Source: Fischerella sp. PCC 9431 (lineage in GTDB: Bacteria > Cyanobacteriota > Cyanobacteriia > Cyanobacteriales > Nostocaceae). From it: a stretch of 64,000 nucleotides of DNA. Under the pieces are notes generated by a model. The model was not told the origin of the DNA. It saw only the letters and a program-made list of their open reading frames with translations, and did not search any database. This document shows positions 1 to 64,000 of this stretch, piece by piece. Positions within the stretch are counted from its first letter, which is position 1. The number at the start of each line of letters is the position of its first letter. The position numbers were made by a program, and so were the translations under genes. The DNA lies in contig NZ_KE650771.1 of NCBI RefSeq assembly GCF_000447295.1, positions 62,001 to 126,000 on the forward strand, in the 5' to 3' direction.

Positions 1-32
1 ATTCAAGTCGTCGTTGTTCCTAGCAACCAAAA

Positions 33-1427
33 ATGCCTAGCTTACTTGTGGATGTGCAAAATTTGCTTTCTGACTTACTTCAGCGCTATTCATCGCGGGT
101 AGATTATTTAATGATTCGCCTAGAAGAAGCTGAAGGTACAGATATATTTTTGCGTGGTGAGAAAGTCGAAACTCTCAGCGAAGCTATCTCCATTGGTGGA
201 CATATTCGTGCTGCTTATAAAGGTGGATGGGGGTTCAGCAGTTTCAACCGCTTGACAACAATTGCTGAACGCATCGAAGAAGCAATTGCTGCGGCGCGCA
301 TGGTTGGTGATGAACAAACTATACTAGCTCCCATCGAACCAGTGCAAGTTGTCTGTCAATTACCCTTAACAGGTACTAATCCCCGACATGTTTCCTTGAC
401 TCGCAAAAAAGAATTGTGCGATCGCTATTGTGATCTCCTCAAAAGTGTAGATGATCGCATCAGTAGCACCTCTGTACGCTACAGTGATACAAGTCAACGA
501 GTAATAATTACTACTAATGAAGGTGCTTTCATTGAACAATCTTGGGTAGATATGGAAATGCGTTTTGCTGCTACAGCCAGAGATGGTGATACTGTCCAAA
601 CTGGCAGAGAAACCATTGGTTCTCGCCAAGCTTTTGAAGAGTTAATGAATCTAGATACCCAAGTCAAAAGCGCTGCCCAAAGGGCAGTAGCAGCTTTAGC
701 GCTACCATCAGTTAAAGGTAACACCTACACCGTAGTTATTGATCCCATTCTCACCGGTTTATTTGTCCACGAAGCCTTTGGACATCTTTCAGAAGCAGAT
801 ATGGCTTACGAAAATCCAGATTTACTGGAAGTTATGACGATTGGACGCAGATTTGGCCCCAAAGAATTGCAAATTTTTGATGGTGCAGCTCCCATTGGAC
901 ACAGAGGTAGCTATTTATATGATGATGAGGGAACACCTGCAACAACTACGCAGCTGATTCAAGATGGAGTATTAGTCGGAAGATTGCATTCTCGCGAAAC
1001 CGCAGGGAAATTAGGGGAAGCAGCAACAGGTAATGCTCGATGTCTTAATTATAACTATACTCCTATTGTTCGCATGACTAATACATGGATAGAAAGAGGC
1101 AAAACACCTGTAGCAGATTTATTTAGTGGTATCAAAGAAGGAGTTTATGCTCGCAACTGGTTGGGTGGAATGACTAACGGTGAAATGTTCACCTTTAGCG
1201 CTGGGGAAGCTTGGATGATTAGAAATGGGCAAATAGCCGAACCAGTCAAAGATGTCACTCTTTCAGGAAACGTATTTCAAACTCTCACAGATATAGAAGC
1301 AGTTGGTAATGACTTTTACTGGGACGAATCCGGTGGTTGTGGTAAAGGTGGACAAAATGGTTTATCTGTAGGTTGTGGCGGGCCGAGTCTGCGAATACGT
1401 GATGTAGTCGTTGGGGGAGAAGCGTAA
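33..1427 (+). CDS. tldD: TldD-type metalloprotease subunit
   Basis: 464 aa, close to the usual TldD length. The zinc-binding HExxxH motif is H246-E-A-F-G-H251, followed by LSEAD, which is the TldD hallmark. TldD pairs with TldE/PmbA to form a heterodimeric protease that degrades unstructured peptides and matures some peptide products in other bacteria. The partner gene tldE is also in this window (35246-36562, same strand) but about 34 kb away, so the two are not in one operon here. The start is ATG at 33; upstream sequence is outside the window, so operon context on that side is unknown. The stop codon lies inside the left arm of an inverted-repeat element. Confidence 0.95.
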   Translation: MPSLLVDVQNLLSDLLQRYSSRVDYLMIRLEEAEGTDIFLRGEKVETLSEAISIGGHIRAAYKGGWGFSSFNRLTTIAERIEEAIAAARMVGDEQTILAPIEPVQVVCQLPLTGTNPRHVSLTRKKELCDRYCDLLKSVDDRISSTSVRYSDTSQRVIITTNEGAFIEQSWVDMEMRFAATARDGDTVQTGRETIGSRQAFEELMNLDTQVKSAAQRAVAALALPSVKGNTYTVVIDPILTGLFVHEAFGHLSEADMAYENPDLLEVMTIGRRFGPKELQIFDGAAPIGHRGSYLYDDEGTPATTTQLIQDGVLVGRLHSRETAGKLGEAATGNARCLNYNYTPIVRMTNTWIERGKTPVADLFSGIKEGVYARNWLGGMTNGEMFTFSAGEAWMIRNGQIAEPVKDVTLSGNVFQTLTDIEAVGNDFYWDESGGCGKGGQNGLSVGCGGPSLRIRDVVVGGEA

Positions 1428-1641
1428 TATCACGTCCGCTTGAACACTTATACTATCCGTTGGGGTCAGTAATTGGTAGTTGGTAAAACCAATGACTAAC
1501 AGCGAAGCATAATATCGTCAGCAATTAGCCGAACTTGATATGAATGGTCTTTGGCGATCGCATAATTAGCAACTTGGGTTAATACCCAATTATTCATTCC
1601 TCAACTAATAATATAAGTGTTCAAGCAGACATGATACTATT
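1425..1641. repeat. MITE-like element with about 32-bp imperfect inverted repeats
   Basis: The arm at 1425-1456 and the reverse complement of 1608-1639 agree at about 28 of 32 positions (shared core gcttgaacacttata). The roughly 215-bp unit has no coding capacity. It fills the gap between the tldD stop and the proX remnant, and its left arm contains the tldD stop codon. A partial match to the arm (gcggacatgatac) occurs at 29565-29580, so the family may be dispersed in the genome. Confidence 0.6.
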
Positions 1642-1895
1642 AACCTGAAGCTTTTCTGGCTTCTTCAACCCTGCCATCAAATAAATCTTGATAATTCTTA
1701 ACCTACTCTTGGGCATTGTAACGGATATCTGCGATACTATCGTCACCTTCCTTAAGCAGTTGGTTTTGGGCATTGATATCGTCAACCGGAATCTGAATTA
1801 GTTCAATTAGCCAAAAATTCCTTATTAGCTACAATTCGTATATTATCAATAGGAAAACCGAGATTTTTCCCATCAAAAGAGATAGCTTTATCCTT
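1640..1895 (-). pseudogene. proX-like remnant (glycine betaine/proline ABC transporter binding protein, C-terminal part)
   Basis: Reading the minus strand gives, in two frames, KAISFDGKNLGFPIDNIRIV, then ANKEFLAN, then IELIQIPVDDINAQNQLL, DDSIADIRYNAQE, a TAG stop, and VKNYQDLFDGRVEEARKASG. This resembles the C-terminal end of ProX-type glycine betaine/proline substrate-binding proteins as I remember them. One frameshift (near 1815) and one in-frame TAG make it non-functional. No transporter partner genes are nearby. The family call is moderate; that it is decayed coding DNA is clear. Confidence 0.5.
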
Positions 1896-1896
1896 T

Positions 1897-2168
1897 CGCG
1901 ATCGACCTTTAACGCTGCAACAACTTAGCAATAGCGCCTTATCTTATGGCTTTCAAGATATTTTTGGCTTAAGTCCAATGGCTTATATTAAGATTCAACG
2001 ACTCAATGGAGCAAACAAAGCCTTAAAACATACTGAACTTAACACAACAACGTTGATGCAGGTTGCTCACCAGTGGGAATTTTGGAGTGCTGGACATTTT
2101 TCAGAGATTACAAAAAAATGTTTGATGAGTTACCATCAAAAACACTGTCAGCGTTATATATGGGGTAA
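1897..2168 (+). pseudogene. AraC-family regulator remnant (C-terminal DNA-binding part)
   Basis: The frame starting at 1897 reads RDRPLTLQQLSNSALSYGFQ, then DIFGLSPMAYIKIQRLN, typical of an AraC helix-turn-helix domain, and continues to AHQWEFWSAGHFS. At about 2103 the reading frame shifts: the +2 frame continues the family pattern as RDYKKMFDELPSKTLS and stops at 2168. The N-terminal effector domain is missing. An open frame from an internal ATG (1978-2190) reads across the frameshift and is not a real gene. It lies head to head with the proX remnant, suggesting that a larger locus has been deleted. Confidence 0.8.
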
Positions 2169-2206
2169 CAAAGCGTTCTTAATCCCTTAGTGGTGAGGGT
2201 GTTTAA

Positions 2207-3925
2207 ATGCCAAATTTCAAAAATAATGCGACACGTGGATTCTTACAACCTAGACGCAAAAAACTATTTTTCATCCAAAATTGGATTGGGTGCTTCTCTA
2301 TTGGTTTTGCGATCGCCACCTGTTTGATACCAACTCTCATTCCCGCTCCTGTGTTGAGTGCAGAACGCTTAACCTTATCTTATGGTCTTTTGGAGCGTTC
2401 AATTCCAGTTGAATCTTTAGAAAATTACGCCTGGACAGGTAAAATAGATGACGATTTAGCTGCGTATTTTCAGTATGCACCTAAAGAACGACTACAGCAG
2501 CTGAAAGAAGTATTGTTGACTCCTATTCCCTTAAATGTGGTACAAGTTTCACAGTTTCTCTATACACCCATAGGCGAGAGATTGCTAGAAAATTTAGCAA
2601 CAGTGATTGAGGGTGATAGTCGGGCTACTGGTTTCTACGGAATTCGCGCAGCATTAATTTTAGCTGCGGCTGAACCGGAAGGCTTTACTTTATTAAATGT
2701 ACTAAGGAAATTTCCTTCAAGTGAGATTTCGATTAATTTAGTCCGCGCCCTAGAGTTAACCAACCTAGCCCAGAATTTTTTAAACCAGACTCAACAAGCG
2801 ATCGCACAGATTGAAAAACAAGCGAGTCAAGAAGTAACAACGGATTCCGCAGAGAATACCAACACTACTATCAACTTACTGCAACCAGGACCTTATAAAT
2901 GGCAAAAGCAACCCATTATCCTCAATGACGCCTCTCGGAATCGTACATATCCGGCGGATATTTACTTACCAGAAATTTCTAGTCCTAGACCAGTAATTGT
3001 CATCTCCCACGGACTCGGTTCTGATCGAACCAGCTTTGTTTACTTAGCCGAACATTTAGTTTCCTATGGATTTGTAGTTGCAGTTCCAGAACATCCTGGT
3101 AGCAATGCAGCGCAATTGCAAGCCTTATTATCAGGTAGATCAGCAGAGATTACCAGCCCCAGAGAATTTATTGATCGACCTCTAGATGTGAAGTATCTGT
3201 TGGATCAACTCAGTAAGCTTTCCCAATCTAATCCAATTTTTCAAGGACGCTTAAATTTGGAACAAGTAGGTGTGATTGGTCAATCTTTTGGAGGCTACAC
3301 AGTTTTAGCATTAGCAGGCGCACCGCTTAATTTTCCCCAAATCCAAAAAAGTTGCCCACCTTCACAAGATACCCTGAATGTCTCACTTTTACTTCAATGC
3401 TTGACTGCGGGATTACCCTTAACTAATCAGTATGATTTGTCTGATTCACGCATTAAAGCAGCGATCGCCATTAATCCAGTTGATAGCATTGTTCTTGGTA
3501 AAGACAGCCTCAGTCAAATCAAAATTCCGGTGATGATTGTCAGTAGTAGCAACGATACAGCAGCTCCGCCTTTACCTGAACAAATTCAACCTTTTACTTG
3601 GTTAACAACTGCCAATAAATATTTAGCATTAATCACTAATGGTACACACTTTTCGACAATTGCAGAATCACCAAACTCTGCCATCCCAGTACCAGAACAA
3701 GTAATCGGCCCAAATCCAGCTTTAGCACAACGCTACGTTAAATTTTTAAGTCTACCTTTTTTCCAAACTTATGTTGCTAATCAGCAAAACTACCTGCCTT
3801 ATTTAAATGCAAATTATATTAACAAAGTTAGTCAGCAACCATTACCACTATCATTAGTGCGATCGCTCAATCTGAATACTAATAATACTTCCCAAGTCCA
3901 GATCAGTAGTAAGAGTAACAAATAA
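2207..3925 (+). CDS. secreted alpha/beta hydrolase with N-terminal DUF1400 domain
   Basis: 572 aa. A signal-peptide-like segment (about residues 26-46, ending PAPVLSA) suggests export. Residues about 50-200 match the cyanobacterial DUF1400 domain that precedes dienelactone-hydrolase/lipase-like folds. The hydrolase part shows the oxyanion region ISHGLGSD, the nucleophile elbow GQSFGG (Ser360), a likely acid at Asp450 (SSNDTAAPP) and a likely base at His481 (NGTHFS). The substrate is unknown; related proteins are often labelled lipase or platelet-activating-factor-acetylhydrolase-like. The gene stands alone: the upstream neighbour is a pseudogene and downstream genes are on the other strand. 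Confidence 0.85.
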   Translation: MPNFKNNATRGFLQPRRKKLFFIQNWIGCFSIGFAIATCLIPTLIPAPVLSAERLTLSYGLLERSIPVESLENYAWTGKIDDDLAAYFQYAPKERLQQLKEVLLTPIPLNVVQVSQFLYTPIGERLLENLATVIEGDSRATGFYGIRAALILAAAEPEGFTLLNVLRKFPSSEISINLVRALELTNLAQNFLNQTQQAIAQIEKQASQEVTTDSAENTNTTINLLQPGPYKWQKQPIILNDASRNRTYPADIYLPEISSPRPVIVISHGLGSDRTSFVYLAEHLVSYGFVVAVPEHPGSNAAQLQALLSGRSAEITSPREFIDRPLDVKYLLDQLSKLSQSNPIFQGRLNLEQVGVIGQSFGGYTVLALAGAPLNFPQIQKSCPPSQDTLNVSLLLQCLTAGLPLTNQYDLSDSRIKAAIAINPVDSIVLGKDSLSQIKIPVMIVSSSNDTAAPPLPEQIQPFTWLTTANKYLALITNGTHFSTIAESPNSAIPVPEQVIGPNPALAQRYVKFLSLPFFQTYVANQQNYLPYLNANYINKVSQQPLPLSLVRSLNLNTNNTSQVQISSKSNK

Positions 3926-4266
3926 TCTCAAATATGCCCAAATCACAAGTTTGTAGTGAGTGCTTCAGCACTCATAACCATACGACTAAGGGTAAACTAA
4001 AAGACAAAATCTGTTGAAGACATTAGAAAAAATAGGCGATCGCTATTCATCCAAAGATGATTTATAAAAGCCTTAAAAGACGCATTTTCCTGCTTTGCAA
4101 CAGATGGTTTGGGTCAGTCTGCGCCCCAAGAACAGCTAGATTGCAAGTTCTGCAACGCCAACTTATCCTATTCTTGGCGTTGCATGATTGCAGGATGATT
4201 TGAGAATTTGCATCCAAAGATAATTACTGCGTCTTCATCTAAATTATCCTATTATTCAACAACGCC
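3926..4266. other. intergenic region with palindromes
   Basis: No gene is seen. It holds half of a dispersed repeat (gtttgtagtgagtgcttcag at about 3949) and a strong hairpin at 4151-4184 (TGCAACGCCAA / TTGGCGTTGCA). The hairpin lies between two converging genes and could end transcription from either side, though it has no clear T-run. Confidence 0.45.
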
Positions 4267-4851
4267 CTATTCTTCACTCGTAGATGTTGATTGGCTTGTA
4301 GTACCATGCAGCTTGATAAAACTATCAAATGCATACCATGCCAACACATACCAGGGAATAACTTCTAATTGCAAACCTTTAGTAAGTAACTGGCGAATGG
4401 AAAGGGTAGCAAGTCCTATGGGCATAATGATTCGCAAGTCAATTAAACCCTTAGTTGCATCGTTAACTCGATTATTCAAATCAACAATCGAGTTTGATAC
4501 TCCTGCTGCTGCTTCAGATTTTCCACCTGTAATATCAGCAAAAATAATCCCTAAATCAGATAGAGTTGCCAGAACGTTTTTGAAACTTTCATCGTCGCGA
4601 TTGTGCTGGATGGTAATACTTCCCTGATGCACATTCATCCGCACATCATTGATATTAGGGTTTCCCTGCAAAGCTTTAGCGAGGCGTTGCATTTCTTCCT
4701 TTTGACGATGGGAATGAGCAACTCGCAAACGTAACCTACCTGGAGTATTACTAACAATTTTTGTCAGTATTGATTTAGGTCGTCTTTTAATGATTTTGTC
4801 TGACATTGTTCTTGGCATCTGAGTGAGACTGCCATTACCATTTTTCAACAC
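4267..4851 (-). CDS. HMA-like domain membrane protein, single domain
   Basis: 194 aa. Residues about 30-100 form an HMA-type ferredoxin-like fold with the conserved PGRLRLRV start but no CxxC metal site (the HMA_2-like family). The C-terminal half has one or two hydrophobic stretches (about 135-185: RIIMPIGLATLSI and VIPWYVLAWYAF), so it is probably membrane-attached. It is the last gene of the minus-strand cluster 10539-4267 that includes a P-type ATPase, and probably works with it. Biochemical role unknown; a scaffold, metallochaperone or storage-organelle role is inference only. Confidence 0.7.
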   Translation of the reverse strand: MLKNGNGSLTQMPRTMSDKIIKRRPKSILTKIVSNTPGRLRLRVAHSHRQKEEMQRLAKALQGNPNINDVRMNVHQGSITIQHNRDDESFKNVLATLSDLGIIFADITGGKSEAAAGVSNSIVDLNNRVNDATKGLIDLRIIMPIGLATLSIRQLLTKGLQLEVIPWYVLAWYAFDSFIKLHGTTSQSTSTSEE

Positions 4852-5019
4852 GTAACCACTCTCCTTGAGTAATTACAAATTTTCTTCCTATTGAATAGGT
4901 TTAATCCAAAATCGTTCGACTGAGGCTCACGACGAAGTATAAAATCCAAAATTGTTAAAGGGCGAAAGTGAAAAACTTTGCTTTTCCCTTTGCCCTTTAG
5001 ACTTTACCCAACAAGCGTG

Positions 5020-5316
5020 TTATGCACCATTGTCGGATATATTATCAGCAGCTTCAACAGCTGGCAGTTGCTTAGATTCAGCAAGTTCTGCTCTGGCTTC
5101 AGCTACCATGTCTTCCCAACTTTCGCCTAATTCTGCAAAAGCTCCTTTGCTCTTTTCATAAAGAACAAGTCCACCTTTGATTAAAGATTTAGCGATTGGT
5201 TTACCAACTCCTGCTACTACTGGAATCACAACAGGTGCTAAAATGACTGCACCAATACCTGCAATAATTCCGGGTGCGCCAGCATCTTCTACAAAGTCAG
5301 TAATTTTCGGTGCCAT
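5020..5316 (-). CDS. small glycine/valine-rich membrane protein, DUF5132-like
   Basis: 98 aa. Residues about 12-48 are a long apolar Gly/Ala/Val/Ile/Pro stretch (GIIAGIGAVILAPVVIPVVA), followed by GKPIAKSLIKGGLVLYEKSK and an acidic amphipathic tail. This is the pattern of DUF5132 proteins, which I recall beside HMA_2-type proteins and P-type ATPases. It sits 133 bp downstream of the ATPase and 168 bp upstream of the HMA-like gene, same strand. It has no catalytic motif; it could be a membrane-shaping or partner subunit. Confidence 0.65.
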   Translation of the reverse strand: MAPKITDFVEDAGAPGIIAGIGAVILAPVVIPVVAGVGKPIAKSLIKGGLVLYEKSKGAFAELGESWEDMVAEARAELAESKQLPAVEAADNISDNGA

Positions 5317-5449
5317 TTATTTATTAACCTCACGTGAATTGAACTTTCTATTAAAACCTCTAACCTTAATTCATTTGAGATGGATATTTCATCTTGCTGT
5401 CGATAGAGATTTTGAATTTTGTTTGTATTTCACAAGCAACAACCAACTT

Positions 5450-7684
5450 TTAAACATTTGTTGGTTTGAGAAGTGGACGTAAACCATTGACTCCCGCAAC
5501 AACTGTGGAACCGTTGTTAACTACTGTTGCTGCTAAAGGATTCAGCCCAAAGAATACGGCTACCATCAAAGCAGCTAAGTTAGGAATGGCAATAATGCCC
5601 GTATTTTGCTGAATTAATTGCTTGGTTTGGCGAGCGATCGCGATCGCTTCTAGTAAGCCATGCAAATCATTGTGCATCAGTACCACGTCTGCTGTTTCAC
5701 GAGCAATATCGGAACCGTTGGCGAAGGAAACGGAAACATCGGCGTATGCTAAGGCAGGTGAATCATTGATGCCATCACCAACAAATGCAACTGTTTTGCC
5801 TTGTTCGTGTAATTCACGGACAACTGTTGCTTTTTGCTCAGGAAAAGCTTCGGCGTGGGTATGACTTGGGGCAATGCCAAGCTGTGCGGCTACGGCATTA
5901 GCAGTCTGCTGGTTGTCTCCGGTGAGCATGTGTACTTCCACATTTTCTACCGTTAACAGTCTGCTAATGACTTCGCGGCTTTCAGGACGCAATAAGTCAC
6001 TATACTCTATTATACCTAAAAGTTGACCGTTGCTGCCAACATAAATTGCCGAAGCCGGTTTTTTATGTCCCTCTAAGCTGGACATATCTATTTCTTGAAG
6101 ATGCAGGAAACGTTCACTACCCACAAAAACTGTGTCACCGTCGATCTCTGCTTTCACACCTAAGCCTAGCTGATAGTCCCACTTGCTACGTGGTAACATC
6201 TCAACTTTGTGAGCTTCGGCATAGCGCATGACTGCTTCTGCAACTGGGTGAGTTAGACGCTGTTCAGCAGTTGCAGCTAGTTGCAGCACTCTCAGAGAAG
6301 AGACGGCAGGATTAAGACTTTCCACACCAACAACAGCTGCTTCACCTTGAGTAAGCGTACCAGTTTTATCAAAGATAATGGTATCTACCTGTGCCAGTTG
6401 CTCTAGCGCTCTACCACTGCGGATCAGAACACCACGTTTTGCGGCATAGGTAAGAGCTGCCAAAACAGTTGTGGGTACAGATACCCGAATCCCGGTGGCA
6501 AAGTCCAGAGTCAGGACACTGGCGGCTCTGGCTGGGTTGCGAGTCAGGGCAAATACTGCTGCGCCTAGTAACAAAGTTGGCAATACTGTTTTTTGTGCTA
6601 CCGTGGCTGCATGGTTTTCCATACGGGTATCGTGGACGGGAGCTTGCTCCATTAACTGGAGGCTCTTGCCAGCACGTGTATCATTGCCGACTCGTTCTGT
6701 CAAAATATACATGCGTCCTTCTCGTACCAAGGTAGAAGCGAAGACGTTTTGTCCCTTGGTTTTGAATATAGGTACGGACTCGCCAGTCAGTTTTTGTTCA
6801 TCCAGCAGCGCTTTCCCTCGCAAGATTGTACCGTCAACAGGGACTTGTTCTCCTGGATAGACAATGACGATATCGCCGCATTGCACTTCCTGAATCGGTA
6901 TTTGTTGTTTTTCTCCATCTCGTTCTACCCAGGCGAATTGTCCCAGGGAACTGAGCAGATCTAAAGTTTGCTGTGCGGAACAACGAGCTGTGCGATCGCG
7001 AATCTTTTCACCGATATCAATTAAACTCAGCATTAATGCTGGTGCAAGAAATCTACCTTGGATTGTCGTAATGGCGATCGCAATCAAATCCAAAAAGTCA
7101 ATATTTAGTTTTCGCTCTAGTATAATTCCTTTCCAAGCGCGTTGGAGAACAGGCAAGGTAGCAAGAGAAATGGTTCCTACCATCAAAATCGGCGGAATGG
7201 TTAAGCCCAATGGACCACCCAGCATAGCCAAAGCAGTAGCAGCACCAGAAAGCTGTAATCCAGGCCAAGATGTCTGTGTTTCTTTCGTGATTTTTTGCGT
7301 TGTTGGTTTTAAAACCACAACTTCTGCTGCGGATTGAAATACATGGCCTAAATGATGACGCAGCTTAAATTCTGAAACTGTTTTGGGGTTATAAGTAACT
7401 GCAACCGATGCAGCAATTGGCTTGAGTCGAAAGGATGTGACTAACGCATCTGCTTCTAGCAGAACTTGGAGGCGCTTTGCGTAGTCTGGATTATGACGCA
7501 AGCGAGGTACTCGTAACCGTATTCTTCCCGGAATTGTATGGACAACAGTATAGTCTACTTTGGGAAGATGGGTGCGTGAATGTCCCTTATATTCGATAAA
7601 ATGGGCTTTCCCATGCTTTGGGGTCAAATTCAATTGGGAAACTTGACCTGCGGAGGATGGTAGACCCACCTTAACTTGTACCAT
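5450..7684 (-). CDS. heavy-metal-type P-type ATPase with HMA-like N-domain and no CPC motif
   Basis: 744 aa. Residues about 45-120 are an HMA-like domain (PGRIRLRVP) without CxxC. The ATPase core is intact: actuator TGES at 300-303, phosphorylation site D439-KTGT, HP at 479-480, GDGIND at 636-641. The sixth-helix metal motif, CPC in Cu/Zn/Cd pumps, is replaced by D394-F-A-T-G with P404 four turns on; the last helix carries NNGST (723-727). The protein has almost no cysteine. This fits the divergent P1B group that I recall as CtpC/ferrosome-type rather than copper or zinc exporters, so iron or manganese is a more likely cargo than copper. Neighbours are HMA-like proteins, which supports a shared metal function. 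Confidence 0.85.
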   Translation of the reverse strand: MVQVKVGLPSSAGQVSQLNLTPKHGKAHFIEYKGHSRTHLPKVDYTVVHTIPGRIRLRVPRLRHNPDYAKRLQVLLEADALVTSFRLKPIAASVAVTYNPKTVSEFKLRHHLGHVFQSAAEVVVLKPTTQKITKETQTSWPGLQLSGAATALAMLGGPLGLTIPPILMVGTISLATLPVLQRAWKGIILERKLNIDFLDLIAIAITTIQGRFLAPALMLSLIDIGEKIRDRTARCSAQQTLDLLSSLGQFAWVERDGEKQQIPIQEVQCGDIVIVYPGEQVPVDGTILRGKALLDEQKLTGESVPIFKTKGQNVFASTLVREGRMYILTERVGNDTRAGKSLQLMEQAPVHDTRMENHAATVAQKTVLPTLLLGAAVFALTRNPARAASVLTLDFATGIRVSVPTTVLAALTYAAKRGVLIRSGRALEQLAQVDTIIFDKTGTLTQGEAAVVGVESLNPAVSSLRVLQLAATAEQRLTHPVAEAVMRYAEAHKVEMLPRSKWDYQLGLGVKAEIDGDTVFVGSERFLHLQEIDMSSLEGHKKPASAIYVGSNGQLLGIIEYSDLLRPESREVISRLLTVENVEVHMLTGDNQQTANAVAAQLGIAPSHTHAEAFPEQKATVVRELHEQGKTVAFVGDGINDSPALAYADVSVSFANGSDIARETADVVLMHNDLHGLLEAIAIARQTKQLIQQNTGIIAIPNLAALMVAVFFGLNPLAATVVNNGSTVVAGVNGLRPLLKPTNV

Positions 7685-8007
7685 TGCTTCTCTCTCATAA
7701 AAAAATATTGGTGAACATTAGACTTCTTGCAGAAGTCGGGGGAAGGGTTATACCATTTTGGATTGGGAAACTCTTTGTGCATAAGAGTTCTGTCAGTTTA
7801 TCTGTCCCATTCTTTTTTCAAATTGGTATGAAAGGAATTGAAAAATCCTTTCCCCTTTAACCTGCAAAGAGGTTTATTGGTGACGAGAAGATAGTTCGTA
7901 GTCAGGACTTTAGTCCTTATTGAGCGCTAAAGCGCTCACTACAAACAGTGTCTTCAAGTTTGTATTTGGTTATTGGTTGAAAATTCCTGCTTTTGGGTTT
8001 TTTGCAG
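7685..8007. other. intergenic region: MITE-like copy plus dispersed inverted repeat
   Basis: The 323-bp gap between the ATPase gene and the three-domain HMA gene holds a MITE-like copy at about 7747-7830 (ends ttatacca and aattggtat) and a dispersed inverted-repeat pair at 7889-7952 (cgtagtcaggactttagtcc and gcgctaaagcgctcactac). A promoter for the ATPase may lie here; none was clearly identified. Confidence 0.55.
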
Positions 8008-9318
8008 TTATGCAACTGCTACATCACTAGCAGATTGCAGCAGATTTGCTAAATGCGATATTGCAGCTTCCAAAACACTGCGATCAGAATCTCTGGTGTT
8101 AGCTTTCACCGCAGATTTGTAATTTATGACTATTGATCCTGCTGCACGGTTAACTCGTTCGCCAATGACTGTTGGGTCTGCTTTTAATAAAGCCTCTAAG
8201 CACTGCACATATTGGGGATCACGAGTGATCCGAGGCACGTGAAAACGAATTCTTCCCGGAATGACGTGAGCAATCTTATATGCTACTTTGTTAGCTGGCT
8301 GCTTTGGTTTGTGTTCTGTTTTCTGGGGAAGCACAGCAGAATCCGGGCGAGACGAAGACGCTGGTAGGATTTTTGTCGTAGATAAACAAGAACTCTGGTT
8401 TCCACCTTTGTGAATTTCGGAGGATGCTTGCTTATTTATGCTTACTTGGGGCAAGTTTCTACTAGGTAGAAATTTGCATTCTGTAATTGTTGCAACTGCA
8501 ATTTCTTGAACAGCAGTAGCGTTAAAACGTCTTGTAGCCGGAGGATGGGAAGATGCAGAAAGAACTGGTAATTTCTCCTGATCTCGTTTTTGTACATTTT
8601 CTCTTTGGTTAACTGTTAGGTATGAATTCGTTGGTTGTATCTTTACTGGCTGTTCTTTACCAGATTGAATCAGATTAACTAGATGCGATCGCATCTCATA
8701 ATCTGACATAACTCCAGATTTGTAGATTACCACAATAGACGCAGCAGTGATATTTATTTGCACCTTCGTAACCAAAGCCTCTGCTTTCAACAACTTTACA
8801 AGACGCTCTTGATATTTTTCATCTCTGGAAATGCGAGGAACGCAAAACCCGACTTGTCCTGGCATTGCATAGGTAATGCTGTAAGCTTCTTTTACCTGTT
8901 CAAGTTGAGTAAACTTGATCTGTCCACTTTGTCTTTGACTAGTTTGGGAGTCAGAATTTCCTGGTTGAATCGTGACTGGCTCTTGTGCAGCAGACTGAAT
9001 CAGATGAGTGAGGTGCGATCGCATCTTTTCATCTGTTATTTCTCCAGTGTTGTAAGTCACTACCACAGATGCAGCAGTACTATTGATTTGCACATTTGTA
9101 ACTAAAGTTTCTGCTTTTAGTAACTTTTCCAGTCGTTCCACATATCTAGAATCTCTGGAAATCCGAGGAATGCATAATCCCACTTGTCCTGACATTGCAT
9201 AGGTAATGCTGTAGACTTCCTGGGGCGATTTCTGCTCAGTGTGATCAGTCTGCTGCGTAACTTTTACCTGGGTTTTTTTTTCTGGGGTAGATACCAGTCG
9301 TAGTATCAATCCAACCAT
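8008..9318 (-). CDS. protein with three HMA-like domains
   Basis: 436 aa built of three HMA-like repeats at about 36-105, 143-215 and 345-430, joined by polar, low-complexity linkers. Repeats 1 and 2 are close copies even at DNA level and have lost the arginines of the usual GRIRLRVPR start: they read GQVGLCIPRI and GQVGFCVPRI, each gaining a cysteine. Repeat 3 keeps GRIRFHVPRI. No transmembrane helix is evident, so it may be cytoplasmic or bound to an organelle surface. It is 15 bp downstream of the two-domain gene (9334-10539) and surely cotranscribed with it. Function unknown. Confidence 0.7.
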   Translation of the reverse strand: MVGLILRLVSTPEKKTQVKVTQQTDHTEQKSPQEVYSITYAMSGQVGLCIPRISRDSRYVERLEKLLKAETLVTNVQINSTAASVVVTYNTGEITDEKMRSHLTHLIQSAAQEPVTIQPGNSDSQTSQRQSGQIKFTQLEQVKEAYSITYAMPGQVGFCVPRISRDEKYQERLVKLLKAEALVTKVQINITAASIVVIYKSGVMSDYEMRSHLVNLIQSGKEQPVKIQPTNSYLTVNQRENVQKRDQEKLPVLSASSHPPATRRFNATAVQEIAVATITECKFLPSRNLPQVSINKQASSEIHKGGNQSSCLSTTKILPASSSRPDSAVLPQKTEHKPKQPANKVAYKIAHVIPGRIRFHVPRITRDPQYVQCLEALLKADPTVIGERVNRAAGSIVINYKSAVKANTRDSDRSVLEAAISHLANLLQSASDVAVA

Positions 9319-9333
9319 TGCTTTCCTCCCTCC

Positions 9334-10539
9334 TCAGTCCGGGGCTGCATTAATCGGAAAGTTCGCCATAAAGGCGAGAGCATAAGACAAAGCTGGAGCT
9401 TTGAAACTAGCCCATAAGCCAGTTACCTCTGGCGTTGGTTCCACTTTTGTTGTTGGGAATTCTTTTTTTTTGGTTGGCGCAGGAGTAACTAGTTTTTCTG
9501 CTTGCATCTGGACATCAGAGTGTTTCTGTGTCCCCGCCTCTTTTTGAATAACATGCGGTGCAGTCGTCTCCCCCTGTGCTAATTGCATCAAACCAACCCA
9601 GCGAGATGCTTTGATATTGTTTGGTTGATAGGCGATCGCCACTGATGCTGCATCACAATTGACACGGACGTTTGTAACTTGGGGATCAGCTTCGAGCAAT
9701 CTCTCCAAGCGTTTTGCGTAATCTCGGTCATGAGCAAGTTTTGGTATGCTCATCCTAATACGTCCCGGAATTGCATGAACAATGTTGTAAGTAATCTTTG
9801 CATTGTCCACATTTTTTGCTGGGAATAATTCTTGTTTGACAGTTGTGATTTGCTCCACTTTTGCTAAAGAGGTTTGAGGTGTATCTTGATGGTTTGTTAT
9901 CGGTTGGGTTGCAGAAGCTGTATTCAATTTTTTATTCTTTTTAGTTCCCAATAATTGAGGTTCTATATAGTCAATCACACGTCGGGTAGCGTCTGCTGTA
10001 ATCATGTATACCGGAATTGCTGCTAACCCGTTAATTCCTATCGCCCCCGTGACTCCTAACCCTGCAAATAAAGGAATAAACGAAAGTCCTTGCTCTTTCC
10101 AAAATTCTACAGATTTCCAAGCAGCAAAGGCATCACTATTATTTTCGCAATCAGAAATAGCTTGATATTGCTGAATGCCAAACTCTTGCAGTATTGTCAA
10201 CATCTCTGGCAAAGACAGCCTAGCTTCATCAAATTTAACCACTAAACTACTCGTTTTGTGATTAATCGTGATTTCCGTGACACCATCATGCTGCCGTAAT
10301 TGCCGGGATAAACTTTCAAGTATCGAGCTATGATTGACATCAGTGGCACGGATTCGCACACGGCCTTGAGTTACATGAATAATTTTCAACTTGCCAAGCA
10401 TAGATTGTGCGGTTGACCGTGTAGATACTTCACCCTTATGGTTACGAACTTCATCGCTCTGCTGATGAGCAAAGATTAAGTCAGAAGATGGTTGCAGCGC
10501 TTGACCTAACCCCTCGCGACTACTAATAGTTTTTGTCAT
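9334..10539 (-). CDS. membrane protein with two HMA-like domains
   Basis: 401 aa. HMA-like domain 1 (about 50-120, starting GRVRIRATDV) is followed by a hydrophobic segment (about 148-185, LFAGLGVTGAIGINGLAA), a polar linker, HMA-like domain 2 (about 250-325, GRIRMSIPKL) and a short hydrophobic C-terminus (about 375-398). No CxxC is present. It is the first gene of the cluster; a 95-bp gap separates it from the def stop codon and contains a TATACA-like -10 box on the minus strand near 10608. It likely starts an operon with the three-domain protein. Confidence 0.7.
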   Translation of the reverse strand: MTKTISSREGLGQALQPSSDLIFAHQQSDEVRNHKGEVSTRSTAQSMLGKLKIIHVTQGRVRIRATDVNHSSILESLSRQLRQHDGVTEITINHKTSSLVVKFDEARLSLPEMLTILQEFGIQQYQAISDCENNSDAFAAWKSVEFWKEQGLSFIPLFAGLGVTGAIGINGLAAIPVYMITADATRRVIDYIEPQLLGTKKNKKLNTASATQPITNHQDTPQTSLAKVEQITTVKQELFPAKNVDNAKITYNIVHAIPGRIRMSIPKLAHDRDYAKRLERLLEADPQVTNVRVNCDAASVAIAYQPNNIKASRWVGLMQLAQGETTAPHVIQKEAGTQKHSDVQMQAEKLVTPAPTKKKEFPTTKVEPTPEVTGLWASFKAPALSYALAFMANFPINAAPD

Positions 10540-10634
10540 TTACCCAATAGTTACCTCAAACCCAAAAGGTTAACATCAGATTAAATTTAACTTAAATTTC
10601 CGCCTTTTGTATAGCTCTTTAGAATTATTTTTTA

Positions 10635-11168
10635 TCAAATATTATTAATTACTAATTTTTGGTATTCTTGATCCGTGACAATGTCTAAGTTGCTTTCTAA
10701 ACGGTCTAGAAACACTATACCATCAAAATGATCGTATTCGTGTTGAAAGATACGAGCCACAAAATTAGTTAACAATTGTTTTTGTATCTCACCATTTCTG
10801 TCTGTGTATTCAACTTCTACTGACTCATACCTTGGTACTAAACCCCTGATTCCAGGAATACTTAAGCAACCTTCCCAATCTTTCTTCACGGTACTAGAAT
10901 GAGCAATAATCCGGGGATTAATCATAGCTGTGGGTTCCATATGTGGAGCATGAGGATACCTGGGATTAGGGCGTGACGCCACAATCATGACACGATATGG
11001 TTGAGCAATCTGAGGAGCAGCAATACCTACACCGTTAGCTTCACCAACGGTAACAATTAAATCATCAATTAGTTTCTGAATGACTTCGTCTTGGATATTT
11101 TCAACTTCAGTTGCTTTTTGACGAAGTATGGGATTACCTAGTTGAATAATTGAGAGCATTTCGCTCAT
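10635..11168 (-). CDS. def: peptide deformylase
   Basis: 177 aa. It removes the formyl group from the N-terminal methionine of new proteins. All three family motifs are present: GVGIAAPQ, EGCLS (metal-binding Cys) and QHEYDH (metal-binding His pair and catalytic Glu). Length is normal for the family. The gene lies 67 bp downstream of the HtrA-type protease gene on the same strand, and 95 bp upstream of the HMA-domain cluster. Confidence 0.96.
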   Translation of the reverse strand: MSEMLSIIQLGNPILRQKATEVENIQDEVIQKLIDDLIVTVGEANGVGIAAPQIAQPYRVMIVASRPNPRYPHAPHMEPTAMINPRIIAHSSTVKKDWEGCLSIPGIRGLVPRYESVEVEYTDRNGEIQKQLLTNFVARIFQHEYDHFDGIVFLDRLESNLDIVTDQEYQKLVINNI

Positions 11169-11235
11169 GATTTAAAACTCCTAATATAAATATTAAGAAT
11201 TATCAATTATAAGATATTCTCAATTTATGAATAAA

Positions 11236-12564
11236 TTAACTTTCACGCTGAACTGGCAAAGCAGCAGGTCGGACTGCAACTTGCAAATTACGTCCATTGC
11301 GTTGTACTTCTAATTGTAACGGGACTCCTATTCTACTGTTTTCTACTAATTTTTGCACTTGTTCTACATCAGTGACAGACTGGCTATTGATACTTTGAAT
11401 CACATCACCTTCTCGTAGTCCAGCATTGTCTGCGGGAGAGCGTCCTATAACATTAATCAATAAAACCCCTTTATCTGTTGTGATATTAATCCCTAATTTA
11501 CCGATTCTGTCTTTAATTTCGGGTGTCAGCGTCATCATCTGAATCCCCAAATAGGGATGGTCTACTTTCCCATTATTAATTAATTCTTCAGCAATTCTTC
11601 GAGCAGTGCTAATAGGAATAGCAAAACCTAAGCCTTGAGCGCCACGAATAATGGCGGTGTTCATGCCAATGACTTGTCCACGACTATTGAGTAAAGGACC
11701 GCCAGAGTTACCAGGATTAATCGCAGCATCAGTTTGAATATAATCAACACGTTTATCACTAGCCCCGATCGCACTACCGGAACGTCCTGTAGCACTGATA
11801 ATTCCAGAAGTGACAGTATTGTCTAAACCCAAAGGATTACCGATCGCAATTACTGCTTCTCCTGGTTGCAAACTCTCAGAATTACCCAAAGCAATAGTTG
11901 GCAAATTTTTAGTGTTAATTGTCACTACAGCAACATCAGTGACTGGGTCTTCCCCTATTACTCGTCCGTCAAAAGTACGACCATCTTTTAACCTTACTGT
12001 CACTGTATCAGCACCATTGACGACATGAGAGTTGGTCAAAATTTGACCATTGGCATTGATAATAAAACCAGAGCCACTACCCCGCTCAATTCGTTGTCGA
12101 GGTTGTGGTTCATCTGCAAAAAATCGCCGGAAAAATGGATCACCAAAGTCATCGATTCTGGGTGATGTGATCGTTCTCGCAGAATCAATGCGAACCACAG
12201 CTGGTCCTACCTTTTGCACCACATTCACCACAAAGTTAGGATCTCCAGATGATTGCAAAATAGGAGGAGGAGCAGGAACAGGAGCGCTAATCGGGTTTTG
12301 CACTTGAGAATTAGGTGTTTGATTTCCCGGTATGTTTACGTTACGATTACACCCAGTTATGGATATAAATGCTACACCAACCACAAACAGTAAGTGCATA
12401 GAAGACACGGAAACGAACTGACACGGGAACGCGGAGAATTTCTTAAACAGACTCTCCGCGTCATCGTGTTTAATCATCACCATGTCTTCTGAAACTGCGT
12501 CTGTTAACTTATTTAACTCAGTATTAAGATTTCTTTGTAGCAAGTTCTTGTCTGCTTTCTTCAT
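11236..12564 (-). CDS. HtrA/Deg-type serine protease with one PDZ domain
   Basis: 442 aa as drawn. Catalytic triad: H180 (LTNSHVV), D210 (DPVTDVAVV), S287 (NPGNSGGPL). A C-terminal PDZ domain includes PADNAGLREGDVIQSI. It corresponds to cyanobacterial HhoA/HhoB/HtrA, periplasmic or thylakoid-lumen quality-control proteases. The first 55 residues are polar and unlike a signal peptide; from Met56 the sequence reads MHLLFVVGVAFISITGC, a signal peptide with a lipobox-like end (Cys72). So either translation begins at Met56 (position 12399), giving a lipoprotein, or the protein is anchored by an internal helix. Which of the Hho/Htr paralogues this is cannot be told. Confidence 0.93.
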   Translation of the reverse strand: MKKADKNLLQRNLNTELNKLTDAVSEDMVMIKHDDAESLFKKFSAFPCQFVSVSSMHLLFVVGVAFISITGCNRNVNIPGNQTPNSQVQNPISAPVPAPPPILQSSGDPNFVVNVVQKVGPAVVRIDSARTITSPRIDDFGDPFFRRFFADEPQPRQRIERGSGSGFIINANGQILTNSHVVNGADTVTVRLKDGRTFDGRVIGEDPVTDVAVVTINTKNLPTIALGNSESLQPGEAVIAIGNPLGLDNTVTSGIISATGRSGSAIGASDKRVDYIQTDAAINPGNSGGPLLNSRGQVIGMNTAIIRGAQGLGFAIPISTARRIAEELINNGKVDHPYLGIQMMTLTPEIKDRIGKLGINITTDKGVLLINVIGRSPADNAGLREGDVIQSINSQSVTDVEQVQKLVENSRIGVPLQLEVQRNGRNLQVAVRPAALPVQRES

Positions 12565-12809
12565 CCGTGCTTACTTCTCCATCTGAATCTATGAGTGATA
12601 GGATATTGCCTACCGGGGGAATCTAAACATTAAATCAGTTAACAGTTAACAGTTAACAGTTATCAAATTTATGGTACGAACTCAACAATTTTGAATTTTA
12701 GATTTTGGGTTGACCCTGCTAACTAATAACTGATAATTGATAACTGATAACTGTTAAGTTAGTGCTTGCTTATATTTATTGTGACGGTTAGCAGCAAAGG
12801 TGGTAGATA
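12565..12809. other. dnaA upstream region with short repeats
   Basis: It holds heptamer-type repeats (aacagtt units at about 12636-12661; gataactgataactgtt at about 12733-12757). It must contain the dnaA promoter and that of the divergent protease gene, but no clear boxes were picked out. No DnaA box match was noticed here. Confidence 0.4.
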
Positions 12810-14183
12810 ATGGCAATTCCCATAGATAGTCTGTGGAGTCAAGTTCTGGAACGCTTGCAGTTAGAACTATCCCGTCCTACCTTTGAAACTTGGATCAGAA
12901 CTGCTAGCGCTGAACGATTAGAAAATAACTATTTAGTTATTCGTACTCCCAACCCCTTTGCTCGTAATTGGCTACAAAAATATTACATCAAGACAATTGC
13001 TAATGTTGTTCAGGATATTCTGGGTTATCCTGTAGTAATTTATATTACTGTTGCTCAAGGTGATGATGTGTCTCAGTTTACAGATAAAGATGCTTCTTTA
13101 TCGTTACCACCTCAGAGTAATATCGCTGATCATGCTGTTAAAAATCGGCTAAAGACTACTGAACTCAATCCCAAATATACCTTTTCACGATTTGTAGTCG
13201 GAGCTAATAATCGTATGGCTCATGCTGCGTCTTTGGCGGTTGCGGAATCACCCGGTAGAGAATTTAATCCCTTGTTTTTGTGTGGTGGTGTGGGTTTAGG
13301 TAAAACTCATCTCATGCAGGCGATCGGACATTATCGTTTAGAAATTTGCCCAGATTCAAAAATATTCTATGTTTCTACCGAACATTTTACTAATGATTTA
13401 ATCACTGCTATTCGCAAAGATAGTATGCAAAGTTTTCGCGAACACTACCGAGCAGCAGATTTGATTTTAGTTGATGATATTCAGTTTATTGAAGGTAAAG
13501 AATATACCCAAGAAGAGTTTTTTCACACATTTAATACTTTACATGAAGCTGGCAAACAAGTTGTGATTGCTTCTGATCGTCCTCCTAATCAAATCCCTCG
13601 GTTGCAAGAACGTCTCAGTTCTCGGTTTGCAATGGGCTTGATAGCTGATATCCAACCGCCAGATTTAGAAACTAGAATGGCTATTCTGCAAAAAAAAGCC
13701 GAGTATGAGAATATCCGTTTACCGGAAGATGTAATTGAATATATTGCCTCTAATTACACCTCGAATATTCGAGAATTGGAAGGAGCATTTATTCGAGTGT
13801 TGGCATATGTTTCTATTTGGGGTTTATCTATGACTGTAGAAAATATTGCACCACTATTAGAACCTCCTACTCAAAAAGCAGAAGCAACCCCGGAAACAAT
13901 TTTGACTATTATTGCCGATGAGTTTAATGTTACCATTGAAGACCTGAAAGGCAACTCACGACGACGAGAAATTAGTTGGTCTCGTCAAATAGGAATGTAT
14001 CTAATGCGGCAGCACACGGATTTAAGTTTGCCTAGAATCGGAGAGGAGTTTGGTGGGAAAGACCACACAACAGTTATGTACAGTTGTGAGAAAATTACTC
14101 AATTAAAAGAAACAGATAAAAACTTGGCACAAACACTACGCCAACTAAGCGATCGCATTAATCTGACAAGCCGTCCTAAGTAG
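12810..14183 (+). CDS. dnaA: chromosomal replication initiator DnaA
   Basis: 457 aa. Domain I (1-75), a short linker, AAA+ domain III with Walker [10 protein letters not shown] (159-167) and Walker [10 protein letters not shown], and domain IV with the DnaA-box-binding signature [15 protein letters not shown] near the C-terminus. It unwinds the origin and loads the replicative helicase. In many cyanobacteria dnaA is dispensable or separated from dnaN; here dnaA and dnaN are adjacent with a cluster of DnaA boxes between them. Confidence 0.98.
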
Positions 14184-14216
14184 GGGATCAGGGATCTGGG
14201 ATAGGGAGGACAAATC

Positions 14217-14310
14217 AATTCAAAATTCAAAATTCAAAATTCAAAACTCAAAATTCAAAATTCAAAATTCAAAATTCAAAATTCAAAATTCAAAATTCAA
14301 AATTCAAAAT
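14217..14310. repeat. heptanucleotide tandem repeat (caaaatt)n
   Basis: About 13 copies of the 7-bp unit caaaatt with one variant unit. This is the short tandemly repeated repetitive (STRR) class known from heterocystous cyanobacteria. It lies between the dnaA stop and the DnaA boxes, adding AT-rich DNA beside the presumed origin. Confidence 0.9.
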
Positions 14311-14361
14311 ATAAGAACTTGTTCTCTGTTCCCCGTTCCCTATTCCCTATCCAATGACCAT

Positions 14362-14545
14362 TGATCAACAACTAAAAATTATTAAGTAAACTATAAAAAA
14401 GTATTAAGAATAAATTAGATTGTGGAAAATTATAAAGATTCTGTGGAAAACTCATAAAGATTCTGTGGAAAACTTTAGTGAGCATAATTACCTTGTGGAA
14501 AAAGTTCCCAGCTTTTCCACAAGTTTTCCACAGTTTACACACATT
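14362..14545. other. oriC: probable replication origin (oriC)
   Basis: Six 9-bp DnaA-box-like sequences match TTTTCCACA: four in the TGTGGAAAA orientation (14421-14429, 14442-14450, 14464-14472, 14494-14502) and two opposed (14513-14521, 14524-14532). An AT-rich stretch at 14362-14420 could be the unwinding element. Position between dnaA and dnaN is the classical bacterial arrangement. Origin activity is inferred; a GC-skew profile over the whole chromosome would be needed. Confidence 0.8.
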
Positions 14546-14659
14546 TGTGGTTAGTGGTTATTAGTTCCCAGCAATCTCCGATTCCCGATCCCTAATCCCC
14601 AATCCCCAATCCTTGCCTAAGAGTGCTAACATATCCAAGCACACCAGCTAACTCTGACC

Positions 14660-15829
14660 ATGAAACTCGTTTGTACTCAAAGCGATCTCAGTACTCACCT
14701 CTCGCTAACCAGCCGTGCTGTTCCTTCTCGTCCCACTCATCCAGTTCTAGCGAATGTGCTGTTGCAGGCTGATGCTGAAACAAATCAAGTAAGCTTAACA
14801 GCATTTGATTTGAGTTTGGGTATACGGACTAGTTTCAGTGCTGAGGTGTTACAACCAGGAGCGATCGCTTTACCTGCGAAACTGCTTAATGATATAGTTT
14901 CTCGTTTACCAGATGGAGAAATTACTCTAGACGATGAATCATCTTCTACAACCGAGAACTTACCAGACTATAGCGGTTTAATTGTTACACTCACACCTAA
15001 GAGCGGACGTTATCAGGTACGAGCAATGGGAGGCGAAGAATTTCCAGAATTACCTGTCATTGAAAATGCTCAACCTATGCAGTTCAGTGCTACTACCCTA
15101 ATTGAGGGTTTGCGGGGTTCATTATTTGCTACTAGTGCAGATGAAACGAAGCAAGTACTGACTGGCGTACATTTGACAGTTAAGCAAGATACCCTCGAAT
15201 TTGCCGCTACTGATGGACATCGTCTCGCAGTCGTAGAAACTACAAATGAGAGTCCAGATGCTAGTGGTGAAGATAGTTTAGAAGTAACAGTACCGGCAAG
15301 AGCCTTGCGCGAACTAGAACGAATGTTGGCTCATAGTTCGGAATCTGAAGAACCTGTGGCTTTGTATTTTGATCAAGGTCAAGTTGTATTTGAATGGCAG
15401 CATCAACGCTTGACTAGCCGTACTTTAGAAGGGCAGTATCCTGCTTACCGTTTACTTATTCCTAAACAATTTCAAAGGGAATTGACATTAGAAAGAAAGC
15501 AATTATTAAGTAGTTTAGAACGAATTGCTGTACTTGCAGACCAAAAGAATAATTTGGTAAAAGTCAGCGTTAATGGCGATGCTCAAGAAATAACTTTATC
15601 TGTGGAATCTCAAGATGTGGGTAGCGCAATGGAATCCATGCCAGCTCAGATATCAGGAGAAGATATAGATATTGCTTTTAACATTAAATATTTAATGGAA
15701 GGGTTAAAAGCTTTGCCAGCTTCCGAAATTTTGATACAGATGAATACAGAACTTACCCCAGTGATTTTTACTCCTTTGGGTGGTTTGAAGATGACCTATT
15801 TAGCTATGCCTGTACAGCTGCGTAATTGA
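14660..15829 (+). CDS. dnaN: DNA polymerase III beta subunit (sliding clamp)
   Basis: 389 aa. Begins MKLVCTQSDLSTHLSLTSRA and ends with the family C-terminus YLAMPVQLRN. It forms the ring clamp that tethers polymerase III. Recognisable three-fold clamp repeats, including AATDGHRLAVVE of the first-second domain junction. Slightly longer than the E. coli protein owing to small insertions, as usual in cyanobacteria. It follows the probable oriC. Confidence 0.97.
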   Translation: MKLVCTQSDLSTHLSLTSRAVPSRPTHPVLANVLLQADAETNQVSLTAFDLSLGIRTSFSAEVLQPGAIALPAKLLNDIVSRLPDGEITLDDESSSTTENLPDYSGLIVTLTPKSGRYQVRAMGGEEFPELPVIENAQPMQFSATTLIEGLRGSLFATSADETKQVLTGVHLTVKQDTLEFAATDGHRLAVVETTNESPDASGEDSLEVTVPARALRELERMLAHSSESEEPVALYFDQGQVVFEWQHQRLTSRTLEGQYPAYRLLIPKQFQRELTLERKQLLSSLERIAVLADQKNNLVKVSVNGDAQEITLSVESQDVGSAMESMPAQISGEDIDIAFNIKYLMEGLKALPASEILIQMNTELTPVIFTPLGGLKMTYLAMPVQLRN

Positions 15830-15993
15830 ATCTAAATTTAAATATAGGATTCCTATTTGATTTTTGCGAAGCTAGATATACTTTCTATTAAAAGTTATTC
15901 CTTCCCTGTTAAGAGTTTTCAGGATTAAGTTTATAAATCCAACTGAATTTTTATACAGCGTGTGCTTGGTGTGAATGAAGCAATCAAACTTGT

Positions 15994-16839
15994 ATGAAGG
16001 AAACATGGATCTCTCAGCGCCGCACTATTCAACTACCTGGCTTAACCATTGATCGACATATCTCATTACCAAACGAGCTTGAGTTTTCTGGATGTAATCA
16101 TCATCTGCTTTGTCTGCTGTTAAGTGATGGTAATGAACAAAAACTGACTCGCATCGGTGAACAAGAATCTAAAAAACCTCAAACTAAAGGAGATTTTTGG
16201 ATTTGCCCTGCCAAGGTGTCAGGACTTTGGGCATGGGAAAGTACCGATGAGTCACTAATGTTTGTGATTGACCCACTCTTTTTATGCCGAATGGCAGAGG
16301 AAACATTGGGGTTGGATGCAAACAATGTTGAGTTGCTCAGTACAGTGAGTGTTCACGATCCACAAATTGAAGCGATCGCTCGTCTGTTTCAAACAGAATT
16401 TGATACGAGTGATATCGGTGGGCAACTTTATCTCGAATCACTGACACAGGTGTTTTTCGTTCACTTACTGCGACAATACTGTGCCTTTCAACCGAAAAAG
16501 CTAAACGATATAGAAAATTTGCCTAACAATCGAATTCAGCAAGTACTGGACTACATACACACTTATTTAGAACGACCACTTCATCTAGCTGAATTAGCAG
16601 AAATTTCGGGCATTAGTCAATATCATTTTTGCCGATTATTTAAGCACTCAATGGGTATAGCACCTTACCAGTACGTGCTTCAGCAACGAATGGAAAAAGC
16701 TAAAGAACTATTACAACAAAAGAAACATGCGATCGCTGAAATAGCACTGCTAGTTGGTTTTGCAGATCAAAGTCGTTTCACTAGACATTTTAGAAAACAT
16801 GTCGGAGTCACACCCAGAATGTTTTTAAAGAAAAATTAG
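15994..16839 (+). CDS. AraC-family transcriptional regulator
   Basis: 281 aa. The C-terminal 100 residues (about 181-280) hold both AraC helix-turn-helices: LAELAEISGISQYHFCRLFK and IAEIALLVGFADQSRFTRHF, ending in GVTPRMF. The N-terminal 170 residues would be a cupin-type sensing domain. It is followed after 175 bp by a membrane protein and a NicO-type metal exporter on the same strand, so it may regulate these; that is inference from position. It is unrelated in sequence to the araC remnant near 2 kb. Confidence 0.9.
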   Translation: MKETWISQRRTIQLPGLTIDRHISLPNELEFSGCNHHLLCLLLSDGNEQKLTRIGEQESKKPQTKGDFWICPAKVSGLWAWESTDESLMFVIDPLFLCRMAEETLGLDANNVELLSTVSVHDPQIEAIARLFQTEFDTSDIGGQLYLESLTQVFFVHLLRQYCAFQPKKLNDIENLPNNRIQQVLDYIHTYLERPLHLAELAEISGISQYHFCRLFKHSMGIAPYQYVLQQRMEKAKELLQQKKHAIAEIALLVGFADQSRFTRHFRKHVGVTPRMFLKKN

Positions 16840-17014
16840 AGTTCTGCGAGCAGAATCTCAATGGCAAGAATGACCTAAATCATGGTTTTCCATAGCAAGA
16901 AAAGTCTATCGTTTATCCAGTAGCCCGTTGTATCTTCATCTGTAGGTCTACGGTTAAGAATTCCTCACCAGTAAATGCAATACTTTACAGGGTTAAAGTC
17001 ATACTAGTAAATTT

Positions 17015-17452
17015 ATGAGCAAAATCAGTCGTATCTTGCTTTCTGTTGTTCTCGTTAGCACTGCTGTGGTTTCCGTAGCCGTGGATTGGAACGTGACTCA
17101 CCTTTTCAATCCCGAATGGCATCCTCATGCTAAATTCCATGATGCGGTGATGCTGTGGTTGCTGAGTGGAATGAGTATTGTGGCGCTGTGGTTGCTATGG
17201 AAAAGATCAACAGAACCCGACATCGGTTATACCGTTGCAATGTTGGTGCCTGTTATCTTCTGGTCTCCCTTTTTCTTTGTGACGTTAGTCATTCCCGGAA
17301 CCAGTTTGCAAGCCGACCTCAAAGAAGCTCCGCCAATAGTAGCGGGTATTCCTATTTATCCGAATGTCGCGGTTGCAACGGTTAGTGTGATTTTGGCATT
17401 GGTTGGCTACGCCTTGTACCGTGTTTCTAGGTCTCAAGAGAGCCGTCTATGA
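17015..17452 (+). CDS. small four-helix membrane protein
   Basis: 145 aa with four hydrophobic helices (about 6-24, 42-62, 72-95, 112-136). The loop after helix 1 reads DWNVTHLFNPEWHPHAKFHD, rich in His and aromatic residues; I recall this pattern from an uncharacterised family (possibly DUF6640). Its stop overlaps the start of the downstream NicO gene by 4 bp (ATGA), so the two are translationally coupled and probably act together, perhaps in nickel or cobalt handling. No catalytic motif seen. Confidence 0.7.
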   Translation: MSKISRILLSVVLVSTAVVSVAVDWNVTHLFNPEWHPHAKFHDAVMLWLLSGMSIVALWLLWKRSTEPDIGYTVAMLVPVIFWSPFFFVTLVIPGTSLQADLKEAPPIVAGIPIYPNVAVATVSVILALVGYALYRVSRSQESRL

Positions 17453-18252
17453 AACTTATCTTGATAGCCAGCTTTGCATTGCTAGTAATTTTCTTGCCTA
17501 GTCAGCCTGCTCTAGCTCATATTGGACATGGTGGCTTCATGACGCAAAACCTAGCTCGCATGACTCTATCTCCAACATTAATGTTAAGCGGGATAGGCAT
17601 CGCCTTGATTGCGGGAGCCGGACATGCTCTCTCACCCGGACATGGGAAAACGATGGTAGCAGCGTATCTCGTCGGCTCGCGGGGTACTCCTCAACAGGCA
17701 GTCGTGCTAAGTTTGGTGACAACGCTTACTCACACGATTAGCGTTTTCGCACTGGGTTTTTTAGCGCTATTTTTGTCCGGATATGTCCTCCCAGAGCAGT
17801 TGTATCCTGTTCTCAGTTTGCTAAGTGGATTAATGGTTTGTGGTGTTGGCTTTTGGTTGCTTGATCGACATCTCAACTCCGTACCGAAACATGATCACCA
17901 CGCTCACAATCATTCCCATAATCACATTCATCATCCTGCCAATTCTCAAGTAAAGTTCCAGTCTCTTCTAACATTAGGAATTGCAGGTGGACTAGTTCCT
18001 TGCCCGTCGGCATTAGTGTTGTTGTTGAGTGCGATCGCTCTTCATCAAACTGCATACGGTTTGCTATTAGTATGTGCATTCAGTTTTGGATTAGCAGTTG
18101 TATTAGTGAGTATTGGTTTAACGGTTATCTATGCTCACCAATGGCTGAAGCGTTTTTCGTGGGTTCAACCCTTGCAACAGTATGCTTCCAAAATCAGTGC
18201 GATCATGGTGATTGCTTTAGGAAGTGTACTGATTGCTTGTGCTGTAATTTAG
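17449..18252 (+). CDS. NicO-family nickel/cobalt exporter
   Basis: 267 aa. Signal-peptide-like start (ILIASFALLVIFLPSQPALA), then six helices. Family motifs: GHALSPGHGKTMVAAYLVGS, a conserved THT, a His-rich cytoplasmic loop (DHHAHNHSHNHIHH) and GGLVPCPSALVLLL. RcnA/NicO proteins move Ni2+ or Co2+ out of the cell. It overlaps the 145-aa membrane protein gene by 4 bp. The nearby AraC regulator might respond to metal or to a downstream effect, but no operator was recognised. Confidence 0.9.
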   Translation: MKLILIASFALLVIFLPSQPALAHIGHGGFMTQNLARMTLSPTLMLSGIGIALIAGAGHALSPGHGKTMVAAYLVGSRGTPQQAVVLSLVTTLTHTISVFALGFLALFLSGYVLPEQLYPVLSLLSGLMVCGVGFWLLDRHLNSVPKHDHHAHNHSHNHIHHPANSQVKFQSLLTLGIAGGLVPCPSALVLLLSAIALHQTAYGLLLVCAFSFGLAVVLVSIGLTVIYAHQWLKRFSWVQPLQQYASKISAIMVIALGSVLIACAVI

Positions 18253-18581
18253 AATCTCCCCGCTTCAAGGAAAGATTGCCGCACCGGAATTTCAATCCAG
18301 AACTCTGTACCATACCCTGGACGGGAATCACATTATTTCAGTAATTAACAAAAAAATATACAGATTTTTTATACAGGATGATGCTTTAAAATCTAATTTT
18401 GCTAGACTAATAACTTGAACAGTGTAGATAAAATAAATGTTTTTGGTAGATGCTTATAATGAGATATAGAATCATTTACCTTGCTGTAATTTGATAATAT
18501 CTCATTTCAAAAACTGCCAAGTTAGTAAAATCAAATTTTATGCTGTTGTCCATGAGTAAAACATGGTAACAGTCCAAAAGT
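18253..18581. other. intergenic region between converging genes
   Basis: About 330 bp, AT-rich in its right half. No gene, repeat or terminator hairpin was clearly recognised. No recognisable remainder of a longer GAF protein was found beyond its stop codon. Confidence 0.4.
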
Positions 18582-21125
18582 TTATTTAAATGATGAATTT
18601 TCATCATTGTGATCGTATCCAGAAAATGTCAAAGACTTCCGCATCTTTTCCACAACTCTAATCAAGAATTGTTTCTGTTCTCCTGTCGCTTGCAAATCAT
18701 CAAGAGCTTTTCGTAAATCACTTGCTTGCTGTTGTGTTTTGGCAAGCAATTCAACTTGCTGAAGTGCCATTCCAAGTTGGGCTGCTATTTGAATTAGGAA
18801 TTTAATGTCAGATGAATCCCAGTGGCGGGGGGCTGAGTGTTGATACATAGCTAGCAAACCCCAAAGTTTTTGACCAACAAAAATCGGAGCGATCGCAAAG
18901 GCTTTGATCTGAAACTGCTCTAAAATATCAACATGACAGGGAGTAAATTCCATTTGATAAATGTCATCAACAACACATGTTTGATTGTGGCGATAGCGTC
19001 CTCCTTGTGTTTCTTGTAAGTAAGTATCATTCCAAATAGTATTAATGCCAAATTTGGACAAATTTGACCACTCTGGATTAGCCGCTTCAAAACTACCGAC
19101 AAATTCACCACTCCAATCATTGTTAAAGCGATAAACACTCACACGATCAGTTTGCAGTAATTGACAAAGTTCTTTGGTTGTCGTTTGAAAAATTGTGGCG
19201 AGTTCGAGAGAGGCGCGAATTTTTGTCACCACATCTAATAATAACTGCTGTTGTTCTGTTGCCTTTTGCAATTCAACAGCCTGTTGTTTTGTTTTTGCAA
19301 GTAATTCAGCTTGCTGAAGTGCGACTCCGAGTTGAGCTGCTGTTTGAGTGAGGAATTTAATGTCAGAGGAATCCCAGTGGCGGGGGGCTGAGTGTTGATA
19401 AGCTGCTAGCAATCCCCACAGTTTTTCGCCCACAAAAATCGGCGCGATCGCAAAGGCTTTGATCTGATACTCTTCCAAAAGCTGGATGTGACATTGCTCA
19501 AATTTCATTTGATAAATATCATCTACCGCCAATGTCTGGTTTTCCCGGTAACGTCCCCCTTGGGTTTGTTGTAAATAGGTATCGTTCCAAATTGTATTGA
19601 CGCCGAGTTTAGATAAATGTAACCACTCTGGATTACTCACTTCATAATCACCAACAAATTCACCACCCCAATCACTGTTGAAGCGATATACACTTACACG
19701 ATCTGCTTGCAATAATTGACAAACTTCTTTGGTAGTCGTTTGAAAAATCGTTTCTATATCAAGAGAGGTTCTGATTTTAGCAATCACCTCGCAAAGGGCT
19801 TGTTGTTGTTTGATAGATTGTTCTAACTTGCTAGTATCTTGTTGAACTTGAGTGCTAGCGTTGGTAACAAGCATTCGTATTTGTTGAGATTGCTCGTTTT
19901 CGTGAATTGCAAAGGCAAATTGTTGACCTAACTCCCGTGCTAATTCTACTTCTTCGACGCTCCACTCACGAGGTTGGGCGGCTTTCGATTCTTGCCAAAC
20001 TTCAAACGATTGACGAGGATACAGTTGTCGTCCATCAGGATCAAATTCACCCGCCCAGAGAATTTTTGTTTCAACTTCGTCCCGAAAAATACTTAAGTAT
20101 CCCAGCAATTCTTGACGATAATTGAGTGGAATCATTAGAATACTGCGAATTTTGGTTGCTCTAAAAGCAACTTGCAAAGTTCGCAAACCAGGAATTTTAT
20201 AGACGTCTGAAATCGCCCAAATATGATATTTTCCTGACTTATAGTGTTCCTGCCAGACATTATATTGTTCCATATGTCTGTATTTTGCTTGCTCTGGGAT
20301 CAGAGGTTGTTTGCCATAGGCATAAAACTTAATATGCTCATTATCAAGTTGCAAGCAATTTCCAAAGCTTTCCATGACGGCGGGATTTTTAATGCAAAGC
20401 CTACCACCAGAACCACCAAAAGCAGCGATGGTTTCTGCTAAAGCTGACTGATACTCAATTGTGGGTAATGAATGCAGCAGGGTAGAAATACGTTTGATGG
20501 TGGTTTCCCTTGTAGCTTTTTCCTTAGCTTGGGTGATCAGAGTATCTTGGGCGATCGCCAAGGAAAGTTGATCAACTACCATCTGTACTACATCTAATTC
20601 TGAGTCTGGAATCAAACGAGATTCGGAATGGTGAGATACCAGTAGTCCCCAAAGTTGTTTGTGATGCATAATCGGAACTACAACAGAGGACTTAACTCCC
20701 ATCGCCGTTAGGTATTCCACATGACAGGGATCTACCGGACGATAAAAGTCTTTTTCCAAGAAATTTTCTTCGTCTTCTAAATCTTCAGCTAGGGGAATGC
20801 GACCAATCTGTTGAGTATCAACATTCACTATTGAACGTACTCGTGAGTTAATAAATAGTTCTCTGGCTTCTGGCGGAATGTCATCTGCGGGAAAATTTAG
20901 CCCCAGTAGCGAAGGTAACTTATTACTATCCACAGATTCCGCAATCACTTGACCGCTTTGATCCGGATGAAATTTGTAAATCTTTACGCGATCGCTTGCG
21001 AGAAATGAGCGTAATTCTGCCACCGTTGTTGTAAAAACATCTTGCAATTCTGAGGAGAGGCGGATACGGTTGGCAATACGAAGCCGTAGAGTTTCTGGTT
21101 TGAGAATAACCTGCATGTTTTTCAA
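18582..21125 (-). CDS. multi-GAF phytochrome/cyanobacteriochrome-like protein without output domain
   Basis: 847 aa with four GAF domains. GAF1 (about 25-195) has the phytochrome-type ADDIPPEAR motif (80-88) and a CH pair at C134-H135 (PCHVEYL), the place of the bilin-binding Cys. GAF2 (about 215-412) lacks it. GAF3 (about 445-610) and GAF4 (about 630-792) are near-duplicates, each with a CH pair (C545, C730) followed by ...IKAFAIAPIFVG.KLWGLL as in cyanobacteriochromes. After GAF4 a short stretch (819-832, FLIRVVEKMRKSLT) looks like the start of another GAF, then the protein ends. No HAMP, MCP, kinase or GGDEF domain is present, so it is either C-terminally truncated or works through a partner. 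Bilin binding is inferred. Confidence 0.85.
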   Translation of the reverse strand: MKNMQVILKPETLRLRIANRIRLSSELQDVFTTTVAELRSFLASDRVKIYKFHPDQSGQVIAESVDSNKLPSLLGLNFPADDIPPEARELFINSRVRSIVNVDTQQIGRIPLAEDLEDEENFLEKDFYRPVDPCHVEYLTAMGVKSSVVVPIMHHKQLWGLLVSHHSESRLIPDSELDVVQMVVDQLSLAIAQDTLITQAKEKATRETTIKRISTLLHSLPTIEYQSALAETIAAFGGSGGRLCIKNPAVMESFGNCLQLDNEHIKFYAYGKQPLIPEQAKYRHMEQYNVWQEHYKSGKYHIWAISDVYKIPGLRTLQVAFRATKIRSILMIPLNYRQELLGYLSIFRDEVETKILWAGEFDPDGRQLYPRQSFEVWQESKAAQPREWSVEEVELARELGQQFAFAIHENEQSQQIRMLVTNASTQVQQDTSKLEQSIKQQQALCEVIAKIRTSLDIETIFQTTTKEVCQLLQADRVSVYRFNSDWGGEFVGDYEVSNPEWLHLSKLGVNTIWNDTYLQQTQGGRYRENQTLAVDDIYQMKFEQCHIQLLEEYQIKAFAIAPIFVGEKLWGLLAAYQHSAPRHWDSSDIKFLTQTAAQLGVALQQAELLAKTKQQAVELQKATEQQQLLLDVVTKIRASLELATIFQTTTKELCQLLQTDRVSVYRFNNDWSGEFVGSFEAANPEWSNLSKFGINTIWNDTYLQETQGGRYRHNQTCVVDDIYQMEFTPCHVDILEQFQIKAFAIAPIFVGQKLWGLLAMYQHSAPRHWDSSDIKFLIQIAAQLGMALQQVELLAKTQQQASDLRKALDDLQATGEQKQFLIRVVEKMRKSLTFSGYDHNDENSSFK

Positions 21126-21461
21126 GAAAAAGAGGTCTTAGTTGTGATTAAGAGAAGATTAAATATTAGTGTATAATTATATATATTGTATTAATAAAGC
21201 TTAGTTTTAATTTATACGAAAATTCATAGAAAATTTTATTAAAACATAATAGCAATTTAGTGTCTTAACTATGTCATTAAGAAATATAAATTAAAAGCTA
21301 CTGACAGTTGTAGCAATGCGTAGCTTACTTACCGTAGGGTAATTTTGCGTCTCTTTATTCTTCAACAAATCGGAGATTTGGTTGTTGATGCTAAATGACA
21401 TTTTATTTGCTTGTTAGTTGATTAATGATTAATGAAGTGGGTATTACCCACTTCCTAATCA
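21126..21461. other. intergenic region upstream of the GAF gene
   Basis: About 336 bp, very AT-rich. It should hold the promoter of the multi-GAF gene (minus strand). A terminator-like hairpin for the ArsA-like gene lies at its left of the ArsA stop (21434-21454). Nothing else recognised. Confidence 0.4.
21434..21454 (-). terminator. hairpin after the ArsA-like gene
   Basis: Perfect 9-bp stem (GAAGTGGGT / ACCCACTTC) with a 3-base loop, 8 bp past the stop codon of the minus-strand ArsA-like gene. The following minus-strand sequence is AT-rich without a long T-run. Confidence 0.6.
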
Positions 21462-22649
21462 TTAAGTATTTACAACCTCAGCAAAGCGAATTTTCAAATA
21501 ATCATCTTCCATTTTCGCTCCTGCTGGTTTCAATGCTGCTAACGCCTGTGGCAAGACTAAATTTCGGCGATGATTACCAATAGTAATATTTAATTCATCA
21601 CCTGTTTTACTGAGTTGCACTTGATTTTTAGGAATACCTGGTAAATACAATTCCAAACTGTATTGATTGTTATCTTGTACCACCCTGATCGTATTTTCTT
21701 TGTAATAAACTTGGCTAGGATCTTCATCCTGATAGAGTATTTCTTTGAGTCGTTCTAGGGCTGATAAACCACACATTTCTTCAGAAAACAGAGGAACTTC
21801 CTTCACAGGTAAAGGATGAAAATTTTCGTGAATTTCCTGACGATATTGCTGTTGATTTTCTTTCCATTTCTGAAAGAATGAGTCTTGGACTTCGTTAGGA
21901 ATAATGCGATTGGCGACAACTAAATCGGTCGCAACATTATATAAACTCAAGTAAGCATGGGCGCGAAGAGATTCTTTAATTACCATTTTTTCCGGGTTGG
22001 TAATCAGACGCACAGAGGTTTGATTATTATCAGTTAAGACTTTTTCGAGTGCTTCTATTTGTTCATAAAACTCGTAAGGAGCATCCATCACTTCTTTATC
22101 TGGTAAAGAAAAACCAGCAATCGGTTTAAACAAAGGCTCAACCAAAGGTCTAAGAGCAACAGAAATATTTTGAAACGGTTTGTAAAAACGGCGCATGTAC
22201 CAACCACTCACTTCTGGTAAACTCAGCAGTCGCAATGCTGTACCCGTTGGAGCGGAATCGATAATCAAAACATCAAAATCGCCTTCGTCGTAGTGGCGTT
22301 TCATTCTTACCAAGCTAAAAATTTCATCCATTCCTGGTAAAATCGCCAATTCTTCCGCTTGTACCCCATCCAAACCTCGCGCTTGTAAAACTTGAGTGAT
22401 GTAGCGCTTGACAGCGCCCCAATTTCCCTCTAGTTCTTGTAGCGCATCTAGTTCTGCACCCCACAAGTTTGGGCGGATTTTTCGGGGAGCGTGTTCTAAT
22501 TCCAAATCAAAACTATCTGCTAAAGAGTGAGCGGGGTCTGTACTCAAAACCAAGGTGCGATAACCAAGTTCTGCACAACGCAGTCCAGTAGCAGCAGCTA
22601 CGGAAGTTTTACCTACACCACCTTTTCCAGTCATTAAAATTACGCGCAT
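21462..22649 (-). CDS. ArsA/Get3-family ATPase with C-terminal HSP20-like domain
   Basis: 395 aa. Deviant P-loop GKGGVGKTS (8-16), followed by [12 protein letters not shown] and [22 protein letters not shown], all typical of ArsA/Get3 ATPases. The last 75 residues (about 318-395: [20 protein letters not shown]) form the alpha-crystallin-like domain found on cyanobacterial and green-sulfur ArsA homologues. These are not usually arsenite pumps; roles in membrane-protein targeting or chaperoning are proposed. The DUF2358 gene is 38 bp upstream on the same strand, likely one operon. Confidence 0.9.
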
Positions 22650-22687
22650 GGATGATTCTGCTTTATCTGAGAGGTTTTTACATTTAT

Positions 22688-23080
22688 TTACATTATCGAT
22701 TGTTTAGCAGAGAAATGTTGTTTGATCACATCTAGACGCGAACAATTCCAATAATCTATGTGAGAAGCAATTAAACCATCACAGTTGAGACGTAATTCAC
22801 TCCAACCAGGGATAGAAATTCGTGGTTTCCAGGGTAGGGGAGTATTCCAACTGAGTGTCCATTTAGTTGTAATTGTGTCTCCCTCTTTTTGGATCTCATG
22901 TAAATCCATTTTGGGATTTAAAAAAAAAGTCTCAATAAATTTAATCATCAGCTTGTATAACTGAATACCTCGAAATTTAAATACTTGGTCCTGAAAATAA
23001 ACATCTTCAGCGTAGATGCTGTAAGTTTGATTTGCTGGAAATCTTTGATAATCTTCTTTGAGGATTTGAATGATATCCAT
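22688..23080 (-). CDS. DUF2358 (NTF2-like) protein
   Basis: 130 aa. Pattern matches DUF2358: [15 protein letters not shown] near the start, [20 protein letters not shown], then [16 protein letters not shown] and [12 protein letters not shown]. Such NTF2/SnoaL-like folds are common in cyanobacteria and plastids; function unknown. It precedes the ArsA-like gene by 38 bp and is probably cotranscribed with it. Confidence 0.8.
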
Positions 23081-23165
23081 AGTCGGTACACAGCCTGATG
23101 TAACAATCCTTTATTTTGAGATTACCTCAAATTCCCAAAGAGTTCATGCTTTCTCGTGAAGAAAA

Positions 23166-23198
23166 AGATCCCCGATTTCTCAAAGAAGTCGGGGATCT
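23166..23198 (-). terminator. rho-independent terminator of the acyltransferase gene
   Basis: Stem AGATCCCCGA...TCGGGGATCT with an inner GAA/TTC pairing; read on the minus strand the hairpin is followed by TTTTTC. It lies 29 bp past the acyltransferase stop codon. A near-identical hairpin ends the smc/PRC-barrel region at 48324-48360, so it is a recurring terminator type in this genome. Confidence 0.75.
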
Positions 23199-23226
23199 AC
23201 TAGGTATCTCTAATATTCACAACTCG

Positions 23227-24420
23227 TTAATTTCCATCTATTTTCACAGCATCTTTGACTTTCCGTTTTTGTAAGAAACCAGACATAAAAGGACGCTCAA
23301 AGATTAAATAGAAAATATAAGCAATTAATAATGATAGTGACAAACCCGTTGTGTAGAAGATAATCTCTCTTTTGAGAGGAGTAAATTGTAAAGTATGCAG
23401 ATACTGATTGAGTACAGTTAAGACTATAGAGTGCAGTAGATATAAACTGTAAGAAAATGTTCCTAGTGCGATCGCTCCGGGAGATTGCAAGATTTTTAAT
23501 ACTAAAGGTGGTGTCTTCTCCTCTACTATGCAATTGGTACAATAAACTAACAAACACGCAGCAGCTAAACCAACACACAATTCATTTACCCATATTTCTA
23601 AGCCAAATTTTTGCGACATATCAGCAAATAAAGCCAGACCAAAAAATATTGCGGCTAGTAAACCCCAAGGAAGTGATTTTCTGATTTTTTGCAAATAGTA
23701 TTTTTGAGAAAATCCGATATCTGCTGCCATCATCCCTAAAGCAAACAAACCAAGATACCATGTATGCGCTCTGCCAATTAATCCATGAGATAAATAATAA
23801 GGTAATAATCCTAATAAAAAAGCCAAATTAATAACTACAAACCAGCCGAAACGCCGCCACATAGGTAGTAAAATTAAAGGGAATAAGAAGTATATTTGCC
23901 ATTCTGTGGCAACACTCCACATAGGTCCATTAATTTTATAAATCTCATCATTTGGAATGAGATTATGAATTAAAAACAGATGGCACACAACATCAAAAAG
24001 TGAAAAGTTATGCTCAAAATGTCCCCAGATATTATTATTCCAGTATATAAAATGAAGATTAATTAAAACTGTGATTAAAATACCGACTATTAATGACAAT
24101 ATTAGTGCCGAATAATATGGCGGTAAGATTCGACGCGATCGCCGCTTTATATAGTTAAATAGACCCCCGGAAATATAACCCGTTTGAGAACGAGCTACTG
24201 GCAACATTAAACAGTATCCTGAAAGGACAATAAATATAGCTACACTAAAAAGTCCATATCTAAATACTTTGCTAAAGTTCAGCCACATACCTGGTAAATC
24301 ATGTCCTTGTAATTCCCAGAGATGAGAAAAAACTACATATAAAGCTGCCAAACCACGTAGACCATCTAGATAATGAAGATGTACTCTCTTATTTTGGGTA
24401 TGCTCTGTCAATTTAGTCAT
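23227..24420 (-). CDS. acyltransferase 3 family membrane protein (OafA/YrhL type)
   Basis: 397 aa with about ten hydrophobic helices. The N-terminus HLHYLDGLRGLAALYVVFSH carries the family R and H signature. GPMWSVATEWQIYFLFPLIL is a second family landmark. These integral membrane enzymes O-acylate sugars in lipopolysaccharide, exopolysaccharide or other envelope glycans; the acceptor here is unknown. It is monocistronic, bounded by a terminator downstream. Confidence 0.9.
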   Translation of the reverse strand: MTKLTEHTQNKRVHLHYLDGLRGLAALYVVFSHLWELQGHDLPGMWLNFSKVFRYGLFSVAIFIVLSGYCLMLPVARSQTGYISGGLFNYIKRRSRRILPPYYSALILSLIVGILITVLINLHFIYWNNNIWGHFEHNFSLFDVVCHLFLIHNLIPNDEIYKINGPMWSVATEWQIYFLFPLILLPMWRRFGWFVVINLAFLLGLLPYYLSHGLIGRAHTWYLGLFALGMMAADIGFSQKYYLQKIRKSLPWGLLAAIFFGLALFADMSQKFGLEIWVNELCVGLAAACLLVYCTNCIVEEKTPPLVLKILQSPGAIALGTFSYSLYLLHSIVLTVLNQYLHTLQFTPLKREIIFYTTGLSLSLLIAYIFYLIFERPFMSGFLQKRKVKDAVKIDGN

Positions 24421-24619
24421 TTAATCCAGTTTATTTTACTGATTTTGAGATTTACTCAATATTACTCATGTTTTTTCTGTTTATCTTATAAAAAATGCTT
24501 ATATTCAACTAAGAATTGGTTAAATAGCGCTCTCTACATTTATAGTTAAAAGCTTTTAAGATTAAGAATATATAAAAAGCCAAAAATGCTTGTGACAATT
24601 TATACAAATACAATATTTT

Positions 24620-25165
24620 ATGATCCTTGAACACATACCCCCACCAAACTATCCCAGAGTTGAATTTGGGCGACGAATTATGGCATTTGGAATTGATTTT
24701 TTGATTGTTTGGTTAATTAGCTCTTTGTTGGGAAGTAGTGCGCTTGGTATCCACTTTCTCCAAATACTAGTTTTTGCGATCGCTTGGCTGGTATTACGAG
24801 TATTAGTTGTGTATAACAACCAAGGACAAAGTTTAGGACGATATGCTCTGGATATGAGAGTACTAGAAGTTGAACGGGGAAAAGTACCAGATTTACAAGC
24901 TCTTTTGAAACGAGAGGCGATCATTGGTTTAGGTGCGCTTTTGCTTGCGATCGCCTTGAGCAATATTATCCGCAATCCCACTGCTATACTGCTAATACTT
25001 CCCTTAGCGATCGATTGTGGTGCGGCTGCATCTGACAGCCAGCTGCGGCAGGCGTTGCATGACCGCTATGCTAAGACTATAATCGTTTCGGCAAGTCGTG
25101 GCTATTCGCTAGATATAAAAGTCAAGCGAATACTTGAAACTTTGCAGCGAAATGTGCGAAGATAG
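24620..25165 (+). CDS. RDD-family membrane protein
   Basis: 181 aa, three to four helices. FGRRIMAFGIDFLIVWLI is the RDD-type start (R and D in helix 1) and LRQALHDRYAKTIIV the family C-terminal signature. Function of RDD proteins is mostly unknown; some act in ion transport. It precedes rpmG by 43 bp on the same strand and may be cotranscribed with the ribosomal protein genes. Confidence 0.8.
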   Translation: MILEHIPPPNYPRVEFGRRIMAFGIDFLIVWLISSLLGSSALGIHFLQILVFAIAWLVLRVLVVYNNQGQSLGRYALDMRVLEVERGKVPDLQALLKREAIIGLGALLLAIALSNIIRNPTAILLILPLAIDCGAAASDSQLRQALHDRYAKTIIVSASRGYSLDIKVKRILETLQRNVRR

Positions 25166-25208
25166 ATATTTGTGTTAATTATTCTCAGGCTTAATTGTTT
25201 GTAAAATT

Positions 25209-25403
25209 ATGGCTAAGGCTAAAGGTGTCCGAATCGTAGTGACACTGGAATGTACGGAATGTCGTACAAATCCAGATAAACGTTCTCCAGGTGTTTCACG
25301 TTATACCTCGACAAAGAATCGTCGTAACACCACCAATCGCTTAGAACTCAAAAAGTTCTGCACTCACTGCAACAAACATACCGTTCACAAGGAAATTAAA
25401 TAG
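25209..25403 (+). CDS. rpmG: 50S ribosomal protein L33
   Basis: 64 aa. Has two C-x2-C pairs (CTEC and CTHC), the zinc-binding form of L33. Starts [20 protein letters not shown]. Six bp upstream of rpsR, the usual cyanobacterial and plastid pairing. Confidence 0.97.
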
Positions 25404-25409
25404 ACAACC

Positions 25410-25625
25410 ATGAGTTATTATCGTCGTCGTTTGTCTCCGATTAAGCCGGGAGAACCAATTGACTACAAAGATGTAGACCTACTGCGTAAATTTATCACCG
25501 AGCGCGGTAAAATTTTGCCACGTCGAATCACTGGATTGACATCTCAGCAACAGCGAGCGTTAACATTAGCGATCAAACGCGCCAGAATTTTGGCTTTGTT
25601 GCCGTTTATCAATGCAGAAGGCTAA
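25410..25625 (+). CDS. rpsR: 30S ribosomal protein S18
   Basis: 71 aa. Contains the S18 core [20 protein letters not shown] and [20 protein letters not shown]. Six bp after rpmG, so cotranscribed. It is followed by 230 bp of low-complexity sequence with repeated aaaatctaaaa-type units before the RNase gene. Confidence 0.97.
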
Positions 25626-25854
25626 CTATAAATTTTGTTTTTGGATTTTGGATTTCGGATTTTGGATAAATTAGCTGAGTTTACGTAGCATTTCACTTGG
25701 CGTTTCTGAGTCCAAAATCTAAAATCTAAGAAAGTTGAGTGTAAAATCGGCTCAGTCAAGCTTAAAATCATTTAGATTTGGGATTTAATAACAAGATTAT
25801 TTCATCCAAAATCTAAAACATAAAATCTAAAATTTTAATTAAGATGCGAGGCTT

Positions 25855-27900
25855 GTGGAGAAGGGGACGCTAGTTGAATTTAGACTTCAAGGCGATCGCC
25901 GTTTGGGTGTGGTAGATCGTCCAGACGGTAAGACCCGTTGGTTCGTTATCGATGAACGGGGTCAATCTCACAGTCTCGCGCCTAGACAAATTACCTATAC
26001 AGTTAACGGACAAAGCTATAAATCCTCGCAAATTTCTAGTTTTCTAGAAGAAGTCAAGCCTTACTTAGATCCATCAAGTTTAGAAGTAGCTTGGGAACTA
26101 CTAGTAGAGGATGGAGAAACAGTAACGCCACAAGAAATGGCAAATCTACTGTTTTCGGGGTCAGAAGCACATCAGTGTTATGCTGCTTATTGCTTGCTAT
26201 CAGACGACAAAATCTATTTCAAACAAAAAGGAGACTCTTACGAACCCCGTACAGCCGCTCAGGTAGCAGAACGTAAACACCAACTAGAAGTAGAAGCCCT
26301 CAAAGCAAAAGGACAACAAGAATTTTTGGCTCGTGTTGAGCAAGCGCTTAAAGGTGAAGCAGTCGAGTGGCAAAGACATGACCGCCACCGCCTAGAAGCT
26401 TTAGAAAAATATGCAGCACTGCTTGCGGATATTGTGCGTTTAGGGCTAAATTATGACTCTCTGGCTCGTGCCTATCCGCCGCCTGCACCAGTCCTGGAAA
26501 CGATGAACATGCTAGGACGTTCTGCAACACCCCAAGGAGCTTTGCAATTATTGGTAGACTTGGGTTGGTGGAGTCCTCACGAAAATTTATTTCTGCGTCG
26601 TTCCTCAATTCCAGTTCAATTTCCTCCAAAGGTACTAGAAGTGTCGCAACAGCGATTGCAATCACCACCGCCTGATCCAGATTCTAACCGCTTGGATCTG
26701 ACCTATCTCAAAGTGTACACCATTGATGATGAAAGCACTACAGAAATAGACGATGGTTTGAGTTGGGAGCAACTTCCTGATGGGCGGGAAAGATTGTGGG
26801 TACATATCGCTGATCCAACACGCTTTTTGATGCCAGAAGATGAGTTAGACCTAGAAGCCAGAAAGCGGGGTAGTACAGTTTATTTGCCTACTGGTATGGT
26901 TCCCATGTTTCCGGAAATATTGGCAACTGGGCCCATGAGTTTGGTGCAAGGACAGGTTTGTTGTGCTTTAAGCTTTGGAGTTATTTTAGATGCATCTGGG
27001 GCAGTAGAAGATTACAATATTCATGCCAGTTTGATTAAACCTACTTATCGCCTCACCTACGAAGACGTAGACGAAGTGCTGGATTTAGGCGTGCAGGCAG
27101 AACCAGAAATTGCGGCGATCGCCAAGTGGGCTAATAAGCGTAAAGCTTGGAGATATACCCAAGGAGCCATCAGCATTAATATGCCGGAGGCGATGATTAA
27201 AGTCAAAGAAGACGACATTAACATCTATGTCTTAGACGACTCGCCCTCTAGGCAACTGGTAGCTGAGATGATGATACTTGCTGGTGAAGTTGCTGCCCGT
27301 TATGGCCAAGTTCATCACATTCCTCTGCCTTTTCGTGGTCAACCCCAACCAGAATTACCCCCCGAACAAGAATTACTCCAGCTACCAGCAGGTTTTGTCC
27401 GGGCCTGTGCGATGCGTCGTTGTATGCCCAAGAGTGAAATGAGCATTACACCAGTACGTCATGCTGGTTTAGGCTTAGATACTTATACTCAGGCGACCTC
27501 TCCCATTCGCCGCTACAGCGATTTACTCACCCATTTTCAACTCAAAGCACATCTGCGCGGGGATATTCTGCCCTTTTCTGCCGAACAGCTCAAAGAAGTA
27601 ATGATGACCGTCACTACCATCACCCAAGAAGTAACAATGGTAGAAAGACAAACTAACAGATATTGGGCATTAGAATACTTGCGGCGTTGTGCAGATAGCG
27701 TTTGGCACGCCACAGTATTGATGTGGTTGAGAGAAGATAGTGGTTTAGCACTAATTCTTTTGGAAGATTTAGGTTTGCAGTTGCCAATGTCTTTTCGGCG
27801 TGCTTTAAAGTTGGGTGAACAGGTTGCAGTGAAAGTTTCCCACGCTGACCCACAAAAAGATGTAATTCAATTTCAGGAAGTAATTTATCAAGAGGCCTAA
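25855..27900 (+). CDS. RNase II/R-family exoribonuclease (RNB domain)
   Basis: 681 aa. The RNB catalytic site is at about 292-308 (TIDDESTTEIDDGLS, with the metal-binding aspartates) and the family signature ATSPIRRYSDLLTHFQ is near residue 545. It degrades RNA 3' to 5'. The start is GTG at 25855, chosen because family members begin MEKGTLVEFRLQGDRR; the only nearby upstream ATG (25844) is out of frame. It follows rpmG-rpsR, an arrangement common in cyanobacteria. A C-terminal S1 domain is short or degenerate. Confidence 0.93.
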   Translation: MEKGTLVEFRLQGDRRLGVVDRPDGKTRWFVIDERGQSHSLAPRQITYTVNGQSYKSSQISSFLEEVKPYLDPSSLEVAWELLVEDGETVTPQEMANLLFSGSEAHQCYAAYCLLSDDKIYFKQKGDSYEPRTAAQVAERKHQLEVEALKAKGQQEFLARVEQALKGEAVEWQRHDRHRLEALEKYAALLADIVRLGLNYDSLARAYPPPAPVLETMNMLGRSATPQGALQLLVDLGWWSPHENLFLRRSSIPVQFPPKVLEVSQQRLQSPPPDPDSNRLDLTYLKVYTIDDESTTEIDDGLSWEQLPDGRERLWVHIADPTRFLMPEDELDLEARKRGSTVYLPTGMVPMFPEILATGPMSLVQGQVCCALSFGVILDASGAVEDYNIHASLIKPTYRLTYEDVDEVLDLGVQAEPEIAAIAKWANKRKAWRYTQGAISINMPEAMIKVKEDDINIYVLDDSPSRQLVAEMMILAGEVAARYGQVHHIPLPFRGQPQPELPPEQELLQLPAGFVRACAMRRCMPKSEMSITPVRHAGLGLDTYTQATSPIRRYSDLLTHFQLKAHLRGDILPFSAEQLKEVMMTVTTITQEVTMVERQTNRYWALEYLRRCADSVWHATVLMWLREDSGLALILLEDLGLQLPMSFRRALKLGEQVAVKVSHADPQKDVIQFQEVIYQEA

Positions 27901-28164
27901 ATCTAGCTTTGCATCAATTCGTCGTAGCGATTTGAAAGACACACAGAGGCGCGCTGAGTCTTGATGCCAGGATTTCGCCGTGAACTTATACAATTTTGTA
28001 CTCAGCAGCAATATCACGACAGATATTAACAATGTGGCTAACTATAAAACTGATAAAATAAATTAGTTTACAATTAATAAATACAAAAAAGTGTTGGGAG
28101 TGCAAACAAACAATAAAGTTTTGATACATCTAAGCAATTTTTGCAAAGATGCGTTATCATGTGT

Positions 28165-28236
28165 TTTTCCAACAAAAAAATCCCCTAGCAACCGACAGTC
28201 AACTAGGGGTGTTTGTTATCAGGGTGCATCTACCAA
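28165..28236 (+). ncRNA. nsiR1: NsiR1-type RNA copy 1 (no TCCGGA)
   Basis: Hairpin CCCCTAG 28182-28188 / CTAGGGG 28203-28209. The place where TCCGGA should lie (about 28126) reads gatacatc, so this copy may be silent or differently controlled. Ends are estimates. Confidence 0.6.
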
Positions 28237-28303
28237 TTAATATGTTCTGAGAAAAACCAGTATACTCCGGATAAATTTGTGCAAAAACTGGGCTACATGT
28301 TTG

Positions 28304-28372
28304 TTTTTGTACATAAAAAATCCCCTAGCAACCGACAGTTAACTAGGGGAGCGAGTTATCAGGGTGCATCTA
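28304..28372 (+). ncRNA. nsiR1: NsiR1-type RNA copy 2
   Basis: TCCGGA at 28266-28271; hairpin with a 7-bp stem at 28322-28349. Transcript ends are estimated from the promoter motif position and the known size of about 60-70 nt. Confidence 0.75.
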
Positions 28373-28442
28373 CCACTAATATGTTCTGAGAAAAACCAGT
28401 ATGCTCCGGATAAATTTGTGCAAAAATTTGGCTACATGTTTG

Positions 28443-28512
28443 TTTTTGCACATAAAAAATCCCCAAGTAGCCAACAGCTATCAAGGGGAGTTTGTTATCA
28501 GGGTGCATCTAC
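28443..28512 (+). ncRNA. nsiR1: NsiR1-type RNA copy 3
   Basis: TCCGGA at 28405-28410; -10-like ctacat at about 28432; CCCC 28461-28464 pairs with GGGG 28485-28488. The stem is shorter than in copies 1-2 because tag/cta became aag/caa. Confidence 0.75.
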
Positions 28513-28581
28513 CACTAATATGTTCCGAGAAAAACCAGTATGCTCCGGATAAATTTGTGCAAAAATTTGGCTACATGTTTG

Positions 28582-28651
28582 TTTTTGCACATAAAAAATC
28601 CCCAAGTAGCCGACAGCTATCAAGGGGAGTTTGTTATCAGGGTGCATCTAC
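28582..28651 (+). ncRNA. nsiR1: NsiR1-type RNA copy 4
   Basis: TCCGGA at 28544-28549; CCCC 28600-28603 pairs with GGGG 28624-28627. Nearly identical to copies 3 and 5, pointing to recent tandem duplication. Confidence 0.75.
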
Positions 28652-28720
28652 CATTTATATGTTCCGAGAAAAACCAGTATGCTCCGGATAAATTTGTGCA
28701 AAAATTTGGCTACATGTTTG

Positions 28721-28790
28721 TTTTTGCACATAAAAAATCCCCAAGTAGCCGACAGCTATCAAGGGGAGCGAGTTATCAGGGTGCATCTAC
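28721..28790 (+). ncRNA. nsiR1: NsiR1-type RNA copy 5
   Basis: TCCGGA at 28683-28688; CCCC 28739-28742 pairs with GGGG 28763-28766. Last well-conserved copy of the array. Confidence 0.75.
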
Positions 28791-28860
28791 CAATTACTAT
28801 GTTCTGAGACAAACCTACATGTTCCGGATAAATTTGCGAAAATGGGATGAAATAGTTATG

Positions 28861-28929
28861 AAAAACAACATAAAATCCCTCAGTAGCCGATTACCAACAA
28901 GGGGAGTGAGTTATCAGATTTAATCTACC
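28861..28929 (+). ncRNA. nsiR1: NsiR1-type RNA copy 6 (diverged)
   Basis: TCCGGA at 28823-28828 is kept but the transcribed part is diverged: tccctcagtagccga...aagggga with a weakened stem (28877-28904). It is followed by several catctacca repeats (about 28955-28987). Confidence 0.5.
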
Positions 28930-28930
28930 A

Positions 28931-29994
28931 AACATCTATCAGTCGTTTATTTTAGACATCTACCAATCATCTACCAATCATCTACCAGTCTTTTTTTGAA
29001 AGCAAAACCGTTACTATAAAATTGGATGCAAACACTAGGGGTATCAAGATATAGGACTAAACGGATAGTAGGGTATAGAAAACAGAGTATGGAAAATAAG
29101 GCATAACAATTGTGAATTTCTCATTTTGAATTAGGTTGGCTTTTTTAACTTTCTGGTTTTATATCCAATATCCGAAAAAATCTTCCAGTTTTGGCAAGAT
29201 TATGAATTAGACCTATACTCATATACCCTAGTTTCTCCAAAAACTAGGTGGTAAAAATAAAAACCCCCTAGTGCTTGATAGTCAACTAGGGAAGCAGAGT
29301 TACCAGGGTATATTTACTAATCCAAAATTCTGGTTGTCTATATTGTCATCAGGATAAACTTTGCGGATTTTTACGGTAAATGGATAAATTTTTTTCCATT
29401 CCACTAAATGTACCAAATGTGCTGTGAGATCTGGTACAAACTAATTTGTGGACCAACAAAGGGTTATATCTAGTTTACTTGAGTACTTATCATGTAAGAC
29501 TAGACCCGAAGACACGATAATGTGGTGACGCGGTAAATTTTTTGATAAATAATTAGGCGGACATGATACGATATTCAACCCAGCATGGGCCAAAAAAATT
29601 TTAGAGGATTGGGGAGCAAAAGCAGGGATAAAGAAAAAATAATTTAGAATATCTTTTTCCTTACCTGATATCAGTTTCTAGCCTTTCGGTGAAAAGCAAA
29701 GGTAAAATCTTGTTTACATAGGGGAGTTTTTTTGGTAAGGATAGAAAAACTCCCCAGAGTGTATTAGCCAAACAGGGGAGTTAAAGATCAAGGTGCATCT
29801 ACCAATAAGAATGTTCTAGGCACAGCCGACAAAATCCGGATTAAAGTTGTAGAAGTTGCAAAAGCAGCAAAACAACTGCAATCAGAAACATCTCAGTTGC
29901 AAGATGCATCTAAATGTATCAGAAACAGCGAAACATCAACTTGAAAATGAATCGCGTGTAAAACCGGATCAGTAGGAGGCAAACAGGAGAAATT
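28931..29994. other. hetF upstream region with decayed NsiR1 modules
   Basis: About 1 kb without a gene. Two decayed modules are visible: a hairpin CCCTAG/CTAGGG at 29265-29291 followed by taccagggtatatttacta, and an AACTCCCC/GGGGAGTT hairpin at 29749-29782 followed by aaggtgcatctaccaat. A TCCGGA at 29835-29840 is not followed by an NsiR1 hairpin and lies 155 bp before the hetF start, so it may serve hetF itself (inference). Confidence 0.6.
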
Positions 29995-32523
29995 GTGACC
30001 CAGGAATTTCAAATTTCCGTAACCCCTGTAGGGCAAAACGACTACTTGGTGCGGACGGAAAGAGTCGCGCAGGGAGTGCCGTTGGCAGAAGAACTGGTGA
30101 CTTGGCCTGTAGCTGATTGGTTGACAGCTGCTGGACATTTGATGAATGATCCATTGAAGTTAGTGTTACAGGGAGATGCGATCGCCAGAAACTCTGTTAA
30201 CTTAGCAGCATTGGGTCGGGACTTTTACGAAAAATTGTTTAAAGGTACCCTTAGAGATAGTTGGATGGCCGCCCAAGGTATCGCCCAAAATCGCCAAGGT
30301 GTATTGCGGTTACGTTTAGGGTTAAAAGATAGTCGGTTAGCACGTTTGCCTTGGGAAGTGATGCACGCAGGCGATCGCCCCATAGCTACGGGACCGTACA
30401 TTGCTTTTTCTCGCTTCCAGTCTGGAATTAATGCTGCATCTCGTTTACCATCAAATTTGCTGACACCCCCAGAAGAAGGTGGTATCAGAGTATTGATGGT
30501 CATTGCTTCTCCTAATGACCGAACCCGTCTAAATTTACTTAAACAAGAAGCCGAAGAACTACAAGCGGAACTGCATCGTCAATCACCACGCTTCTCGGAA
30601 ACTGGGGCTTACCTACCAGGGATTGAATTAACTTTATTGCAACAACCAGGCAGAGAGGAATTAACACAAGCTCTTGAACAAAGACGGTATCACATACTGC
30701 ACTACTCCGGCCATAGTAACTTAGGCCCTAACGGCGGCGAAATTTATCTTGTCAGTAGTCGAACAGGCCTCACGGAAACACTCAGTGGCGACGACTTAGC
30801 AGGCTTACTTGTCAACAATAACATTCAAATGGCAGTGTTTAATTCCTGCTTAGGGGCATATGCAGCTACTTCTGATTCCACACAAGAAACCGGTGAACGC
30901 AATCTTACCGAAAGCTTAGTGAAGCGGGGTATTAGGAGTGTTCTGGCAATGTCAGAACGTATTCCTGATGAAGTTGCACTGACATTGACACAGTTATTTT
31001 ATCGCAACCTTGCTCAGGGATATCCTGTGGATCTGTGTGTGAGTCGAGTACGTCAAGGCTTAATTTCTGCCTATGGATCACATCAGATGTATTGGGCGTT
31101 GCCTATTTTGTATCTTGACAAAGATTTTAATGGTTATCTTGGTCCAGAAACTGATGCACCCCAAACCACAAAATTAATCAACGATTATGAGCAAGCTGTA
31201 GGGGGAACACCAGCATTATACTCAGCCACGGCAGATAGTACTAGTCTGTCTTTACCGATTGATAATATGATGCCCTCCGAGCTAACACAAGAATCTTCGG
31301 ACGTAGACTGGCTGGGTGAAGCAACCTGGGGCGATTTAGTAGATGAAATTGAGTCTGATGATCCAACTTATGCTCAAGATTCTAATTTTGTTGCCGAGAT
31401 ATTTGGTGAACTAGGCAGTCAAACAGATGGTAACGAGCAAACTTCGATGACAGCCAAACTCATAGGGGAAGACGAACAAGAGCATGAAGATAATATAGAC
31501 GATAATGAAGATATAGATGCTTTATGGGGAGAATTTGAACCGCAATTAGCCCCAAATAGACAAATCGCACCAGGAAGGGATGAAGTAGCTGTTGATGATA
31601 ACTTAGGTACAGATGCTGATTGGCAAAGTACTTTTGTTTCTTCTTATATTACTCCTTCTCAAAAAGCTGCCTATAGACGACGTGCGAGACGTCAGTGGTT
31701 ATCTCTCATTGGTGTTGTCGGAGTGAGTGCGATCGCACTATTTGTAGGCATCAATTGGTGGCGACAAAATCAACGAACTCCTACTACGATATCTGACATA
31801 CCAGGAATTCCTACACAATCTAAGTCTAGCCCTAGTCTGTCACCGATTAACCTCAAAACAGAAGCAACTGGAATTGTCACTGCCTATGCTACTGATAAAC
31901 TCAGCAAGGGTGACTTACAAAATGGACTATTAGCTGTAGAAGCACTTCTTGATCGTAACGCTCTAGAGAATGCGAAAACAGCCCTTGATCTTGTTCCTGC
32001 TGATAAGTTAGATAATCCTTTTGTCAACTTTTTGAAAGGACGGTTAGCATGGCAGTTTGCCCAAATCAAAGACACTAGATATAGTGTCGATGATGCCCGT
32101 CGATTTTGGGAAAATGCCGTAAAAACAGAACCAGATTCCCTTTTATATTCTAATGCTTTAGGTTTTGCTTACTACACAGAAGGCGATCTCAATCGTGCCA
32201 ATGACTCTTGGTTTAAAGCTTTGAACGCAGCTGTCAAACAGAATACATCAGCCAGTAATGTCGTAGCCAAACCAAAACAAGAAACTCAGGAGGCTTTAAC
32301 GGCTTACGCAGGATTAGCTATTGGATTATACAAATCTGCACGTAATCAGCCAGATTCTAAACGAGATCAATATATTAGCGAAGCAGTAAAACTGCGGCAA
32401 ATGGTGATCAAAGATGATCCTATTAGCTTTCAAAAAAACAAATTGGCTAACAATTGGATGTGGTCTGAAGAAGCAATTCAAGATTGGGAGTCTCTATTAA
32501 AAATAAACACTAAAACTCAATAA
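29995..32523 (+). CDS. hetF: HetF, CHAT-domain protease for heterocyst differentiation
   Basis: 842 aa, start GTG at 29995 behind AGGAG (spacing 6). The CHAT caspase-like domain (about 155-385) shows the catalytic pair H240 (HYSGHSNLGPNGG) and C285 (VFNSCLGAYAA). An acidic stretch (about 440-530), one membrane helix (about 572-591, LSLIGVVGVSAIALFVGINW) and a TPR-like C-terminal region follow. HetF is required for heterocyst formation in Anabaena and Nostoc and affects HetR turnover and cell division. The identification rests on the CHAT domain, the layout and the NsiR1 array in front, as in Anabaena PCC 7120. A paralogue of hetF is the main alternative. Confidence 0.88.
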   Translation: MTQEFQISVTPVGQNDYLVRTERVAQGVPLAEELVTWPVADWLTAAGHLMNDPLKLVLQGDAIARNSVNLAALGRDFYEKLFKGTLRDSWMAAQGIAQNRQGVLRLRLGLKDSRLARLPWEVMHAGDRPIATGPYIAFSRFQSGINAASRLPSNLLTPPEEGGIRVLMVIASPNDRTRLNLLKQEAEELQAELHRQSPRFSETGAYLPGIELTLLQQPGREELTQALEQRRYHILHYSGHSNLGPNGGEIYLVSSRTGLTETLSGDDLAGLLVNNNIQMAVFNSCLGAYAATSDSTQETGERNLTESLVKRGIRSVLAMSERIPDEVALTLTQLFYRNLAQGYPVDLCVSRVRQGLISAYGSHQMYWALPILYLDKDFNGYLGPETDAPQTTKLINDYEQAVGGTPALYSATADSTSLSLPIDNMMPSELTQESSDVDWLGEATWGDLVDEIESDDPTYAQDSNFVAEIFGELGSQTDGNEQTSMTAKLIGEDEQEHEDNIDDNEDIDALWGEFEPQLAPNRQIAPGRDEVAVDDNLGTDADWQSTFVSSYITPSQKAAYRRRARRQWLSLIGVVGVSAIALFVGINWWRQNQRTPTTISDIPGIPTQSKSSPSLSPINLKTEATGIVTAYATDKLSKGDLQNGLLAVEALLDRNALENAKTALDLVPADKLDNPFVNFLKGRLAWQFAQIKDTRYSVDDARRFWENAVKTEPDSLLYSNALGFAYYTEGDLNRANDSWFKALNAAVKQNTSASNVVAKPKQETQEALTAYAGLAIGLYKSARNQPDSKRDQYISEAVKLRQMVIKDDPISFQKNKLANNWMWSEEAIQDWESLLKINTKTQ

Positions 32524-32694
32524 TTAACAAATAAATTAACAACTATATATATCAACACACTTGATGTTAAGGTTTTGAGTCCTTGGAACAAAGAGTTTCC
32601 GAGGATTGGGCTGTGAGGCATAGAGGAAAGCAATTATTCCTCCTATACCCTTACACCTCTTTTTGAAGTGCGATCGCCACAAGACAATCTCATT

Positions 32695-32747
32695 CAATAT
32701 CACAAGCTTCACAAGTAATTTTCCGTGAAGCCCTTTATTTGATATTG
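32695..32747 (+). terminator. nested hairpin downstream of hetF
   Basis: Outer arms CAATATCA/TGATATTG enclose inner arms GCTTCAC/GTGAAGC. It lies 170 bp past hetF and about 65 bp before the next gene. No T-run directly follows, so it may be a terminator or an RNA-processing structure. Confidence 0.35.
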
Positions 32748-32811
32748 ATTTTCGCACAAAATAAAAGTTGCTTATATTTACACAAATTTTAAAGAAGAAT
32801 ACGACCAACCT

Positions 32812-33999
32812 ATGAAGCTCAGTCTGTGCATGATTGTCAAAGACGAAGAAAAAGCACTTCCCAAATGTCTGGGCAGCGTCAAAAATGTGGTAGATGAAAT
32901 AATCGTACTAGATACAGGTTCGAGCGATAGCACTGTGCATATAGCTCAGAAATTTGGTGCAAAGGTGCATGAGTTTGCATGGTGCAATGACTTCAGTGCA
33001 GCCCGAAATGCAGCCCTAAAATATGTCACAGGCGATTGGGTTCTGGTTTTAGATGCAGATGAAAGGCTCACGCAGAAAATTGTACCCCAGTTGCAAGAGG
33101 CGATCTACAGAGAAGAATATTTGCTGATTAATCTAGTTCGTCAAGAAGTCGGGGCGGTACAATCTCCCTATTCCTTAGTTTCTCGTTTATTTCGTAATCA
33201 TCCAGATGTCTATTTTTCTCGCCCTTACCATGCTTTAGTTGATGATAGCGTCACTGAAATTTTATCCAAAGAGCCGCAATGGCAAGTAGGTTATTTACAA
33301 GGTGTGGCAATTCTGCATTCTGGTTATGAAAAAGATGCAATCAATCAAAATAACAAACATGCTAAAGCACTAGCAGCTATGGAAGAGTTTTTAGCAACTC
33401 ATCCTGATGATCCCTATGTTTGCAGTAAATTAGGGGCATTGTATGTCGAAACCGGGAAAATTCCCGAAGGTGTGGAGTTATTAGCAAGAGGAGTGACTAC
33501 CGCAGAAGATAATTATGATATTTTGTATGAACTTTACTATCATTTAGGCATTGCTTACAGCCGATTACAAAATTTTAAACAAGCTGTTGCTCATTATCAA
33601 GCTGCAATTAAATTACCTATTTATCCTATGCTTAAACTAGGTGCTTACAACAATTTGGGTAATTTACTCAAAACAGCTGGAGATTTAAATAATGCCAAGA
33701 TTGCTTATGAAAAAACCCTGAAGATTGACCCCAATTTTGCTACCGGTCATTACAATTTGGGTATGACTCTCAAAGCAATGGGTTTATACACAGATGCGAT
33801 CGCCTGCTATCAAAAAGCTATTGGGATCAATCCTAACTATGCAGATGCCTATCAAAATCTCGGCGTTGTACTACTCAAAGTCGGTAATTTCCAGGCTAGT
33901 TTAGCTGCCTTTAATCGGGCGATCGCTTTACATGAAAAAAATAATCCCCAAGAAGCACAGCGATTGCGGCAAGGATTGCAAGAAATGGGCTTCATTTAG
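32812..33999 (+). CDS. glycosyltransferase family 2 with C-terminal TPR repeats
   Basis: 395 aa. GT-A fold at 1-200: LSLCMIVKDEEKALPKCLGS, DEIIVLDTGSSDST and the DxD-type LDADE. Residues about 225-380 are four or so tetratricopeptide repeats (YNNLGNLLKTAGDLNNAKIA, YNLGMTLKAMGLYTDAIACY). Such proteins transfer sugars to protein or envelope acceptors, with the TPR part recruiting the substrate; substrate unknown. It follows hetF on the same strand after 288 bp, so it is probably a separate unit. Confidence 0.88.
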   Translation: MKLSLCMIVKDEEKALPKCLGSVKNVVDEIIVLDTGSSDSTVHIAQKFGAKVHEFAWCNDFSAARNAALKYVTGDWVLVLDADERLTQKIVPQLQEAIYREEYLLINLVRQEVGAVQSPYSLVSRLFRNHPDVYFSRPYHALVDDSVTEILSKEPQWQVGYLQGVAILHSGYEKDAINQNNKHAKALAAMEEFLATHPDDPYVCSKLGALYVETGKIPEGVELLARGVTTAEDNYDILYELYYHLGIAYSRLQNFKQAVAHYQAAIKLPIYPMLKLGAYNNLGNLLKTAGDLNNAKIAYEKTLKIDPNFATGHYNLGMTLKAMGLYTDAIACYQKAIGINPNYADAYQNLGVVLLKVGNFQASLAAFNRAIALHEKNNPQEAQRLRQGLQEMGFI

Positions 34000-34046
34000 G
34001 CGAATATCTCACATAATGACCACATAATGACTATTAATCAAAAAAA

Positions 34047-34073
34047 TCCTAAGCCTCTACAGGAAGCTTAGGA
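34047..34073. terminator. hairpin after the glycosyltransferase gene
   Basis: Perfect 8-bp stem TCCTAAGC / GCTTAGGA. An A-run precedes it on the plus strand, so a T-run follows only on the minus strand; it nevertheless stands 48 bp after a plus-strand stop codon. Confidence 0.45.
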
Positions 34074-34242
34074 CACTCAATAAATGGATTGCTTCTAAAA
34101 TAGCAAATTTTAATAAATATTTAGATTGTTTTTATTTATGTTTGGTGGTTGGCTAACAACATTTCATCCTTTGTCCCGACGCTACACATAGGCTCGTATG
34201 ATGAAGATATAGAAAAAAGTAGCCAAATTTTAACGGCATCAC

Positions 34243-35109
34243 ATGGGCAGTATTTGGGAACTTGATTTTTACTCCCGTCCGATTTTGGACGAAAATCAGA
34301 AAAAAGTTTGGGAAGTTCTAGTGTGCGAAAGTCCCTTAGATACGCGCACCAAAACTGATTCTTTGTTTCGCTATGCTCAGTATTGCCCCAGTACCCAGGT
34401 AAACTCTGTATGGCTGCGAACCGCTTTGCAAGAAGCAATCGACAAAGCAGGAGAAGCACCAATTAAAATCCGCTTTTTCCGTCGCCAAATGAATAATATG
34501 ATTACCAAAGCTTGTGCTGATATTGGTATTCCAGCACAGCCAAGCCGGCGAACTTTGGTGCTTAATCAGTGGTTGCAGCAGCGAATGGAACAAGTGTATC
34601 CACAAGAACCAGGGTATCAAGGCGGGATAAATGCCTCAGTACGTTTAGAAGCACCTTTACCTCAACGCTTACCAGATGCTTTGGAATGGCAACAATGGGG
34701 ATTTGTGACTTTACCAGCATCAGAATTGTTTGATATGCCTGAGTGGGAAATTGACTTTGGCGAAGGATTTCCCTTGGAGTTAGCACAGATTTCTCCTGAA
34801 ACTAACATTCCTGGGATCTTGATTTTCTCACCAAGAGCCTTACCTCTGGCAGGCTGGATGTCTGGATTAGATTTAGCTTGGTTGAGATTTGATGACAATT
34901 CACAAGGAGGAAGATTGCTGTTAGAAACTGGTGCAACAGAAAGCTGGATTCTAGCGAATCTCAAAAAACCTCAAATTCTGGCAGAAGCAAGAAATTTTGA
35001 ACAAGCCAAGCAAAAAGCCAACGGAGTGCATTTTATTGGAGTGCAGTCTGATCCCCAATCCGAAGCTTTTACAGGATTTTGGCTGCTGTGTGAGATCAAT
35101 CTGTCTTAA
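34243..35109 (+). CDS. Tab2/Atab2-family protein (DUF1092)
   Basis: 288 aa. Starts MGSIWELDFYSRPILDENQK, with KIRFFRRQMNNMITKACADI and the tail GVHFIGVQSDPQSEAFTGFW, typical of Tab2. In Chlamydomonas and Arabidopsis Tab2/ATAB2 binds RNA and is needed for translation of photosystem I (and in plants II) subunits; the cyanobacterial role is less defined. It is followed 136 bp later by tldE on the same strand. Confidence 0.88.
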   Translation: MGSIWELDFYSRPILDENQKKVWEVLVCESPLDTRTKTDSLFRYAQYCPSTQVNSVWLRTALQEAIDKAGEAPIKIRFFRRQMNNMITKACADIGIPAQPSRRTLVLNQWLQQRMEQVYPQEPGYQGGINASVRLEAPLPQRLPDALEWQQWGFVTLPASELFDMPEWEIDFGEGFPLELAQISPETNIPGILIFSPRALPLAGWMSGLDLAWLRFDDNSQGGRLLLETGATESWILANLKKPQILAEARNFEQAKQKANGVHFIGVQSDPQSEAFTGFWLLCEINLS

Positions 35110-35245
35110 AGTGAATTGGGAGAGAAAAATGGGTAAAGGGTAACAGATAAACAGTAAGGGGAGAATTTTTATCATCTTTACCCTCTGCTGTTACCTTTAA
35201 CCTTTCCCTTTTTAACAATTCCCTAATCCACTGCCAGTACAAAAC

Positions 35246-36562
35246 ATGGTGTCTAAAAAGTTACCAAAAGATACACTAGCAGAACAACTGCTGGAACTAG
35301 CTTTAAAAGCCGGTGCAGAAGCTGCTGAAGTTTATCAATCGCGATCGCTTTCTCGACCAGTATTTTTTGAGGCAAACCGTCTCAAGCAGCTAGAAACAAA
35401 CCAAGCTGAGGGTACAGCGTTAAGGTTATGGTCTGATAGACGTCCGGGACTGGCAGTAGCCTATGGAATTGTGGAACCACAAACATTAGTAGAACGTGCC
35501 TTGGCTTTGAGTCAGCTAAATCAACCCGAAACCTTGGAGTTAGTCAGTAACTTCCAGCCCTCTTACCCTGACTTAGGACAAAATGTACCAGTAGAAAAGT
35601 TAGTAGAGTGGGGTAAAGAAACAATCGCCCTGATTCGTGACGTTTACCCAGAAGTTATTTGCAACGGCGACTGGGAATGTGATGTGGAAACTACTAGACT
35701 TGTAAATACTCAAGGTCTCGATTGTTACTACAACGACACTACTCTCAGTTGCTATATTTCGGCTGAATGGGTACGAGGAGACGATATTTTAAGTGTTTCC
35801 GATGGTGAAACTGAACGTGACACCCTCCAACCAAAAAAACTTGCTCACCAAATTTTACAACATCTAGATTGGACAAAAGAAAACGTTCCACCGCCTCAAG
35901 GTCGTGTCCCAGTTCTGTTTACTTCTAAAGCGGCTGATATGCTTTGGGCGACTGTGCAAGCGGCGTTAAATGCCAAACGCGTTTTGGAAGGGGCTTCTCC
36001 TTGGGCAGAACGTATGGGTAAGTTAGTAGTTTCTCCCTCCCTTAACCTTTACCAAGATCCCGAAGCAGGACCCTACAGTTGTCCTTTTGATGATGAAGGT
36101 ACTCCGACTCAGGCTATGGTGTTTATCCAAAACGGAGAATTACAAAACTTTTATTGCGATCGCACTACCGCAAGTCAACTTGGTAGTTTTTCCACAGGTA
36201 ATGGTTTTCGTCCGAGTTTGGGTAGTTATCCCACCCCTGGCTTATTTAATTTTCTCATCCAACCTGGTTCGGGATCACTACCAGAATTAATTGAATTTCT
36301 GGATGACGGTTTAATTGTGGATCAAATGTTGGGTGGTGGTAGTGGCATTTCTGGTGATTTTTCTATCAACGTAGATTTAGGCTATCGTGTCCAAAATGGG
36401 CAAGTAGTAGGACGTGTAAAAGATACGATGGTGGCAGGTAACGTTTATACTGCACTCAAACAAATAGCTAAACTAGGTGGCGACGCTGATTGGAATGGTT
36501 CGTGTTATACCCCTTCTCTCATTGTCGAAGGACTATCTGTAACTGGTAGAAATAACTGGTAA
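35246..36562 (+). CDS. tldE: TldE/PmbA-type protease subunit
   Basis: 438 aa. Family blocks: LELALKAGAEAAEVYQSRS, CPFDDEGTPTQAMVFIQNGE and the glycine-rich C-terminus MLGGGSGISGDFSINVDLGY. It lacks the HExxxH zinc motif, as expected for the TldE partner, which pairs with the catalytic TldD (33-1427). The two genes are about 34 kb apart, same orientation. PmbA is an older name for TldE. Confidence 0.93.
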   Translation: MVSKKLPKDTLAEQLLELALKAGAEAAEVYQSRSLSRPVFFEANRLKQLETNQAEGTALRLWSDRRPGLAVAYGIVEPQTLVERALALSQLNQPETLELVSNFQPSYPDLGQNVPVEKLVEWGKETIALIRDVYPEVICNGDWECDVETTRLVNTQGLDCYYNDTTLSCYISAEWVRGDDILSVSDGETERDTLQPKKLAHQILQHLDWTKENVPPPQGRVPVLFTSKAADMLWATVQAALNAKRVLEGASPWAERMGKLVVSPSLNLYQDPEAGPYSCPFDDEGTPTQAMVFIQNGELQNFYCDRTTASQLGSFSTGNGFRPSLGSYPTPGLFNFLIQPGSGSLPELIEFLDDGLIVDQMLGGGSGISGDFSINVDLGYRVQNGQVVGRVKDTMVAGNVYTALKQIAKLGGDADWNGSCYTPSLIVEGLSVTGRNNW

Positions 36563-36699
36563 TTGGGCATTGGGCATTGAAAACGATTTTGGATTTTGGA
36601 TTTTGGATTTTAGATTTTAGATTGAAATCCAATCCAAAATCGCAAATCTAAAATCTAAAATTCTTTGTCCTCCTTGTCCCCGTTTCCTGTTCTCCATTA

Positions 36700-37986
36700 C
36701 TACTTCTTCAGTGTAAAAAAGAACGTAGAACCCACACCTAACTCTGATTCTACCCAAACTTCTCCGCCATACATTTCTACAATTTTTTTAACTATGGCTA
36801 ATCCAATACCAGTACTATCTGAGTTTTTGTTGTCAGATAGTTTTTGAAAAATTTTAAATATGCGCTCAAAATGTTCTTTTTCAATGCCTAGACCATTGTC
36901 TCTAACACTAATTTGCCAATATCCATTCTTTTCAGTACAAGCAATTGTGATCTGACCTTGGGATTTATCGATGAATTTAATGGCATTACTCAATAAATTT
37001 TGAAAAACTTGCTCTAAACGAGTTTTTTCACCATAAACTAAAGGTAATTCATTAATTATATCTATGTGAATATTCTCGATAGGTTCGAGTAATTCAATTA
37101 CTTCTGTAACTACATCATTTAAATTTACTTGCCTAATTTCTTCTTTAATGCGTCCAATTCGTGAGTATTGTAATATTGCATCTATTAAACTATATATTTT
37201 TTTTACTCTAGCAATTAGCAGATTAATTAATTCCTTACCTTGGTCATCAAATTTGTCTGCATAATCAGATACTAACCATTCTGATAATGAGCTAATTCCC
37301 CTAAGCGGTGCTTTTAAATCATGGGAGACTATATAGGCAAAATCGTTTAATTCTTTATTTGTACTTTCTAATTCTTTTAATAACAACGCCATTTTTTCTT
37401 GAGACTGCTGACGTTGAATCACTTCTTGCTGGAGTAATTCATTCGTTTTGGCAAGTTCTGCTGTGCGCTGTTCTACTAATTCTTCTAAATTTTCTTTGTA
37501 TTCGCGTAACTCTTGTTCTACTCGTTTACGTTCTATAATTTCTATTTGTAAAGCGTTATTTGCTGCTTCTAGTTGTGCTGGGCTAGGAAGGGCTAGGGCT
37601 TGAGGTACTAAAGGTATTAAGGTTAAAGCAGTATAAACAGAAACTATAGCCGTGATCGCTTTAATTGCACCTGATAACCAATAATCTGGATGCCACAGTG
37701 TCCACACTCCCATAATGTGGGTAGTGCCACAAGAAATAATAAAAGCTCCAAACAAGAGAAAAACATTCTTGAATGGCACATCTTCTCTTTTACGGACAAA
37801 ATAAATCAGTGTAAGTGGAATTGAGTAATAAGACAGGGCAATGAGCGAATCTGCTAAAATATGCAACCATACTAACTCTGGCATCCATAGGTAACAATGA
37901 CCATGTGGGATAAAATTCCCGCTATAAAAAAAGCTACTCACAAAATCCACAGTCAAATCTCCGGTACATTTGAGTTTCAGTACCAT
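36700..37986 (-). CDS. histidine kinase with ethylene-receptor-type membrane domain
   Basis: 428 aa. Residues about 35-130 form three helices matching plant ETR1: LADSLIALSYYSIPLTLIYF, then LFGAFIISCGTTHI with C86 and H90, the residues that hold copper and ethylene in ETR1; D46 and P57 are also kept. A coiled coil (about 140-210) leads to a kinase core: H-box FAYIVSHDLKAPLRG (H222), N-box, DNGLGIEKEHFERIF and GTGIGLAIVKKIVEMYGG. No PAS, GAF or phytochrome domain lies between, unlike Synechocystis SynEtr1. No response-regulator gene is adjacent. Ethylene binding is inferred from the conserved residues. Confidence 0.9.
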   Translation of the reverse strand: MVLKLKCTGDLTVDFVSSFFYSGNFIPHGHCYLWMPELVWLHILADSLIALSYYSIPLTLIYFVRKREDVPFKNVFLLFGAFIISCGTTHIMGVWTLWHPDYWLSGAIKAITAIVSVYTALTLIPLVPQALALPSPAQLEAANNALQIEIIERKRVEQELREYKENLEELVEQRTAELAKTNELLQQEVIQRQQSQEKMALLLKELESTNKELNDFAYIVSHDLKAPLRGISSLSEWLVSDYADKFDDQGKELINLLIARVKKIYSLIDAILQYSRIGRIKEEIRQVNLNDVVTEVIELLEPIENIHIDIINELPLVYGEKTRLEQVFQNLLSNAIKFIDKSQGQITIACTEKNGYWQISVRDNGLGIEKEHFERIFKIFQKLSDNKNSDSTGIGLAIVKKIVEMYGGEVWVESELGVGSTFFFTLKK

Positions 37987-38151
37987 ATAAAAAGTGATAG
38001 CTCATCTATTTTAGGAAATATTTTTTGTCATTTGTCATTAGTAAGCCTCTCAGCGACTTTATACTTCTTAACGAAACCCACAGGATAATTTATGTGTAGG
38101 ATCAATCCAAAATCCAAAATCCAAAATTGTTTGACTCTTGATTATTGACTA

Positions 38152-40488
38152 ATGACTATTGACTTTCTCAGTCACCTTAACCCCAGTCAACGCCGCGCCG
38201 TTGAACACTTTTGTGGCCCTTTGCTAGTTGTTGCTGGTGCAGGTTCCGGTAAAACACGGGCGCTAACTTATCGGATTGCGAATTTGATTTTGCAACATCG
38301 TGTCGATCCTGAAAATATCCTCGCAGTGACTTTCACCAACAAAGCAGCGCGGGAAATGAAAGACCGGATTCAGAAGTTATTTGCTGAACAGTTGGCGATC
38401 GCAGAATTTGGTGAACGTTTTGATTTACTGCCAGAATACGATCAAGCCAAGCTAAAATCGCGAGTTTGGCGCACTTATGTTAAAGATTTGTGGTGCGGTA
38501 CTTTCCACAGTTTATTTTCTCGGATTCTCCGCTTTGATATTGAAAAATATCAAGATGAAAAAGGACGCCGTTGGAACCGTAATTTTTCGATTTTTGATGA
38601 ATCCGACGCCCAGGGTCTAGTAAAAGAAATCGTTACCAAACAGTTAAACCTAGACGACAAAAAATTTGAACCGCGTTCTGTACGCTATGCTATTAGCAAC
38701 GCCAAAAATAAAGGTTTATCACCCCAAGACTTTGAAAGAGAACAACCAAATTATCGGGGAAGAGTTATAGCTGAAGTCTACAGTAAATATCAAGACCGAC
38801 TAGCAGAAAATAATGCTCTGGATTTTGATGATTTAATTCTTGTACCTGTAAAATTATTTCAGCAAAACGAACAGGTCTTAGGTTATTGGCATCGCAAGTT
38901 TCACCATATATTAGTAGATGAATATCAAGATACCAACCGGACTCAATACGATTTGATTCGGTTATTAGTCACGCATGGAGAAAACAATAAAAATAACTGG
39001 GATTGGAGCGATCGCTCAGTTTTTGTGGTAGGTGATGCTGACCAATCGATCTATTCTTTTAGAATGGCTGATTTTACGATTTTGCTGGAGTTTCAGCAAG
39101 ACTTCGGCGATGGTTTGCAGGATGATGATACCAGGACAATGGTAAAATTAGAAGAGAATTATCGCTCCTGTGAAAATATTCTCCAAGCTGCTAACGAACT
39201 GATAGAAAATAACACCCAACGGATTGATAAGATTCTTCGCGCCACCAGAGGTGCAGGTGAGCAGATTTATTTTTTCAAAGCTGATGACGAAATCGCCGAA
39301 GCCGAATTTGTGATCAATCAAATTCGTAATTTAGAAAGAGAAAACCCAGAATTAGATTGGGGAAGTTTTGCGATTCTTTATCGTACCAATGCTCAATCTC
39401 GACCCTTTGAAGATCTTTTAGTCCGCGCCCAAATTCCTTACGCTGTTGTTGGCGGATTAAAATTTTATGACCGCAAAGAAATTAAAGATGTACTAGCCTA
39501 TTTAAGAGCGATCGCGAACCCGTCTGATACAGTCAGTTTATTACGGGTGATTAACACTCCTCGCCGGGGAATCGGTAAAGCGACGATTGATAACTTAGTT
39601 GCTGCTGCTCAACAATTAGGCACAACCTTGTGGGAAATACTGAGTGACGAAACATCAGTTAATACCTTAGCTGGGCGTTCTGCCAAATCTGTAAATAACT
39701 TTGCAGGCATGATTAGTCGTTGGCAAGCTGAACTTGCAAACATGCCCGCCTCAGATATTTTACAAGGTATATTAGAAGACTCTGGTTATGTGCAGGACTT
39801 AATGAACCAGGGAACAGACGAAGCAGACGATAGAGTCGAAAACGTCCAAGAGTTATTCAACGCCGTACTACAATTTCAAGAAGAAAACGAAGAAGTTTCC
39901 TTGGGAGATTTCCTCGCCAGTGCAGCTTTGAGTTCCGATTTAGATAATCTCAAAGAAGGACAAAAAGCCGTTTCCTTGATGACTCTTCACGCATCCAAAG
40001 GCTTAGAATTTCCTGTGGTGTATATGGTGGGGTTAGAACAGGGGCTATTTCCTAACTACCGTTCGATGAACGACCCCTCAGCTTTGGAAGAAGAACGCCG
40101 TTTGTGTTATGTGGGGATTACTCGCGCCCAAGAAAGATTATTTATCTCCCATGCGCGGGAACGTCGTCTTTATGGTAATCGAGAACCAGCCGTGCGATCG
40201 CAATTCCTCGACGAATTACCAGAAGAATTATTAGTTACTCATCGTCCGGGTAGAGTTGCTTACACAAAAACAGCTAGTGGGAGTTTACCACAACGGGGAA
40301 GCAAAGCCAGACAAAGCGTTGTAGAAAATTGGCAAGTAGGCGATCGCGTCTTACACAAAATCTTTGGCGAAGGTGAAATTACACACGTGTTTGGTTCAGA
40401 GAAAAAAGTTTCTGTGGCGATTAAATTTGATCACCTTGGTCAAAAGATTATCGATCCTCAAGTTGCACAATTGCAACGAATGGATTAG
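38152..40488 (+). CDS. pcrA: UvrD/PcrA-family DNA helicase
   Basis: 778 aa. Superfamily 1A helicase: Q-motif LNPSQRRAVEHF, Walker A AGAGSGKT (28-35), TFTNKAAREMKDRI, DEYQDTN, GDADQSIYSFRMAD, VSLMTLHASKGLEFPVV and YVGITRAQERLF. The C-terminal Tudor-like end (VGDRVLHKIFGEGEITHV) is typical of PcrA. It unwinds DNA in repair and replication restart. Whether it is named PcrA, UvrD or Rep is a matter of subgroup. Confidence 0.95.
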   Translation: MTIDFLSHLNPSQRRAVEHFCGPLLVVAGAGSGKTRALTYRIANLILQHRVDPENILAVTFTNKAAREMKDRIQKLFAEQLAIAEFGERFDLLPEYDQAKLKSRVWRTYVKDLWCGTFHSLFSRILRFDIEKYQDEKGRRWNRNFSIFDESDAQGLVKEIVTKQLNLDDKKFEPRSVRYAISNAKNKGLSPQDFEREQPNYRGRVIAEVYSKYQDRLAENNALDFDDLILVPVKLFQQNEQVLGYWHRKFHHILVDEYQDTNRTQYDLIRLLVTHGENNKNNWDWSDRSVFVVGDADQSIYSFRMADFTILLEFQQDFGDGLQDDDTRTMVKLEENYRSCENILQAANELIENNTQRIDKILRATRGAGEQIYFFKADDEIAEAEFVINQIRNLERENPELDWGSFAILYRTNAQSRPFEDLLVRAQIPYAVVGGLKFYDRKEIKDVLAYLRAIANPSDTVSLLRVINTPRRGIGKATIDNLVAAAQQLGTTLWEILSDETSVNTLAGRSAKSVNNFAGMISRWQAELANMPASDILQGILEDSGYVQDLMNQGTDEADDRVENVQELFNAVLQFQEENEEVSLGDFLASAALSSDLDNLKEGQKAVSLMTLHASKGLEFPVVYMVGLEQGLFPNYRSMNDPSALEEERRLCYVGITRAQERLFISHARERRLYGNREPAVRSQFLDELPEELLVTHRPGRVAYTKTASGSLPQRGSKARQSVVENWQVGDRVLHKIFGEGEITHVFGSEKKVSVAIKFDHLGQKIIDPQVAQLQRMD

Positions 40489-40492
40489 CGAG

Positions 40493-40599
40493 TTATACCA
40501 ATTTGAAAAAAGAATTCGACAAATAGACCATCTGTAGAGACGCGATTAATCGCGTCTTTAGCCAAGGATGTGTTGGAATCATGAATTGAATTGGTATTA
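40493..40599. mobile_element. MITE-like element, about 107 bp
   Basis: Ends ttataccaatttgaaaaaag and aattgaattggtatta are inverted relative to each other, and the centre has the palindrome tgtagagacgcgat/atcgcgtctt (40533-40561). Related copies are at about 7747-7830, 60504-60583 and 60614-60724. Confidence 0.7.
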
Positions 40600-40905
40600 G
40601 AGAGAGTAAATTACTGAAACGAGAAAGTATTTAAATTAAATGAAAAAACAAACTGCGGTTTGCTTATTGATTGACTTAATTTATTTTCCTGATGCAGCAA
40701 TCAGTTATGGTGATCGTGAGGACAGGCGATCGCCAAGCATAACAAAATCAATTCTCTAAAATCCTGCTATAAATCAATCTCTGCTTCCTATGTATGTGCT
40801 TCCCTCTTCGGATAATCTACCTTATGGGAACGCCTAACGGCAGTATTATTAATAGATTAATTCTGTTATAAAAAAAATTATGAATATTAATTGTTCTGAA
40901 AAGAC
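40600..40905. other. intergenic region between converging genes
   Basis: About 306 bp. A 39-codon open frame starts at 40641 (MKKQTAVCLLIDLIYFPDAA) but has no visible ribosome-binding site and no family look, so it is not called. One HIP1-like site. No terminator recognised. Confidence 0.4.
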
Positions 40906-43086
40906 TCACATATTTGCAAAGTGTTCCTGCAATAAATCATGAATAAAATGATAGCGTCCACCAACTTGTTGAATTAATTTTAGCTTATCTGCATAACTAA
41001 GGAAATAAGCATAATTCCAAGGAATTGAACCATTGCGCCATAGGATTAGGCGTAAGGCAAAGTGTTGAATAACAGGAATGCCCGCAAAAATAATACCGAA
41101 GAATAACCCAAAACTAAGCCCTGTTATTATAATCTTAGACTGAGAAACAGTAATACCTTGATCATACAAAAACGATGTCATAAATAACATAGAAATTGGC
41201 AAGAAAATAATCGCAACAATAACAGTGTATTTAGCTGATTCTTTAATGCCTTGATTAGGATAACTGTTTATTTTTAATTTATTAATTTTAGGTAAGATAA
41301 TTCTTTTGTTTAAATAAGAGCTATTAATAACCTTATCTAATGAAATATTTATTATTCCTAAATTTATCTGATTAATCTGCTTAATAATTATTTGAAAACA
41401 TCGGCAAACAACAACTCCAATAATTAATCCAACACTTAACTCAAAAGTCAAACTAATCGTTATAGCAAAAATCAATCCAATGATTACTCCAACAATATCG
41501 AATGAAAGCTCTAAGTTATTATTGGGTTGGATCTCATCAGAAAAGCTAAAAAATAGTCCACTAATTGCTCCAATTACTAGTCCACTAATTGACCCAGTTA
41601 CTAGTCCGCTAATTAACCCAATCATCAATCCACTAATTATTCCAACTATCAACCTATACAGTTTTCTGTGTCCATTATTTTTTAAATAATCAGGCTGGAT
41701 TTTCTCAATAAAAAAATCTTTTCTATTTTGACAAGACAAAATTTCTGCTAACCACTTCAACCATTTCTTAGTATATTCATCTTTCCAAGGATTATGTTTA
41801 TTTTCTGATTTTTTACTTTCCAAACATTTTTTAATATAAGCATCAAATAAATCTTTACGACGTTCATTTTGGTAAGCTTGCGGTTGATTTCTAGGATTTA
41901 GATATTTATTTTGAGGTAAACCTCCTAGATAAGCAATTGGAATGAGATGTAAAAACAGTGGTGTCTTTGCTAACTCTCCTAAACCATTGGGATCATTTTG
42001 AATAAGTTGCCAAATTTTCCACCATTCAGAGTTGCGTCCCATGACTTGCCGCAAGTAGTCTTTAATTTGATCTGCTTTGAGTGGCTGTAAAAAAACTGTT
42101 CCGCGCAACTGTCCCAACTTGACTCCACATTCGTCATACTCTTCTTCACGACAGCAGACAGCCAAAGGTAAATTATATTTTTCTTTAAGGAACTCGTTAA
42201 TTTGTTCAATACACTTCTCTTGACCGGATAACCCTAATTCATCTAAACCATCTAGCAATGGTATTAGTTGACTTTTCTCCAACCACTGACTACTAATTTT
42301 TTCTGGTACATTGTAGCGGGACTTTAGATCAGCTATTAGCCAATTACCTATTGTCTGTTTATCATCCCAGCTAGAAAGTTCAAATAGCATTGGAATAGGT
42401 TTGTTAGGATCATCTTTAGCATTTTTAATTAAACTTTGTGCTAGCTCCAGCAGTAGTGTGGTTTTTCCTGAACCTGGTGCGCCTAAAATCATCAATCTTT
42501 CATCAGCTTCTTCTTCAAAAGTCTCAATGATTGGCTGCCCAGGATCTAGAAATGTGTTTCGCCTGTTAAGCAGAGTTAACAAGCGTTGCGGTTGGATAAA
42601 TTGATTGGATTGAGATAGATAATTGTCATTTAGGGTAAGTTGATTTTGTGATCGTCTTTCTTGCGAAACTTGAATAATTTTGTCATCGTGCAGCGAGTCA
42701 CGTAGTCTTTGTTTTACATAACTTTCCATCACCCTCAATAATGCTTGTCGCCAATCATCCGAAGTTTTTTCAAGATTATAATCATGCCTGTTTCTGAACA
42801 AATATAGTACTGTTACCAGTGAGAAGCTGTAGCCAATGCTCAAAGTCCACAATACTTTCTGTATCCAGTCAGTATTTTGTTGATTTGTTGGGGTACTGGA
42901 TAAAACACCGACATATAATGTTAGTACTGCGCTTACCACTGCTAGCCCAATAACTAATAAATTTTCCGATACAGGCTTTTTCTTGTCAAATGCATTAGTT
43001 AGTAGCGCCCCAACAACAGGAAGGATGGCGAGCAGTAATGATAATAATATTTTGATTTGTTCTGGTGTCATAGTTATAGAAATCAA
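40906..43086 (-). CDS. membrane-anchored NACHT NTPase
   Basis: 726 aa. Three helices at the N-terminus (about 11-30, 44-64, 78-97), then a NACHT domain with Walker A GAPGSGKTT (202-210) and Walker B LIPLLDGLDELG (274-285). The C-terminal 240 residues contain about six to eight helices, including a Gly/Ser/Ile zipper-like stretch (GLISGLVTGSISGLVIGAIS), and end with FIHDLLQEHFANM, common to cyanobacterial NACHT proteins. NACHT proteins act in signalling and some in phage defence; no effector enzyme domain is visible here and no defence neighbours are present, so a defence role is only possible. A, T-rich codon use is lower in GC than the neighbours. Confidence 0.85.
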   Translation of the reverse strand: MISITMTPEQIKILLSLLLAILPVVGALLTNAFDKKKPVSENLLVIGLAVVSAVLTLYVGVLSSTPTNQQNTDWIQKVLWTLSIGYSFSLVTVLYLFRNRHDYNLEKTSDDWRQALLRVMESYVKQRLRDSLHDDKIIQVSQERRSQNQLTLNDNYLSQSNQFIQPQRLLTLLNRRNTFLDPGQPIIETFEEEADERLMILGAPGSGKTTLLLELAQSLIKNAKDDPNKPIPMLFELSSWDDKQTIGNWLIADLKSRYNVPEKISSQWLEKSQLIPLLDGLDELGLSGQEKCIEQINEFLKEKYNLPLAVCCREEEYDECGVKLGQLRGTVFLQPLKADQIKDYLRQVMGRNSEWWKIWQLIQNDPNGLGELAKTPLFLHLIPIAYLGGLPQNKYLNPRNQPQAYQNERRKDLFDAYIKKCLESKKSENKHNPWKDEYTKKWLKWLAEILSCQNRKDFFIEKIQPDYLKNNGHRKLYRLIVGIISGLMIGLISGLVTGSISGLVIGAISGLFFSFSDEIQPNNNLELSFDIVGVIIGLIFAITISLTFELSVGLIIGVVVCRCFQIIIKQINQINLGIINISLDKVINSSYLNKRIILPKINKLKINSYPNQGIKESAKYTVIVAIIFLPISMLFMTSFLYDQGITVSQSKIIITGLSFGLFFGIIFAGIPVIQHFALRLILWRNGSIPWNYAYFLSYADKLKLIQQVGGRYHFIHDLLQEHFANM

Positions 43087-43528
43087 ATGTTGATGGCTAG
43101 AGAAAAGTCTTAATTGCCACTTAAGTCACATCGCCATTGACTAGCTATGTATTAGAAAAACAAAATCTACGCCTAGACACTCTAAAATAGCCAGAGCATC
43201 TCAAAAGAATCTCTAAATAAATTCTTATCTTTAATTAAATTCAAACTTATTCAGTCAATTCCAGAATTATGACTCAATCTTTCTTTCTCGTTGGTGTTCT
43301 ATACTGTGGGAAATCAATGTATATCTATAAGGAACATTACTTGAATCTTGCTAAGTATACTGAGAAAGAAACCTTTGTATAGCAAGCTTCTAGCCAGCTT
43401 GTTTTTTCAAAAATTAAATAGGAGTCCTATATCAGCATCTTGGTAATTTAATAATCTTTACCCTCTAACCGATTCACAACTTTCACTGATAAACTTGAAA
43501 TTTCCGCCTTGCCAAATAATCAGCGCCT
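43087..43528. other. intergenic region between divergent NACHT and smc genes
   Basis: About 442 bp, AT-rich. It must hold both promoters; no box was recognised with confidence and no repeat or RNA gene was seen. Confidence 0.35.
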
Positions 43529-46500
43529 ATGGTGCATATAAAAAGGGTTGAACTTACCAATTTTAAATCCTTCGGTGGCACTACCTCTGTTCCTTTGCTA
43601 CCGGGGTTTACTGTCGTTTCTGGACCAAATGGTTCCGGGAAATCAAATATTCTCGACTCGCTGCTATTTTGCTTAGGACTGGCGAGTTCTAAGGGAATGC
43701 GCGCCGATCGCTTACCTGATCTTGTCAACACGACTCAAACTAGCAAGTCTCGTGCTGCTGTGGAAGCAATTGTGACGGTGACGTTTGATTTATCTGATCA
43801 TCAACCAGATGAGTTTTTAGAAATGGAACCGATTGTTTCCACGGTCGAAGTCGATACCCTCGACGATGAACCAGAGGAAACAGAACAAGCAGAACAGAAA
43901 GCAGAACAAACAGAAGACGAGAAAAATCGTAAACAAAAAATCCGTGCTGTAGCTGGTGGAGAGTGGAGTGTGACTCGGAGGTTACGTGTTACTCCCCAAG
44001 GAACTTATACATCAAACTATTACATTAACGGAATCTCTAGTACTCTCACAGAGTTACACGAAGAATTAGAACGTCTACGCGTTTATCCCGAAGGTTACAA
44101 CGTTGTTTTGCAAGGGGACGTCACCAGCATTATTTCGATGAATGCGCGGGAAAGGCGGGAAATTATTGATGAGTTGGCAGGGGTAGCGTCTTTTGACCGT
44201 AAAATTAATCAAGCCAAAGATACTCTGGAAGAAGTCAGAGAAAAAGAAGACAGTTGTCGGATTATTGAAACCGAATTAACTACACAGTGCGATCGCCTCT
44301 CTCAAGATAAAGCCAAAGCTGAAAAATACCAAAAACTCCGCACAGAATATCTAGAAAAACAAAAGTGGGAAGCGGTGTTGTCTTGGCGTACCCTGCAAAA
44401 TCATCAAGAAAAATTAGCGAATCAAATTCAAGCAGGCGATCGCACTTCCACTGAACTCACAGAACAACTCACTCACCTCAACACCAAAATTAGCCAAAAA
44501 AATCTGGAACTTGACCAACTCAACGCCCGTGTGAAAGCATTGGGAGAAGAAGAACTATTAGCAGTACAAGCAATTCTGGCAAACCAAGAAGCCGAACGTA
44601 AACAACTCCAGCGTCAACAAACTGAACTCGAAACAGCATCCCAAGAAACAGCCAAGCGTTTAACTCAAACTCAGCAAGAAATTCAACAGCATCAGCAAAC
44701 TATAGAACAACTGTTGCAACAACAAAATGTAGAGACGCACCATGTAACGTCTCTACAAACCGAACGCGACGCAGTTCAACAAGAATTAGAAAATTCTCGC
44801 CAAGCAGCAGCAGAAATTGCTTCTGCTTCCGAAGCGTGGGTACAACAACAAACTGCACTCAATCGCCAAATTGAAACTTTGCTGCAAACAGTTGAACCCC
44901 AGCGCACCGAACAAGCGCAGCTAAGGGAACGAAACAACCAACTACAACAGCAAATTCAAGAACAAACCGAGTTAATTCAAACAGTAGAACCGCAACTTGC
45001 TGAAAAACAAATTGAGTGTAGTCGCCTAGAAACTGAATTTAATTCCTCTAGCGAACCCATCCAAGAATTAGCGGAAAATCTCACCGCGACAGAACAAGAA
45101 TTACAAATCCAACAGGAAACCCAAAAGCGCCTTTTACAAGAACAACGCGAAAAACAACGTCAGTTAGATAAATTAGAAGCACAGGCGCAAGCACAGCAAG
45201 AAGTCCAAGGTACTGGTGCGAGTAAAGTCATTCTCCAATCAGGAATGTCTGGGATTTGTGGACTGGTTGTGAAGTTGGGACGAGTGGAACCGCGTTTTCA
45301 ACTTGCTTTAGAAATTGCTGCGGGGGCGCGGTTGGGACATATTGTGGTGGAAAATGATGGTGTCGCCGCAGCTGGCATTGAATTATTAAAGCAAAGACGG
45401 GCGGGGAGAGCAACCTTTTTACCGTTAAATAAAATTCAAGCACCCAGGTTTACCCATGATGCAACCCTGCGTTTAGCTCAAGGTTTTATCGGTTATGCTG
45501 TGAACTTGGTAGAGTGTGCGCCGCGTTATCGTGATGTATTCGCCTACGTTTTTGGCAATACAGTTGTGTTTTCCACTCTAGAACACGCGCGGAAAAATTT
45601 GGGACTTTACCGCATTGTCACCCTCGAAGGCGAATTGTTAGAAACTAGCGGCGCGATGACTGGCGGTAGCGTTTTCCAACGTTCAGCGTTACGCTTTGGT
45701 AGCGGTGAAGCGGCGGAATCTGACGAAGTTATCGCCCTCAAAAAGCGGTTGGAGGATATCGATCGCATTTTAGAACGTTGTACCGAAGCGATCGCATCTC
45801 TTGCAACTCGCGCCAAACAACTTTCCCAGGAATTGACAGAAGCACGTCAAACACGACGCGAACAGCAATTACAGCTAGAACAGTTACAAAAAGAAATCAA
45901 AACTCTGACTTCGCAGTTAGAAACCACGCGATCGCAACTTAGCCAAAATACCGAAAAGTTAACTTCTGCTCAATCACGTTTGGAAGTTTTAGATCGGGAT
46001 TTACCAGACCAAGAGCAACAATTACAACAACTGCGCCACGCACTCGCAGAGTTGGAAGCCTCCCAAACTCCCCAGGAATGGCAACAAATTCAAGCAGTAA
46101 TTAAAGAACAAGAGCAACAATTACAACAACGTGATCAAGCATTACGCACAGCCGAACAAAACCTCAAAGACCTAGAAAATCAGCAACAGCGCTTACAAGA
46201 AAAAATCCAAGAATCCGAACAACGTATTATCGAATACCAAACCCAACAAACCTCTTGTAGAGACGCGATTCATCGCGTCTTCACCGAAATCACCACCACA
46301 GACGAACAAATCTCCCAAACCCGCCAGCGTTTGAGTGAAATGGAAGCGAATTTAGGCGAAGAAAAACAAAAGCGCGATCGCACTGAACAGGAATTGCGGG
46401 CTGACACCCAGCGTCAACAACAATTAGAGTGGGAAATTCAAAAACTGCAAGAAACCCAGCAAACACGCCGGGAAGAACTCGCCAACGTCCAAACACAACT

Positions 46501-47218
46501 GCAAACAGTCGTGGCTGACTTACCATCGCCCTTACCAGAAGTACCAGATAAAGTCGATTTAGAAGACTTACAAAAAGAATTGCGATCGCTTGCTAAACGA
46601 CTGCAAGCAATGGAACCTGTTAATATGCTGGCGTTAGAACAATACGAACGTACACAAAAACGGTTAGCAGAACTCAGTCAAAAATTACAGACATTAGAAG
46701 CAGAACGCACCGAATTATTGTTACGAATTGAAAACTTTACCACCCTCCGCCAACGTGCTTTTAAAGAAGCTTTCGACGCCGTTAATGAAAACTTTAAATC
46801 TATTTTTGCCACTCTTTCTGAAGGTGACGGCTATTTACAACTCGACAATCCCGAAGATCCTTTTAGCAGTGGCTTAAACTTAGTCGCCCACCCCAAAGGT
46901 AAACCAGTGCAGCGTCTTGCTTCTATGTCTGGCGGAGAAAAATCTCTCACCGCCTTAAGCTTTATTTTTGCTCTCCAAAGATATCGTCCCTCGCCGTTTT
47001 ATGCTTTTGATGAAGTAGATATGTTTCTAGATGGGGCAAACGTAGAACGATTAGCTAAAATGATTAAACAACAGGCGCAACAAGCACAATTTATAGTTGT
47101 GAGTTTGCGTCGCCCGATGATAGAATCAGCCGAACGCACAATTGGCGTTACTCAAGCCAGAGGTGCTTTCACTCAAGTCTTGGGTATTAAGTTACAATCT
47201 TCTAATACGTCGGCTTGA
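43529..47218 (+). CDS. smc: chromosome segregation protein SMC
   Basis: 1229 aa. N-terminal ATPase half with Walker A GPNGSGKSN (32-40), long coiled coils, a hinge (about 565-690, SGICGLVVKLGRVEPRFQLA) and the C-terminal half with signature MSGGEKSLTALSFIFALQR and Walker B FYAFDEVDMFLDG. It forms ring dimers that compact and separate chromosomes. Two palindromes of the dispersed tgtagagacgcg type lie inside the coding sequence in frame: 44728-44757 (about residues 400-410) and 46256-46280 (about residues 910-918), both in the coiled-coil arms. The PRC-barrel gene follows after 59 bp. Confidence 0.97.
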   Translation: MVHIKRVELTNFKSFGGTTSVPLLPGFTVVSGPNGSGKSNILDSLLFCLGLASSKGMRADRLPDLVNTTQTSKSRAAVEAIVTVTFDLSDHQPDEFLEMEPIVSTVEVDTLDDEPEETEQAEQKAEQTEDEKNRKQKIRAVAGGEWSVTRRLRVTPQGTYTSNYYINGISSTLTELHEELERLRVYPEGYNVVLQGDVTSIISMNARERREIIDELAGVASFDRKINQAKDTLEEVREKEDSCRIIETELTTQCDRLSQDKAKAEKYQKLRTEYLEKQKWEAVLSWRTLQNHQEKLANQIQAGDRTSTELTEQLTHLNTKISQKNLELDQLNARVKALGEEELLAVQAILANQEAERKQLQRQQTELETASQETAKRLTQTQQEIQQHQQTIEQLLQQQNVETHHVTSLQTERDAVQQELENSRQAAAEIASASEAWVQQQTALNRQIETLLQTVEPQRTEQAQLRERNNQLQQQIQEQTELIQTVEPQLAEKQIECSRLETEFNSSSEPIQELAENLTATEQELQIQQETQKRLLQEQREKQRQLDKLEAQAQAQQEVQGTGASKVILQSGMSGICGLVVKLGRVEPRFQLALEIAAGARLGHIVVENDGVAAAGIELLKQRRAGRATFLPLNKIQAPRFTHDATLRLAQGFIGYAVNLVECAPRYRDVFAYVFGNTVVFSTLEHARKNLGLYRIVTLEGELLETSGAMTGGSVFQRSALRFGSGEAAESDEVIALKKRLEDIDRILERCTEAIASLATRAKQLSQELTEARQTRREQQLQLEQLQKEIKTLTSQLETTRSQLSQNTEKLTSAQSRLEVLDRDLPDQEQQLQQLRHALAELEASQTPQEWQQIQAVIKEQEQQLQQRDQALRTAEQNLKDLENQQQRLQEKIQESEQRIIEYQTQQTSCRDAIHRVFTEITTTDEQISQTRQRLSEMEANLGEEKQKRDRTEQELRADTQRQQQLEWEIQKLQETQQTRREELANVQTQLQTVVADLPSPLPEVPDKVDLEDLQKELRSLAKRLQAMEPVNMLALEQYERTQKRLAELSQKLQTLEAERTELLLRIENFTTLRQRAFKEAFDAVNENFKSIFATLSEGDGYLQLDNPEDPFSSGLNLVAHPKGKPVQRLASMSGGEKSLTALSFIFALQRYRPSPFYAFDEVDMFLDGANVERLAKMIKQQAQQAQFIVVSLRRPMIESAERTIGVTQARGAFTQVLGIKLQSSNTSA

Positions 47219-47277
47219 GTTTTTGTTAATAATAGTGTATAGATAAACCGGATTCGAGATCAGGGACTCGGTATAGA

Positions 47278-48270
47278 ATGACCTCTGAACAAATAATTAG
47301 GCGTTCCGATATTTTAAATACCCAGGTGATTACCCGTGACAACGGTAAACGGCTAGGCATAGTCAGTCAAGTCTGGGTGGATGTAGATCAACGAGAGGTT
47401 GTGGCTCTTGGCTTACGAGACAGCCTGATCTCCGTGTCTGGCATACCGCGCTATATGTACCTCAACAACATCAACCAAATCGGGGATGTAATTTTGGTTG
47501 ATAACGAGGATGTCATCGAAGACATTGAGGTTGAAGCTTTAAGCAACCTGATAAATTGGGAAGTAATTACAGAAACAGGTGAAGTCTTAGGAAAAGTCCG
47601 GGGCTTCAAGTTCAACGGCGAGAATGGGAAAATATATTCTATCACTATCGCCTCTTTAGGACTACCCCAAATTCCTGATTCCTTCCTCAGTACCTACGAA
47701 CTGTCCATCGAAGAAATCGTCAGCACAGGCCCCAATAGATTAATTGTCTTCGAGGGTGCAGAAGAACGGGTAACTCAATTAACAGTTGGTGTTCTAGAGC
47801 GCCTGGGTATCGGTAGAGCGCCTTGGGAACGCGAAGACGTGGACGATTACAACTACGCGCCGCGTCAAGTTGCACCTGCAAACCAACTACCAAGCGGAGT
47901 TCCCATTGAACCAATCAAACCCAAGATTCGCACACCTGAACCTGTAGTACAACAGGAATGGGACGAAGACTACTACGAAGAAGAACGTCCCCAACGGCGG
48001 GTGATGGAAGCACGAGCCTACGAGTCCATCCGCTACGAAGAAGAAGAGGAAGACAACTGGAGTGAAGCCACGGGTAAAGATAGGTACGAAGCCCAACCCT
48101 ACGAACCACCCCAACCTTACACCGCCAAATCATCCTATGCAGAAGAATATGATGATTACGACGACGACTTGAAGCGCGACGCTTGGGACGACGAACCACC
48201 CCAACCGGTGAACATTCCCAAGAAAGTCAAAGAAAAACTGCCAGAGTACGAAGAAGAAGGCGGCTATTAA
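47278..48270 (+). CDS. PRC-barrel domain protein with acidic tail
   Basis: 330 aa. Two PRC-barrel domains (about 5-85: SDILNTQVITRDNGKRLGIV; about 92-165: GEVLGKVRGFKFNGENGKIY), then a Glu/Asp/Tyr/Pro-rich tail (about 200-330) that is probably disordered. PRC barrels occur in RimM, photosynthetic reaction centres and sporulation proteins; here the partner is unknown. It directly follows smc (59 bp) and shares a terminator downstream, so a link with chromosome organisation is possible but unproven. Confidence 0.88.
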   Translation: MTSEQIIRRSDILNTQVITRDNGKRLGIVSQVWVDVDQREVVALGLRDSLISVSGIPRYMYLNNINQIGDVILVDNEDVIEDIEVEALSNLINWEVITETGEVLGKVRGFKFNGENGKIYSITIASLGLPQIPDSFLSTYELSIEEIVSTGPNRLIVFEGAEERVTQLTVGVLERLGIGRAPWEREDVDDYNYAPRQVAPANQLPSGVPIEPIKPKIRTPEPVVQQEWDEDYYEEERPQRRVMEARAYESIRYEEEEEDNWSEATGKDRYEAQPYEPPQPYTAKSSYAEEYDDYDDDLKRDAWDDEPPQPVNIPKKVKEKLPEYEEEGGY

Positions 48271-48323
48271 ATCAGTTAACAGTGATCAGTTATCAGTGAT
48301 CAAAGATTAATCATTTGCGAGTA

Positions 48324-48360
48324 TAGATCCCCGACTTTTCTCAAAAGTCGGGGATCTTTT
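48324..48360 (+). terminator. rho-independent terminator after smc/PRC-barrel
   Basis: Perfect stem AGATCCCCGACTTTT / AAAAGTCGGGGATCT with a 3-base loop, followed by TTTT. About 54 bp past the PRC-barrel stop. Confidence 0.9.
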
Positions 48361-48403
48361 AATCAGGGGTAATTTTGAAAGTTTGTAGTAAGCACTTTAG
48401 TGT

Positions 48404-48844
48404 TTATGGTGTAATGTATTTTTCTTGGAGTCTTAGAATTGACTTTTGAACCACCAAGGCACAAAGACACGAAGGTGAACTGATAACTGGTAACTGATAC
48501 GGCGTGTTCTGCTGTTTGAGAACTTCTTCTAAAAAAGCATCATGCTCAAAGGTTTTGGTGATTTCTGTTTCTTTGTACAGTTCTGAACCCCGTTCTGGAG
48601 AAATATCGCCCTGACGCTTGTCTAACTCCTGTTCTGGAGAAATATCATCACGTCGCTTAGATGGTTTTTTACGTTCAACTAATCCCAGTGGTACGTAAAC
48701 ATCATCAACATGAAAGGCGACTCCCTCGGTTGATGTTAATGGATTTGTAGTCAGCTTGCGTCGTTCTGCAATTATTTCACGACAGATTTCACGCCAGTCG
48801 TCGGGAGTTAACTTTGTCCCCTCCTCCCCAGGAGACGACTGTAG
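48404..48844 (-). pseudogene. truncated NACHT/NTPase-type gene fragment
   Basis: The minus strand is open from 48844 to a TAA at 48404-48406. The first part reads KLTPDDWREICREIIAERR, TTNPLTSTEGVAFHVDDVYV, then PLGLVERKKPSKRRDDISPE, which I recognise from the N-terminal region of large cyanobacterial NACHT/NB-ARC proteins. After about 48500 the frame runs into repetitive intergenic sequence, so the NTPase domain is lost. It is in the same frame as the preceding 145-aa gene, separated only by that gene's TGA (48845-48847). Confidence 0.7.
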
Positions 48845-49282
48845 TCAGCCAAACGTAACTGGCCCATTAAATTGATTGCCTTGAAAAACATTATGAATTT
48901 GCTCTGCTAACTTTGCATTGTTGACGACTGAAGGGTGTGAGTTGATTTGTTCTACTAATTTTTGAATTCCCTTAGCAGTCTCAGATTGATTATTGTTGAC
49001 TGCTGCTTCCACTTCCACCACTGCTTGAGCAATTTCTGGGTCTTGTTCTGCTGCTGCTTGCAGTTCCAGCACTGCTTGACCATAATCTAATCGCTGCGGT
49101 TCATTTTCCTCAACAGCACTGGTTAGAGATGGCGCTTTCTTCTTGTTACGGAGTAACTCTATTAACTTACCACCCAGCGTCCATGTAGCATCACCAATGT
49201 TTCCGCCGATTTTCTCCTGTGCTTTAGTCAAGAGTGTAGTGGCAATGGCAGTCACAACAGCCGTTAGTGTCACGGGTTCCAT
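48845..49282 (-). CDS. possible effector-associated or N-terminal signalling domain protein
   Basis: 145 aa. Starts MEPVTLTAVVTAIATTLLTK (a hydrophobic helix) and ends QIHNVFQGNQFNGPVTFG, a pattern I recall at the N-terminus of multi-domain cyanobacterial NACHT or TIR-like proteins. Its stop TGA lies in frame with the NACHT-type fragment 48404-48844, so an ancestral longer gene may have been cut by a stop codon, or this was always a small partner protein encoded just before it. Function unknown. Confidence 0.6.
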   Translation of the reverse strand: MEPVTLTAVVTAIATTLLTKAQEKIGGNIGDATWTLGGKLIELLRNKKKAPSLTSAVEENEPQRLDYGQAVLELQAAAEQDPEIAQAVVEVEAAVNNNQSETAKGIQKLVEQINSHPSVVNNAKLAEQIHNVFQGNQFNGPVTFG

Positions 49283-49414
49283 AAATTTACTACAAATAAG
49301 TCGTAGAAATTACTTTTATTGTTACACATACCATTAAACTCCAAATTATTGAAACCGCAGGGAGTGTCAAAATATATGTGTAAACACTTATGCCAAACAT
49401 CACTTCAAAAAAAA

Positions 49415-49446
49415 TTCTGGATGTGCTAGCATAGCAGCATCCAGAA
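49415..49446 (-). terminator. terminator of glmS
   Basis: Stem TTCTGGATG / CATCCAGAA; on the minus strand it is followed by an eight-base T-run. About 49 bp past the glmS stop codon. Confidence 0.85.
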
Positions 49447-49494
49447 ACTATATCATGTATTTTAAAGAAAAGTACTGATAAAGTTTGTACAAAA

Positions 49495-51396
49495 TCATTC
49501 CACAGTTACACTCTTAGCTAGGTTCCGAGGCTGATCCACATCCAAACCACGACGGGCAGCAATGTGATAAGCCAATAGTTGCAAAGGTACTACTGTGAGG
49601 ATGGGAGAGAGTAATTCATCCACAGATGACACAGGAAGTAAATCGTTAAAGATTTCCGCAGCTTCGCCATCGTTGACAGGAGTAACACCAATTAAGCGAG
49701 AATCACGGGCTTTGGCTTCCTGAGCATTTGAAATCACTTTTTCATATACACTACCAGGAACTGCGATCGCCACTACTGGTACTTTGGCATCTAATAAAGC
49801 AATAGGGCCATGCTTCATTTCTCCAGCTGGATAGCCTTCTGCATGGATATAACTAATTTCTTTTAATTTCAACGCCCCTTCCAAAGCAATGGGGAAGTTT
49901 ATTCCCCTACCCAAAAAGATGAAATCTTTGGTTTCAGCAAATTCATGTGCTAACTGTTCGGTTAATTTTTCCTGACTTTCCAAAGTTGCTTCTATTTCTT
50001 TGGGAATCTGGCGTAACCCTTTGAGAATATCTTCTAAGTTTTCTAGAGGAAGCGTTTGACGACTATAAGCTAAATCCAATGCTAAAGCATAAAACGCCAT
50101 CAATTGAGCAATAAAAGTTTTTGTCGCTGCTACGCCAATTTCAATCCCAGCGAGGGTATTAATGATATGGGAAACCATATGTCCTAAACTACTTTCAGGA
50201 CGATTGGTGATGCCTAAAAGTCGCGCTTGATACTTTGGTTCTCTACCCTGGCGGCGTTCCTGTTCCATTGCTAAGGCTGCTAGGGTATCAGCAGTTTCAC
50301 CTGATTGAGTAACGCCAATGGTTAATGTGTTCGGTGTCAGAGGTGAGGGAGCGTAACGAAACTCAGAGGCATAATGTACTTGAGTGGGAATTTGTGCTAG
50401 TTGTTCGATTAAGTATTTCCCGATTAAAGCTGCGTGCCAACTAGTACCACAAGCTACAATATGAATTTGTTCTATATCTGCGTAAAAATCACTTGGTAAA
50501 CCAATATTAATGGGAGAACTACTACTGTTTCCTGGATGCCAATCGGTGTTAAAGTATGCTTCTAAACAAGCCCTTACTACTCCTGGTTGCTCGTAGATTT
50601 CTTTGAGCATGAAGTGCTTGAATCCTTGTTTTTCTACCATCATCGGATTCAAACTGAGTAGGCGGGGGTGTTTCTTCAATCTTTGTCCAGCAAAGTTATA
50701 AATTTCTACACCCAAGGGAGTCAGACGTGCTAATTCACCATTTTCTAGGGGTAGCACCGCCTTGGTATGGGAAATAATCGCGGGGGTATCCGAGGCGCAG
50801 AAAAACTCTCCTTGCCCAAAACCAATGACGATGGGTGCTTGTTGACGAACTACAATTAATTCATCAGGATAGTCAGCGCTAATAATGGCGATCGCAAATG
50901 CACCTTGTAATTCGTTCACAGCTTTTCGTACTGCTTCTAAAAACAGAGAATCTGAATTACTCTGTCCCAAGGCAATTTCTTCTTTGATAAATTGAGCGAT
51001 GAGATGGGGAATTACTTCAACATCAGTATCAGAACGAAACTCGTATCCTTGTTGTTTCAGTTCCTCACGCAACTTAGAGTAGTTTTCAATAATTCCATTT
51101 ACTACTACCGCTATCCGCATCGCGGTATCCATGTGCGGATGAGCATTATACTCTTCTGGTTTCCCGTGAGTCGCCCAGCGAGTATGACCAATACCAATTT
51201 GGGCAGGAGTTTGTAAATGTTCTAACTTGGAACGTAGGTTAGATAGTTTGCCTTTAGCTCGGACACAGTTAACTTCTCCTTCCCAAATCGTTGCAACTCC
51301 AGCAGAGTCATAACCTCGATACTCTAGTTTTTCCAGCCCAGATAAGAGAATTTCTGTCGCCGTTTGAGTCCCTACATAACCGACGATACCACACAT
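49495..51396 (-). CDS. glmS: glutamine-fructose-6-phosphate aminotransferase (isomerizing)
   Basis: 633 aa. Starts MCGIVGYVG, with Cys2 as the glutaminase nucleophile, and GIGHTRWATHG. Two SIS sugar-binding domains follow (CGTSWHAALIGKYLIEQ; LGRGINFPIALEGALKLKE) and the typical end PRNLAKSVTVE. It makes glucosamine-6-phosphate for peptidoglycan and other glycans. Single gene; upstream are repeats and psaC on the same strand. Confidence 0.97.
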   Translation of the reverse strand: MCGIVGYVGTQTATEILLSGLEKLEYRGYDSAGVATIWEGEVNCVRAKGKLSNLRSKLEHLQTPAQIGIGHTRWATHGKPEEYNAHPHMDTAMRIAVVVNGIIENYSKLREELKQQGYEFRSDTDVEVIPHLIAQFIKEEIALGQSNSDSLFLEAVRKAVNELQGAFAIAIISADYPDELIVVRQQAPIVIGFGQGEFFCASDTPAIISHTKAVLPLENGELARLTPLGVEIYNFAGQRLKKHPRLLSLNPMMVEKQGFKHFMLKEIYEQPGVVRACLEAYFNTDWHPGNSSSSPINIGLPSDFYADIEQIHIVACGTSWHAALIGKYLIEQLAQIPTQVHYASEFRYAPSPLTPNTLTIGVTQSGETADTLAALAMEQERRQGREPKYQARLLGITNRPESSLGHMVSHIINTLAGIEIGVAATKTFIAQLMAFYALALDLAYSRQTLPLENLEDILKGLRQIPKEIEATLESQEKLTEQLAHEFAETKDFIFLGRGINFPIALEGALKLKEISYIHAEGYPAGEMKHGPIALLDAKVPVVAIAVPGSVYEKVISNAQEAKARDSRLIGVTPVNDGEAAEIFNDLLPVSSVDELLSPILTVVPLQLLAYHIAARRGLDVDQPRNLAKSVTVE

Positions 51397-51742
51397 TACT
51401 CACACCACAACTATTTTCAGGATGATTAAATTCCAGTATAAGTGCTAAGTCAGGGGATCGGGGACAAGGGAGACGCGGGGACGCGGGGAGAAGGAGACGC
51501 GGGGAGAAGAGAGACGCGGGGACGCGGAGAAAAACTAATGACCCTTGATCATTGACTAAATGCTAAGATTTTTTAATTTTTATAATAAACGATACATTTA
51601 TAGGGTAGACGTTTCTCACCAACCTGAATAGAGAGGCGATAAATGTCTACCCTACCTTGTAAAAAAAGTTTGCTAATAAATAAAGTGACTGCTCCCACAC
51701 CGACCCGAACCAACCGGGTATGGTGTGGGCTTTTTCTAGCTT
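51397..51742. repeat. intergenic GC-rich gacgcgggg repeats and terminator-like hairpin
   Basis: At about 51465-51532 units such as agacgcgggg and gacgcggggagaag recur. At 51694-51729 a hairpin with stem CCCACACC/GGTGTGGG and an inner ACCCG/CGGGT is followed on the plus strand by TTTTT; it stands 14 bp beyond the psaC stop and may act for psaC or in both directions. Confidence 0.6.
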
Positions 51743-52072
<330 letters not shown>

Positions 52073-52140
52073 TCAAAAGGCTACATAACTTTAAACAATT
52101 TAATAGGATTGGGGATCGGGGAAAGGGGAAAGGGGAACAA

Positions 52141-52277
52141 GGGAGCAGGGAGCAGGGAGCAGGGAGCAGGGAGCAGGGAGCAGGGAGCAGGGAGCAGGGA
52201 GCAGGGAGCAGGGAGAGGAGGAGAATAACCAATGCCCAATGCCCGATGCCCGATGCCCAATGCCCAATGCCCCATGC
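52141..52277. repeat. two heptamer tandem repeats, (gggagca)n and (aatgccc)n
   Basis: About ten copies of gggagca (52141-52215) are followed by about six copies of aatgccc/gatgccc (52230-52277). Both have 7-bp period, the STRR class. They lie between psaC (upstream region) and the PIN toxin gene stop. Confidence 0.9.
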
Positions 52278-52280
52278 TTG

Positions 52281-52709
52281 CTACAGATTGGAAATATCTT
52301 CTACCCACACAAGTTTATCGGCAAAAAAACTAATCTTGAGCGAGTTGTAAAATTTGCGATCAGCTGTGACAAGCTGGCATTGTTTCGTAAAAGCAAGAGC
52401 TATATAAAAACACTCATCTACAGTCTGTGCTAGAGTGTTAGCCATTTCCATCGCAGTTTCTAATAACAATGTTGAAGGATAAGTCTGCAACATCATTGCT
52501 TTAAATTCATGTATTATTTTGCGGCTTGTTTCTTGGGTAATTTCCCCTAGCTGAACTTTTTTCCACAAAATATGACCAAACTCAGGTAGTAGTAAGTCAG
52601 GGGCTAGTAATTCATAAGTTCCGTCCAAAAGACGAGCTGCCTTTTCGCTGTTAATTTCTGGTATGAACCATTTAACAGCCACAGTGGCATCAACAACGTA
52701 GCGATTCAC
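52281..52709 (-). CDS. PIN-domain toxin (VapC-like ribonuclease)
   Basis: 142 aa. PIN acidic residues: VVDATVAVKWF (Asp7), LLPEFGHILW (Glu), TVDECFYIALA (Asp, Glu) and LVTADRKF (Asp). VapC-type toxins cut RNA, often tRNA. The antitoxin gene lies directly upstream and overlaps by 4 bp, typical of type II toxin-antitoxin operons. Confidence 0.88.
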   Translation of the reverse strand: MNRYVVDATVAVKWFIPEINSEKAARLLDGTYELLAPDLLLPEFGHILWKKVQLGEITQETSRKIIHEFKAMMLQTYPSTLLLETAMEMANTLAQTVDECFYIALAFTKQCQLVTADRKFYNSLKISFFADKLVWVEDISNL

Positions 52710-52960
52710 TTGTTTTTCTCCTTTCTGAGGAGTTCTGCACTGTCGGTATGGATATTACCTACTAATTGCAGCCGCATTTGGAAAGCAGCCTCTTTTGCCT
52801 TTGCCATAATCACTTGCTTGCTTGAAGTTGCCTCACTTTGTACTGCCATCTCCAAGATGCATTTGATTTCTGCTTGCAAAGAGTGGCCGTGCTGTTTGGC
52901 AAGGATTTCTAGCTTTTCTAGGATGATGGGGTCTAGGTCTTCAACCAAGACTTGAGCCAT
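52706..52960 (-). CDS. FitA-like antitoxin with ribbon-helix-helix N-terminus
   Basis: 84 aa. MAQVLVEDLDPIILEKLEIL followed by HGHSLQAEIKCILEMAV is a ribbon-helix-helix of the FitA/VapB type that binds its own promoter and neutralises the PIN toxin encoded next (4-bp overlap, ATGA). The C-terminal tail would wrap the toxin. Confidence 0.85.
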   Translation of the reverse strand: MAQVLVEDLDPIILEKLEILAKQHGHSLQAEIKCILEMAVQSEATSSKQVIMAKAKEAAFQMRLQLVGNIHTDSAELLRKEKNK

Positions 52961-53145
52961 AGTTGACTTTTTATGAGTTTGTTATATGGATTAGCTTTTT
53001 GAGATTATAGCTTGCTGTGGCGAATGCCTTACCAATATATAGATGCAAGAGTGTGTTTTCTACTAATTTTCGGTAAAACCAGGCTCAGGCTGTGAAGATT
53101 GTACTTGTGTGAGAATTGATGTAAGTATTTTGGGAGTTGCTTTGC

Positions 53146-54156
53146 GTGGCTTGGGCAAATGGCGATCGCTTACAAAATGGCAAATACACTATTGAAAGAG
53201 AGTTGGGAAGAGGACGCTTTGGGATCACATATTTGGTCAAAAACACAAATGGCGATCGCTTAGTTATTAAAACACTAAACGATGACTTGCTCAATTCTCT
53301 GAGTCAGTCAGAACGCGATCGCTTGGAGACGATGTTTTTACGAGAGGGTTTAAAACTCACTCATTGTCAACATCAGCACATCGTGCAAGTTACAGACACC
53401 TTTAAAGAAGGAAAACATTCTTGTCTGGTAATGGAATATGTGGCTGGAGTGAGTTTAGCTGAAGGTTCTCAGCAAAGACTTTCAGAATCAGAAGCACTAC
53501 ATTATATTCAACAAATTGGGGAAGCTTTGATAGTAGTGCATGATCATCACCTGATTCATCGAGATGTGCGTCCAGGAAACATCATTTTGCGGGTGCGAGA
53601 AGGACAACCGGAAGCAGTGCTGATCGATTTTGGTTTAGCTTTAGACTTTGACCATATCTTAACCACAAACCGAACTAAAGAAACTGCCGAAGGATTTACA
53701 CCTCCTGAGTTTTACGCTAAAAATACTCAAGCAAATGCCTATAGTGATATTTATTCACTAGCTGCAACTTTATATGTGCTTCTTACTGGACAAATACCTG
53801 TGAGTGCGCTGAAACGTAAGATAGACAACGCTCGTTTAGTCCCTCCCAAAGACATTAATGATCAGATTAGCGATCGCACCAATCGAGCAATTTTGACTGG
53901 TATGAAATTAGACCCAAAACAGCGATCGCAATCAATGCGGGAATGGCTCGATTTATTGGGGTTAAGTGGAGAAACTAGGCAAACTGAGACATCTGCACCA
54001 CCAAAACCAGAAACAAAAATTAATTGGGTTGCAGTGACTGCGATCGCAACCTTAATTGCAGCTATTGGAACCTTATTTTCAGGTATGGCTGGTTGGATTC
54101 CGATTTTCAAATCACCTCCACCTCCTAGCCCAGCATCTAATACGGTTCCAAGATAA
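53146..54156 (+). CDS. serine/threonine protein kinase with C-terminal membrane helix
   Basis: About 336 aa from GTG 53146. A TTG at 53137 is the first possible start, but the GTG gives VAWANGDRLQNGKYTIEREL, matching the sister kinase (MPWAKGQQLQSGKYEIAEVL). Glycine loop LGRGRFGITY, VIKTL (Lys), HRDVRPGNIIL catalytic loop (N kept) and IDFGLAL. A single helix near the C-terminus (about 290-312) ends in a short proline-rich tail outside. The activation segment has TPPEF for the usual APE. Substrates unknown. A second kinase gene follows at 54561. Confidence 0.85.
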   Translation: MAWANGDRLQNGKYTIERELGRGRFGITYLVKNTNGDRLVIKTLNDDLLNSLSQSERDRLETMFLREGLKLTHCQHQHIVQVTDTFKEGKHSCLVMEYVAGVSLAEGSQQRLSESEALHYIQQIGEALIVVHDHHLIHRDVRPGNIILRVREGQPEAVLIDFGLALDFDHILTTNRTKETAEGFTPPEFYAKNTQANAYSDIYSLAATLYVLLTGQIPVSALKRKIDNARLVPPKDINDQISDRTNRAILTGMKLDPKQRSQSMREWLDLLGLSGETRQTETSAPPKPETKINWVAVTAIATLIAAIGTLFSGMAGWIPIFKSPPPPSPASNTVPR

Positions 54157-54560
54157 CCCGACATTTCAACCCACCAGAGACGTGCCTTAGCGAAGCCATG
54201 CGCTACAGCAGGTCTGATCATGCCTAAATGATGACGAAAAATCCTTAACCGAACCGTATTGGGAGAACAGGAGGAGAAAAAGTTATCTCGGCAAGCCCAA
54301 AAGTTATTTCGGGACTTAACTGATAACTGATAACTGATAACTGATAACTGATAACTAATAACTGATAACTGATAACTGAATCGGTCATCTATCAAAACTC
54401 CGTAGAATTAGCTACAATTTCATCAAGTTCATCATTATGCTGGCTTAAAGTAATTTCTCTGACTAATAATTTCTTGATGGTACAAGCCCCCAGATTTATC
54501 TGTGGGGTTAATCCAAAATCCAAAATCTAAAATCCAAAATCGATTGACTTAGAGGTATTC
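54157..54560. repeat. gap between kinases with (tgataac)n repeat
   Basis: About nine copies of the 7-bp unit tgataac occupy 54317-54379. The rest contains aaaatccaaaatc-type repeats near 54516-54540. No gene seen; the second kinase's promoter must be here. Confidence 0.8.
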
Positions 54561-55913
54561 ATGCCTTGGGCAAAAGGACAACAATTGCAAAGTGGCAAAT
54601 ATGAAATTGCAGAAGTCCTGGGACAGGGAGGATTCGGGATTACTTATAAAGCATTGCAAGTTGGGCTAGATCGTCACGTTGTCATCAAAACACCCAATGA
54701 ATATCTCAGCCATGATCCAGAGTATGACAGATACATAAAGCGATTTATCCAAGAAGGGCAAATACTAGCACGCCTATCTCAAGACCCCCATCCTCATATT
54801 GTAGGAGTTATTGACCTATTTCAAGAAGGTAACACCCACTGCCTAGTGATGAACTTTGTGCCAGGAGAAAATTTGTTTGAAGTAGTGAGGCGTAGAGGAG
54901 CGTTACCAGAAGCAGAGATTGTAGCTTGTATCCGCCAAATTGGCGAAGCCTTGTGTGTAGTGCATCAAGCAGGGTTAGTACACCGAGATGCACACCCCGG
55001 AAATATTATGTTGCAGAGAAATGGTAAAGCGGTTCTGATTGACTTTGGCATAGTCAAAGAACTCGTACCTAAAACTTTGAGTTCAACAGGCAATGTGGGT
55101 AATAAAGGGTTTGCACCCTATGAGCAGATGACTAGAGGAAGTCGGGAGCCAACAGTTGATATTTACTGTTTAGCTGCCACACTCTATTATGCGGTGACTG
55201 GTCAAAGTCCCACAAATTCTCTAGCTCGTAAGCTAAATGATGATCCCTTGACTCCACCCAAACAAATTATTCCAGGCATCAGTAAGCAATTAAATCAGGC
55301 AATTATTGAGGGAATGGCGCTAGAGGCCAAAGATCGCCCTCAATCGATGCGAGACTGGTTGGCAATTCTAGAAGTCCCAAAACAGACACCTGCACCTACT
55401 GTTGAACCAGTTCACAGGAAAGAAGTTGTTCGTCCTAAAATTAAGCCGGAGTTAAAGGTTACTTCAAATAAGCCAGCGACTAAATCACCTAGAATTATTC
55501 CCTGGGGACGGTTAGTTGTTGTATTGTTTATTTACCTATTGATAGGTTATATTCTCGCCGCATCTAATGCCCCGTTTTGGGCTGGGGCTGTGTCTATGGC
55601 TGTGGCTGTGGCTGTGGCTGTGGCTGGGGCTAGGGCTGTGGCTGTGGCTGGGGCTAGGGCTGTGGCTGTGGGTTGGGCTGTGGCTGTGGCTGTGGCTGTG
55701 GGTTGGGCTGTGGCTGTGGGTTGGGCTGTGGCTGTGGGTTGGGCTGTGGCTGTGGCTGTGGCTGTGGCTGGGGCTGTGGCTGTGGCTGTGGATAAATTAC
55801 TAGAATCCTTCAACAGGTTTCACACTTTTCTGATTTTGGCTGGCGTTTCCAGCTTAGGTTTGGGTTTGGGATGGCTAGGACACTTAGTCTTTAACAGAAT
55901 GGCACTAAAATAA
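54561..55913 (+). CDS. serine/threonine protein kinase with Val-Ala repeat membrane region
   Basis: 450 aa. Kinase domain at 1-275: LGQGGFGITY, VVIKTPNEYL, HRDAHPGNIML, IDFGIVKEL and FAPYEQM. Helix 1 follows (about 314-335, LVVVLFIYLLIGYILAASN). Then residues about 342-412 are almost only Val, Ala, Gly and Trp (VAVAVAVAGARAVAVAGARA), encoded by a (ggctgt)n hexanucleotide repeat. A final helix lies at about 420-445. The repeat could lengthen or shorten by two residues per slip while keeping the frame. The signal sensed and targets are unknown. Confidence 0.85.
   Translation: MPWAKGQQLQSGKYEIAEVLGQGGFGITYKALQVGLDRHVVIKTPNEYLSHDPEYDRYIKRFIQEGQILARLSQDPHPHIVGVIDLFQEGNTHCLVMNFVPGENLFEVVRRRGALPEAEIVACIRQIGEALCVVHQAGLVHRDAHPGNIMLQRNGKAVLIDFGIVKELVPKTLSSTGNVGNKGFAPYEQMTRGSREPTVDIYCLAATLYYAVTGQSPTNSLARKLNDDPLTPPKQIIPGISKQLNQAIIEGMALEAKDRPQSMRDWLAILEVPKQTPAPTVEPVHRKEVVRPKIKPELKVTSNKPATKSPRIIPWGRLVVVLFIYLLIGYILAASNAPFWAGAVSMAVAVAVAVAGARAVAVAGARAVAVGWAVAVAVAVGWAVAVGWAVAVGWAVAVAVAVAGAVAVAVDKLLESFNRFHTFLILAGVSSLGLGLGWLGHLVFNRMALK
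55583..55795. repeat. hexanucleotide tandem repeat (ggctgt)n inside the kinase gene
   Basis: About 35 units of ggctgt and variants (ggggct, agggct, gggttg) in 213 bp, coding for the Val-Ala-rich membrane segment of the second kinase. Confidence 0.9.
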
Positions 55914-56299
55914 ACTGTAAACAAACAGCTATAAAGGTTTTAAGAAATTGAAGTTGCTTTTTACTTTTTAATTTTTACTGCTTAAGACAAACCGCTTTGT
56001 GTCTACGCTTCAAACTAAAACCAAAAATATCAGGTTTATTTCATTCTAGACATAAACTGCCCGGAACTATATTTTTCACGCTGCATTTATGTCCCGCCTA
56101 GAACTAAAGTTCCAGGCTAATAGCGAAAGTCCACTTAAGTGGACTGGAAGAATTTTTGTTGAGTCCTCTTCAGAGGACTTGTGCTATGAGACTCGGAATT
56201 TATTCCGAGGCGGACAGATGCGCTCAACCTAGATTTGTGTGTACACCGTAGCCGATACCTTGGGAAGGGGTGTACTTTATTTACTTGCAAAGTGCTGTA
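55914..56299. other. intergenic region with a copy of a multi-hairpin element
   Basis: Position 56092-56251 is an inverted relative of the 207-bp element at 62710-62916. It has four successive palindromes: cctagaactaaagttccagg, gtccacttaagtggac, gtcctcttcagaggac and ctcggaatttattccgag. The right terminal repeat (ttgtgtgtacaccgtag, 56235-56251) is intact, the left is lost or diverged. No gene. Confidence 0.8.
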
Positions 56300-57064
56300 T
56301 TATACATCTGGTTCCACACCGAGAGCGCGCAATTTTTCAGCTAAACGATCTGCTCGTTGACGTTCTTGTTCTGCTCGTTGAAATTCTTGTTCTGCTCGTT
56401 GGCGTTCTTGTTCGGCTCTTTCCTTACCACTCAACAACAAACTACCTTGCAAATCCCACCAGCGCAGCCAGGGTAATTCTACATTCTGATATTGTCCCTG
56501 CCAAATGCCCAACTCAACCCCCAAAGGTGTAATCGGATAATGTCCCCGTTCATTTGGTGCTAATAGCTGATACTGTCCTTCAATTAGGTGATAAACTTCG
56601 ACACTGGCTTTTTTCGCTTCATAAATGCCATAAAAAGGAGGACGAATCACTTGCTCATAAATCCAAAATTTACCCTTCCAAGGAGTTTTGTCTCGTTCCT
56701 CAGCACTATCCCCAGACACAAATTCTAAAACAATCAACGGGGCAATAAACTCTCGCCAATATACATAAGACCTCCGCATTTTTCCATCGAGTAAAGGCGG
56801 TACATTCCCGACATAAAACCAATCCGGTGCTTCTGCTCCTTTCTCTGGTGGATCGGTCAAGCGCCAATAAATACCTAAGTCTTGACCAATACAATATTGA
56901 CCATCGGGATGTAATTGTTTGAGGACAGGTGTAATTGAGTCAGTTAGTAAGATGCTTTGAGCATGTTCTTGCCAATTTCTCACGAATGTACCGTTGGATT
57001 CCGGTAGCTGCGTATGATCGGGGAAAGGAGTGAGGGTGTCAGGTGGATTGGTTGCAGAGGTCAT
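56300..57064 (-). CDS. Uma2-family (PD-(D/E)XK fold) protein
   Basis: 254 aa from ATG 57062-57064, which has AAAGG about 8 bases upstream; an in-frame ATG at 57145 would add 27 residues unlike the family. Uma2/DUF820 core: GAEAPDWFYVGNVPP (Asp) and IVLEFVSGDSAEERDK (Glu). These have a restriction-endonuclease fold and are very numerous in cyanobacteria; activity is mostly unproven. The tail is a charged coiled coil of repeated RAEQERQ units (about 215-245). Confidence 0.85.
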   Translation of the reverse strand: MTSATNPPDTLTPFPDHTQLPESNGTFVRNWQEHAQSILLTDSITPVLKQLHPDGQYCIGQDLGIYWRLTDPPEKGAEAPDWFYVGNVPPLLDGKMRRSYVYWREFIAPLIVLEFVSGDSAEERDKTPWKGKFWIYEQVIRPPFYGIYEAKKASVEVYHLIEGQYQLLAPNERGHYPITPLGVELGIWQGQYQNVELPWLRWWDLQGSLLLSGKERAEQERQRAEQEFQRAEQERQRADRLAEKLRALGVEPDV

Positions 57065-57199
57065 AAGATTACCTTTGCAGGGGTAAGGATTGTTTTTTAG
57101 TTTAGCAATAGAGGGAGAAAAGAGCAGTCTGAATACATTTGGCAATCAGACAACAAGGACAAGCTAGAAGTTTGCCATAAAGAAAGATTTTGACAGGCT

Positions 57200-57263
57200 A
57201 ATAGAGTTCGTAGTAAGCACTTCAGTGCTTAAATGAGGACTAAAGTCCTCACTACAAACCTAT
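57200..57263. repeat. dispersed palindrome pair (gtagt-aagcacttcagtgctt type)
   Basis: cgtagtaagcacttcagtgc and aggactaaagtcctcactac face each other. Same family as 7889-7952 and 60976-61036, with single arms at about 3949 and 48381. Confidence 0.7.
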
Positions 57264-57294
57264 CAAAATAAGTTTTGTGGAGTACTAGAAGTAT

Positions 57295-57600
57295 TTAGTT
57301 TAATGGCACAGCATCAATATCAATTACAGTAGCTGTTTGAGTCGAATTTGATTCAGCAGAAGTAACTTTTTTACGGTTTTTGAGTTGTTCTATAGCAATT
57401 TGAGAAACTTCTGCAATCACAAAGCTAGCAATCAGCCCATCATCAATCCATCCTACAACTGGGACAACATCTGGTGAAATATCCAGTGGACTGATCAGAT
57501 AAAATAAACTCGCAGTAATTGCGAACCAGCGATATTTAGGATGATGCAGAACTTTACGGATTCCGTTTTGTAAGAACTGGGTAAAAAATCTTTTTCTCAT
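57295..57600 (-). CDS. YkvA-like DUF1232 small membrane protein
   Basis: 101 aa. Core FYLISPLDISPDVVPVVGWI (about 33-55) is the DUF1232 signature, preceded by a basic amphipathic N-terminus. Likely membrane-bound; function unknown. Monocistronic. Confidence 0.85.
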   Translation of the reverse strand: MRKRFFTQFLQNGIRKVLHHPKYRWFAITASLFYLISPLDISPDVVPVVGWIDDGLIASFVIAEVSQIAIEQLKNRKKVTSAESNSTQTATVIDIDAVPLN

Positions 57601-57881
57601 TAAAATACCCCTCCAATTAACAAGATGATCTTGACAAATTTATCCACAAAAATCTGGTGTAGATCACCCTTGACTTTGTAGTGGAAATACACCATCTCAT
57701 ATATGTATGGTTAAGCTTAGGTTGAGAGTTAGTCAAAATGAAATAGCCCAGATTGGGAAGATTGGCTTCAAAATCAGACTAAAGAATTAAGACTAATTAC
57801 TTCTATTGAATGTAGATCAATTTAGGACTTAGTTGGTTAGCTTGAGATTAGGAATTGAAGTACTTAAGGTAGGTGAAAAAA

Positions 57882-58055
57882 ATGAATAGGACACTACTCA
57901 CTATTTTGATATTTGTGTTCTTACTCTTGTTTATTATCTCTCCCTTTGCTGGTCTTGCTAATTTACTTCTTGTGTTGTTATTTGCGGCGTTGTTCTTTTT
58001 AATCAGTAATTTATTTCAAGCACTTATTGGTAGTAAAACTGATTCTCATAGCTGA
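57882..58055 (+). CDS. small two-helix membrane protein
   Basis: 57 aa from ATG 57882 (a GTG at 57873 is also possible); AGGTAGGTG just upstream serves as ribosome-binding site. Two hydrophobic helices: LLTILIFVFLLLFIISPFAG and LLVLLFAALFFLISNLFQAL. Short polar tail. No family recognised. Confidence 0.6.
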   Translation: MNRTLLTILIFVFLLLFIISPFAGLANLLLVLLFAALFFLISNLFQALIGSKTDSHS

Positions 58056-58214
58056 TGAAATTAAAATGAAAATAATTAGAGATTGCCACAATCTGAGCAA
58101 ATAATAGACAAGCGATCGCTCTTACAAAAAAATACAAGAGTTTGAACAAAAAGATGCTTCCAGCTAAAGAAACAAGAAGCATCCAAAATTAGTGTTTTGA
58201 CTTCGGCGACTTCA

Positions 58215-58242
58215 CATATACAGTACAATTGTACTGTATATG
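58215..58242. promoter_or_regulatory. 28-bp perfect palindrome containing a LexA-box-like core
   Basis: The two 14-base halves are exact reverse complements (half: catatacagtacaa). The centre AGTACAATTGTACT fits the cyanobacterial LexA pattern RGTACNNNDGTWCB as I recall it. It is 47 bp beyond the stop of a small minus-strand ORF and 466 bp before the Rieske start, so it may equally be a terminator hairpin. Confidence 0.4.
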
Positions 58243-58288
58243 ATTAACAAATGACCAAAGATGATTACTGTGCGATCGCACAAGGTAT

Positions 58289-58432
58289 TTATTGTCTTGT
58301 TAAACGGATATGTTCTAGAATTTTCTGTTTGCGATCATTTGAAATGGAGTCGGGCGTGGGCTTAATGAAATCGTTGGTACTCCGAGCCAGATGCTCCATG
58401 ATTCGCCTTTGACGTTCAGATTGTGTAGCCAT
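58289..58432 (-). CDS. very small hypothetical protein with two repeats
   Basis: 47 aa: starts MATQSERQRRIMEHLARST and ends RKQKILEHIRLTRQ, so a motif R/K-x-x-I-M/L-E-H-x-x-x-S/T appears twice. AGG stands about 10 bases before the ATG. No family is named with confidence, but the internal symmetry and the plausible start suggest a real gene. No neighbour on the same strand is close. Confidence 0.5.
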   Translation of the reverse strand: MATQSERQRRIMEHLARSTNDFIKPTPDSISNDRKQKILEHIRLTRQ

Positions 58433-58707
58433 AATTCATTACCTAGTCAGGTGTAAAATGCTACTTGTCTCTTAGAAGGCTTTGGATTTTAACCAATCAT
58501 TTATCTAACTATATTTTAGCGAATACCAAAAATAGATTCAGTTTTATAAATTAATTATTTCTTCAAGCTACAAGCTAATAGCTATAAACAGGTTTATAGC
58601 TATTCAAGTGCGATCGCCTCATGAAATCAAACTACTCCTGCGTTTTGTGTAGGAGAACAGCTACAGTAAAAGAAAGAACTTGCCATCTTCCGAGGAGGAG
58701 GTGCAAT

Positions 58708-60471
58708 ATGAGTCAAGCTTTGGAAGCAAGGAAAAATACTGAGCGTTATGTATGCGTTGCTCAGGTTGCTGATGTCAAAGCCGCCGCTTATGCAATTGTT
58801 TATGTCGAAGGACAGGCGATCGCACTGTTTGATCACAATGATAAAATTTACGCTATAGATAATCGTTGCCCACACATGGGTTTTCCTTTACACCGAGGCA
58901 CAGTCAAAGATTGTATTTTGACTTGTCACTGGCATCATGCTCGTTTTGACTTGGCTAGTGGTGGCACATTTGACGCTTGGGCTGATGATGTACGTGCTTT
59001 TCCTGTAGAAATTCGTGGTGATCAGGTATGGATAGATTTAGCACCCCATGCAGACCCCCAAGCTCACCAGCGTCAGCGTCTCCAAGATGGTTTAGAACAG
59101 GGAATCTCATTGGTAATTGCTAAATCGGTAATTGCTTTGCTGGATGCAGGTATCGAACCAGCAGAACCATTTCGTATGGGACTGGATTTTGGGGTGCGTT
59201 ACCGTAATGCAGGCTGGGGAGCAGGTTTGACAATGCACACTTGTATGATCAACCTCCTACCGTACCTCGACCCAGAAGACCGACCCCGCGCCCTTTATCA
59301 TGGACTGGCTGCTGTGGCGCGTGATTGTGCAGGTCAACCACCCCATTTTGGAGTTCACCCCTTACCCACATCTGCACCCGATATAAATACATTAAAAAGA
59401 TGGTTTCGCCAGTTTATTGAAGTACGAGATGCAGAAGGTGCAGAACGGTGTTTAGTATCGGCGGTGCGTTCTGGTGCTGACCAACAGCAAATTGCGGAAA
59501 TGTTGTTTACTGCTGCCACTGACCACCGCTATATTGATGTTGGTCATGTTCTCGATTTTACTAATAAAGCCCTAGAAGCTCTTGATGCTACAAATTGGCA
59601 GAATGCAGAATCAGTTCTGACTAGCTTAGTTGCTGGGTATGCCAGCGCCGAACGCATGGAAGAGTCGAATTCCTGGCGTTACCCGGTGGATTTAGTCGCA
59701 ATTTTAGATCGTGCTTTTGCAGAAATTCCAGCAGCTTTAGAATCAGGACAGGATAAACAAGGAACATGGGCAAATCGTGAAGCATTAGTCACAATACTTT
59801 TAGGTGAAGATGCCCAAGTGATCGCAGACTCACTTTTAGAAGCACTGCGAACTGGTTGCACTGAGACAGAATTAGCCGGCGCTGTCGCCTATGCAGCAGC
59901 ATTGCGAATTGCTCGTTTTCACACCAACAATGATTTTGGGGATTGGGATACAGCCCATCATACTTTTACCTTTGCCAATGCAGTGCATCAAGGATTACGG
60001 CGCGTCGCTTCCCAGTCACTGCTGCGGGGTGTCTTCGATGCAGCGATGAGTGTGTATCTCAATCGGTTTTTAAATGTGCCACCAGCACGTTTACCAGAAC
60101 CAAAAGAAACAGTAGACAACCCAGAAAAATTGCTCGATGAATTACCAAAATTACTAGATCGACAACAACAGGTAAATGAAGCAGGCGCTTTAGTCGCCCG
60201 TTATCTGTATAGTGGTGGCAATCCCGAACGACTTCTAGCCGTACTAGGTAAAATGCTATTGCGCGAAGACCGCAGTTTTCATGTGATTCAAGAAATCGAA
60301 GCAGCTTTTCGTCAGTATAGTTTACTACGCGACACAGAAGCAGGCGATCACGTCTTAATTGCCGCAACCCGCTATTTAGCAGCCCATGCACCAACTATGC
60401 GATCGCAAGGACAAACCTATCAAATGGCACATCGGTTGCATCGAGGTGATCGGTTATTTGAAGAGTCATAA
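58708..60471 (+). CDS. Rieske [2Fe-2S] protein with large uncharacterised C-terminal domain
   Basis: 587 aa from ATG 58708, preceded by a very strong GGAGGAGG; an upstream in-frame ATG (58621) adds 29 residues unlike the family. Rieske cluster motifs CPHMGFPLHRG and CHWHHARFD lie at about 55-80. The remaining 430 residues are helical and contain HYHGLA-, HPLPTSAPD- and HHTFTFANAVHQG-type His-rich segments but match no domain I know. It resembles ferredoxin-type Rieske subunits of oxygenases; possibly an oxidoreductase with its own catalytic half. A dispersed MITE-like unit follows the gene. Confidence 0.85.
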   Translation: MSQALEARKNTERYVCVAQVADVKAAAYAIVYVEGQAIALFDHNDKIYAIDNRCPHMGFPLHRGTVKDCILTCHWHHARFDLASGGTFDAWADDVRAFPVEIRGDQVWIDLAPHADPQAHQRQRLQDGLEQGISLVIAKSVIALLDAGIEPAEPFRMGLDFGVRYRNAGWGAGLTMHTCMINLLPYLDPEDRPRALYHGLAAVARDCAGQPPHFGVHPLPTSAPDINTLKRWFRQFIEVRDAEGAERCLVSAVRSGADQQQIAEMLFTAATDHRYIDVGHVLDFTNKALEALDATNWQNAESVLTSLVAGYASAERMEESNSWRYPVDLVAILDRAFAEIPAALESGQDKQGTWANREALVTILLGEDAQVIADSLLEALRTGCTETELAGAVAYAAALRIARFHTNNDFGDWDTAHHTFTFANAVHQGLRRVASQSLLRGVFDAAMSVYLNRFLNVPPARLPEPKETVDNPEKLLDELPKLLDRQQQVNEAGALVARYLYSGGNPERLLAVLGKMLLREDRSFHVIQEIEAAFRQYSLLRDTEAGDHVLIAATRYLAAHAPTMRSQGQTYQMAHRLHRGDRLFEES

Positions 60472-60503
60472 GTTTGGAGGTGTGGGGATCGAGGACAAGG
60501 AAG

Positions 60504-60583
60504 ACAAATAGACCATTTGTAGAGACGCGATTTATCGCGTCTTTACCCAAGAATGTATTGCAATCATTAATTGAATTGGTATA
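60504..60583. mobile_element. MITE-like partial copy
   Basis: Centre palindrome tgtagagacgcgat/atcgcgtctt (60518-60543) and right end attaattgaattggtataa match the element at 40493-40599; the left end is missing. Confidence 0.6.
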
Positions 60584-60613
60584 ACAAATGACAAATGACC
60601 AACATTCCAAGAG

Positions 60614-60724
60614 GTTATACCGATTCAAAAAATGTTTGCGACACATTCAGAATATGAGACGCGATAAATCGCCGTCTCTACAGAAGAATTCATCTGTCGC
60701 ATTCTTTTTTCAAACTGGTATTAG
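60614..60724. mobile_element. MITE-like copy immediately before a gene
   Basis: Ends ttataccgattcaaaaaatg and ttcaaactggtatta with a central gagacgcgataaatcgccgtctc palindrome part (60656-60679). It ends 2 bp before the ATG of the 82-aa gene. Confidence 0.65.
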
Positions 60725-60726
60725 CA

Positions 60727-60975
60727 ATGGTACAAGAAATTAGATCAAATGAACCGCAATATGTTTGTGTTGTTGCAATTGAGAAAATCACAGGTAATCA
60801 AGATGAAGAAATTATGACACTCGGTGTGTCTGCTGATGATGCCAAGGCGCAAGCAATGCAGTTATTAGCGGGTAATTATCAATTTCAGGAAGCACAAATT
60901 TCAGAGTTAATGCAACAGGCAAAAATTGAACCTATAGGTCAATGGTGTGCGCCAAAATTCGCGAGTGAAGATTGA
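60727..60975 (+). CDS. small conserved-looking hypothetical protein
   Basis: 82 aa. MVQEIRSNEPQYVCVVAIEK, then TLGVSADDAKAQAMQLLAGN, then IEPIGQWCAPKFASED. No family named. It has no visible ribosome-binding site because a MITE-like element abuts the ATG, which may have altered its expression. Confidence 0.55.
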   Translation: MVQEIRSNEPQYVCVVAIEKITGNQDEEIMTLGVSADDAKAQAMQLLAGNYQFQEAQISELMQQAKIEPIGQWCAPKFASED

Positions 60976-61036
60976 CGTAGTTCGTAGTGAGGACTTTAGT
61001 CCTTAAATATTAAAGCACTAAAGTGCTTACTACAAA
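60976..61036. repeat. dispersed palindrome pair (gtagtgaggactttagtcct type)
   Basis: cgtagtgaggactttagtcc and agcactaaagtgcttactac face each other around a short AT-rich spacer, as at 57200-57263 and 7889-7952. Confidence 0.7.
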
Positions 61037-61039
61037 CTT

Positions 61040-62671
61040 TTAAAATGGGGTTTTTGTCTGTAAATGCAGTCTTTTTCCCAACTGGGGATGATCAAAACTT
61101 AGTTCCCTGGCGTGTAGATGTAAGCGACTTGCTGCTGTACTACATCCATAAAGACGATCGCCCAAAATTGGAATCCCCAGTCCTGTTGGATCAGCAGCAT
61201 GAACTCGCAACTGATGGGTGCGTCCTGTTAGCGGGATAAATTCGATGCGAGTGCAGTTTGCTTGTTTGCCAATTACCTGGTATTTAGTCAAACTAGGTTT
61301 TCCATATTGCCAGTTTACTTGTTGATAAGGGCGATTCTCAGGATTACCCCACAGTGGTAATTCGATTACACCTTGGTTAGTGTTGAGAGTTCCAGCTAGC
61401 AGCGCTTCATAAATTTTGTGAACTTGGCGGTGTTGAAATTGTTGACTTAATAGGCGATAAATTTGGCGATCGCGTGCCAATAAAAGAATACCAGAGGTTT
61501 CTTGATCTAAGCGATGTACAGGAGTCAGTGCGATTCCATCTGGTAAAGTACAGCGTAAACGACTCAGAACACTATCTTGAGTGTCGCGATAACGACCAGG
61601 TACAGATAATAATCCTGGGGGTTTGTTAACAACAATCAGCCATTCGTCTTCGTAGAGAATCGGAATTTCGCCGACAGGTTTAGCTTGCAATCCCGACAGC
61701 AGAAATCCCATTAAAGGTTGACAGCGTTCGACACAAGCTCCATAAAATTCTCCCTGAATTTTATCCTGATTAATAGAGGATGGCCCCCACCAAAATTCCG
61801 CCATTGCTAATGGTTTTAAATTATGCGTTGCGGCGTAGTGGAGTAATTTAGGGGCGCAACAGTCACCCGTACCCGTGGGTAAACCTGCTGGAATTAATTG
61901 TTGTAGCGATCGCGACTGTCCCCAGAAATTCATCACAGAATAAGCAGCGTGCATCTGTGCTTGTAGTTGGCGAGATAGTTGTTTGCGCTGCTGTTTCAAT
62001 TCCCGAACGCGTATATCTGCGGTATCAATTATTTGCTTGAGCGGTTGTAATTGTTCATCCCGTTGGCGCTTGAGTTGCCGTCGTTCCCTGCCATCTCGAC
62101 GACTTTTCTCTTCTAGTTGTTCTAAAGCTGTTGTCAGTGCTTCTCCGGTGAGAGTTGTGCTAAATAGTTGACGTTGGCTGTGGCGTTGCTGTTTGCGATC
62201 TTTGTGGCGATCGCTCATTTGTTGTAGACGTTGTTCAAATTCATCAGATAAACTTTCGTATTGCTGTCGTGCGGGAAGTTGCTTGAGGGTAATCAGTTCC
62301 TGTTTAATTTTATCTAAATCAGCCAACGTCCGGGCTTCATCAACAGCAACTTCATCGCGTCCGGGAATCGGTGGAACCCAGCCTGCAACTACACTACAAC
62401 CATTGAGCAATCCAGAAAAAGCTTTGAGTATCCGTTGTTCGCCATCAGCCATTTCTACCAGTAATATCCCGTACATCTTGCCTTCACGGGAATAAATTTC
62501 ATCGCTAGCAAGGTATTGCATGAAATTATGTGCGATCGCTTCTACCAAAGAAGTGCGGGGGAGTTTTAGTAGTTCGCCAGTTGTAGGACAAATACCTTCA
62601 TAGTCATAGCTGGGGGATGAGTTGCTGAGTGTAGAGTTCTGGGGGAGATTAAATACTAATGCTGATAACAT
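61040..62671 (-). CDS. RluA-family pseudouridine synthase with long N-terminal extension
   Basis: About 543 aa from ATG 62669-62671. The frame can be extended to a GTG at 62720-62722, but that codon lies inside a terminal repeat of an inserted element, so the downstream ATG is preferred. Catalytic motif VHRLDQETSGILLLARD (the Asp forms pseudouridine) and GRTHQLRVHAADP. The C-terminal 220 residues are the RluA domain; the N-terminal 320 contain a charged coiled coil (about 120-260). Long forms of this type occur in proteobacteria and cyanobacteria. Target RNA site unknown. Confidence 0.88.
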   Translation of the reverse strand: MLSALVFNLPQNSTLSNSSPSYDYEGICPTTGELLKLPRTSLVEAIAHNFMQYLASDEIYSREGKMYGILLVEMADGEQRILKAFSGLLNGCSVVAGWVPPIPGRDEVAVDEARTLADLDKIKQELITLKQLPARQQYESLSDEFEQRLQQMSDRHKDRKQQRHSQRQLFSTTLTGEALTTALEQLEEKSRRDGRERRQLKRQRDEQLQPLKQIIDTADIRVRELKQQRKQLSRQLQAQMHAAYSVMNFWGQSRSLQQLIPAGLPTGTGDCCAPKLLHYAATHNLKPLAMAEFWWGPSSINQDKIQGEFYGACVERCQPLMGFLLSGLQAKPVGEIPILYEDEWLIVVNKPPGLLSVPGRYRDTQDSVLSRLRCTLPDGIALTPVHRLDQETSGILLLARDRQIYRLLSQQFQHRQVHKIYEALLAGTLNTNQGVIELPLWGNPENRPYQQVNWQYGKPSLTKYQVIGKQANCTRIEFIPLTGRTHQLRVHAADPTGLGIPILGDRLYGCSTAASRLHLHARELSFDHPQLGKRLHLQTKTPF

Positions 62672-62699
62672 ATCGTAGTAGACAGGCACGGTATCCTCT

Positions 62700-62926
62700 A
62701 CTTTTTTGGCTACGGTGTACACACAAATCTAGGTTGAGCGCATCTGTACCACCTCGGAATAAATTCCGAGTCTCATAGCGCAAGTCCTCTGAAGAGGACT
62801 CAAAAAAAAGTTTGTTCCAGTCCACTTAAGTGGACTTTCGCTATTAGCCTGGAACTTTAGTTCTAGGCGGGATACAATTTCAACATGAAAATTTTTGACT
62901 TGTGTGTACACCGTAGACTTTTTTGG
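62700..62926. mobile_element. 207-bp MITE with perfect 17-bp inverted repeats and 10-bp target duplication
   Basis: Terminal repeats ctacggtgtacacacaa (62710-62726) and ttgtgtgtacaccgtag (62900-62916) are exact reverse complements. The element is flanked by identical direct repeats acttttttgg at 62700-62709 and 62917-62926. Inside are four palindromes as in 56092-56251. There is no transposase; it would need one supplied elsewhere. It sits between the stop of the membrane-protein gene (62932) and the start of the RluA gene. Confidence 0.9.
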
Positions 62927-62931
62927 AGACG

Positions 62932-63453
62932 CTATTTCCAAATTCTCGGAGCAACAACAGCCATAAACACGAGAAAAATAATTTCTAATATATAACTGAT
63001 AAAAACGCTGCGATTCAACAAACCATCCCAGAGATAACCTTTACGTTTCGGGGTGGGAGTGCGCTTAAAAGCATGAGTCCAACTGCTGTAGATACCAGGA
63101 CTATTTAAACCATACTTCTTGGTGAGAATAGACTCAATTTCTGCTACACGGGGATAGAAACCACGCTGAAAGTGTTTCCATTGACTTTCCAAAATCCAGA
63201 AAAATAAAGGAATCGCACAACCGATCAGAGCGATACTACTAGCATTAGGTTTTTGCTGTAACATCAACGCTAAAATAGCCCCAGTACCAGTAATCCCCAG
63301 CGCTTTGATGACCCAAATCTGCTTATTATAATCTTCAATAGTATTTTGCAGAAAAAAGTATTCCTGTTTCAGCAAATCTAATTCAAAATCATTGAGAGAT
63401 TGAGGCTGAGAATCAGCCGGATTTGGGTTTAGGTTAGACATTGACAAGTGCAA
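62932..63453 (-). CDS. uncharacterised three-helix membrane protein
   Basis: 173 aa. A charged N-terminal part with DFELDLLKQEYFFLQNTIED, then two helices (about 48-68 and 73-90), a soluble middle part (about 95-140) and a last helix (about 148-168). No family named; the layout recalls small octameric or SLATT-like membrane proteins. Its stop is 16 bp from the MITE; before insertion the RluA start was about 43 bp downstream, so the two genes likely formed an operon. Confidence 0.7.
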   Translation of the reverse strand: MHLSMSNLNPNPADSQPQSLNDFELDLLKQEYFFLQNTIEDYNKQIWVIKALGITGTGAILALMLQQKPNASSIALIGCAIPLFFWILESQWKHFQRGFYPRVAEIESILTKKYGLNSPGIYSSWTHAFKRTPTPKRKGYLWDGLLNRSVFISYILEIIFLVFMAVVAPRIWK

Positions 63454-63541
63454 AAGCCAAACAATTTAGGATTTTATCCCAATTTGAACCTTGTAGAGAC
63501 GCGATTTATCGCGTCTGATATTCAAAATGATCGCGCCGCAT

Positions 63542-63751
63542 ATTCTAATGGTCGCATCTAAGATTGTGGCGATCGCATCTGATATTCTAATGGTCGCATC
63601 TGAGATTGTGGCGATCGCATCTGATATTCTAATGGTCGCGTCTGAGATTGTGGCGATCGCATCTGATATTCTAATGGTCGCGTCTGAGATTGTGGCGATC
63701 GCATCTGATATTCTAATGGTCGCGTCTGAGATTGTGGCGATCGCAAACATT
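63542..63751. repeat. 42-bp minisatellite with a HIP1 site in each unit
   Basis: Five units begin at 63542, 63584, 63626, 63668 and 63710; each contains one gcgatcgc octamer. Because 42 is a multiple of three, the array is open in several frames on both strands (for example 63466-63849 minus), but the repeated ISDAIATISDATIR-like peptide has no family look and is not called a gene. Confidence 0.9.
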
Positions 63752-63753
63752 TT

Positions 63754-64000
63754 TTGAATCAGTATTAGATTTTGGACTTCGTCGTGAGCGCTCAGTCGAA
63801 CGATTTTGGATTGACTCCACAGATAAACCCGCTTGCCCTGTACCATCAAGGAATTATCGACCAGTGAGAATTAAATAGAGACTAATATATATAGATAGGA
63901 TATTGTTCAGCGAAATCGGGGATTTTACCTAATAATATGCGATTTTCGAGACAAAAGACTCGACGACGAGTATAAAAGACTCGACGACGGAGATAAAAGA
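63754..64000. other. window end, no gene seen
   Basis: About 247 bp with short repeats (actcgacgacg and agtataaaagactcgacgac near 63955-64000). No gene recognised; it runs off the window. Confidence 0.4.

Follow-up and report, generated by a model that had tools for sequence, protein, structure and literature searches.

A fez-like gene block with a P1B-type ATPase and a Pho-box-like upstream site in Fischerella, a candidate system for iron sequestration

Five genes on the minus strand of the 64-kb window (the whole stretch of Fischerella DNA that was analysed), called here A to E, form a block that, judged from its sequence, is a fez-like sister system rather than a proven ferrosome, since the cysteine of FezB and the haem signature of FezC are both missing from it. 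In our estimation, the chances are evenly balanced for the account as a whole, namely that a cyanobacterial sister lineage performs Fe2+ sequestration of the fez kind, with a membrane-bounded store and a Pho-switched operon. According to this account, the ATPase C would export Fe2+ from the cytosol across a membrane via a thiol-free site comprising Asp394, Thr397, Asn702 and Asn724. The small protein D, which resembles FezA (as the small ORF next to FezB is named), would assemble with C together with A, B and E, three HMA_2 proteins with GRxR in place of CxxC in most of their loops, and this assembly would shape or fill a membrane-bounded iron store, perhaps of iron-phosphate. In the family to which Fischerella belongs, SphR/PhoB may turn the operon on through the Pho-box-like site under phosphate starvation, so that its induction would coincide with the rise in free iron caused by the loss of phosphate. 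The proposed coupling of iron and phosphate can be likened to that of plants, in which ferritin is tied to the phosphate regulator PHR1. It seems rather doubtful that the block builds a cyanobacterial ferrosome with a thiol-free Fe2+ pump, whose control by phosphate starvation would couple iron storage to phosphate supply.

If the proposal were true, iron-storage organelles would be extended to oxygen-producing phototrophs, and functions would be available for DUF5132 and for those P1B pumps whose metal site is devoid of Cys. Moreover, a conserved operon with a fez-like pump joined to a phosphate switch would provide a direct handle on iron allocation at low phosphate; in one study, iron and phosphorus are considered possibly co-limiting for phytoplankton (PMC11126600).

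Table 1. Position of the genes and sequence elements of the block within the window.
Feature	Position	Strand	Description
Pho-box-like site	10567..10596	minus	27 bp upstream of the ATG of gene A
Gene A	9334..10539	minus	401 aa; PF19991, 71 bits, 2 stretches
Gene B	8008..9318	minus	436 aa; PF19991, 77.5 bits, 3 stretches
Gene C	5450..7684	minus	744 aa; P1B-type ATPase with N-terminal HMA_2; FezB-type grouping
HMA_2 domain of C	7361..7549	minus	residues 46-108; GRIRLR replaces CxxC; PF19991, 31.8 bits (cut-off 30)
CPC-equivalent segment of C	6473..6505	minus	residues 394-404, DFATGIRVSVP
Gene D	5020..5316	minus	98 aa; DUF5132; PF17195, 65.4 bits
Gene E	4267..4851	minus	194 aa; GTG start; HMA_2 over almost all of the profile (PF19991, positions 9-150 of 154; 51.8 bits)

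The preliminary description of this DNA had reported five minus-strand genes with seven HMA-like domains lacking CxxC, and both the open reading frames and the Pfam HMA_2 profile (PF19991) bear this out, with stretches above the cut-off in A (two), B (three), C (one) and E (one), and with no CxxC in any of the five proteins. Motif and hydropathy analysis indicates GRVR and GRIR loops in the two HMA_2 domains of A, which are separated by one hydrophobic segment. B, located downstream of A after a gap of 15 bp, contains GQVG(L/F)C in its domains 1 and 2, and GRIR in domain 3. In C, Pfam identifies E1-E2_ATPase and HAD hydrolase domains. D, which had been described as a small Gly/Val-rich membrane protein, is indeed of this kind, being a DUF5132 protein with 21% Gly+Val and two overlapping hydrophobic peaks. 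A scan for promoters and terminators gave matches no commoner than those in shuffled sequences.

Taking into account that ATPase matches of at least 590 bits are found in 26 of the 194 genomes sampled, all of them within the same phylum, and that the order A-(B)-C-D-E is kept in eight of the nine relatives inspected in detail, the block is more than a chance arrangement. E-like genes accompany it in all nine of these relatives, and a B-like gene in three.

The claim that the P-type ATPase has no CPC motif also proved correct: C is a P1B ATPase in which the CPC position reads D394-F-A-T397-G-I-R, and its only two cysteines (235 and 269) are both outside the CPC region. The equivalent of Asp394 is present in all the cyanobacterial (32/32) and FezB-like (18/18) rows of the alignment and in none of the 17 other P1B rows; that of Asn724, in the last helix, shows the same distribution (31/32, 18/18 and 0/17, respectively). 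At the position of the FezB cysteine, which is Cys in 18/18 FezB-like rows, the cyanobacterial pumps have Thr (31/32) or Ser (1/32), and the Lys/Arg of the D(Y/F)xC..K motif is kept in 31 of the 32 cyanobacterial rows. Rows L101 (Priestia), L098 (long branch) and L097 (Deinococcus) were left out of these residue counts and of the tree tests.

The phylogeny of the ATPase, set beforehand as a test, places C with the FezB-like pumps, FezB being presumably P1B-6. A single branch, supported at 100/99.9, sets 12 cyanobacterial and 12 FezB-like rows together apart from the others, the former standing beside the latter and not among them, and the clade of FezB-type pumps that holds C includes the pump of L221, a locus with a small ORF, FezB and an HMA_2 ORF, situated on what is presumably the chromosome of Desulfovibrio magneticus. 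It is very improbable that C is a conventional exporter of copper or of zinc/cadmium, and this reading was discarded on the basis of motif and tree tests: although C scores over the NCBIfam models TIGR01525 (general heavy-metal) and TIGR01512 (cadmium subfamily), it contains neither CPC nor CxxC and remains under the copper cut-off of TIGR01511, and the grouping of the cyanobacterial pumps with the Cu-type (p-AU 7.8e-6) or the Zn-type (p-AU 7.1e-6) is rejected. CopA- and ZntA-type pumps, the top solved relatives, share with C the P-type ATPase domains and catalytic motifs, but they lie on the other side of the tree and carry CPC or a variant of it (SPC, CPG, CPD).

A pump like the mycobacterial CtpC was also considered and rejected on the strength of the Mycobacteriaceae row L109, which has CPC and which a quick tree places on the opposite side. 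In this quick tree the Priestia row L101, initially labelled FezB-like, is found outside the FezB clade. FezB was matched in none of five genomes from the genus of Clostridioides mangenotii, C. difficile being perhaps not among these.

With regard to the partners of the pump, profile comparison indicates that D is related to the small ORF adjacent to FezB (hhalign E 8e-6, probability 84%, 38 columns). When the ORFs of 24 stretches were searched with the DUF5132 profile, nine matches were obtained, each immediately preceding an ATPase; eight of them adjoin FezB-like pumps, including that of L221, and the other adjoins the Deinococcus relative. The profile matched the small ORF in just 8 of the 18 FezB-like stretches searched, and the small ORFs of L103 and L106, similar by eye, gave no DUF5132 match at E values up to 10.

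Among the known systems, the presumed D. magneticus fez locus (L221) has in common with the block a P1B ATPase whose CPC region contains Asp, a small membrane protein that adjoins the pump and is related to D, and an HMA_2 partner in which GRxR is present and CxxC is not. In contrast, the Fischerella block has more HMA_2 domains, another gene order and a Pho-box-like site in front, the cyanobacterial pump has Thr/Ser at the FezB Cys, and E has no FezC-like His pair. The absence of this pair, or haem signature (DUF4405-like haem His), from E was established by comparison with the FezC-like ORFs of L221, L226 and L099; FezC is presented in part of one source as a cytochrome (PMC11334425). The fez operon of Rhodopseudomonas consists of six genes, RPA2333-2338, according to a section of another report (PMC12016538). 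The candidates for an operon of this type (L222, L223 and Azospirillum L099) resemble the block in that their FezB-like pump has genes of the HMA_2 type and a small membrane protein, YtxH-like, as neighbours, but differ in the pump motif, DYSCALKL, and in the FUR-family gene near L222.

The metal of the system is likely to be ferrous iron. A Feo gene is located near the ATPase in 12 of 33 focal stretches, FeoB (at least 200 bits) in 11 of them and FeoA alone in one, and in none of 20 control stretches around further P1B ATPases from those genomes (P 0.0013, uncorrected); the remaining 21 focal stretches, some of them short or cut, have no Feo gene at this threshold. For instance, A-C-D-E is immediately preceded by FeoA-FeoB in L083, and in L091 FeoA, FeoB, FeoC, Ferritin, DUF2202, an HMA_2-like ORF and the ATPase follow one another. 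FeoA and a FUR-family ORF also lie just upstream in L106, a FezB-like clostridial locus. No Feo gene adjoins the Fischerella copy of the block, and there is no clear FeoB in the Fischerella genome, the best FeoB_N match (71 bits) being an Era-like ORF. The fez comparison drawn in the preliminary description is sustained as regards the clade with FezB-like pumps, the DUF5132 relative of the FezB-adjacent protein, and the linkage of relatives to Feo and, in some of them, to ferritin-like genes; it fails at the His pair of FezC and at the cysteine of FezB.

The manganese or heterocyst role also suggested there found no counterpart, as nothing was seen that points to either. A pump for manganese or another hard divalent metal, in the service of photosystem or stress supply, is improbable: the proximity of relatives to FeoA/FeoB and ferritin speaks against it, and no Mn transporter was noticed in the neighbour lists (inspected by eye, with HMMs only in part), although a CPC-equivalent segment without thiol would suit Mn2+ too and manganese had been put forward from the sequence. 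We regard as a real possibility, albeit not a probable one, that C is an Fe2+ efflux or membrane-transfer pump directed to the periplasm or the thylakoid lumen, with the HMA_2 and DUF5132 proteins as scaffolds and without any organelle. The clade and the Feo linkage favour iron, not a compartment, and the FezC-like feature is missing; furthermore, HMA_2 and DUF5132 are also found with Ca-ATPase-like pumps in the same genome, as expected for general pump partners, and so they need not signify an organelle. However, a plain exporter would hardly seem to need as many as seven HMA_2 domains plus a FezA-like protein, and some relatives adjoin ferritin or ferritin-like genes.

The conserved upstream element of the block is Pho-box-like. 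This site formed no part of what had been described earlier from the sequence. In the cyanobacterial Pho regulon (SphR/PhoB; PMC1906773, PMC11126600), the boxes are tandem repeats of 8 bp that contain TTAA cores and are joined by a linker of 3 bp, and the site before A shares these traits with that regulon, being composed of three 8-bp repeats with an 11-bp period, TTTAAGTT-AAA-TTTAATCT-GAT-GTTAACCT. Scored with a matrix built from published cyanobacterial Pho boxes, it reaches 23.1 bits, the top position of the window on both strands, and the combination of three TTAA cores, 11-bp spacing and a TTAAC end occurs there once, against 0.02 expected. Relatives have similar sites at a similar distance, ranked first in five of eight and second in two of eight. 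A good site is absent from the six Feo-linked copies tested (L059, L061, L068, L083, L086 and L087) and also from L090 and L091, and a looser two-repeat pattern was no more frequent than its reversed control. None of the terms all200, alr200, cation, ATPase, metal and iron is used in the main text of PMC1906773. The motif of the site before A also precedes pstS in G191, and a three-core version of it is present upstream of ppk in the Fischerella genome itself.

The five minus-strand genes A to E, in the 7.17 Mb genome of Fischerella sp. PCC 9431, are real, and their preliminary description as an HMA-like/P-type ATPase cluster was borne out by Pfam, with seven HMA_2 domains (2+3+1+1 in A, B, C and E) and the ATPase domains of C. 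Likewise, CxxC, which the HMA-like domains were said to lack, is absent from all five proteins, its place being taken by GRxR in five of the seven domains and by GQVG followed by (L/F)C in the first two repeats of B, which carry a single Cys at the would-be metal loop. The intergenic gaps are 15 (A/B), 323 (B/C), 133 (C/D) and 168 bp (D/E). The window spans positions 62001-126000 of contig C1.

Coordinates of the block and of other features (window positions unless a locus, L###, is named)
Feature	Position	Strand	Length	Content
Gene A	9334-10539	minus	401 aa	HMA_2 x2
Gene B	8008-9318	minus	436 aa	HMA_2 x3
Gene C	5450-7684	minus	744 aa	HMA_2 x1 + P-type ATPase domains
Gene D	5020-5316	minus	98 aa	DUF5132
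Gene E	4267-4851	minus	194 aa	HMA_2 x1
Pho-box-like site	10567-10596	minus		tandem repeats ahead of A
Second-best Pho-box-like site	57708-57737	minus		19.6 bits; ~107 bp before 101-aa ORF 57295-57600
NsiR1	28174-29804	minus		nitrogen-stress-induced RNA, six copies
L065	7962-10277			divergent paralogue
L066	8534-10708			divergent paralogue
L067 (genome G002)	8157-10575			focal ATPase gene split into two reading frames
L070 (own genome)	6365-9643			Ca-ATPase-like pump
L071 (own genome)	6686-10336			Ca-ATPase-like pump
L072 (own genome)	6885-7904			PAP2-family membrane phosphatase
L083	5187-15620			FeoA-FeoB flanked by two ATPase copies of different subgroups, one genome
L097 (Deinococcus peraridilitoris plasmid)	16510-18157			annotated metal-dependent regulator and metal ABC transporter genes, ~6 kb after ATPase relative

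Of 194 genomes sampled from the phylum, 26 carry the focal ATPase at 590 bits or more. The search for the whole block in relatives, proposed beforehand, found A-C-D-E in eight of the nine loci read in detail (L077-L083 from the window's family, L084 and L085 from its order), L080 having C-D-E alone, and a B-like gene in only three (L077, L078, L081). Five of these nine loci, like the window, show a def gene ahead of A when inspected by eye.

C scores above the NCBIfam cut-offs for general heavy-metal and cadmium pumps and below that for copper, and its closest named match is from Gloeothece verrucosa (51%). P1B ATPases for its phylogeny came from the phylum sample, plasmids, named genomes (the 80 best kept from 588 matching stretches, of which 585 were confirmed) and the families of Bradyrhizobium (threshold match in 12 of 248 genomes) and Mailhella (81 of 149). 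A quick tree covered 76 rows. Its 25 cyanobacterial rows form one clade (SH-aLRT 100), which, with L097 and L098, adjoins a group holding all but one of the 13 rows labelled FezB-like; the thirteenth, from Priestia, is placed elsewhere. Support is 90 for the FezB-like group of 12 and 99 for both groups together. L018, another pump of the same genome, pairs there with a Nostoc carneum pump. A more careful tree of 43 rows added the candidate D. magneticus FezB and left out L097, L098 and Priestia; here one branch (100/99.9) separates the 12 cyanobacterial and 12 Fez rows together from all others, and the Fez rows by themselves have support of 97/93. Grouping of the cyanobacterial pumps with Cu-type (p-AU 7.8e-6) or Zn-type rows (p-AU 7.1e-6) was rejected. 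The phylogeny called for in the preliminary description puts them on the FezB-like side. That they are the sister of FezB-like pumps is the natural reading, although not the only one, since the groups were named after the quick tree and before the careful one, the CPC region was kept in and the tree was rooted at its midpoint. The divergent paralogues L065 and L066 (38-39% identity) come from genomes of the same class, and their CPC regions read DFGSGIGI and DFGTGVKL, respectively.

The ATPase indeed has no CPC: this region reads A-C-P-C-A-L-G in CopA-type pumps, D-(F/L)-x-T-G-(I/V)-R in the cyanobacterial pumps and, for the most part, D-(Y/F)-S-C-A-L-K in FezB-like ones. In a single alignment of 32 cyanobacterial rows (L065 and L066 included), 18 FezB-like rows (including the near-copies L221/L224 and L222/L223) and 17 other P1B rows, Asp394 is present in 32, 18 and none, respectively, and Asn724 in 31, 18 and none. 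Residue 397 is Thr in 31 cyanobacterial rows, Ser in one, and Cys in all FezB-like and other P1B rows. Asn702 (32/32 and 18/18) also appears in 10 of the 17 others, and thus is not special to the cyanobacterial and FezB-like clade. Solved structures retrieved with C were Cu, Zn and Cd pumps first and other P-type classes after. Judged from its residues, such a thiol-free site would fit a harder ion, e.g., Fe2+ or Mn2+.

The fez genes of D. magneticus RS-1 make ferrosomes, and FezC is a haem cytochrome, as described in PMC11334425. A DUF5132 profile built on cyanobacterial ORFs was used to search every ORF of 45 aa or longer in 24 fez-like and related stretches, giving nine matches (E 1e-7 to 6e-4, in a small search set), each directly before an ATPase: eight within the 18 FezB-like stretches, L221 included, and one in Deinococcus. 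The other 10 of these 18 gave no match with this profile; of these, at least L103 and L106 have a similar small ORF, seen by eye, at the same place. Against the FezB-side small-ORF profile, the DUF5132 profile aligned over 38 columns with E 8e-6 (probability 84%). L221, which we take to be the D. magneticus RS-1 chromosome locus, reads small ORF, ATPase, HMA_2 ORF, and E, compared with the FezC-like ORFs, lacks their His pattern. Therefore, the three-part plan is common to this candidate fez locus and the block, but the cytochrome feature is not. The proposed likeness to fez clusters holds for pump grouping, small-protein kinship and HMA_2 partner, and fails at the His pattern missing from E and at the FezB Cys, which is Thr or Ser in the cyanobacterial pumps.

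Linkage to iron genes was scored in 33 focal cyanobacterial stretches (34 read, less L075, a repeat of the window; the ATPase-bearing genomes G119 and G083 were left out) and in 20 control stretches around other P1B ATPases from genomes holding the focal one. FeoB at 200 bits or more was found in 11 focal stretches (L059, L061-L064, L068, L083, L086, L087, L091, L093) and FeoA without FeoB in L090 only; weak FeoB-profile matches (21-42 bits in L067, L089 and L094; one of 31 bits among controls) were left uncounted, and no control has FeoA. Feo linkage is thus 12/33 versus 0/20 (chance of 0/20 given 12/53, 0.0013, uncorrected for relatedness and with unequal stretch lengths in both sets). In L083, of the window's family, FeoA-FeoB lies directly ahead of A-C-D-E; L091 reads FeoA, FeoB, FeoC, ferritin (PF00210, 130 bits), DUF2202, an HMA_2-like ORF (called with a purpose-built profile) and ATPase. 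DUF2202-type ferritin-like ORFs occur in 4/33 focal stretches (L059, L068, L090, L091). No Feo gene lies beside the window's own block, nor has its genome a clear FeoB, the best FeoB_N match being an Era-like GTPase ORF with 71 bits, versus 154-212 for the FeoB proteins in L059, L083 and L091.

Sequences upstream of A share tandem repeats. A Pho-box matrix was built from Table 1 in PMC1906773 (21 of its 30 rows). With it, the site ahead of A scores highest of all positions on either strand of the window (23.1 bits); among relatives, the site is the top one of its stretch in L077, L078, L079, L082 and L085 and the runner-up in L081 and L084. In L083 the matrix finds none, its block copy flanking FeoA-FeoB being without the site; a good site is also absent from eight scored upstreams of other copies (L059, L061, L068, L086, L087, L090, L091, L096). 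The site ends 25-27 bp ahead of the ATG in 7/9, and single-base shuffles give p <=0.006 in 8/9. Synechocystis PhoB binding sites are described as three direct repeats with TTAA cores, and iron uptake there as also under PhoB regulation (PMC11126600); the title of a paper cited there links plant ferritin to PHR1. In the window, three TTAA cores spaced 11 bp apart are found once (0.02 expected). A three-core pattern has four occurrences in the genome (reversed control, 0): ahead of the block, some 250 bp ahead of polyphosphate kinase, ahead of a TPR gene and ahead of one further ORF. Against a Pho switch, besides the eight upstreams without a good site, the plain two-repeat pattern does not outnumber its reversed control (3 vs 7 in this genome, 4 vs 6 in G191). 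YTTAACCTNNNSTTAACCW is found in 7 of 256 loci, namely upstream of the block in five, in a second copy of one of these (L253) and upstream of a PstS gene (L256).

We infer a working model in which falling phosphate would turn on A-E through SphR/PhoB, C would carry Fe2+ out of the cytosol, and D and the HMA_2 proteins would organise membrane or mineral. Less phosphate would mean more free iron, and therefore storing the iron or removing it would be protective. In the literature survey, DUF5132 had no mention, and ferrosomes no tie to the Pho regulon, among the matches listed; papers naming both 'ferrosome' and 'cyanobacteria' exist, with 'ferrosome' once or twice in each. The block may be a variant of the known fez kind, and primary fez papers may already show cyanobacterial FezB relatives.

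Plain efflux is the strongest rival to this storage model, because HMA_2 and DUF5132 are found paired with Ca-ATPase-like pumps in the same genome as well. Such pumps, with Cation_ATPase_N/C, are found in L070, L071 and L074, those of L070 and L071 having an N-terminal HMA_2. The pump of L071 directly follows a gene that combines DUF5132 with a sub-cut-off HMA_2; L074 has two large P-type ATPase ORFs with a DUF5132 gene between them, and the one ATPase ORF checked is without HMA_2. The phosphatase of L072 carries an N-terminal HMA_2 with 30.1 bits (cut-off 30).
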